Shown here: positions 1-33,130 of the stretch, one piece after another
Position numbering within the stretch: the first letter of the stretch is position 1
Layout: each line of letters opens with the position of its first letter
Origin: a bacterium
GTDB lineage: Bacteria; Omnitrophota; Gorgyraeia; Zapsychrales; Zapsychraceae
Direction of reading: 5' to 3'
Assembly: GCA_030429765.1 (NCBI GenBank)
Contig: JAUIER010000004.1
Location: 1-33,130 of the forward strand
Length of the DNA: 33,130 bases
Translations under genes and position numbers: made by a program
Notes under the pieces: model-generated
Databases searched by the model: none
What the model saw: the letters and a program-made list of their open reading frames with translations, nothing else
What the model was told of the DNA's origin: nothing

Positions 1-90
1 AAATATATTCAAAATCTAATTAATGATAGACCTCGGAAAATTCATGGTTACTACACCCCTGCTGAAGTTTTTAATAAAATGTTGCACTAG
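1..90 (+). mobile_element. IS30-family transposase, C-terminal end (cut by window edge)
   Basis: Frame 1 is open from the first base to a TAG at 88-90 and gives 29 residues containing NDRPRKIHGYYTPAEVF. This matches the conserved end of IS30-family transposases (NDRPRKxLG-x-TPxEVF), after the last catalytic acidic residue. Only the tail is visible, so whether the element is intact cannot be judged. The bases just after the stop (about 91-110, reading AAACTAGAATCCACCC) are where the terminal inverted repeat of such an element would lie, but the other end is outside the window. The element ends about 20 bp before the stop codon of the oppositely oriented SGNH gene, so it sits between genes or has removed whatever originally followed that gene. 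Confidence 0.8.
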
Positions 91-111
91 AAACTAGAAT
101 CCACCCTGACA

Positions 112-1155
112 CTAATTTTTTGGATAGAATTCCCGGCGGATAAATTGCTGGAGGGCTTGGGCGACGATCTGGTGACCGCGCACACTTAAATGACCGTCGA
201 CCGGAAAATAGGCCTCGGGATGATCCTGAAGATACGGATGCATATCAATGTATGGAATTCCCAACTCATCATAGACCGAAAAGAATAACGCCCGAATCCG
301 TTCAACTTCCTCTGGATTGGATTGAAGCTCTTCGAGCTGGGGAATGTAAATCATGCCCAGCGCCATATTCCGTTGTCGGGTCATTTCAAGCAAAGGCTTA
401 AATATTCTCTCACGATAGACATTGCGCACAACGTCATAGTGATCATCTTTCAACTCAACCGATCGCAGAAAATTACTCTCCAGAATACGCGAGAATCGAA
501 ACGCCAGCAGACTCACCATATTGATATTTGACCCCATCTGCTCTTTGATTCCTCGTTTAAGAAAATATTTGAGATGCCACAACGCGCGACTCTGCCACCC
601 AATCAACATTTTCCCATCTTTGATGTAATGTTGATGAATATAATGAAAGTCCTGACTGCGCTCCGTGAATATCACCGCATTGATCCCTCCATACTCACTT
701 TCAGGAGAAAAAATCCCTGGAAAATACTTCGAATAAAATGCATGAAGAAATGGAAGGCGATATCCAGCAAAGCCCAATGTAAAAACCTGCACGTCCTCCA
801 CCATCGACTGAACCTGATGCGCAAAATTTTCTCGACGGGATACCTGTCGAGCATCGAGAAAACTATCGCCAATGATCGCAATCCGATATGTGGCCGTTTC
901 ATCGACATCAAATTCCAGCGCATGAAATCCATCGGAATTTCGATAAACCTGCCGTCGAAATTCATTCTTCCGCCAGGGTTGGCCGCTATAAATCTCCTGC
1001 CCTTGGTCATTAAATTTCTTCATCGTATCCGGCCCGTTATAACCAAAATTATTGAATCGAATCAATACCCCTTCGGCCACAGCCAAAACCATGAACAAAG
1101 CAATCACGGCATAAAGACACTCCTTAAGTATGCGATTAAAATTGAAAATAGACAA
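112..1155 (-). CDS. SGNH/GDSL-family hydrolase-like protein with N-terminal membrane anchor (probable polysaccharide O-acetylation partner)
   Basis: The protein has about 347 residues. One hydrophobic segment near the N-terminus (AVIALFMVLAVAEGVLI) should anchor it in the inner membrane with the rest outside. GDSF near residue 97 carries the nucleophilic Ser, and DGHLSVRGH near residue 320 carries the Asp/His pair. Together these form the SGNH triad seen in AlgX/AlgJ-like proteins. The gene follows and overlaps an MBOAT gene. In such pairs the MBOAT moves an acetyl group across the membrane and the SGNH protein is thought to place it on the polysaccharide. Start choice: a perfect AGGAGG at 1161-1166 lies 5 bases before a TTG at 1153-1155. 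An earlier in-frame TTG at 1177-1179 lacks a ribosome binding site. The polymer acted on is unknown. Confidence 0.8.
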   Translation of the reverse strand: MSIFNFNRILKECLYAVIALFMVLAVAEGVLIRFNNFGYNGPDTMKKFNDQGQEIYSGQPWRKNEFRRQVYRNSDGFHALEFDVDETATYRIAIIGDSFLDARQVSRRENFAHQVQSMVEDVQVFTLGFAGYRLPFLHAFYSKYFPGIFSPESEYGGINAVIFTERSQDFHYIHQHYIKDGKMLIGWQSRALWHLKYFLKRGIKEQMGSNINMVSLLAFRFSRILESNFLRSVELKDDHYDVVRNVYRERIFKPLLEMTRQRNMALGMIYIPQLEELQSNPEEVERIRALFFSVYDELGIPYIDMHPYLQDHPEAYFPVDGHLSVRGHQIVAQALQQFIRREFYPKN

Positions 1156-2521
1156 AATCTCCTCCTGCAATGTTCCCAAAAATCATATACGTAAAAATCC
1201 CACTAAAAATAAAGATCCAATACAGCAACGGCTGCCGCAAGATAAACTGACTGAATGATGTCTTAGCATAAATCACATCCGCTGCGAGCATCAACAGGAT
1301 ATACACCCCCACCGATACCGGTATGTGCGTGACATCAAACCCCGCCGTCAATTGACGAATCATCTGCAGCGCCTCACTGAGCGACTGCGCCCGGAAAAAT
1401 ATCCATGTCAGACAAACCCCGTGAAACGTCAACACAGCCCTGATCACATACGGCCATCCCGTCGGCTGGACGATCGCTCGACGACGCAAGTGCTCAATCA
1501 CAATCCAAATCCCATGGATCCCGCCCCAGATCACGAATGTCCAGTTGGCCCCGTGCCACAGCCCGCCCAGCAGCATAGTGATCATGATATTTCGCAAATG
1601 ATTCGCGCGTGCGCCGCGGTTTCCGCCAAGCGGAATGTAAAGATAGTCCCGCAGCCATGTGGACAAGGAAATATGCCAACGCCGCCAAAATTCCCGCACA
1701 CTGGACGCGAAATATGGAAAGTTGAAATTCAGCTTTATGTCATATCCCAACAAAAACGCTACACCGCGAGCCATATCGGTGTAGCCCGAGAAATCACAAT
1801 AGATCTGAAAGGCAAAGGCGTACACGCCGACCAGCACTTCAAACCCCGAATAAGCCGCCGGATTCGCAAAGACCTGATCGACATAAACCGCCAGATTGTC
1901 GGCAATCACCGTCTTCTTAACCAATCCAAAGACAAACAACCCCAATCCATAACGAAGCTGATTGGGCCCAAACTTTACCCCACGCACAAGCTGCGGGATC
2001 AAATCTCTGGCACGAACGATCGGCCCGGCCACTAACTGAGGGAAAAAAGCGACGTATAACGCAAAGGTCAGCAAACTATTCGTTGGCTTGAGCTGCTTTC
2101 GGTAGATATCAATCGTGTAACTCAATGTCTGAAACGTGTAAAATGAAATCCCCATCGGCAGGATGATATCGTAATGGGGAATCGGCGCTTGATCGGTAAA
2201 GACCTGGGAAAGACTATTCAGGGTTCCCGTAAAAAAATTAAAGTATTTAAAGAGGAACAGCATCCCTAAGTTACCCGTTAGGGACATCAGCAGAAATATC
2301 CGCCGCCTGGCCGGATCATCTGTCTGATACATCCAGCGCCCGACCAAAAAGTCAAGCACCGACGAAAACACCAGCAGCCCCACCAGCGGGACACTGAACC
2401 ACATATAGAAGATATAACTGGCCAGCAGCAGGGCAATTCGCCGGACGAGTGAATTCCCAAAAACAGCCGGCCACCAGACAATTAAGAATAAGAGTACGAA
2501 TTCAATGGAATGAAATAACAT
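1136..2521 (-). CDS. MBOAT-family membrane O-acyltransferase (AlgI/DltB-like)
   Basis: The protein has 461 residues with about ten or more hydrophobic segments. Family signatures are clear: GISFYTFQTLSYTIDIYR, PQLVAGPIVR, the YCDFSGYTDMARG segment, FWRRWHISLSTWLRDYLYIP (His near 283) and GGLWHGANWTFVIWGGIHG (the invariant catalytic His near 323). Length fits AlgI-type enzymes. These transfer acyl groups, usually acetyl, across the inner membrane for O-acetylation of exported polysaccharides. The downstream SGNH gene overlaps by 20 bp, which suggests translational coupling and a two-protein acetylation unit. The ATG start is at 2519-2521. I saw no strong ribosome binding site. The 183-bp divergent region to the plus-strand GT39 gene must hold promoters for both directions, but no convincing -35/-10 pair stands out. 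Confidence 0.92.
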   Translation of the reverse strand: MLFHSIEFVLLFLIVWWPAVFGNSLVRRIALLLASYIFYMWFSVPLVGLLVFSSVLDFLVGRWMYQTDDPARRRIFLLMSLTGNLGMLFLFKYFNFFTGTLNSLSQVFTDQAPIPHYDIILPMGISFYTFQTLSYTIDIYRKQLKPTNSLLTFALYVAFFPQLVAGPIVRARDLIPQLVRGVKFGPNQLRYGLGLFVFGLVKKTVIADNLAVYVDQVFANPAAYSGFEVLVGVYAFAFQIYCDFSGYTDMARGVAFLLGYDIKLNFNFPYFASSVREFWRRWHISLSTWLRDYLYIPLGGNRGARANHLRNIMITMLLGGLWHGANWTFVIWGGIHGIWIVIEHLRRRAIVQPTGWPYVIRAVLTFHGVCLTWIFFRAQSLSEALQMIRQLTAGFDVTHIPVSVGVYILLMLAADVIYAKTSFSQFILRQPLLYWIFIFSGIFTYMIFGNIAGGDFVYFQF

Positions 2522-2704
2522 AGCTTATGTACTGACGAGGCCAAACACCTGGTGGTGCGGCTAATCCGCCCGTTGCTGAACCCGAAAACGTATAGCCACC
2601 ATGACACATGAGATCCCAGAATTCACGTTGCTTTTCGCGATTCCGTATGTTATTTTAATGCCATACACCTATATTTTCGGTAAAATCTTGTATATCAATA
2701 TTAT

Positions 2705-4099
2705 ATGAAAATTTCCAGCTCAAAGAGTAATATTTGGATTATTTTGGCTCTCGGCTTTTTAGTCACCACCGCCTTCTACATCCGGCAGCATAATTTTGTT
2801 CATAGCCCGTCCCGCTCGATCGATGAGGCCGTTTATTTTCGAATGGGACACCAAATCCGCAGCGGCCTGCAGCATTATAATGCCAATGAAATGGGCCAAA
2901 AACTGCTGGATAAGAACCATCCCGTCGTTCCGGCCTACTTTTTCAAACCCATCTTCAAACATCCGCCCTTATTTACCATGTTTCTGGCGAGTTCGTTTAC
3001 TCTATTTGGTTTTAATGAGATCGCCGCCTTTTATGTACCGGCCCTCTTCGGACTGCTCATGATACCGCTTATCTATGCGCTTGGCGCCCTGATCTATAAT
3101 CGCACCGTCGGACTATTATCCGCCGCCGTCCTGGCCGTTGATCCGATGTCGATTATCTGTGCGCAGAAAGTCTGGATGGAAAGCCAGCTGGCCTTTTTTA
3201 CCGTCCTTTGCCTCTACTTGGCGGCCAAGGCCATCAAGCAACAACGGGACGCCCTGTTTATCTGGAGCGGAGTCGCCAGTGGACTAAGCGCATTAACCAA
3301 GTACACCGGCGGTATAGGAACGGTCATTATGATCGCTTATGCCCTGATCTATGATCGAAAACTTCTAAAAAACCGGGCCTTTCTGATCGGATTGGCTATG
3401 CCCATCCTGCTGCTAACCCCGTGGCTGCTCTGGAATCTGGCCGTCTATGGATCAAACTATGTGGGCATGCAGGTCGAACTGCATTCGGACAAGGGACACT
3501 CGCTGAAGTTTGTGCGAAACATCGGACTTTATATTCTGGCTGGCTTTGCTGTCTTGCGACTGGGCAAGAAATTCAAGGAAGATCTTTCCCCCAGCGCCAT
3601 CCAGAACATTAAACTCTTTGCGTCATGCGCCGTGGCCGTGATTTTTATGGATTCCATCCTCAAGAGTTTTAATATTCTCCATCTGCCGATCACCAGCTGG
3701 GCCGGCGCCACGTTTTACGGATCGTCGCATACGTTCTATCCGGACCGATTACTTGAATTTTCGCTCATCTATTTTTTTGCATTTTTGTCCTTCTTTATCC
3801 CATTGAAGGATCGTCCGGATGAAGACAGGATTCTTAGGATCGGATCGATCGCCATTCTGCTATTTTTTACGATGTGGACCGCCTTTCAGTCACGATACAT
3901 CATCTCGGCCAATCCGCTCTTGATCATTTTAGGCGTCAACTTTCTGCACGAACTGTCCCGCCGGGCACCTGAAATTCCGAATCTATGGGCCCGGGTTGTC
4001 GCCAGAGGATCGCTTATCATGCTGCTGGTCGCGATCTTCATGAAGACTATCGTCGTCAATGTACTCGTCAGTTTTACCAATAATTTTTGTTACTTTTAA
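2705..4099 (+). CDS. GT39/ArnT-type polyprenyl-phosphate-sugar glycosyltransferase
   Basis: The protein has 464 residues and many membrane segments. SRSIDEAVYFRMGHQI near residues 36-50 has the Asp-Glu pair that follows the first transmembrane helix in the GT39/PMT_2 (GT-C) families. It is followed by HPPLFTMFLASSFTLFG and a long hydrophobic region with VDPMSIICAQKVWMES. These enzymes take sugar from a polyprenyl-phosphate donor on the outer face of the inner membrane and attach it to lipid A, glycans or proteins. The acceptor here is unknown. The methyltransferase gene starts 3 bases after the stop, so the two form a plus-strand pair. The upstream region is AT-rich with no clear ribosome binding site. 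The GT2 protein at 12339-13301, which resembles polyprenyl-phosphate sugar synthases, could supply the donor; this is inference. Confidence 0.85.
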   Translation: MKISSSKSNIWIILALGFLVTTAFYIRQHNFVHSPSRSIDEAVYFRMGHQIRSGLQHYNANEMGQKLLDKNHPVVPAYFFKPIFKHPPLFTMFLASSFTLFGFNEIAAFYVPALFGLLMIPLIYALGALIYNRTVGLLSAAVLAVDPMSIICAQKVWMESQLAFFTVLCLYLAAKAIKQQRDALFIWSGVASGLSALTKYTGGIGTVIMIAYALIYDRKLLKNRAFLIGLAMPILLLTPWLLWNLAVYGSNYVGMQVELHSDKGHSLKFVRNIGLYILAGFAVLRLGKKFKEDLSPSAIQNIKLFASCAVAVIFMDSILKSFNILHLPITSWAGATFYGSSHTFYPDRLLEFSLIYFFAFLSFFIPLKDRPDEDRILRIGSIAILLFFTMWTAFQSRYIISANPLLIILGVNFLHELSRRAPEIPNLWARVVARGSLIMLLVAIFMKTIVVNVLVSFTNNFCYF

Positions 4100-4102
4100 T
4101 CT

Positions 4103-4828
4103 ATGCTTAAGAAACTCCTCGAAAAAAACCGACATAGAATCGATCGTGAACTTCCGAATATCGAAGACCGTCAATTTTTCTCCCCCGCACTACATGCGCT
4201 CGTCAGGGTTATCATCCCGACATTTCGTCAGCATATCCAAGGCGACGTTCTGGATGTCGGATGCGGCGATATGCCGTTTAAGACAATCATCGAGGAAAAA
4301 GCATCTAAGTACGACACGCTAGATGTGGAAGCTAGAACAGACGGCGTGACCTATATCGGCTCCATACTGGACATGAATATGATCCCGGACAAGACATATG
4401 ATACCATCATTTGTCTTGAAGTCTTGGAACATGTCCCACTCCCGTTTCAAGGAGCCAAAGAATTAAATCGCGCTCTCAAGACCAACGGAACACTGATTAT
4501 GTCCGTCCCTCACCTCAGTCGACTACACGAACAACCGCATGACTACTATCGTTACACTCACTATGGAATTACCGCGCTGCTAACAGAAAATGGATTTGAA
4601 ATCACGGAAATGAAAACCTGCGGGGGAATTCTGTGCTTTTTGGGGCACCAAATTTCGACGGTGATTCTATGCTTGTTTTTTCACATCCCGATCATTAAAC
4701 ACATAATATTCTTTCTGAATAAATGGCTCATCGTCAAACCAATGGTCTGCCTGGACGCTTGGCTGTTTGAGAAATCGGTTATGCCTTTGGGATATTTATG
4801 TGTGGCGAAGAAGGTTCGCGACGTGTAA
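4103..4828 (+). CDS. class I SAM-dependent methyltransferase
   Basis: The protein has 241 residues. Motif I is VLDVGCGDMPF (residues about 49-59), followed by an acidic DTLDVE after beta-2 and the Methyltransf_11-type IICLEVLEHVPLP and MSVPHLSRLHEQPHDYYR segments. The last of these is common in methyltransferases of polysaccharide clusters. A hydrophobic stretch near residues 175-205 may associate with the membrane. The gene lies 3 bases after the GT39 gene and converges with the DegT-like gene, the two stop codons being 3 bases apart with no obvious terminator. Substrate is not readable; a sugar or lipid-linked sugar is likely from context. Confidence 0.85.
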   Translation: MLKKLLEKNRHRIDRELPNIEDRQFFSPALHALVRVIIPTFRQHIQGDVLDVGCGDMPFKTIIEEKASKYDTLDVEARTDGVTYIGSILDMNMIPDKTYDTIICLEVLEHVPLPFQGAKELNRALKTNGTLIMSVPHLSRLHEQPHDYYRYTHYGITALLTENGFEITEMKTCGGILCFLGHQISTVILCLFFHIPIIKHIIFFLNKWLIVKPMVCLDAWLFEKSVMPLGYLCVAKKVRDV

Positions 4829-4831
4829 CAC

Positions 4832-6043
4832 TTACAGCAGACTAAGAAGTGAATCCGCTAAATATTTCAATTGTGATTCCGTACATTTCACTCCACATGG
4901 AATCAATAAATGCTGTTCCCAATATTCCATCGTCTTACTCATATCAGAACTTGGGCAATCCGTAAAACCAGGCTGTAAATGCATCGGATAGTACCGCCAT
5001 TTGGTTTCAATTCCCATATCACATAATTTGACGGCAATATCATGGCGATTCAGTGGCTTTTTGAGGATGATCGGATAATACAAATAGGTGTTCGGACATT
5101 CCGGAGATGTTGTCGGCAAGATCAATTTATCACTCTGTGCAAGTAGTCCTGACAAATATTCTGCATTCTTGATACGCTTGCGGCAGTTTTCCAAACTCTG
5201 CCTGATTCCCCGTGTTGCGGCCGCCGCTTGCAACGGATGAATGGTTCGGGGCGTATATGTCTTATACTTATCAACGCTGAATGATTCAATGATTTTGACA
5301 CCATCCTTGGCCTCCCTTAAATGCTGCGTACGAGGCAATTTCAAAACTAAATGTTTGAGATGGTAAGACAAATACGAATTATAAATTCGGTTCCAGCATT
5401 CCTTCTTATTACTTTCGCCCATCGGCTGAGCATTGACCGCTTCCCAGACATCATCACGGTTTGTGATTAAGGCCCCGCCGAGAATCGCCCCAGCCGGTTT
5501 ATCCACATTGAAGCTCAAAATAGACGCATCGCCCCAGCTTCCCAGCCGTCGACCATTCACATCAATGCCCCCGGGCATATGTACGGCATTCTCGATAAGA
5601 AATATATTATTCTTATCAGATATCTCACGTAATCGAGTCACGTCCGCTGCCTTACCATAAATATGTGACGCCATAATCACCTGAGTTTGCGGTGTAATCA
5701 AGGACTCACAATCTTCGACATCGATATTAAAGTCCTGATAGATTGAGGCCAATCGAATCGTCTTCACAAAATTTTTAAGCACGACACTCGCCGGGCGGTG
5801 CATAAAGGACGTGGAAATCCATTCCTCGGATAAACCCATCCCTTTAATGAGCAAATAAAGCCCGCTGCGGGCACGATCCAAAAGCATGCAGTGCTTGACC
5901 CCGTATTGATCCCGAATACTTTCTTTAAGCTTTTCACAAGCTCCTGAAGACTTGGTTAAATTACTTAAATGCCATATGGGATTGACAATAGGCGGAAGCT
6001 TATACTTCTGCGGCAATGGGGGCATAACTTCAGAATTCTGCAT
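4832..6043 (-). CDS. DegT/DnrJ/EryC1/StrS-family PLP-dependent protein, atypical
   Basis: The protein has 403 residues with a sugar-aminotransferase-like layout: ASHIYGKAADVTRLREIS, then FLIENAVHMPGG, then SFNVDKPAGAILGGALIT with Lys182 at the Schiff-base position, and a C-terminal small domain (YYPIILKKPLNRHD, KWRYYPMHLQPGF). In typical members the middle motif is E-D-x-A-H, whose Asp contacts the PLP ring nitrogen; here it reads E-N-A-V-H (Asn152). The neighbouring family member at 11142-12290 keeps the Asp. Either the chemistry is altered or the protein has a related role. A ribosome binding site (GAGG, 5 bases before the ATG) supports the start. It sits at the downstream end of the glycan operon, 8 bases after a methyltransferase gene. 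Confidence 0.8.
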   Translation of the reverse strand: MQNSEVMPPLPQKYKLPPIVNPIWHLSNLTKSSGACEKLKESIRDQYGVKHCMLLDRARSGLYLLIKGMGLSEEWISTSFMHRPASVVLKNFVKTIRLASIYQDFNIDVEDCESLITPQTQVIMASHIYGKAADVTRLREISDKNNIFLIENAVHMPGGIDVNGRRLGSWGDASILSFNVDKPAGAILGGALITNRDDVWEAVNAQPMGESNKKECWNRIYNSYLSYHLKHLVLKLPRTQHLREAKDGVKIIESFSVDKYKTYTPRTIHPLQAAAATRGIRQSLENCRKRIKNAEYLSGLLAQSDKLILPTTSPECPNTYLYYPIILKKPLNRHDIAVKLCDMGIETKWRYYPMHLQPGFTDCPSSDMSKTMEYWEQHLLIPCGVKCTESQLKYLADSLLSLL

Positions 6044-6051
6044 ATAATCCT

Positions 6052-6777
6052 CTAATTCTTTCTAAGGATGAACAATGTATCAACATAATTGAAATACGGC
6101 CGATGAAAACATTTGGCGAAAAAGCTGTCAATCTTTGACACCGTTTTGAAACCACTAACCGGTATCAATCCAAACTGAACCAAATACAACAAGGGAAAGC
6201 GCGATCGACGCAGATATTCTTTTTTCTCAACAATAAATCCCGCTTGCTCAAACAATCGTTCAAAATCTTCTTCTGGCCGCATAAGCTTGTCTTCGTTCTT
6301 ATAATACTTATCAACACGCCGCGTCTGAGCCGTAGCGATCATTTCACCACGCTCGGCTAATACCCGGTAGAGCTCCTTGAGACTTCCCAACATCAATTCA
6401 TCATTTACCATATAGTTTAGTACTCCAAGACTGATGATGTACTTAATCGACTGATCCTTCATCGGGATGGTATCCCCATCGAACTGCACGAATTTGGAGA
6501 ATTTCGGATCATTCCCCTGCGCCGCAAGAATTAGCTGTTGTCCTGAAATATCTATACCGAGAATACGGTGTTTTTGTGAGGCAAATGACTTGGATAAATT
6601 TCCAGACCCACATCCAAAATCCATAATCAGTGAATCCTGATCGGGCAGATGCCGCTCGACCGCCAAATCTTTGATAAAACGGATGTACTGATTCTTCATC
6701 CCTTTTTTATCTTTTGGATCGATGACCGACATGGGTCCAAGCTCTGCAATTTTGTCCCAATGCTCTTTTTGGTCCAT
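6052..6777 (-). CDS. class I SAM-dependent methyltransferase
   Basis: The protein has about 241 residues from the ATG at 6775-6777. A GTG at 6793-6795 would add six residues, and neither start has a good ribosome binding site. Motif I reads LIMDFGCGSGNLSKSF, followed by ILGIDISGQQLILAA, the acidic end of beta-2. Later come IISLGVLNYMVNDE and LKELYRVLAERGEMIATAQT, typical of Methyltransf_11/25 proteins. The C-terminus (SRFPLLYLVQFGLIPVSG) is hydrophobic and resembles small-molecule methyltransferases acting near membranes. It lies between the flippase and the DegT-like gene and is probably cotranscribed with them. The likely role is methylation of a sugar or head group of the exported glycan; the substrate is unknown. 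Confidence 0.82.
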   Translation of the reverse strand: MDQKEHWDKIAELGPMSVIDPKDKKGMKNQYIRFIKDLAVERHLPDQDSLIMDFGCGSGNLSKSFASQKHRILGIDISGQQLILAAQGNDPKFSKFVQFDGDTIPMKDQSIKYIISLGVLNYMVNDELMLGSLKELYRVLAERGEMIATAQTRRVDKYYKNEDKLMRPEEDFERLFEQAGFIVEKKEYLRRSRFPLLYLVQFGLIPVSGFKTVSKIDSFFAKCFHRPYFNYVDTLFILRKN

Positions 6778-6841
6778 ATGGATAGAATATATCACGTCCC
6801 ATCAGCCATAGCAAGGACGCTCACAGTTTTCAATAACCTGA

Positions 6842-8308
6842 TTAATCAGCTACCTTTTCGGGAGCAATTCGCCGCAACTCCATAACCTGCCGCAAAATAC
6901 GCGCATCGGTCTGATTCCAGAAACGGGTGACAAACAGGACTATTAAGGATATGGCGATGTATAGACAGGCATTGACCCATTTCATATCCGGCCCCACAAC
7001 AAAGATGATTGAGCTCAACCCGATGGCAGGAATTATCCGGCCTATATCCTTAAAAAACAGCGGAACATCTACAACTCCGTACCGGTTCAGATTAACGATG
7101 GCCAGTATTCCCGTTAGGCCATACGCCCCTGAGGCGACCAAGGCCAATCCCTCGATACCATATTGGGGAATAACAATAATTCCGCCAACAACCAAGACTA
7201 CAATTCCGATAGACTCAAACGCTATCCGTTTACCCAGAAAATCCAGGACATTCAGAAAATTTAATGATATGGTCGCGTACAAAGACAGCAACATCAAAGC
7301 CAAATAGCGTAAACCATCAGCCTCAGCCCTCAGCTCATCGCCACCAACAAACCCCATAAGCTCCTCCGCCATATAAATAATCAGTGGAATAACTAATAGC
7401 GCGTACAAATTTAGATATCGACTGGCGATCGAAAACACCTTACGCAAGAAATCAGTCTCTTTTGATCTTTTGTAGAGGCTCGGCATCAACGTCATGTGCA
7501 CCAATGCGGGAACCATGAAGAACAAAACGATAATCTGATACTGAGCGCAATACACACCTGATTCAAACGAGCCCATCATCGAACCCAACATCAGCAACTC
7601 CAGCCGCATGTAAAACAAGGCCAGCATGTTGATCGCAAAAAAAGGCATCCCCTGCTTGATAGCAAATTTAAATGTCACTTCGGTCTGCGACTCCGTGGGG
7701 ATTAACCGGCTGGCATACTTGCAAAACATAAAAATAGCCATAACCGTAACCAAAGCGTAGGCCAAGACCACCAATTCCACAGATTTAAACAGGAAAACAC
7801 AAGCGGCCACGGCGGCCAGCACAGCGATAAAGTAGAGACAACGGTAGATCGCTACCGTTTTAAACTCATTAAATATATGACAAAGGAAGGCAAATGGAAA
7901 ATGCCAGTTATCGACGATTGGTATGAAGGCCGCAAAGGCGATCAATAGCGTTCTGGACATGTAATGCGGCTCCAGCGAATAATCGACGAAATGCTCACCG
8001 CCGATAATCATGGCCGCCAGCATCACCACCGTCAATGGTACGCGGATCCGGATGATATGCTGAACAAGAGACTGAATAATTCTGTGATTACGAGCTCCAT
8101 CGCGCACTAGCGATTGACTCATTCCCAAATCCAACCCGCCGGCCAACAAGGCAGCTCCACCCCAAATCGTCATCAGGAAGCCATAGGTTTCGACATCAAG
8201 CCCCCGAATCAGGACAAAGGCCAGCAAAATATTTAAGGTTTTTGTCAGAATATTGGCCGCGATCAACCAAGCAGATCCACGAACCACTGACTTGATAAAC
8301 TTGGACAC
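6842..8308 (-). CDS. polysaccharide flippase, MOP superfamily (Wzx/RfbX-like)
   Basis: The protein has 488 residues and about 12-14 hydrophobic segments across its length. The N-terminus (VVRGSAWLIAANILTKTLNILLAFVLIRGLDVETYG) is the classic opening of Wzx-type and polysaccharide_synt proteins. The family moves polyprenyl-linked oligosaccharides across the inner membrane, which fits a cluster with nucleotide-sugar enzymes and glycosyltransferases. The start is GTG at 8306-8308, with an AGGAG about 10 bases upstream. It lies 23 bases downstream of the FemAB-like gene. No Wzy polymerase is obvious in the window; it may lie elsewhere, or the unit may not be polymerised. Confidence 0.9.
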   Translation of the reverse strand: MSKFIKSVVRGSAWLIAANILTKTLNILLAFVLIRGLDVETYGFLMTIWGGAALLAGGLDLGMSQSLVRDGARNHRIIQSLVQHIIRIRVPLTVVMLAAMIIGGEHFVDYSLEPHYMSRTLLIAFAAFIPIVDNWHFPFAFLCHIFNEFKTVAIYRCLYFIAVLAAVAACVFLFKSVELVVLAYALVTVMAIFMFCKYASRLIPTESQTEVTFKFAIKQGMPFFAINMLALFYMRLELLMLGSMMGSFESGVYCAQYQIIVLFFMVPALVHMTLMPSLYKRSKETDFLRKVFSIASRYLNLYALLVIPLIIYMAEELMGFVGGDELRAEADGLRYLALMLLSLYATISLNFLNVLDFLGKRIAFESIGIVVLVVGGIIVIPQYGIEGLALVASGAYGLTGILAIVNLNRYGVVDVPLFFKDIGRIIPAIGLSSIIFVVGPDMKWVNACLYIAISLIVLFVTRFWNQTDARILRQVMELRRIAPEKVAD

Positions 8309-8331
8309 GTGTCACTGTCTCCTGTTTGACA

Positions 8332-9357
8332 TTATCTAAACGATGCCATCTTACGGCTTAACCATCGCAGGAAATCAATCACTCGCGACAAAACCGGCTT
8401 GACGGAAATCACGATCGTTTCAACCGGCTGCGTGGTCCCGCCCCATTTGGCCTTGTATTCTTTTACACCCGGCTCAAACTCCGGCGTTGCCATAAAATCA
8501 AAATGTTTCATCCCCGCCTTGGAAGCCTCGTACTGAACAGCCGCTACCAGATAATCTCCTAAGCGTTGCTTGGAAAACTCCCGAGGAACAGCTACTTGCT
8601 TAAGATGCGCTGTAGACCCCGAATAGATAACGGCCGCCATGCCGGCCACCTTCCCATTCATTTCGACCAGGTAGACCACTCCTTGACTCCGCGGATATAG
8701 TTCATCAACGATGTACTGAAGACGTTCAACGCCATAGTAAGCTGGAGCCCCTTTCTCTTTCATGACACGCTTGTACATATCTTGCGCCGGCTGCGCGGAT
8801 CCAGAATCAATAACCCGATACACACCTCCTGATTTTACGGCCTTGTTGATGGACCATCGGGTTTTTCCATGAAAGGCTTCCCGGAAGTCACCGGCATCGG
8901 CCAGGGAGGATATGCCTACTATTTGGCGAGTGAATATCACCTGATTGGAATGAGAGACTGCTGGGTGACCCAACTTTACAAATTTGCCAACAAGTTCGAC
9001 TTCATCGCCCGACAATGTGAGTTCAAGTTTCGCCACCCCGGATGTCGAGCAAACGTTGATGATCTTGTTGAGATTTCGGAGGAATAGCGTTTGATTTCCA
9101 AAAATTCGCGCATATGGATATCCCGATAGCAAATTTATTCCGGGAAGAATATGACGTTTGTATAAAGGAAGCGCGGCCCAGTCGCCTTCCTCCGATTCGA
9201 TCCGGATGGTTTGCGAAGCCGCTCCCAGTATGGCGTTAACCATTCCACATCCTTCACGACTCAACCAAAAAGAGAGACCTAAACATTCAGCAGAACCTTC
9301 ACTAATATTTTCACTCCCTATCGTGATGCCATCTACCAGCTCAACCTTATCCATCAT
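8332..9357 (-). CDS. FemAB/GNAT-type acyltransferase (BioF2-like acetyltransferase_6)
   Basis: The protein has 341 residues. The C-terminal half shows a FemAB-like GNAT fold: FREAFHGKTRWSINKAVKSG, then VYLVEMNGKVAGMAAVIYSG, HLKQVAVPREFSKQRLGDYLV and the terminal FDFMATPEFEPGVKEYKAKW. The GVKEYKAKWGG stretch matches the GxxxFKxxWG end of this family. Members transfer amino acids or acyl groups to amino sugars or peptidoglycan. In an operon that also encodes a DegT aminotransferase, acylation of the new amino group of a sugar is an attractive role, but that is inference. The ATGATG start overlaps the stop of the upstream DUF2061 gene by 1-4 bases, so the two are translationally coupled. Confidence 0.75.
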   Translation of the reverse strand: MMDKVELVDGITIGSENISEGSAECLGLSFWLSREGCGMVNAILGAASQTIRIESEEGDWAALPLYKRHILPGINLLSGYPYARIFGNQTLFLRNLNKIINVCSTSGVAKLELTLSGDEVELVGKFVKLGHPAVSHSNQVIFTRQIVGISSLADAGDFREAFHGKTRWSINKAVKSGGVYRVIDSGSAQPAQDMYKRVMKEKGAPAYYGVERLQYIVDELYPRSQGVVYLVEMNGKVAGMAAVIYSGSTAHLKQVAVPREFSKQRLGDYLVAAVQYEASKAGMKHFDFMATPEFEPGVKEYKAKWGGTTQPVETIVISVKPVLSRVIDFLRWLSRKMASFR

Positions 9358-9995
9358 ACCAACATAGTATTCAAAGTTTTTCGGATTTTTTTCATGACCG
9401 CGGGTTCAGCCTCTTTATCAGTTATCACTGTCTGACGCGGCTGAAAGTACGCAGGGCGTTCACTGGTAGAATCTCGCACGTCTATTTCCACATAGCGACG
9501 GAACAATTTAACAACCCGATCTCGAGTCGCAGCATCCGGCAAATCAAACGACAAGATGACGATAACATTATTCTTCTCGAGTAATGAACCCAAATTGGCC
9601 GCCTGCTCAGGCAGCGTACGAACAGAATCTTCCGTCGAAGCCTTGACCTGCAGCAAACCGCTGAGTGTGGCTTCATCAAATACTTCACAGGGCAACCGAT
9701 TCTTCTTAAAAAATTTTTCACTTTGATCTACAACCCTTGATTTCATTTCACTGGGAGGCCCCGTCACCCATACGGCAAATGGCTCAATACTTCTACGGCC
9801 ATAATTAATTTTATTCCACATTCGCTCATGGAAAAAATATAAGACAATTTTGGCCAAAACCTCGATGCTGCCCACCGACAAAGCCAATATCAGCTGTCCT
9901 GTAAACATATAAACTATAATCGCCGTGGTCAGAGTTGCCAAAAACCTCCACGAAATGGTCTTGACTATCGATCGTTTTTTATTTTCATGATACAT
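9354..9995 (-). CDS. DUF2061 membrane domain fused to a degenerate APS-kinase (CysC)-like domain
   Basis: The protein has 213 residues. Residues about 8-65 match DUF2061: KTISWRFLATLTTAIIVYMF, GSIEVLAKIVLYFFHERMWNKI, with two membrane helices. Residues about 73-213 follow the adenylylsulfate kinase outline: FAVWVTG, LPCEVFDEATL, the helix ending in NVIVILSFDLPDAATRDRV, YVEIDVRDS, and a C-terminal TVITDKE with a helix, as in the DTDKxxxEESV of CysC. The Walker A loop is destroyed: canonical GxxxxGKS reads GPPSEMKS (79-86), with Met at the last Gly. The residues usually following the second motif (DGDxxR) are also absent. So the kinase part probably does not bind ATP normally and may be a binding or regulatory domain. 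A strong GGAGG precedes the ATG. The gene lies between GT4 and the FemAB-like gene. Confidence 0.75.
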   Translation of the reverse strand: MYHENKKRSIVKTISWRFLATLTTAIIVYMFTGQLILALSVGSIEVLAKIVLYFFHERMWNKINYGRRSIEPFAVWVTGPPSEMKSRVVDQSEKFFKKNRLPCEVFDEATLSGLLQVKASTEDSVRTLPEQAANLGSLLEKNNVIVILSFDLPDAATRDRVVKLFRRYVEIDVRDSTSERPAYFQPRQTVITDKEAEPAVMKKIRKTLNTMLV

Positions 9996-10007
9996 GGCCT
10001 GCCTCCG

Positions 10008-11138
10008 CTATGATTTTAACCATTCGGATATCGACTGCTCAATACTGAAAGTTTGATAAGCTTTTTTTATAGCCATCTGAAACTGCTCTGAATCTCTGCC
10101 GGAAATAGCCTCTAGCGAGACAGAAAGGGCTTGTGCACTCGCTTCATCGGCGACGACACCACACTGATGCAAGTTGATCATTTTTGTTAAGTCCCCCACC
10201 GGCATGGATACGACGGGGACACCCATCTGCAACGCGTCCGAAAAGATCACCGGGATGCTCTCGATTCTCGACGGGATCACAAGATAATCTACCGCTTTTA
10301 AAACATTGGCCAGATCCTGCGCCTGAATCGGTCCGTTGAGCGTCACACAATCCTGTAAATTCAGTTCGCGGATCATATGCCGCAATCTATCCTCCATATC
10401 ACCCAGTCCATACATGTGAACGTGAATTCTCTCACGGACCTCTGATTTAATCAGCTTCACCGCCTCAAGTAATAGATCAGGTCCTTTGTTAGGGTGAAAA
10501 CGCCCGACAAACAGAAAATGCTTTTTTCCCTCAGGCTTAAGTGTGGGAACATCGTTGGGCTCAGGTAATTTCCTGGTCGACGCCAAGAACTGACAGTTAC
10601 GACCGGTTATCGCCTTGACATCCGCGCACAATTGAACACCATCAGCAAAAATACCCTGCGCCCGTCCGATAATCTGCGTGATCATGCGGGGCCCGATAAT
10701 CGGGACTCTACGGATCTTCCATATATCGGAACCCAGCGCCCAGACATCATATGGAGCGTTAAATTTTTTGTGAATCCAATATCCAAACATGCCGCATGGA
10801 ACAACCCACATACACAATGTCCGGTCAATGGCATATTTCTGATGAATGGCCTGTGTATTCCGCCGGCCGTCTTTGAAAAATCGATAAAAGGTCCGCCAGT
10901 TCCCGGGATTGCTCAAGCTCATCGCCGCCAAAACCTGGTCTCCCCCCTGCCAGGGAATTGGTTCAACAATCACTCCTCCCTGAGGCTCATACGAAGACTT
11001 TCGCTGCACCGGCTGGACAACAACCCGATGCCCCTGATGAACGAGCTCTTGGGCGAACGATTCGACAAAAAGCCCTGCGGTTCCGCCGGGATCACCCGGA
11101 AAAGCCGGATAGGAGCTTGTAATAATCTGAATATTCAT
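10008..11138 (-). CDS. glycosyltransferase family 4 (GT-B fold)
   Basis: The protein has about 376 residues. The N-terminal Rossmann part starts MNIQIITSSYPAFPGDPGGT and has the usual glycine-rich acceptor loop with FVESFAQELVHQGHRV. The C-terminal half has FLFVGRFHPNKGPDLLLEAV, VTLNGPIQAQDLANVLKAVD and IPSRIESIPVIFSDALQMG. The last is the EX7E region of GT4 donor sites, with Asp in place of the second Glu. Start choice: ATG at 11136-11138, three bases after the stop of the aminotransferase gene; a TTG immediately before it is less likely. The gene belongs to the glycan operon and probably adds one sugar of the repeat unit. Donor and acceptor cannot be read from the sequence. Confidence 0.9.
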   Translation of the reverse strand: MNIQIITSSYPAFPGDPGGTAGLFVESFAQELVHQGHRVVVQPVQRKSSYEPQGGVIVEPIPWQGGDQVLAAMSLSNPGNWRTFYRFFKDGRRNTQAIHQKYAIDRTLCMWVVPCGMFGYWIHKKFNAPYDVWALGSDIWKIRRVPIIGPRMITQIIGRAQGIFADGVQLCADVKAITGRNCQFLASTRKLPEPNDVPTLKPEGKKHFLFVGRFHPNKGPDLLLEAVKLIKSEVRERIHVHMYGLGDMEDRLRHMIRELNLQDCVTLNGPIQAQDLANVLKAVDYLVIPSRIESIPVIFSDALQMGVPVVSMPVGDLTKMINLHQCGVVADEASAQALSVSLEAISGRDSEQFQMAIKKAYQTFSIEQSISEWLKS

Positions 11139-11141
11139 CAA

Positions 11142-12290
11142 TTATCCCAGCACTTGCTTCACAGCGGCCACAACATCCTCAACATCTTCGTCCGACAACC
11201 GGGGAGATAATGGCAGGCTCACCGTCTGATGTCCGTACAAGGCGGCATGTGGATAATCCTGCGGATTCCATTGATATGTTTCCTGGTAATATGGATGCTC
11301 CGGAATGGCTAGATAATGCACGCCGACACCGATATTCAGACGCGTCATGGCTTCCAAAAATTCGTCACGGGACAGTCCGCAACGTTCAGAGTCAATGCGG
11401 ATCGTGAACAAATGATACGCGTGCCGATGTTGGGACGAAATTTCGGCCGGCAGGTCAATCGGCAAATCTTTGAACTCATTCATATACCGCTGCCAGATCA
11501 TTCGACGTTTTTCCCAACACGTCTCGATTCGTTTGAGCTGATGCAGTCCGATCGCGGCCTGAATGTCCATCATGTTGTATTTAAATCCCCGGTCCACCAC
11601 ATAATAATGCTTATAACCGTCGTCGCTGAAACGCTTCCAGGCGTCTTTACTCATTCCATGCAACGCCATGATCTTGATCCGGTTGATCAACTCTTCATGA
11701 GGGCTGGTGACCATCCCCCCTTCACCCGTCGTGATATTCTTGGTTGCATAGAAACTAAAGCATCCAAAATCGCCAAACGTCCCGGCTTTTCGGCCGTCAT
11801 ATTCCGTTTCAATCGCATGCGCGCAATCCTCGATCAACGCCAGATCATGCTCCTTAGCCAGCGCCGAAATAGTCTGCATGTCGCATGGATACCCCGCAAA
11901 ATGAATCACTAAAATCGCTCGTGTTTGTGGTGAAATTTTTTGCCGAATACTCGCTGGATCAATATTCAGGGTCTGTGGATTGATATCGGCCAGGACAGGC
12001 GTCGCGCCGGAGTGAATGATCGCGTTGACCGTTGCGCAAAATGTCATCGACGAGGTTATGACTTCATCTCCCGGCTTGAGATCAAGCGCCAAACAGGCTA
12101 GATGAAGGGCCGCCGTACATGAATTGACAGCCGCAGAGTGTGAAACGCCTTTATACGCGGCAAAATCTTTCTCAAATTGATGGACTTTAGGACCGGTGCC
12201 CAGCCAGGCCTTATGCATACTGTCGACGACTTCATCAATTTCAGATTGGTCAATTAACGGCTGACCAAATACCAACATCTCTTTACGCAT
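11142..12290 (-). CDS. DegT/DnrJ/EryC1/StrS-family sugar aminotransferase
   Basis: The protein has 382 residues, normal for the family. The opening GQPLIDQSEIDEVVDSMHKAWLGTGPKVHQFE is typical of ArnB/WecE/PseC-like enzymes. ALIEDCAHAI (Glu154, Asp155, His158) holds the PLP-ring Asp. SFYATKNITTGEGGMVTS carries the Schiff-base Lys184. AYHLFTIRID and GVGVHYLAIPEHPYYQ are the substrate-side segments. The family transaminates nucleotide 4-keto (or 3-keto) sugars using glutamate. With rmlA and rmlB just upstream and no rmlC or rmlD, the likely substrate is dTDP-4-keto-6-deoxyglucose and the product a dTDP-4-amino-4,6-dideoxyhexose. Regiochemistry and sugar configuration remain inference. Confidence 0.9.
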   Translation of the reverse strand: MRKEMLVFGQPLIDQSEIDEVVDSMHKAWLGTGPKVHQFEKDFAAYKGVSHSAAVNSCTAALHLACLALDLKPGDEVITSSMTFCATVNAIIHSGATPVLADINPQTLNIDPASIRQKISPQTRAILVIHFAGYPCDMQTISALAKEHDLALIEDCAHAIETEYDGRKAGTFGDFGCFSFYATKNITTGEGGMVTSPHEELINRIKIMALHGMSKDAWKRFSDDGYKHYYVVDRGFKYNMMDIQAAIGLHQLKRIETCWEKRRMIWQRYMNEFKDLPIDLPAEISSQHRHAYHLFTIRIDSERCGLSRDEFLEAMTRLNIGVGVHYLAIPEHPYYQETYQWNPQDYPHAALYGHQTVSLPLSPRLSDEDVEDVVAAVKQVLG

Positions 12291-12338
12291 ATTTTATTCT
12301 CGAAATGTTTCGCGTGAGGACGTCCACCCACAAAGAGT

Positions 12339-13301
12339 CTAATTGTCAGATTGACTGGACTTCAGCTTAAGCTCTATTTTCTTAACCCGCAACAGTGTAT
12401 CCTCGACGAGACGCCGATTGGCTGAAATCAGATCGGCCAGAATGCCGATAATGATACACTGAAATCCGATGATCGACAAGATCGACAGTAAGATCAACGA
12501 CTGAATCTTTCCGACACCGCCGGTTGACAGATAATGGTAAACAAATCGCACACCAATAACCATAGCGATAACCAGGAATATACTTCCAATCCGGATAAAC
12601 ACACTAAATGGGTTAAACATGGAGTACACGCGGACTATGGTAATCATCGAACGTTTGATGTACTGCGACATGCTTTTAAACAAACGTGATGGGCGATCCA
12701 CATGGTTCGTGGAAATAGTTATATTTTCGATCGCTAAATTCTTATGCTCGGCCTGTATAATACTCTCCAACGTATATGTGTAGTTGGAAATGATGTTCAG
12801 ACGCAGCGCGGCTTCTTTGTTATAGGCCCTAAAACCTGTCGTCGTATCGGGAATCTTCGAATGGGCCAGCTGACGGACCACCCAACTCCCCAAGCGCTGC
12901 AGCCTTTTTTTGACCCACGAAAACTGTCTTACATTCTCAATATCACGGTTTCCGACGACTATATCAGCTCGCCCCTCGAGGATCGGCCTTATCAGCCGGG
13001 GTATATCCTCGCCTTTATATTGACCGTCGGCATCCGTATTGACGATAATATCGGCGCCACGCTTCAAACATCCATCCAACCCCGTTGAAAAAACTGTTGC
13101 AAGCCCTTTACGCTTGGTCAAACGGATGACATGATGCACTCCATGCTGTTTCGCCACTTCCGATGTATTGTCTGAACTTCCGTCGTCAATAATCAACACT
13201 TCAATTTCGTCAACCCCATCGATCTGCTTGGGCAGTTCCGACAGCGTCTTGGGCAGACTTTCAGCTTCATTTAAGCAGGGAATCTGTATAATCAACTTCA
13301 T
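12339..13301 (-). CDS. glycosyltransferase family 2, polyprenyl-phosphate sugar synthase-like
   Basis: The protein has 320 residues. The GT-A catalytic domain shows IQIPCLNEAESLPKTL, the nucleotide-binding IDDGSSDNTSEVA, KGLATVFSTGLDGCLKRGAD and the metal-binding DADGQY, then DIVVGNRDI and DTTTGFRAY. Two hydrophobic C-terminal segments follow (FIRIGSIFLVIAMVIGVRFV and LILLSILSIIGFQCIIIGIL), as in bacterial DPM1/GtrB-like enzymes that load sugar onto undecaprenyl phosphate. Such a product could feed the GT39-type enzyme at 2705-4099. The start overlaps the rmlB stop by 4 bases (ATGA). A 48-bp gap separates it from the aminotransferase. Confidence 0.88.
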   Translation of the reverse strand: MKLIIQIPCLNEAESLPKTLSELPKQIDGVDEIEVLIIDDGSSDNTSEVAKQHGVHHVIRLTKRKGLATVFSTGLDGCLKRGADIIVNTDADGQYKGEDIPRLIRPILEGRADIVVGNRDIENVRQFSWVKKRLQRLGSWVVRQLAHSKIPDTTTGFRAYNKEAALRLNIISNYTYTLESIIQAEHKNLAIENITISTNHVDRPSRLFKSMSQYIKRSMITIVRVYSMFNPFSVFIRIGSIFLVIAMVIGVRFVYHYLSTGGVGKIQSLILLSILSIIGFQCIIIGILADLISANRRLVEDTLLRVKKIELKLKSSQSDN

Positions 13302-14293
13302 GACTTATAGACCTTTGACCAATATTTTTGAAGGAAATCCATCTTTCGCTCCAGCCAGGTGACGTTCTCCGTATACCACTGAATAGTGTTATTGATGCCG
13401 ACCTCAAATCGAATTTGAGGTTTCCATCCGAGCTTCCGCAATTTAGAACAATCAACACTATAGCGAAAATCATGACCGGGCCGATCCTTGACGTACTTGA
13501 TTAAAGTATGCGGCTTGTTCATGTAATCCAAAATTGTTCTGGCTGTTGTGATATTATTGCGTTCAAAGTAACTGCCAATATTATAGATCTCACCAACCTT
13601 CCCCTTTTTCAGAATCATGTTAATCCCGCGGGCACAATCAGACACATGCAGCCACTCTCGAATCTGCTGCCCTTTACCATACACAGGAATTTTTTGATTA
13701 TGTAGAGACTTAAGGATGATGACAGGAACAAACTTTTCAGGGTATTGCCACAAACCATAATTATTGGCCGGACGCACAATAACAGCGGGAAACTGATAGG
13801 TCCGTATGGCCGAACGGATGATACATTCAGCCGCTGCCTTGGTGGCTGAATATGGATTGTTGGGTTTCAGCGCCGCCGTTTCTTTGAACCGGCTGTGTTT
13901 TGAGGTGCTGTCGCCATAGACCTCGTCTGTCGAGATATGTACAAATTTCTTAACCTTGTACGTCCGGCTCAGGTCCACCAAATTCTGAGTCCCGATAATA
14001 TTGGACTGGATGAAAGGGTGATTATCCTGAATACTCCGGTCAACATGTGTTTCGGCGGCAAAGTGCACCACCATCGCCGGTTTAACGCGCTTAAAAATTT
14101 CGTTCAGCCTTTTGACATTGGCGATGTCGGCTTTGACAAATTCAATCTGATCGGCCACCGTCTTTAAACGATGCCTGTCTCCAGCATAAGTCAGTTTATC
14201 TACTACAACAATTGTGTACTTATCGGCCTGCTGACGGACAAACTCACTTCCGATGAATCCCGCTCCGCCGGTGACTAGTAATTTTGGTTTCAT
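13298..14293 (-). CDS. rfbB: dTDP-glucose 4,6-dehydratase (RmlB/RfbB)
   Basis: The protein has 331 residues and is an extended short-chain dehydrogenase. The NAD-binding loop is TGGAGFIG (8-15). HFAAETHVDRSI is diagnostic for RmlB. The catalytic triad region is ISTDEVYGD (Thr122, Asp123, Glu124) and YSATK (Tyr148, Lys152). The enzyme converts dTDP-glucose to dTDP-4-keto-6-deoxyglucose. It follows rfbA by 41 bases, giving the first two steps of the pathway. The rhamnose genes rmlC and rmlD are not in the window, while a sugar aminotransferase is three genes along, which points to an amino sugar rather than rhamnose. Confidence 0.95.
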   Translation of the reverse strand: MKPKLLVTGGAGFIGSEFVRQQADKYTIVVVDKLTYAGDRHRLKTVADQIEFVKADIANVKRLNEIFKRVKPAMVVHFAAETHVDRSIQDNHPFIQSNIIGTQNLVDLSRTYKVKKFVHISTDEVYGDSTSKHSRFKETAALKPNNPYSATKAAAECIIRSAIRTYQFPAVIVRPANNYGLWQYPEKFVPVIILKSLHNQKIPVYGKGQQIREWLHVSDCARGINMILKKGKVGEIYNIGSYFERNNITTARTILDYMNKPHTLIKYVKDRPGHDFRYSVDCSKLRKLGWKPQIRFEVGINNTIQWYTENVTWLERKMDFLQKYWSKVYKS

Positions 14294-14334
14294 AGAGTAC
14301 TTCCGTTTTATAATACAGGTTTTGCGTCACTTAC

Positions 14335-15210
14335 TTATAAATCGTATCTAAAATCAACCACACGGTTCAGATAGTCGCCATAAGATGTCTTATATTCATC
14401 CGCCAATTTCAATAATTGCTCTTTGCTGATAAATTTTTCGCGGTAAGCGATCTCTTCAACACATCCTATCTTCAATCCCTGACGCTCTTCGATAATTTTG
14501 ATAAACAGGCCGGCATCAATCAATGAATCATAGGTCCCGGTATCCAGCCAGGCCATTCCCCGCCCCAAAAACTCCACATGACACTTGCCTTTGGTCATAT
14601 ATGAATTGATGACATCGGTGATTTCCAGTTCGCCGCGCGCTGAGGGTTTGACGTTCCTGGCGACATCCGTAACATTGTGGTCAAAAAAATAAATACCTGT
14701 AACGGCCCAATTGGATTTGGGATGCTCCGGCTTCTCCACAACCTGTTGAGGCTTGCCATCGTCACTAAACTCGACAACCCCATAACGCTGCGGATTCACA
14801 ACATTATACGCAAAGACCGATCCACCCTCCTGTAAATTCACATTGCGCTTCAGAAGACCGGAGAGCTGATCACCATAAAAAATATTGTCCCCAAGAATCA
14901 TGCACACACTGTCTCCGCCAATAAAGTCTTCCCCTAGAATAAACGCCTCCGCCAGACCAGCCGGCTTTAGCTGCTCCTTATAGGAGATGGAAATTCCCAG
15001 ATGAGATCCATCATGAAAGATATTCTTGAAATTCGGTAGGTCGTGAGGTGTACTGATAATCAGAATGTCGCGGATACCGGCAAGCATAAGGACCGATAGC
15101 GGATAGAAAATCATCGGTTTGTCATAAACCGGTAACAGTTGCTTGCAAGTCCCCTTGGTGATAGGAAACAGCCTGGTCGCTCGTCCGCCGGCTAAAATTA
15201 TGCCCTTCAT
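14335..15210 (-). CDS. rfbA: glucose-1-phosphate thymidylyltransferase (RmlA/RfbA)
   Basis: The protein has 291 residues. ILAGGRATRLFPITKGTCKQ is the nucleotide-binding start; the common GGSGTRL reads GGRATRL here. LLPVYDKPMIFYPLSVLML and LAEAFILGEDFI are family hallmarks, and the region near GRGMAWLDTGTYDSLIDA confirms the RmlA type. It makes dTDP-glucose from dTTP and glucose-1-phosphate. It is the first gene of the minus-strand glycan operon. A GGAG lies 4 bases before the ATG, and a sigma70-like promoter is readable at 15245-15273. Confidence 0.96.
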   Translation of the reverse strand: MKGIILAGGRATRLFPITKGTCKQLLPVYDKPMIFYPLSVLMLAGIRDILIISTPHDLPNFKNIFHDGSHLGISISYKEQLKPAGLAEAFILGEDFIGGDSVCMILGDNIFYGDQLSGLLKRNVNLQEGGSVFAYNVVNPQRYGVVEFSDDGKPQQVVEKPEHPKSNWAVTGIYFFDHNVTDVARNVKPSARGELEITDVINSYMTKGKCHVEFLGRGMAWLDTGTYDSLIDAGLFIKIIEERQGLKIGCVEEIAYREKFISKEQLLKLADEYKTSYGDYLNRVVDFRYDL

Positions 15211-15244
15211 AGGTCTCCAATCTTATGGCTCGTAGAACTCGATA

Positions 15245-15273
15245 AGTATAACATTGAAAGGCGAAGCTGACTA
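15245..15273 (-). promoter_or_regulatory. sigma70-like promoter of the rfbA-led glycan operon
   Basis: On the minus strand, TAGTCA (15268-15273, 4 of 6 to the -35 consensus) is followed after 17 bases by TATACT (15245-15250, 5 of 6 to the -10). Transcription would begin near 15238, leaving a leader of about 28 bases before rfbA. The -35 box lies inside one arm of an inverted repeat, so regulation by a repressor or activator is plausible. Confidence 0.55.
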
Positions 15274-15298
15274 GTCTGATCTAAACTTAAACTAGTCA
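15268..15298. repeat. inverted repeat TGACTAGT / ACTAGTCA around the rfbA promoter
   Basis: TGACTAGT at 15268-15275 and its exact reverse complement ACTAGTCA at 15291-15298 are separated by 15 bases. The core ACTAGT is itself palindromic, so the sites can also be read as direct repeats about two helical turns apart. One arm covers the predicted -35 box. This looks more like a dimer or tetramer operator than a terminator, as no T-run follows on either strand. Confidence 0.5.
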
Positions 15299-15338
15299 AT
15301 CATTTAGAGCGATTTAGCTCCGAATCCATCCCTGCCGG

Positions 15339-16010
15339 CTACTCCTGATAACCGGTGGTGGGATCCTTATAAAACTTGGTCCCCTTGTCGATACGCTCGC
15401 GTCCCTGCTTAAGGCGCCAGAGGTTGGTATCCCGGAGCGAATAAACACAGCCGCAATATTCCTGCTGATAAAATTCCTCGCGCTTGGCCACTTCGTACAT
15501 ACGCGCAGAACCGCCCCGTTTGCGCCAATTGTAGGTCCAATAGACGATCCCGGGATATCGGCTCGCCGCCCGAAGCCCAGATTCATTGATCTGATCCATA
15601 TCCTTCCAGCGTGACAGCCCCAATGAACTGGTAAAGACCGTAAATCCGTTTTCCTGGGCGAACAGCGCCGACCGTTCAAATCGCATGTCAAAGCATACAG
15701 AACACCGCTTACCGCGCTCGGGCTCAAACTCCAACCCCTTGACCCTCTTGAACCAGTTGTCGCGATCATAGTCGGCATCAATAAAGGGGATATTCATTTT
15801 TTGCGCAAACCGGATGTTCTCCTGTTTACGCATCTCATATTCGTCACGGGGATGTATATTGGGATTGTAAAAAAAGATGGTAAGATCAATTCCGCTGGAC
15901 ACCATGGTTTCCATGATTTCGCCGGCACACGGCGCGCAGCAGGAATGCAATAGAACTTTATCCGTCCCGTTTGGAGGAGTAATCTTGTAGTCACGGTGAA
16001 TCGCTGTCAT
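15339..16010 (-). CDS. queH: epoxyqueuosine reductase QueH
   Basis: The protein has about 223 residues. It carries the QueH (former DUF208) cysteine set: [17 protein letters not shown] near the N-terminus, [16 protein letters not shown] in the middle and YCGCVYSL near the C-terminus. [20 protein letters not shown] and [13 protein letters not shown] are also characteristic. The enzyme performs the last step of queuosine biosynthesis, reducing epoxyqueuosine in tRNA with an iron-sulfur cluster. Start choice: ATG at 16008-16010; an in-frame TTG at 16044-16046 would add 12 residues that do not resemble the family. No other queuosine gene is nearby. It lies downstream of the giant gene on the same strand and may be read through from it. 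Confidence 0.92.
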
Positions 16011-16091
16011 ATATCGTATTGTGGGATAAAACTCTCGTGTTGTCAATACGCTAAACCGGAGATCAGAATCCGACGGGTAGAACCTAAACGA

Positions 16092-19000
16092 CTATGCCGT
16101 CCGTCGCAACCACAATTCTTCAGAGACAGCGGGAGTCGCTTGCACCGGATTATCAGATGATGATGGGTTGAACGGTGAGTCGTTACCCGAACCGGATGTT
16201 GATGTCATCCAACCGATCATACGATCTTCCCGGTCCAGCCGTGATAAAATCTCCCTGGATTGCGACTCCGAGTATCCCAGCAACATCGGAAAGTGTGTTA
16301 CAGGAGAAATATTGAGAATGACTGGCACAATCCCCTGAATCGGTCCTGATGGAGCAGACTCGAACGTGCTTTGCATAGCCTGGATATCAGCCGACGAACC
16401 ATTGGATTCAATGCTCCAGTTGTCAGGGTGAAAATCAATCCCACCCACCTCGTCACTCTGCATAGCAAAATCGATATTCGGGTCCTGACTACGGTCGTAA
16501 TCTGGATCTCCGACATGATCAGATGTATCCTCTGTGCCAAAATCTTCAGTGGTCACACTGTCGATATAACGATAGTGTTCAGCAAGCAAGTCGACATCAG
16601 GATTAGGTGAGTTCATTAATTCTTCGTAAGCTCTATCGTTTAAGTCCGACAAGTACTTGAGGTCAACATTGTAGAAATCAAAATAACGGGCCCCTTGAAC
16701 GCCACCCCTTGTATCAACTGTAATAATTCCCGCAAACGTTGTCATAGCTTTGATTTCTCGTCCAAAATAAAATTTGCTCATTGCCGAAAACAGAGTTTGA
16801 CTGTCTCGACGCTCCCATATATCAGGAATAGATGGATTTCGTCTGACAACATCAACTCCGACTTTATCGGCAACTGCCTTTTGCAGTGGACTCATTGGAT
16901 TTGCCAATGAATGAATATGGACATCACCCAAATCGTAAAGACGTTCATTTTCATCTGAAACTGGGGTTTCCTCATCATAATAAAACCTATTGTTTTCAAG
17001 TGCATACAGGACAAACTCAGGAAGCATATTGTAGACACCATTAGTACCTATCGTACCGCGTAAATTTATAAGCATGGGTAGTTCTCGAAAATAATTCAAT
17101 CGTCTAGTCTTGGACATTGTCGCGCGAGGAGGAACCGAAACCATGTCACGATTAATTGCCTGAGCCCATTGCTGATGAGACATGCCAGGCCCATACCCCC
17201 TTTGCGCTAAAATTTGTCTGTCAGTCTTAGAGAAAGTGTCCCAAATGTCAGATATGAAGCTAACTTCATGCATACCTAAAATTATAGAAGACTGTTCTAT
17301 GATTCCATCCTCATTTACACGCTGTGATAAGATCTTAACAAATAATTCGTCTGGATCCTGATCTGCAAGTAAAGTTATTTGCGGAAATGTCGTAGATGAA
17401 TAGAATTGAATGGATCGGTCTGCATTTGGAACTGTTATCATATTTTCCGGAAAAAGAAGATGTGTTAATTGGTTCTTCGGCTCGCCTTTAGGACGTAAAA
17501 GGTATGCCGGAAACTCGGAAAACTGAATCCTCTCTTCCCCATCGACTACTACCCTCGGGAATCGGTTAAGCTGTTGTTGAAAATGAGCCAGAACGTCCGC
17601 ACTGTTTCTCACTCTGTAGACTGGCAGCCCAGCATCTCTTCTTTCTTCTTGGGAAGGTGGCGTGTAAACATCGGGATCAGGCAAGATAACCGTAGGAAAC
17701 TTATCATGCCGCACAACCTCCAATGATCGTGGTCGTCTTTTCCCCGAACGCTCATACGCCTTAACCAACGAATCAAGGCGGAACAAGACCTCTGACTGTT
17801 CCAGCACTTTTCGCTGAACTCCCTCGGGAAAGGTTCTAAATTCACGACCTTCCGCAGACAGTGCGTCCGCTTCGTCTTCGGTCAATTGCCCTTCCAGAGC
17901 TTTGAGCAACGTGGACGTATCGGCCTGCGACGCCTTGATCATGGCCACACGGGTCTGTAACGCACGGGCCATCTCTGAATTCTCAATCCTACCGATCTTG
18001 TCCTTCATAAAATCATTCACGATAGAGGCATTAATACGCTCCACTAATTCCGGGGTAAGCAAGGCGGAGAATTCGGGGACTGCTCCAACTAATGCGTCAT
18101 AACTCGTCAACGCGTCCGGTTGATTATCACGTAGGTCCAAGATTCGTTCCACGATTCCCGGTATCCGTTGCAAATGGACCTGCCCAATTAGAACCTCCCG
18201 GATCTGATTTTTAAGTCCAAATCCCAACCGAATCACTGCCATGTCTCTATAGATCCGATCGACCGTTTGAGCGTCCGCTCCGGCCAGCTGCGTCTTCAGA
18301 GCCTCGACTTTCTGCTCCCCGGCTTGCCGATCCGCCAGCGTGACCACACCACGGACAGGCTTCTCAACACCATGACGAACTCTCTCATCGAGAAACTTGA
18401 TGAAGACCGATGGAAATGTGGCGATTAGATGGGCAAATTTTTGAACCCCTTCATACGGACTCAGCTTAAGATTGTCAAAACTGGTAAATGCATTGGCGTT
18501 AGGATCCCCCTGTAACGCATCCTCTTTGGCCTGACGGACATCCCAAATAATCTTAATAATCTCTTCATCCTGCACACGGTTCATTAAAAGCTCAAACATC
18601 AATGTATCCGTTGACAAGCCCAACTTCGCCGCGGCAATATCCAGCGTATGCGGCGAACCCGATGTCATCGCGGCATCCACGACTCTGACATCCGCATATA
18701 TTCCTTGCATCGTTTCAAAATCGGGCCATTGTGTCCGCTCGCTCCATTGTTGGGCGAATTGCGCGATGCCGGTCGGCTGCAATGAGTAACCTTCCTCGAC
18801 GATAAACGCCTGTAGATACGGGCGGGCCTTGAGTTGATCCCGATCTCCCGGGGTAAACATTTCGGATAAACGTTCACGGATTTGATTCCAACGCTCAGCG
18901 GTATTCTCAGCACTGTCCCACGCGCTAAGCATGTGTTGACGCACCGATTCGATCGCCTGAGTTCGACCGTAGACGGCCGGCAAAAACACATCGGCAAACT

Positions 19001-22000
19001 CCAGATAGTCATTCACGTAGGCCTCGTCCAAATCTGTCCGTTGCGATGCCAGCGGTGATAAGTTCCAAATTCTTGACTCCACGCTTTGACGGTCAAGCTT
19101 GAAATCCTGGTTTGTATTCTCTGATGCAAGTCTGAGTAGATCAGCCAACTTCTCATGTATGGCTCGGGCGTGATCTGCACTGAGATAGGCCGGCAATGCT
19201 GCCTCACCCGCCGTCAAAATTCTAATTCGATAGGACAAGGGACTCGTCGGAATATCGACGGCCAACAACGTTCCTCCCAATGGCACGATCATTAAATCCA
19301 CTTTAACACCCAACAAATCACTGGCAAATGCCTCGAGGTCCGGGGCCACATTTTGCAGTGCCTGTCGGCGGAAATAACTTGGAAACGAAACTTCCGCACG
19401 TTGTTTTCCGGACACAATCGGCCCATTCCAAAGACTTCGCAATACAGCCGCAAATGGATTATTCATTGCCAATTGAGGTTCAACATCGTTGAGCATAGCG
19501 GAATCGTTAGCGGTTTGTATGGTTTCGTCCAGGTCACCCTGATCCAGCTCTAACTCGCCCAATGGACGCAATACAAACATCAGTTGCTCATCACTCAAAT
19601 TGTAATTGTCTTTTAAAAATGTTGCGAATGTAGACACCGACGCCCGTGTCATTTTTCTGAATACCGTATTGACCGGCAATTGCGCATCGATGCTTCTCAG
19701 ACTCCTCAGCGCGGCCAACCATTTTTGAGTGGTCGTGGCGTCGGTACCGAATGCGACAAGCGCCTTCTTGGCCTCTGCTTCATTGACCCCGGCTGAGACC
19801 AACTCGGCCACGCGGGATGGGCCTTCTCGCATCCAATCATCCACCGGATTGCTTCGGTGAATGACCCATTGGACAGCCAGATGCGATCCAAGCTCGCTGT
19901 CTAAATATCGAACCCCCTCGCGTCCTAATTTACGCTGCATGCGGTTGTAGGCGCCCCATGGATCGGTCTTGTGAGCAACGATCCATTGCTTGGCCGGATA
20001 TTCACCCAAGGCCTGGACCAGTCGCGCGTAGTTTGGACCCAATTTTTGCTGTTGTCGCTCAAACGCGCCTAAGGGATCCTTGGTATTCGTTAGGACCCAG
20101 CGTAAAGCCAAATATGCACCCAGAGACTCCTGCAATTTTGAATATTCGGCACCGAGTCCATCCATCAAATCATTAAATGCGCTAAGCGGATCTTTGTGAT
20201 CAAGCGTCCATTGCGTCGCCAAATTCTTGCCGATCTTGGTCCGCAGAGTCTCATAATCAGCGCGAACGCGATCAAACGATCCCACCGGATCATCCGGATG
20301 ATCCGCAATCCACCGTTTGGCGCTATGGGTTCCCAACACGGGTGATAACTCGCTGTAAGCCGGCTCTCCCACCCGGCCCCACCAAGCAGGATCAACATTC
20401 GTGCGAATCAATTTCAATAACAATACGGGAGGAAAATGTTCATTCAGGGCCGTGTATCGTTCATAAACCATAAATTTTGAAAATAGAAAATCTGAAGCCT
20501 TCTGCTTTTGCGCCTCATTGAGGGTATTGGATTGGCGAAGCCGTGTTTGATCTTCACGAAGACGCTGCACCAATGGCTCGACATCAACGCTCGGATCCAA
20601 TCCGACAACCTTGTCTAATTGCTCGACAGTGACATACCCGCTGTCGACCAGATAACGTAATGTGCTCAACCGGGCCCGAACCAAGGCATTGCTCAGGGCC
20701 AGCGCCTCCGCGGCCGTCAATCCTTTAAGCTGCAGCTGCGGCAGAATCTGACGTTGAAAAGCCTTTTCGTTAGCGGTCAGCGGTCCCCTTTTGATACCCC
20801 ATCCGCGGCTTAGTCCGGCTAGACGCTGCTCGTCGGAAGACATCGCGGCGTCCACGGGGATAACATCGAGTCGTACTGTCTCCGTGACATGCTCACGGCG
20901 GCTGCGTCGACGGATCAGTTCCATTGCCTCATTGGATTCGGCAATTACCGCTTGGTCAAATGATTCCAATCCTCCGGAAAAATAGCGACGTGGAATAGGC
21001 ATATTGGATTCCGGATCCAAATCTTCCCTTATATAGTTGAAAACACCTTTTTCAAAGGCTTCGACATATTGCTGATAGATATCCTGCTTGATTTTTGGAT
21101 CCACATGATCAATCCCTCCGACCAGGTTTTGATCCAGATAAATTTCCCCGAGGACACCTTCACGAAGGTTCCGCTTGTACCAGGTGGCCAGCAGCATGGA
21201 ATGATAAATCTGCCGTAGATTTGCAAAGTTTCGCCCGCTGTTGATCTCTCGTTCAATTTCAGGAATGAGAATCGTACGGATAATCTCTTTGGTGGTTTCA
21301 TTCCATGGATCTTCATTGTTCATCGACTCGCCTGGATGAGCAGCCAAGGATAAATAATCTTCTTCGAGCATCACCTTCAGATGAGCATCAACGACGAATA
21401 CCGTATTTTCATGGATATGGACAGACGCCCGTTCAGGAACAATCCAAATCTTGTTAAATGTGTTGGTAGGAATATCTGTCGTGCCAAATTCCGCATAGGC
21501 TTTTTGATGAACACGTTCCCAGAATGCGCGTCCCAATTCCCGCTCGGGATACATCAATGAAGCCATCAATTGCTTGAGCAGGTAATCTTGAGCCAGCATA
21601 TCCCGGCCCATTTCGGTCCGGACCAAACCATCCGCGATAATCCGCTGATCTTCATAAGGTGAAAGGTTCACCCACAGCTGATCTTCCGGAACGGTCAATG
21701 CGGCTAGAAAATAATTGATGAGCTTTTTGGATTCTCGTTCAAGATCATCGCCGGCGAGCCGATCGTCTCCGGTATCGATGACAAAATCAAACTCAAATGG
21801 ATTGTCCGGATTTATCTTGATCCCGTTAACGATTACCGGTGTGTAGGATTGGCTGGATTGGACCAGAGTGCCGGGTTCAGGCAGAGCCAATCGAGCCGAT
21901 GGCTCCGTTTGGGCATATGTCGGGGAAACAGGCATGACAGATGTCAACCCGAATGAAATCAGCACGGCAATGGCGCAATATCGTTTAATTCTCATAAGTT

Positions 22001-22025
22001 GTTGATTACAAGCTGCTTGAAACAT
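16092..22025 (-). CDS. giant secreted modular protein of unknown function (Omnitrophota-type)
   Basis: The protein has 1977 residues. An AAGGA 5 bases before the ATG supports this start. Residues 1-39 form a signal peptide (MRIKRY, a hydrophobic core, then PTYA before QTEP). Residues about 63-350 form the first module, with VIVNGIKINPDNPFEFDFV and NTFNKIWIVPERA. A VDAAMSSDEQ segment (391-400) leads into a helical region. Tandem repeats of about 37 residues fill about 564-745. A second VDAAMTSGS segment is at 1116-1124, and a DVHIHS motif at 1701-1706. The C-terminal module has DFAMQSDEVGGIDF (1852-1865) and GIVPVILNISPV (1898-1909). I recognise no enzyme domain, and no membrane anchor appears after the signal peptide. 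I recall similar modules in other Omnitrophota giant proteins but could not check. A periplasmic or surface role is likely. Confidence 0.85.
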   Translation of the reverse strand: MFQAACNQQLMRIKRYCAIAVLISFGLTSVMPVSPTYAQTEPSARLALPEPGTLVQSSQSYTPVIVNGIKINPDNPFEFDFVIDTGDDRLAGDDLERESKKLINYFLAALTVPEDQLWVNLSPYEDQRIIADGLVRTEMGRDMLAQDYLLKQLMASLMYPERELGRAFWERVHQKAYAEFGTTDIPTNTFNKIWIVPERASVHIHENTVFVVDAHLKVMLEEDYLSLAAHPGESMNNEDPWNETTKEIIRTILIPEIEREINSGRNFANLRQIYHSMLLATWYKRNLREGVLGEIYLDQNLVGGIDHVDPKIKQDIYQQYVEAFEKGVFNYIREDLDPESNMPIPRRYFSGGLESFDQAVIAESNEAMELIRRRSRREHVTETVRLDVIPVDAAMSSDEQRLAGLSRGWGIKRGPLTANEKAFQRQILPQLQLKGLTAAEALALSNALVRARLSTLRYLVDSGYVTVEQLDKVVGLDPSVDVEPLVQRLREDQTRLRQSNTLNEAQKQKASDFLFSKFMVYERYTALNEHFPPVLLLKLIRTNVDPAWWGRVGEPAYSELSPVLGTHSAKRWIADHPDDPVGSFDRVRADYETLRTKIGKNLATQWTLDHKDPLSAFNDLMDGLGAEYSKLQESLGAYLALRWVLTNTKDPLGAFERQQQKLGPNYARLVQALGEYPAKQWIVAHKTDPWGAYNRMQRKLGREGVRYLDSELGSHLAVQWVIHRSNPVDDWMREGPSRVAELVSAGVNEAEAKKALVAFGTDATTTQKWLAALRSLRSIDAQLPVNTVFRKMTRASVSTFATFLKDNYNLSDEQLMFVLRPLGELELDQGDLDETIQTANDSAMLNDVEPQLAMNNPFAAVLRSLWNGPIVSGKQRAEVSFPSYFRRQALQNVAPDLEAFASDLLGVKVDLMIVPLGGTLLAVDIPTSPLSYRIRILTAGEAALPAYLSADHARAIHEKLADLLRLASENTNQDFKLDRQSVESRIWNLSPLASQRTDLDEAYVNDYLEFADVFLPAVYGRTQAIESVRQHMLSAWDSAENTAERWNQIRERLSEMFTPGDRDQLKARPYLQAFIVEEGYSLQPTGIAQFAQQWSERTQWPDFETMQGIYADVRVVDAAMTSGSPHTLDIAAAKLGLSTDTLMFELLMNRVQDEEIIKIIWDVRQAKEDALQGDPNANAFTSFDNLKLSPYEGVQKFAHLIATFPSVFIKFLDERVRHGVEKPVRGVVTLADRQAGEQKVEALKTQLAGADAQTVDRIYRDMAVIRLGFGLKNQIREVLIGQVHLQRIPGIVERILDLRDNQPDALTSYDALVGAVPEFSALLTPELVERINASIVNDFMKDKIGRIENSEMARALQTRVAMIKASQADTSTLLKALEGQLTEDEADALSAEGREFRTFPEGVQRKVLEQSEVLFRLDSLVKAYERSGKRRPRSLEVVRHDKFPTVILPDPDVYTPPSQEERRDAGLPVYRVRNSADVLAHFQQQLNRFPRVVVDGEERIQFSEFPAYLLRPKGEPKNQLTHLLFPENMITVPNADRSIQFYSSTTFPQITLLADQDPDELFVKILSQRVNEDGIIEQSSIILGMHEVSFISDIWDTFSKTDRQILAQRGYGPGMSHQQWAQAINRDMVSVPPRATMSKTRRLNYFRELPMLINLRGTIGTNGVYNMLPEFVLYALENNRFYYDEETPVSDENERLYDLGDVHIHSLANPMSPLQKAVADKVGVDVVRRNPSIPDIWERRDSQTLFSAMSKFYFGREIKAMTTFAGIITVDTRGGVQGARYFDFYNVDLKYLSDLNDRAYEELMNSPNPDVDLLAEHYRYIDSVTTEDFGTEDTSDHVGDPDYDRSQDPNIDFAMQSDEVGGIDFHPDNWSIESNGSSADIQAMQSTFESAPSGPIQGIVPVILNISPVTHFPMLLGYSESQSREILSRLDREDRMIGWMTSTSGSGNDSPFNPSSSDNPVQATPAVSEELWLRRTA
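19791..20336 (-). repeat. tandem repeats of about 37 residues inside the giant protein
   Basis: Residues about 564-745 hold five successive units starting LGTHSAKRW, IGKNLATQW, LGAYLALRW, LGEYPAKQW and LGSHLAVQW. Each continues with an H-x-x-DP or similar turn, then G(A/S)F/Y-R and a second LGxxY helix. Unit lengths are about 34, 37, 38, 39 and 34 residues. A weaker unit may precede them (about 531-563). The pattern suggests a two-helix solenoid. DNA identity between units is low, so the duplication is old. Confidence 0.75.
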
Positions 22026-22158
22026 GATTTTCCTTCACAGTTATAGGTGCAAACGGATATACTTCTGGCTGAAAACACAGAAATTTCATACAGAAATCCG
22101 CATGAATTTTGTTGATATTCGCTAAAGTTTTTTGAAATGATAATGATTGGGGAATGTA

Positions 22159-22180
22159 TAATTAGAAGAACTTCTAATTA
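22159..22180. promoter_or_regulatory. perfect 22-bp palindrome at the predicted start of the giant-gene transcript
   Basis: TAATTAGAAG (22159-22168), then AA, then the exact reverse complement CTTCTAATTA (22171-22180). It begins about 7 bases downstream of the -10 box of the predicted giant-gene promoter, so it would cover +1 to about +22. It may be an operator for a dimeric repressor or a 5' mRNA stem-loop. No U-run follows, which argues against a terminator for nnrD. Confidence 0.6.
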
Positions 22181-22186
22181 ATAGTA

Positions 22187-22215
22187 AGTATACACCATGC
22201 CCTGGAGGCCGTCAA
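22187..22215 (-). promoter_or_regulatory. sigma70-like promoter of the giant-protein gene
   Basis: On the minus strand, TTGACG (22210-22215, 5 of 6) is followed by a 17-base spacer and TATACT (22187-22192, 5 of 6). Both elements and spacing are close to ideal. The -35 box lies just after the nnrD stop codon. The start near 22180 gives a leader of about 155 bases before the ATG at 22025. Confidence 0.7.
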
Positions 22216-22217
22216 CA

Positions 22218-23087
22218 TCAATTTGTCAGATTATCCCTGATTTTTCCCAATGCCGGTGATATGTGGGCAATGATGTCCGATGCCATTAAACTCACCGGAT
22301 CGATGGTCTGGACAGCCAGATCCGCGGCCATTCCGTGCAAATAGACACCAAAACGGGCCGCCTCGCCGGCTTCGACCCCCTGCGCCAACAGGGCCGTGAT
22401 AATCCCGCTGAGAACATCTCCGCTGCCGGCTGTGGCCATACCGACATTGCCCGTCTCATTGGAATAAATGCCCTCGAGGGCGTCCGCCACAACGGTTCGA
22501 TGCCCCTTGAGCACAACCACACACCCGGATGTGTGGGCGAATTCTATAGCCAATTGTTGACGTCCCGTCTCATCCTGAGGAACCTCGTGACCGATCAACC
22601 GGGACATCTCGCCTGGATGCGGCGTGAGAACCGTAGGAGCCGATCGCAGCTTCAGCAAAGACACATCGGCCGCCAATATGTTCAGCGCATCGGCATCAAC
22701 GACCACAGGAAGATTTAAATGGATCAGGGCATCTGTTACAAACTTCGCGGTGGACTCTTCTTGTGACAAACCGGGCCCGATACCCATAGCGCTGTACGTA
22801 GACTGTTTTGCATTTAATTCATCCGCGGCTTTGGCCGAAACAGTCTGTTCTGACGTCTGGGGTAAAGGCAAAACCATCACCTCAGGTGCGACCCGTTTCT
22901 GCAAGACCTTTATCAACCCCCGAGGAAGTCCAACCGTCACCAATCCGGCCCCCGTCCGAAAGGCCGCCATCGATGACAAAACGGCCGCGCCAATCATGCG
23001 CCGGGATCCGGCCACTATAAGAGCATGTCCAAAGGTGTTCTTGTAACTGTTGGGATTATTCCGTAATAACGGCGCTGGCAACTGCAT
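22218..23087 (-). CDS. nnrD: ADP-dependent NAD(P)H-hydrate dehydratase (NnrD)
   Basis: The protein has 289 residues and is a ribokinase-like YjeF C-terminal domain. TFGHALIVAGSRRMIGAAVLS is the start of the fold, TVLTPHPGEMSRLIG is the HPGE signature, and ATAGSGDVLSGIITALLAQG is the nucleotide-binding and catalytic loop. It repairs hydrated NADH and NADPH. Many bacteria fuse it to the NnrE epimerase; this copy is the dehydratase alone. The ATG at 23085-23087 lies 32 bases inside the end of acpS; a TTG six bases downstream is an alternative. The overlap with acpS suggests coupled translation. Confidence 0.92.
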   Translation of the reverse strand: MQLPAPLLRNNPNSYKNTFGHALIVAGSRRMIGAAVLSSMAAFRTGAGLVTVGLPRGLIKVLQKRVAPEVMVLPLPQTSEQTVSAKAADELNAKQSTYSAMGIGPGLSQEESTAKFVTDALIHLNLPVVVDADALNILAADVSLLKLRSAPTVLTPHPGEMSRLIGHEVPQDETGRQQLAIEFAHTSGCVVVLKGHRTVVADALEGIYSNETGNVGMATAGSGDVLSGIITALLAQGVEAGEAARFGVYLHGMAADLAVQTIDPVSLMASDIIAHISPALGKIRDNLTN

Positions 23088-23406
23088 GCGTTTTTGAATG
23101 CGATAAAGATAAGAAAATTTTGGCCTTGAATCCCTCGAGCTTTACACGGACCTGCGGACGCCCAAACGAGTCATTGCTTATCTGAATGTCTTTCCAGCCC
23201 AGGTTGGGTTGATCGCCGATGGCCTTGAAAACTGCTTCCTTGGCGGCAAACCGGGCCGCGAAATGTTTGGCCGGCGATTGATACTTACGGGCATATTCGA
23301 TTTCCGACGGAACAAATACGTGCTCTAAAAACTTGTCGCCCCATCGCTCGACCGCCGCCTCGATCCGACTGATCTCAATTATGTCCACCCCATGTCCGCG
23401 GATCAC
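23056..23406 (-). CDS. acpS: holo-[acyl-carrier-protein] synthase (AcpS)
   Basis: The protein has 116 residues. GHGVDIIEISRI contains the metal-binding Asp8, and HFAARFAAKEAVFKAIG contains the second acidic ligand (Glu57). WKDIQISNDSFGRPQV and LSLSHSKTHAVASAVI complete the 4'-phosphopantetheinyl transferase signature. It moves phosphopantetheine from CoA to ACP for fatty-acid synthesis. Its start lies 2 bases after the pdxJ stop, and it overlaps nnrD. The pdxJ-acpS-nnrD order is common in bacteria. Confidence 0.95.
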   Translation of the reverse strand: MIRGHGVDIIEISRIEAAVERWGDKFLEHVFVPSEIEYARKYQSPAKHFAARFAAKEAVFKAIGDQPNLGWKDIQISNDSFGRPQVRVKLEGFKAKIFLSLSHSKTHAVASAVITE

Positions 23407-23408
23407 GA

Positions 23409-24122
23409 TCAGCTCACCAACTTTTTCATTCGGCGCACCGCCGAGGCAAGGCCGGTAAAAATTGATTCCGATATAATGGAATGTCCTATGTTCAACTCGT
23501 CAATATCCTTGATGCGTGCGACGGCACTGACATTGTGATACTTGAGTCCATGACCGGCATGAACGATTAAACCCCGCGATTTGGCGTAGGCCGCACATTT
23601 CTTGAGCTTCGACAATTCACGGTCCTGTGCCGCCCGGGTTCGTGCGTTTGCGTATTTGCCGGTATGCAATTCCACGATTTGCGCGCCGGCCTCCTGGGCC
23701 TCACGAATCTGATACTGCACCGGATCGATAAACATACTGACGACAATCCCGCTATCGGCGATATCACCTGCCGCACGCTGTACTCGCCTGAAATGTCGGC
23801 GAACGTCCAGTCCGCCTTCGGTCGTCACTTCCTGACGACGCTCCGGGACAAACATCACATAATCGGGCCCCACCTTCCTAGCCAACTTAATGATCTGCGG
23901 ATTAATCGACATCTCAAGATTCAAGGGGCATTTGACCGCCTTGCGAATCTGCACGACGTCGTCATCCTGAATGTGACGCCGATCTTCACGCAGGTGACAA
24001 ACAATACTATCGGCCCCGTTTCGCACCGCCACCCGGCATGCCTCCACGGGATCCGGATCAAACTCCCCTCGCGCCTGACGCAGGGTTGCGACATGATCAA
24101 TATTGACACCTAGTTTCGCCAT
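23409..24122 (-). CDS. pdxJ: pyridoxine 5'-phosphate synthase (PdxJ)
   Basis: The protein has 237 residues. KLGVNIDHVATLRQARG opens the barrel, DSIVCHLREDRRHIQDDDV carries the His and Arg phosphate and substrate contacts, and VELHTGKYA, VHAGHGLKYHN and ELNIGHSIISESIF follow in family order. It condenses 1-deoxyxylulose 5-phosphate with 3-amino-2-oxopropyl phosphate to give pyridoxine 5'-phosphate. An AGAGG lies 8 bases before the ATG. It follows the CdaR-like mini gene by 35 bases. PLP made through this pathway is the cofactor of the DegT-family proteins elsewhere in the window. Confidence 0.96.
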   Translation of the reverse strand: MAKLGVNIDHVATLRQARGEFDPDPVEACRVAVRNGADSIVCHLREDRRHIQDDDVVQIRKAVKCPLNLEMSINPQIIKLARKVGPDYVMFVPERRQEVTTEGGLDVRRHFRRVQRAAGDIADSGIVVSMFIDPVQYQIREAQEAGAQIVELHTGKYANARTRAAQDRELSKLKKCAAYAKSRGLIVHAGHGLKYHNVSAVARIKDIDELNIGHSIISESIFTGLASAVRRMKKLVS

Positions 24123-24157
24123 AATATGAACCTCTGGAAAGACCGCGTCAACATCGA

Positions 24158-24256
24158 CTACTTAGCCAACTCACCGTTAACATACAACCAGGTAAAGATC
24201 GCTAATCCCAATGACACCACTTTTAAGACGATATTTTTGGTAAAGAATGTTTTCAT
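24158..24256 (-). CDS. 32-residue CdaR/YbbR-like single-pass membrane peptide
   Basis: This is a small ORF in the gap between cdaA and pdxJ. It encodes MKTFFTKNIVLKVVSLGLAI followed by FTWLYVNGELAK and a TAG. The layout (KN-xx-LK-xx-SL, hydrophobic helix, WLYVNGE) is the N-terminal membrane segment of YbbR/CdaR proteins, which are encoded beside cdaA and modulate it. The extracellular YbbR repeats are missing entirely. Its ATG overlaps the cdaA stop (ATGA, 24253-24256), which indicates translational coupling. It may be a minimal regulator or the remnant of a full-length cdaR. Confidence 0.65.
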   Translation of the reverse strand: MKTFFTKNIVLKVVSLGLAIFTWLYVNGELAK

Positions 24257-25020
24257 TTTTCTTTTTTGGTTTCCACCATTAACAGACTTTTCAAAATGTT
24301 AACCAAACGCTCACGGTTCACAATCGGAATGAACCTTCCATTGGACGCCACGGAAATTTCTCCTGTCTCCTCTGAGACGACGATGACAATCGCGTCGGTC
24401 TGTTCGGTCAGTCCCAAGGCGGCCCGATGACGGGTACCGATGATCTTGCTGAAATTCGGATTATCCGACAATGGAAACAAACAGGACGTGGCGACAATCC
24501 GGTCCTTACGGGTAATCAATCCGCCGTCGTGAAGCGGCGCGTTCGGCATAAAGATACTCTTGATGAGCTCCGCTGATATCTTCGCGTCAATGCCCACCCC
24601 GCTGTCAATGTAGGTCTTGAGCTTGGTTTCGCGCTCAATGGCAATCAAACACCCAACCCGTTCATTCGACAACTTGAAGGCCGCCGACGTCAGTTCCTCA
24701 ATGATGGCGACCAATTGTGACTCCTCGAGCGCCAAGCTGAACAAATGTCCCTGCCCCAGACGGGCCAGCCCTTGCCGAAGTTCCTGTTGAAAGATGATCA
24801 CCAACGCAATAATAGAAATCCCGAAAAATTTGGTCAGCAGCCAGTTCAATGTATTAAAGGCAAGATACTTGGACAGGAAAAAAATAATCAGCAAATAGGA
24901 AAATCCCTTAAGGACTTGAAGCGCCCTCGTCCCTTCAAAGAAAACCAGGATACGATAAAAAAAGGCCCACAAGATCAAAATCTCGACGGCAGGAATTCCG
25001 AATTTAAATATTTCAAACAT
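24253..25020 (-). CDS. cdaA: diadenylate cyclase CdaA
   Basis: The protein has 255 residues. Three N-terminal hydrophobic helices occupy about residues 8-75, followed by the DAC (DisA_N) domain. The catalytic motifs are HDGGLITRKDRI (165-167 reads DGG where DGA is usual) and GTRHRAALGLTE (Arg197-His198-Arg199). It makes the second messenger cyclic di-AMP from two ATP at the membrane. The DGA-to-DGG change is conservative and need not affect activity. The start overlaps folP by 8 bases and the stop overlaps the CdaR-like mini gene by 4 bases, so the three are coupled. Confidence 0.93.
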   Translation of the reverse strand: MFEIFKFGIPAVEILILWAFFYRILVFFEGTRALQVLKGFSYLLIIFFLSKYLAFNTLNWLLTKFFGISIIALVIIFQQELRQGLARLGQGHLFSLALEESQLVAIIEELTSAAFKLSNERVGCLIAIERETKLKTYIDSGVGIDAKISAELIKSIFMPNAPLHDGGLITRKDRIVATSCLFPLSDNPNFSKIIGTRHRAALGLTEQTDAIVIVVSEETGEISVASNGRFIPIVNRERLVNILKSLLMVETKKEK

Positions 25021-25903
25021 GTTTGATTTCTTTTTCGTTAATGATAGCGTCGGTTAGATCACATACCTGGCGTGCCGCCGCCACATCATGCACCCGTACA
25101 ATGTGCGCGCCTCTCATCACACATGCCGAAAGGCTGGCCAGGGTTCCATATAGTCGCTGGTCAACATCGACATCCAATACTTTCCCTATAAACGATTTAC
25201 GTGACGTGCCCATCACCATCGGACATTTCAGTTTTTGGAAGTCCGCTAAACGGTTGATAATCGTAAGGTTATGTTCGACAGATTTTCCAAAGCCAATACC
25301 GGGATCTATAATGATTCTATCCGATTTGATTCCGCTTTCCAAGCAATTTTCAATGGATTTGCGCAAAAGCCCCGTGATTTCATCGATGACATCGACATAC
25401 TCCAACTGCTTTTGCATATTACGGGGATTGCCGCGCATATGCATGAGAATGATACCTGCCCCCGTCTCACGCACAACCCGGATCATTGAATCGGTTAACT
25501 GGCATCCCTTGATATTATTGACTATCTCAGCTCCCGCCCGGATAGCCGCACGCGCCACCGAAGCTTTATACGTATCCACGGAAATCGGCACGGAAACCTC
25601 GCGCGATAGGGCTTCAATCACCGGGATCACACGGTCCATCTCTTGTGACGCCGATACCCGACGAGCGCCCGGACGGCTGGATTCACCGCCGATATCAAGC
25701 ATATCAGCACCATCGCGCACCATACGACGGGCAAACTTGACGATACTGCGAATGTTTATTGATGACTGGTATTGACCATCCTGACTGAACGAATCAGGCG
25801 TTACGTTAATGATCCCCATAACCTGGGTCGAATACCCCAACGTTATGGTTCGCTGGCAGGGTCTAAACTTGAATTTTTTACGTTGCTTGACTTTTGCTGA
25901 CAA
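25013..25903 (-). CDS. folP: dihydropteroate synthase (FolP)
   Basis: The protein has 296 residues. VMGIINVTPDSFSQDG, then ADMLDIGGESSRPGARRVS, VDTYKASVARAAIRAGAEIVN, ILMHMRGNPRNMQ, IIDPGIGFGKSVEHNL and GTSRKSFIGKVL give every DHPS signature in order. It condenses p-aminobenzoate with dihydropterin pyrophosphate in folate synthesis. A basic N-terminal stretch (KVKQRKKFKFRPCQRTI) precedes the barrel. The gene follows ftsH by 9 bases and overlaps cdaA. Confidence 0.96.
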   Translation of the reverse strand: MSAKVKQRKKFKFRPCQRTITLGYSTQVMGIINVTPDSFSQDGQYQSSINIRSIVKFARRMVRDGADMLDIGGESSRPGARRVSASQEMDRVIPVIEALSREVSVPISVDTYKASVARAAIRAGAEIVNNIKGCQLTDSMIRVVRETGAGIILMHMRGNPRNMQKQLEYVDVIDEITGLLRKSIENCLESGIKSDRIIIDPGIGFGKSVEHNLTIINRLADFQKLKCPMVMGTSRKSFIGKVLDVDVDQRLYGTLASLSACVMRGAHIVRVHDVAAARQVCDLTDAIINEKEIKHV

Positions 25904-25912
25904 TGGTATGTG

Positions 25913-27868
25913 TCACAGCTGTTCGGTGGTATCGGGTTTGATCACGGGGCCGGTTGAATCATCTTCATCCTCATCCGGAGTCATTCCCAGGAGCTTCCGG
26001 GTTTCATCAACCGTCATCATTTCCTTTTCCATCAGAACAGCCGCCAATTTATTTAAGTGTTCGATGTTATCCGACAACAACTTCTTGGCCCGCTTGTACG
26101 CGGTGGTGACGAGCTCCTGAACCTCCTCGTCGATGATCTTCGCCGTAGAGGCGCTGTAGTCCTGATGCTTCATGATATCGCGGCCCAGAAAGCTCTGTCC
26201 ATCATGTTGACCGTACGCCAGCGTACCAAGCTTATCACTCATCCCGTAATCACAGACCATGCTGCGCGCGATCTTTGTCACATGCTGAAGATCTCCCGAT
26301 ACGCCCGTTGAGGTCGTTCCCAAGTGCAGTTCTTCGGCCACCAGTCCACCCAGCGATACCGTAATCATTCCCAACAATTCTTTTTTGTTGTGATAATGCT
26401 TGTCCTCCGTGGGCGGTGTTAATGTGTATCCGCCAGCCATCCCGCGAGGAATAATGGACACCTTGGTGAAGGTGTTCACCTCGTCAAGATACAGGGACAG
26501 CAACGCGTGTCCAGCCTCATGGTAAGCGACCAACTCCGCTTCTTTCTTGGAGACCGATCGACTCTTCTTCTCCGGCCCCATCGTTACCCGTTCGACTGCC
26601 GCGTTGAATTCATCCATACCGACGGATTCCTTGTTTTTTCGCGCGGCGAGCAGAGCTGCTTCGTTACAGACGTTCGCTAAATCCGCGCCGGAAAAATAGA
26701 CTGTTTGCTGCGCAATCTTACGCAAATCAACATCATCATCGCACTTGATCTTTTTGGAATGGACCTTCAGGATTCCCTCTCGTCCATTGATATCCGGTAA
26801 CCCTACGACGATCTGTCGATCGAAACGTCCCGGTCGTAACAGCGCCGGATCCAGGGTGTCCGGCCGGTTGGTCGCCGCAATCAGAATCAAACCGCCGGTG
26901 TTGTTAAAACCATCCATCTCAACCAGCAAAGCATTGAGTGTTTGCTCGCGCTCGTCGTTTCCACCGCCGATTCCGGCAAAACGTAAGCGACCGACAGCGT
27001 CGATTTCATCAATAAAGATGATGGCTCCCTTGCCCGACGTGCGTGAGGCCTTACGCCCTTGCTCGAACAAATCACGGACCCGCGATGCCCCAACACCAAC
27101 AAACATCTCCACAAAATCGGAACCACTCAGCGAAAAGAACGGTACTCCGGCTTCACCCGCCACCGCCTTGGCTAATAACGTCTTTCCCGTCCCTGGAGGT
27201 CCGACCAAAAGCACCCCTTTAGGAATTTTCCCTCCGAGCCGTTCAAATTTTTTCGGATCCTTCAAAAACGCAATCACTTCCTGAAGTTCTTCCTTGGCCT
27301 CATCAACCCCCGATACATCCTTGAACGTGATTTTATTGTTTTCCTTGGTGTTCATCTTGGCGCGGGACTTCCCGAACGACCAGATCTTGTTACCCATCTG
27401 AGCGCCGCGTTGGGAAATAAACCATATAAAAATTATGACAATGAAAATCGGCAGATAGGAAAAGAAAACTTGCTTGAGAAAAGTCGGCGGCGGCTTGACT
27501 GAAAACTCGATTGATTTGTCCGCCGAGATCATGTTAATCAGCGATTCATTTTCTTTGGGAATATTCAGACGAAATTCGGAACCATCCGCCATCTTTCCCT
27601 TGATGTTATTGTTTTCTATACTCTCGATCAGATCGATACTTTCGATCTGCTGAGTTTCCGGATTGTTTTTGACGAGGTGATAAAATTCCGTGTAGGTCAA
27701 ATCCTTGGCTGGACCGGTCGGCGTCATCGTACTGGTTTGGCTCATCATCAAGAGCAGAATGAAGCCCAAAACGATCCAAAAAACCCAGTTGTTGTTGGGT
27801 TGTTGGGGACGCTTGCGCCGGGGCGGCGTACGCCGCGGCGGCTTTTTATTGAAATCTGGATTTGTCAT
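25913..27868 (-). CDS. ftsH: ATP-dependent zinc metalloprotease FtsH
   Basis: The protein has 651 residues. The N-terminus is basic and proline-rich ([17 protein letters not shown]), then come two membrane helices (about 28-42 and 135-152) around an extracytoplasmic segment. The AAA+ module has Walker A GPPGTGKT (223-230), Walker B IIFIDEID (283-290) and the second region of homology [20 protein letters not shown]. The zinc protease motif HEAGH is at 450-454. It degrades misfolded and regulatory membrane proteins. A sigma70-like promoter lies at 27911-27938, so folP, cdaA and the following genes are probably transcribed from here. Confidence 0.98.
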
Positions 27869-27910
27869 ATGTATAGCCGGGGTGGATGGTTAGCGGTTAA
27901 CAATTACCCA

Positions 27911-27938
27911 ATTATAGCTAAATTACTTGCATAATCAA
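27911..27938 (-). promoter_or_regulatory. sigma70-like promoter upstream of ftsH
   Basis: On the minus strand, TTGATT (27933-27938, 4 of 6) is followed by 16 bases and a perfect TATAAT (27911-27916). The -35 box overlaps the last codons of tilS. The start would be near 27904, about 36 bases before the ftsH ATG. Confidence 0.65.
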
Positions 27939-28936
27939 GTACTATTCGTCCGGGAAAAATGCAATTTCTGATTCTGACGCTTGACGACAACCCCCGCTGG
28001 CAGATTGATCCGGGGAGCCACCGAATCCAGCAGATTCATCTCGAGAACCTGCTGCACATGGCTGCTTGTTAACCGATTGGTGTCACCTTTCAGGTGCTCA
28101 TAACAGCGCCGGATGATCATTTTACGAATGGTCACCGGCAAACGCGAATATGCAACGACGTCGATCGACACCTTCTTGCCTGATGACGAAACGTGACTGA
28201 TCCGCTTGAACGCCTTCTGACATTGAACGCTTAGATACTCAAAATCTTCCTGGGCCTGCAGGCCGATATTGACCAAAGATTCGTTGATATTGGCATTGTA
28301 TTCGCCAGCTAGTAAAGGCATCAGCTCATGGCGAATCTTATTGCGTGTAAAGTTCGTATCCTGATTCGAGGGGTCTTCCCTGTAGGTAACACGCCGCGCG
28401 TTCAAATATTCAATAATGGACGGTCGGGCAATCATCAGGAACGGACGCTTGACCCGCAGACCATCAATGACCGATTCGGCCCGCATCGCCCTCAACCCCT
28501 GAAGTCCAGACCCCCGGATGATCCGCATCAGCACGGTCTCGGCCAAATCATCCCGGTGATGAGCCAGCGCCACGCTGTTAAAATCATGCTTTTCGGTTAT
28601 TTTCTTAAAAAAATGCAGCCGTTCCTTACGGGCCCGCTCTTCCAGGGAACCTTTGGACTTTTGATGCAGCGATCTACTTCGAGCTGAGTAGCAGGGAACA
28701 TTCAAACGTCGTGCCACATCTTCTACAAATTCCTGATCGCCGTCAGCCGATGGCCGCAAACGGTGATTGTAATGCGCGACACCCAGTGTGAGGCCCAGCT
28801 CATATTTCAGCTCATTAAGCGCGCACAGCAGCGCCATCGAGTCTGCTCCTCCCGAGACACCGACGATCACCCGTTCACCTGAGTGAAACAATCGTTGCTT
28901 GCTGATCATGTCCTGGGTAGCGCTTAGCAAATCCAT
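27935..28936 (-). CDS. tilS: tRNA(Ile)-lysidine synthase (TilS)
   Basis: The protein has 333 residues. The PP-loop VIVGVSGGADSMALLCAL (SGGADS at 28-33) binds ATP. Further signatures are LGVAHYNHRLRPSADGDQEFV, ALAHHRDDLAETVLMRIIRGSGLQGL and REDPSNQDTNFTRNKIRHELMP. It converts C34 of tRNA-Ile(CAU) to lysidine so that it reads AUA. The C-terminal half is short, without the extra domains of E. coli TilS. The gene lies 14 bases downstream of the nuclease-fold gene and not far from a CAU-anticodon tRNA, which looks like elongator Met rather than the TilS substrate. Confidence 0.95.
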   Translation of the reverse strand: MDLLSATQDMISKQRLFHSGERVIVGVSGGADSMALLCALNELKYELGLTLGVAHYNHRLRPSADGDQEFVEDVARRLNVPCYSARSRSLHQKSKGSLEERARKERLHFFKKITEKHDFNSVALAHHRDDLAETVLMRIIRGSGLQGLRAMRAESVIDGLRVKRPFLMIARPSIIEYLNARRVTYREDPSNQDTNFTRNKIRHELMPLLAGEYNANINESLVNIGLQAQEDFEYLSVQCQKAFKRISHVSSSGKKVSIDVVAYSRLPVTIRKMIIRRCYEHLKGDTNRLTSSHVQQVLEMNLLDSVAPRINLPAGVVVKRQNQKLHFSRTNST

Positions 28937-28950
28937 ATGAAGAGAAATAA

Positions 28951-29517
28951 TTACTGCCCCTGCAGTCCTCTTTTTTCCCGCCGGGCTTCGCGATAGGCCG
29001 CCTGAAGTTCTTTGCGATATTTGGTATTGGGTGGACGGACTTGAAGATCAGACCATCCTTGCCGAAGGATTTCCTGATTGATAAACCGTTCTTGACCGGC
29101 CTTCTCCATGAAGACGTAAGCCAACGTATAATTATCGTCGTCCTTCTTGGTGGAATCAAACTCCAGACGGACCGTTTGATCCATCAGCATTTCCTGAACC
29201 GATTCAAAGGCCGTTTCTTCCCATGGCCGGTCGTGCTCGACCTCGGACTCGAGACGAAATCCGTACTGATCGCGCTCAGTCTCTACACGCCGTTGACGCG
29301 GCGCTTCGACGGGCTTAAGTCCAATCATCCGGATAATCTCTTTTTGATTATCCGAATTGTAGATTACAAAACGGTTGATCGCCCGGACCTCTACAACCTT
29401 GACCGCTCGATAATTGTCTTCCGTTTTGAAAAAGAATTCAAAATTTGTTTCCGCCCATGACAAACGGCACAGGACTAGGACACCTAAAATTGCCGCTGTC
29501 AAAGATTTCAATGACAT
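28951..29517 (-). CDS. secreted staphylococcal-nuclease-fold protein, probably not catalytic
   Basis: The protein has 188 residues. A signal peptide (SLKSLTAAILGVLVLCRLSWA before ETN) indicates export. The rest follows the SNase/TNase outline: AVKVVEVRAINRF, IIRMIGLKPVEAP, TVRLEFD, YTLAYVFMEKAGQERFINQE, GWSDLQVRPPNTKYRKEL and AREARREKRGLQ-like helix. Compared with active SNase, the first calcium Asp (usual DGDT) is gone, the IDTPE stretch reads LKPVE (second calcium Asp lost), and the Arg of the usual YGRxLAYV is missing (NYTLAYV). Only the first Arg and the Glu remain. A non-catalytic binding role is likely. A strong GGAGG lies 4 bases before the ATG. It is downstream of the tRNA and upstream of tilS. 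Confidence 0.72.
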   Translation of the reverse strand: MSLKSLTAAILGVLVLCRLSWAETNFEFFFKTEDNYRAVKVVEVRAINRFVIYNSDNQKEIIRMIGLKPVEAPRQRRVETERDQYGFRLESEVEHDRPWEETAFESVQEMLMDQTVRLEFDSTKKDDDNYTLAYVFMEKAGQERFINQEILRQGWSDLQVRPPNTKYRKELQAAYREARREKRGLQGQ

Positions 29518-29548
29518 GTGGCCTCCGGAGATTTTTCTGTGGATTTAA

Positions 29549-29626
29549 TGGTAGCGGGGGACGGGCTCGAACCGTCGACCTTTCGGGTATGAGCCGAACG
29601 CTCTAAACCAGCTGAGCTACCCCGCC
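29549..29626 (-). tRNA. tRNA-Met (anticodon CAT), elongator type
   Basis: All arms fold. The acceptor GGCGGGG pairs with CCCCGCT (G1 with U72), the D-arm is GCTC/GAGC, the anticodon stem TTCGG/CCGAA encloses the loop CTCATAC, and the T-arm is GACGG-TTCGAGC-CCGTC. The discriminator A and CCA are encoded. The anticodon is CAT. The three G-C pairs of initiator tRNA are absent. The sequence closely resembles elongator tRNA-Met as I remember it from Bacillus, including G1-U72, so Met is preferred over Ile2. The D-loop has one extra T. Confidence 0.92.
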
Positions 29627-29654
29627 AAAAGATGATTGTCTATATGTTGATCAG

Positions 29655-29671
29655 ATCGGAACAGGTCCGAT
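29655..29671. repeat. short inverted repeat upstream of the tRNA
   Basis: ATCGGA (29655-29660) and TCCGAT (29666-29671) flank a 5-base loop. It lies in the predicted tRNA leader, about 30 bases before the tRNA 5' end. No T-run follows, so a terminator is unlikely. It may be a processing hairpin or chance. Confidence 0.25.
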
Positions 29672-29712
29672 GATAATGCAGTTTCAAAAAATCGAAGTGA
29701 AAAATTTATAGA

Positions 29713-29741
29713 ATTTTACGTGATTGTCTGTGAAATATCAA
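29713..29741 (-). promoter_or_regulatory. sigma70-like promoter of the tRNA-Met gene
   Basis: On the minus strand, TTGATA (29736-29741, 5 of 6) is followed by a 17-base spacer and TAAAAT (29713-29718, 5 of 6). The transcript would start near 29706, about 80 bases before the mature tRNA. The promoter lies just after the stop of the membrane-HTH gene and may also serve the nuclease-fold gene and tilS. Confidence 0.65.
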
Positions 29742-29749
29742 GTGTTTTC

Positions 29750-30055
29750 TCAGGTGTAAAAAATGATATAGAGCAGGACCAGCGCGATAACGGTTGAGAC
29801 GATATAGTAGTCATTGAAATAGAAAAAATCCCGCACGCGCTCAGAAGAGGTGTATTCGTACTGAACGTCCTCACTTTCGACATCACCCGTGTTTCTGAGA
29901 GCCAGCACCTCTGACTTTTTTAGACGAAGGAATTTGTCGGCAATCTTGTACGCCTGTAATTTACGCTGCTGGATCAGATCCATGATCTTCTTTTCTGAGA
30001 CTCCCAGCAATTGCGCCGTTTCGCGCACGGATACATATTGAGTTGTTGTCGCCAT
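29750..30055 (-). CDS. excisionase-type helix-turn-helix protein with C-terminal membrane anchor
   Basis: The protein has 101 residues. Residues about 6-55 form a MerR/excisionase-like (HTH_17) DNA-binding domain: YVSVRETAQLLGVSEKKIMD, then LIQQRKLQAYKIADKFLRLK and KSEVLALR. An acidic linker (DVESEDVQYEY) follows, and the last 18 or so residues are a single hydrophobic helix (YYIVSTVIALVLLYIIFYT). This topology leaves the DNA-binding domain in the cytoplasm with a tail anchor in the membrane. The upstream neighbour, 22 bases away, is a bactofilin carrying the same kind of HTH domain. There are no phage genes around, so a recombination accessory role is unlikely. Tethering or membrane-associated regulation is my inference. 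Confidence 0.78.
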   Translation of the reverse strand: MATTTQYVSVRETAQLLGVSEKKIMDLIQQRKLQAYKIADKFLRLKKSEVLALRNTGDVESEDVQYEYTSSERVRDFFYFNDYYIVSTVIALVLLYIIFYT

Positions 30056-30077
30056 ATCTTGAGATCCCGGATGCTAT

Positions 30078-30656
30078 TTAGTCCACACGCCCCGATGAGG
30101 CCCATTGATCAATCTGTCCGCGATCAAACTTCCATGCCTTGCCCTGTTTGGTCGCCGGAATCTTTCCCGCATTCGCCAGGGCTTCAATCTCCTGAAGATC
30201 AATTTCCAGATAATTGGCAACCTCATCGATCCCGAGGTAATCTTCGGAAGTGGTTTCGGCCCCTAACCCTGACATCTGACATTTACCCTGGAAGATCGCT
30301 CCCTCCACGATATTGAGTTTCGGCGTTTTGATATCGCCGGTCAAAATCGCTGTCGGCATAAGGACCAGCATGACGTGCGCGGTGATATCACCGTTGATCT
30401 TCCCGGCGATCACGACGTTATCTCCGGTGATGTTGGCGTTCACGATGCCGGCACTACCGACTGTCAAGGTTCCCTTGGCCTCCAGACTTCCCGTAAATTC
30501 GCCGTTGATCTTCAGATTGACCGGATCATTAAACTTAAGCGAGCCCTGCATCTGAGCATTGATTTCGATCGACTTATCGTTCGACTCTTCCTTCAAAGCC
30601 TTTCGTCCTAGCGCCATTTCTTCCTCCTCTGGTTTTGATTTAAACCAACCTGACAT
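30078..30656 (-). CDS. bactofilin fused to an excisionase-type helix-turn-helix domain
   Basis: The protein has 192 residues. Residues about 28-130 are a bactofilin (DUF583) beta-helix: SIEINAQMQGSLKFNDPVNL, then INGEFTGSLEAKGTLTVGSA, GIVNANITGDNVVIAGKING and GDIKTPKLNIVEGAIFQGKC. Residues about 139-190 are an HTH_17 domain: DYLGIDEVANYLEIDLQEIE, ALANAGKIPATKQGKAWKFD, RGQIDQWA. Bactofilins polymerise into membrane-associated scaffolds; a fused DNA-binding domain is unusual to my knowledge. Two starts are possible. The ATG at 30654-30656 has no clear ribosome binding site. The in-frame ATG at 30615-30617 (MALGRK) has AGGAGG 6 bases upstream, so translation may begin there or at both. Neighbours are tsaD and the membrane-anchored HTH protein. 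Confidence 0.85.
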   Translation of the reverse strand: MSGWFKSKPEEEEMALGRKALKEESNDKSIEINAQMQGSLKFNDPVNLKINGEFTGSLEAKGTLTVGSAGIVNANITGDNVVIAGKINGDITAHVMLVLMPTAILTGDIKTPKLNIVEGAIFQGKCQMSGLGAETTSEDYLGIDEVANYLEIDLQEIEALANAGKIPATKQGKAWKFDRGQIDQWASSGRVD

Positions 30657-30684
30657 GATCTAAAAATTTTCTGTGTCGAATATG

Positions 30685-31659
30685 TTATTCTTGTCGAACC
30701 TTACCGTTTAAATGATATCCCAAACCGGCAATCATCGCGGCATTATCCAGACACAAGGCCATCGGCGGAATATGCACATCGATGGAACGCGCTTGGGCCG
30801 CGGCCATCATTCGCTCGCGCAATCGGGTGTTGGCTGACACCCCGCCACCGACCAACAAGGTGCAGGCCTGCAAACTGGCGCAAGCGTCCATACATTTGTC
30901 TACCAGCACCTTGGTGACACTTTCCTGAAAGGCATACGCCACTTGATCCACCCGGTAGGTCTCATCGTTTTGATGATCCCGATGATGGTAAAGGACCGCC
31001 GTTTTGATACCGCTAAAGCTAAAATCTAATGTATCAGGAATTGCCGCGCATGTAAATTGTATCTCGCTGTTTTTACCGGATTCTGCGACTTTTTGAATGG
31101 CCGGCCCTCCGGGGTAGCCTAGTTGGAGAATGCGCGCGACCTTATCAAAAGCCTCACCGGCCGCGTCATCACGGGTCTGTCCCAGCTTCTTGAAGTGCGG
31201 CAAGGTTTCGACCTGAAACATCGTCGTATGCCCGCCGGACACCACCAATCCAACCGCTGGTAATTGCGGCTGAGGCGACTGATCATCAGGTTGTCGTAAA
31301 AAATTAGCGTACAGGTGTGCCTGGATGTGATCAACTTCAATTAGCGGAATGCCGAGTTGATGCGCTAACGCCCGACTAAAAGAGATGCCCACAAGTAACG
31401 AACCAATCAAACCCGGATGAGTCGTCACCGCCACCGCGTCGATGTCCGACAGTTTAAGCCCGGCCTTTTCCAGCGCCTGTTCGGAAACGGCATGAATACA
31501 TTCCAGTTGCCGGCGTGAAGCAATCTCCGGGATAATCCCGCCGTACTTGCTGTGTTCCTTGAGGCTCGACACGACCACATTGGAGAGAATTGTCCGGCCG
31601 TCCTGAACAACCGCGACCGACGTCTCATCACATGACGTCTCGACTCCCAGGATGTTCAC
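30685..31659 (-). CDS. tsaD: tRNA N6-adenosine threonylcarbamoyltransferase (TsaD)
   Basis: The protein has 324 residues. ILGVETSCDETSVAVV opens the ASKHA fold, VDHIQAHLYANF holds the metal-binding His111 and His115, and VSGGHTTMF, KVARILQLGYPGGPAIQ, FSGIKTAVLY and LLVGGGVSANTRLRERM follow in order. With TsaB, TsaC and TsaE it makes t6A37 in ANN-decoding tRNAs. The start is GTG at 31657-31659, sharing one base with the stop of the protease gene. Confidence 0.96.
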   Translation of the reverse strand: MNILGVETSCDETSVAVVQDGRTILSNVVVSSLKEHSKYGGIIPEIASRRQLECIHAVSEQALEKAGLKLSDIDAVAVTTHPGLIGSLLVGISFSRALAHQLGIPLIEVDHIQAHLYANFLRQPDDQSPQPQLPAVGLVVSGGHTTMFQVETLPHFKKLGQTRDDAAGEAFDKVARILQLGYPGGPAIQKVAESGKNSEIQFTCAAIPDTLDFSFSGIKTAVLYHHRDHQNDETYRVDQVAYAFQESVTKVLVDKCMDACASLQACTLLVGGGVSANTRLRERMMAAAQARSIDVHIPPMALCLDNAAMIAGLGYHLNGKVRQE

Positions 31660-33017
31660 TATTCTTCCTCGTCTTCTTCCGGCTCCGGCGGCAGCGTGAT
31701 GAAATCATTCAGCGCTGGATCTCCACCCAACGTTTTGTAGACGCGGATTCCGCGAAGCACGCTCATCGCGCTGAGCACCTGATTGTCTTTAAGCAGACGC
31801 TCTCGGTCTTCGCGTTCCTTCTTGTTCATCTTGACGGCTTCCGGATCTTCGGAATCCTGGACTTCCAGGTCATCGAAGATTTTATCGACGTTCTTCTGTT
31901 TTTCATCTTTTTCGTCTTCAACCGGTGGAATTGACTCGACGACAATATCCGGCTCAATCCCCTTGCCGTGAATGGTGACACCCGACGGCGTGAAGTACTT
32001 ACTGGTCGTCAGACGTAATCCAGACCCGTCCGGCAATGGGATCACCGACTGTACCGACCCCTTCCCAAACGACTTTTCTCCAAGGACAATCGCCCGCTTG
32101 TTATCCTTCAATGCTCCGGCCAGAATCTCGCTCCCTGACGCACTACCTTCATTGATCAGGATAACCATCGGCCAATCGATTAAATGGTTCTTATTGGTCG
32201 AACGCGTTTCTGTGTTTTGTGAACGACGGCGACCTTTGGTAGAGACGATCGGAGCACCATCCGGCAGAAATTCTTCCGTGATCTTGATCGCCACATTGAG
32301 CAATCCTCCTGGATTGTTACGCAGGTCCAATATTAAACTGTCCGCCCCTTGATCACCCAATTCGTCCAGCGCCTTGCGGAATTCTTCAGCTGAATCTTCG
32401 CGAAACTCAGCCAGACGGATATAGCCGATCTTGTCGTCGAGAATCTGTGTATTCTTGACATCTTGGATATGGATAACCTCTCTGATAATCTTGAACTCTT
32501 TGATCTCGAATTCAGACTCGCGTAACACCGTGATGTTGATTTCAGTTCCGGGCTTACCACGCATCATCTTGACGGCTTCGCTTAACGTCATATCCTTGGT
32601 GAGTTCGTCTTCGATCTTGACGATGCGGTCACCGGCCTTGATCCCTACATTCCAGGCTGGTGTATCCTCAATCGGCGTGATAACCGTCAACAGCCCGTCA
32701 CGGATGGAAATTTCAATCCCCAAACCGCCAAACTTTCCTTGCGTCTCGGTTTTAAGATCTTTGTATTCGTCCGGATCCAGAAATTGACTGTGCGGATCGA
32801 GCGTTGATAACATCCCTTTCAGTGATCCGTAGATCAGATCTTTGGGCGGAATCTCCTCAACATAGTCTGCCTGTATGGTCGTCAGCGTATAGCTGTACAG
32901 CTCGATCTGTGAATATAGATCGTTTTTGGTTTTGCGGCTCATCTGCGAGACCGCCAGCGTTGTGACCGAACAAAATGCCACAATCGTTCCCAAAATAACG
33001 ATAATTTTTTTACCCAT
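31659..33017 (-). CDS. carboxyl-terminal processing protease, S41A family
   Basis: The protein has 452 residues. An N-terminal hydrophobic segment ([20 protein letters not shown]) is a signal or anchor, so it acts outside the cytoplasm. A PDZ domain (about 95-180) has [20 protein letters not shown] and [11 protein letters not shown]. The catalytic core has [27 protein letters not shown] with Ser295 (numbered from the TTG-ATG start) and [10 protein letters not shown] with Lys320. The 25-residue spacing matches known Ser-Lys dyads. The C-terminal tail is acidic ([10 protein letters not shown]). Start choice: ATG at 33015-33017 with AAGGAGG 7 bases upstream. It overlaps the end of gatB by 8 bases. 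Substrates are unknown; such proteases trim exported proteins. Confidence 0.94.
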
Positions 33018-33130
33018 CAAGAAGCCTCCTTTTAATTAGCTCGCCCACCTTCTTGGGGTTTGCTTTTCCTTGAGATTTTTTCATCGCCTGTCCGACCAGA
33101 AAGCCGACGGCACTATCTTTACCGGCTTTG
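33010..33130 (-). CDS. gatB: Asp/Glu-tRNA(Asn/Gln) amidotransferase subunit B, C-terminal end (cut by window edge)
   Basis: The minus strand from 33129 down to a TAA at 33010-33012 encodes [20 protein letters not shown], then [19 protein letters not shown]. This is the conserved end of GatB (GFLVGQxMK-x-(S/T)-xGKANP), part of the tail domain that binds tRNA. The enzyme amidates Glu-tRNA(Gln) or Asp-tRNA(Asn). The gene starts outside the window. Its last 8 bases overlap the start of the protease gene, suggesting one operon. Confidence 0.85.

Follow-up and report, generated by a model that had tools for sequence, protein, structure and literature searches.

The Omnitrophota form a large bacterial phylum that is almost wholly uncultured. 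In the window analyzed here, meaning the whole 33,130-nucleotide stretch of DNA from one of its members, two adjacent minus-strand genes lie beside tsaD (Table 1). The first encodes a bactofilin β-helix followed by a winged helix-turn-helix (HTH) domain of the excisionase type (HTH_17), and the second, here termed the partner, encodes an N-terminal HTH_17 domain, a juxtamembrane motif, and a C-terminal membrane helix. This arrangement had been described in a sequence-only reading of the window and is real, with all domains scoring above the curated Pfam cut-offs; HTH_17 (PF12728) is matched by residues 140-189 of the fusion, as numbered from an ORF beginning at 30656, and by residues 7-53 of the partner. 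The start that the same reading gave to the fusion gene, at 30656, probably lies 13 codons upstream of the true one. The likeliest start, at 30617, corresponds to Met14 of that ORF; 99% of 187 homologs begin with this Met, and an AGGAGG sequence closely precedes it.

Table 1. Features of the bactofilin-HTH fusion gene, its partner gene, and the adjoining tsaD (positions in the window)
Feature	Positions	Strand	Basis or remark
Partner gene (HTH_17, juxtamembrane motif, C-terminal membrane helix; 101 aa)	29750..30055	-	
Partner C-terminal transmembrane helix	29756..29803	-	Predicted from sequence and from the AlphaFold model of a relative
Partner juxtamembrane motif, YTxxERxxDFFYFNDFY	29804..29854	-	Nearly invariant; helix in model
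Partner HTH_17 domain	29897..30037	-	PF12728, E 1.3e-8
Bactofilin-HTH fusion gene (179 aa with corrected start)	30078..30617	-	Conserved Met, AGGAGG, Pfam domains
Fusion C-terminal winged HTH_17, acidic, DNA-reading residues replaced	30090..30239	-	PF12728, E 1.6e-10; pLDDT 88-91
Former recognition helix of the fusion (aa 154-163, ORF from 30656)	30168..30197	-	Few basic residues; D/E where BldC has Arg30
Bactofilin β-helix domain	30276..30569	-	PF04519, E 2.5e-23; AlphaFold pLDDT 93-97; Foldseek 6rib, 2n3d
Fusion N-terminal peptide, MALGRK (family MA[FL]xKK)	30600..30617	-	Resembles bactofilin membrane-targeting sequence
Shine-Dalgarno sequence of the fusion, AGGAGG	30623..30628	-	5 bases before ATG at 30617
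tsaD, conserved upstream neighbor	30685..31659	-	Context, outside the module

By sequence and predicted fold, the bactofilin domain of the fusion is of the standard, polymer-forming type. The PF04519 match (residues 30-127, from the ORF at 30656) scores 82.6 bits against a curated cut-off of 27.9, and the top Foldseek matches are 6rib, 2n3d, and 6ria (probability 1.00, E-values 0.02-0.08). In the AlphaFold model, a flexible joint (pLDDT 67-76) connects the confidently predicted β-helix and winged HTH. Canonical bactofilins, such as Caulobacter BacA (2N3D) and the Thermus protein (6RIB), likewise combine a β-helix with a short, basic-hydrophobic N-terminal peptide. The published membrane-targeting consensus of bactofilins is MFSKKKK (PMC12448750); in the family alignment, the N-terminus of the fusion has F/L at the third residue (87%) and K/R at the next conserved column (97%), and the protein seems able to reach the membrane via this peptide of its own, a point against the coupling model proposed below. 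Its C-terminus is another matter: whereas known bactofilins have disordered, variable tails (PMC12364344), the fusion ends in a folded winged HTH. The fusion is the sole bactofilin of its own genome and the only one in most genomes checked. A second bactofilin, starting with MFKK and lacking an HTH, was seen in two fusion-bearing genomes, G196 (L294) and G129 (L295).

The fusion and its partner make up a conserved two-gene module of the Candidatus Omnitrophota. Full-length fusions, at 50-76% identity, were found in most of 74 relatives, and the partner was the next gene after the fusion in 65/65 loci, demonstrating that the fusion architecture is not due to chance and that the pairing anticipated by the sequence-only reading holds far beyond the genus. 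At these 65 loci, the gap between the two genes ranges from -28 to +103 bases, with 4-base overlaps being frequent. Among 384 genomes drawn across the phylum, the fusion profile matches 349 and the partner profile 318 (E 1e-9); approximately 31 of the 349 fusion-profile matches are weak (E no better than ~1e-15) and mostly involve the HTH part alone, judging from the match table, and their removal leaves fusions in ~318 of the 384 genomes. At all 21 of the loci read where the partner profile failed, a more diverged partner was present, and every fusion with room downstream was adjoined by one. Both genes are always on the same strand in the 187 pairs extracted, and only three gaps exceed 150 bases. 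Five of 269 loci yielded no pair in this extraction: in two (L084 and L125), the partner is present by BLAST and escaped extraction because of an open frame with a distant upstream start; in two others (L097 and L159), the fusion is cut by the contig end; and the fifth (L148; SBBO01000025.1) has a partner without an adjacent fusion. The bin containing this last locus is labelled Planctomycetales and is probably a mislabelled Omnitrophota bin, since its tsaD and ctpA are 60% and 72% identical, respectively, and its partner gene is Omnitrophota-like. As regards relatives outside the phylum, the best 80 of 231 scan matches were nearly all labelled Omnitrophota.

The loci examined yielded no fusion without a partner, whereas 13 genomes (eight from family f14, two from f33, and G230, G080, and G386) retain the partner and have no bactofilin genome-wide. 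This pattern indicates that the fusion depends on the partner, and not the reverse, and that the partner has a further role, such that anchoring cannot be its only one. In family f14 (L248-L255), the HTH-membrane protein is kept between tsaD and polA, with the bactofilin lost, and possesses an extended linker (WRIxRELFP). Four genomes of family f36 have no bactofilin and no listed partner.

Across relatives, the neighbors of the pair are housekeeping genes, including tsaD, ctpA, tilS, ftsH, larB, and polA, and as such they give no clue to what the module positions. The setting does bear on a possible role as an excisionase or recombination directionality factor, to which the matches to HTH_17 and to TIGR01764 (“excise”) might point. 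There is no sign of such a role, which the sequence-only reading had also considered unlikely: the pair holds one conserved chromosomal place, next to tsaD among housekeeping genes, across the phylum, one of the two proteins carries a membrane helix, and DNA-contacting residues have been lost, all of which render this explanation hardly credible. Several other features were seen nearby. Two genes downstream of the pair lies a gene (28951-29517, minus strand) whose SNase-like product (PF00565, E 4.4e-11) seems to carry a signal peptide; this gene occurs near the pair in many relatives too, and a tRNA-Met (CAT) gene is found between it and the partner (29549-29626, minus strand). In several families (L256, L259, and L266), a MgtC/SapB-like gene separates tsaD from the partner, and a gene read by eye as larB-like is directly downstream of the partner.

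Turning to the partner protein, HTH_17 is matched by 30/30 members of its alignment (A2), and conservation within the juxtamembrane motif is high (D76 98%, Y79 87%, N81 90%, D82 93%, F83 97%, and Y84 100%). The Pfam matches include neither HTH_25 (PF13413) nor an M23 peptidase domain, and the chain ends a few residues past the membrane helix. An HTH joined to a membrane helix is the outline of membrane-tethered, one-component transcription regulators such as ToxR and CadC; a partner of this kind, for which the bactofilin-HTH protein would serve as a sequestering or sensing platform, would also be in keeping with its persistence in genomes without bactofilin. However, the partner has no periplasmic sensor domain, its base-reading residues are degraded (see below), and its neighbors are housekeeping genes, making a role as a regulator quite improbable.

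Both HTH domains of the pair share the MerR-like winged fold of BldC, RdfS, Xis, and RacA, which are among the closest Foldseek matches together with CbpM (3ucs, matching the fusion model); a PDB sequence search with the fusion HTH alone gave no meaningful match. BldC, RdfS, Xis, and RacA bind DNA, whereas the fusion HTH is without the DNA-reading residues. It is also acidic in all 187 members (net charge -3.8 ± 1.2, maximum -1), while the partner HTH averages +1.95 and a comparison set of 31 other HTH_17 domains of Omnitrophota averages +3.5. The charges of the two domains are not anticorrelated across pairs. A loss of positive charge from the partner HTH upon loss of the bactofilin was considered and rejected, as the domain is just as acidic in sister lineages where the fusion is retained.

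The comparison with BldC rests on a mapping made here, with a BldC sequence whose numbering matches the residues that the publication cited next identifies. In BldC, Arg30 reads a base, the R30A substitution abolishes binding, and Lys26 also contacts bases, while Lys33, Thr27, and Thr29 hold phosphates and the minor groove is contacted from within by His46, Arg47, and Arg48 (PMC5859096). At the corresponding positions of the fusion, Arg30 is replaced by D/E in 84%, and Lys26 and Lys33 are K/R in just 9% and 11%, respectively. Together with the acidic charge, these replacements make it unlikely that the fusion HTH binds DNA in the manner of its family. The earlier proposal that the fusion is a DNA binder is not supported, given this loss of DNA-contacting residues across homologs, which the sequence-only reading had itself named as a ground for refutation and which the partner shares in part. 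In the partner, the Arg30 and Lys33 positions are D/E in 74% and 81%, respectively, His46 is replaced by an aromatic residue and Arg47 by Leu, but the Lys26 position is K/R in 75% and Arg48 is kept in 100%. Part of the basic surface is retained (Lys22, Arg44 in 100%, Lys46 in 96%, and Lys47), and DNA binding by the partner HTH is uncertain.

It is tempting to see in the pair a DNA tether, with the partner HTH sitting on a chromosomal site and the bactofilin-HTH scaffold doing the organizing at the membrane, much like RacA or the ParABS system that is organized by bactofilins in Myxococcus (PMC5703909). RacA, BldC, and excisionases are among the closest folds, and the average charge and conserved basic wing residues (Arg44 and Lys46) of the partner HTH are consistent with such a function. 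The uniformly acidic fusion HTH and the replacements at the Arg30, Lys33, His46, and Arg47 positions of the partner argue against it, and we consider a tether rather unlikely. The related suggestion that DNA is recruited to a surface site survives in a weak form and for the partner HTH alone.

Evidence for contact between the two HTH domains comes from co-variation. Mean-field DCA was applied to the 187 pairs (Neff 143), and nulls were obtained by exchanging partners solely between genomes similar to each other, with shuffling from tight to loose. Against the three pairing-shuffled nulls, in that order, the block formed by the fusion HTH and partner HTH gave z values of 2.8, 4.2, and 6.2; the bactofilin-core by partner-HTH block and the juxtamembrane and membrane-helix blocks were at or near null, and short linker blocks showed a weak excess (z 1.7-2.9). 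In partial Mantel tests under the tight null, the observed value was reached by 0/500 shuffles for HTH-HTH versus 469/500 for bactofilin-HTH, with a less clear separation under the looser null (0/500 versus 3/500). Gene conversion was excluded as a source of the signal, with HTH identity being 0.237 within pairs and 0.250 across pairs. Small residue subsets can reach z values of up to 4.8 by chance, as seen with a mistaken partner register, and Neff is just 143; for these reasons, the co-variation is taken as evidence of moderate strength that the HTH domains of the fusion and partner touch directly. BldC and RdfS form HTH-HTH oligomers, and the head-to-tail interface of BldC was tried as the contact geometry; it is unsupported, the corresponding residue pairs being uncoupled.

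When AlphaFold was given the two gene products of one relative, joined by read-through, the HTH domains were modelled at pLDDT 91.9 with their arrangement not fixed (pTM 0.56). That neither HTH is placed against the other, and that partners exist without a fusion, would fit a situation in which the two do not touch: the fusion HTH would make contacts within the polymer or cap it, and the partner would be a separate tail-anchored protein, kept nearby through operon inheritance. However, the HTH-HTH block stands out in DCA and in the Mantel test under the tight null, and the fusion has never been found without the partner. Such independence of the two domains is unlikely, though not implausible.

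The explanation that we prefer, and which we judge to be as apt to prove right as wrong, is that the pair constitutes a scaffold-to-membrane coupling module, with the HTH domains acting as protein adaptors that link the bactofilin polymer to the tail-anchored partner. The scaffold-plus-membrane theme of the sequence-only reading finds support. A narrower proposal, namely that the bactofilin polymer and the tail-anchored protein each contribute one excisionase-type winged HTH to what has become a heterotypic protein-protein lock, serving as a cytoskeletal adaptor phylum-wide, is put forward more tentatively, as a real possibility. According to this coupling model, the bactofilin would polymerize on or near the inner membrane, displaying many copies of its acidic HTH; the latter would hold the HTH of the partner, and the tail-anchored partners would gather on the polymer as an array. 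The array, in turn, may fix the polymer or recruit other membrane factors via the DFFYFNDFY segment.

The proposed logic of coupling would parallel that of RodZ and MreB, although both the HTH family and the polymer differ. In the bitopic RodZ, the HTH lies in the cytoplasm and binds a polymer of the cytoskeleton, MreB, and not DNA (PMC6946637), and a similar contact is proposed here from co-variation. Unlike the partner, which has an HTH_17 domain and no periplasmic domain, RodZ has an Xre-type HTH (PF13413) and a large periplasmic domain; moreover, in the Omnitrophota the polymer itself carries an HTH. Separate genes for RodZ and MreB were found in 16/19 and 19/19 of the genomes checked, respectively, which makes the bactofilin-HTH/partner pair an additional module; a role for the partner as a RodZ substitute was rejected on the same grounds. 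Another likeness is seen in BacA and LmdC, which are encoded in one operon; LmdC, a bitopic membrane protein, binds the bactofilin through a cytoplasmic tail (PMC10945521). LmdC, however, belongs to the M23 peptidases and its tail is disordered, whereas the partner is without an enzyme domain. Finally, CbpM, which has the MerR fold, has lost the residues for binding DNA and has a protein as its target (PMC4063869), but it regulates a chaperone and has no link to cytoskeleton or membrane. RodZ/MreB, BacA/LmdC, and CbpM each offer a precedent for one step of the proposed mechanism.

A literature search, covering little of the subscription literature, found no description of the pair or of a conversion of its HTH domains to adaptors, no bactofilin carrying an HTH domain, and no paper naming both bactofilin and Omnitrophota. 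The parts of the module are of known kinds; their combination, its phylum-wide conservation, and the apparent conversion of two excisionase-type HTHs to adaptors are what the papers searched do not contain. Being present in most of the phylum, and including the sole bactofilin in nearly all genomes checked, the module offers a direct handle on the cell organization of the Omnitrophota. If the adaptor reading is true, it would represent a second case, independent of RodZ/MreB, of a DNA-binding fold that has come to connect the cytoskeleton with the membrane. A further caution is that labels such as “excisionase-family DNA-binding” can mislead when applied to such proteins. Other HTH_17 proteins occur in the genome to which the window belongs, where three loci (L054:2227-2940, minus strand; L053:1666-2379, plus strand; and L052, C5:1-480) encode small proteins of several tandem HTH_17 domains, an unusual poly-HTH architecture. 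The two that were read fully have four domains each, with recognition helices of the DNA-binding type (e.g., SRITIYNRVKSG).
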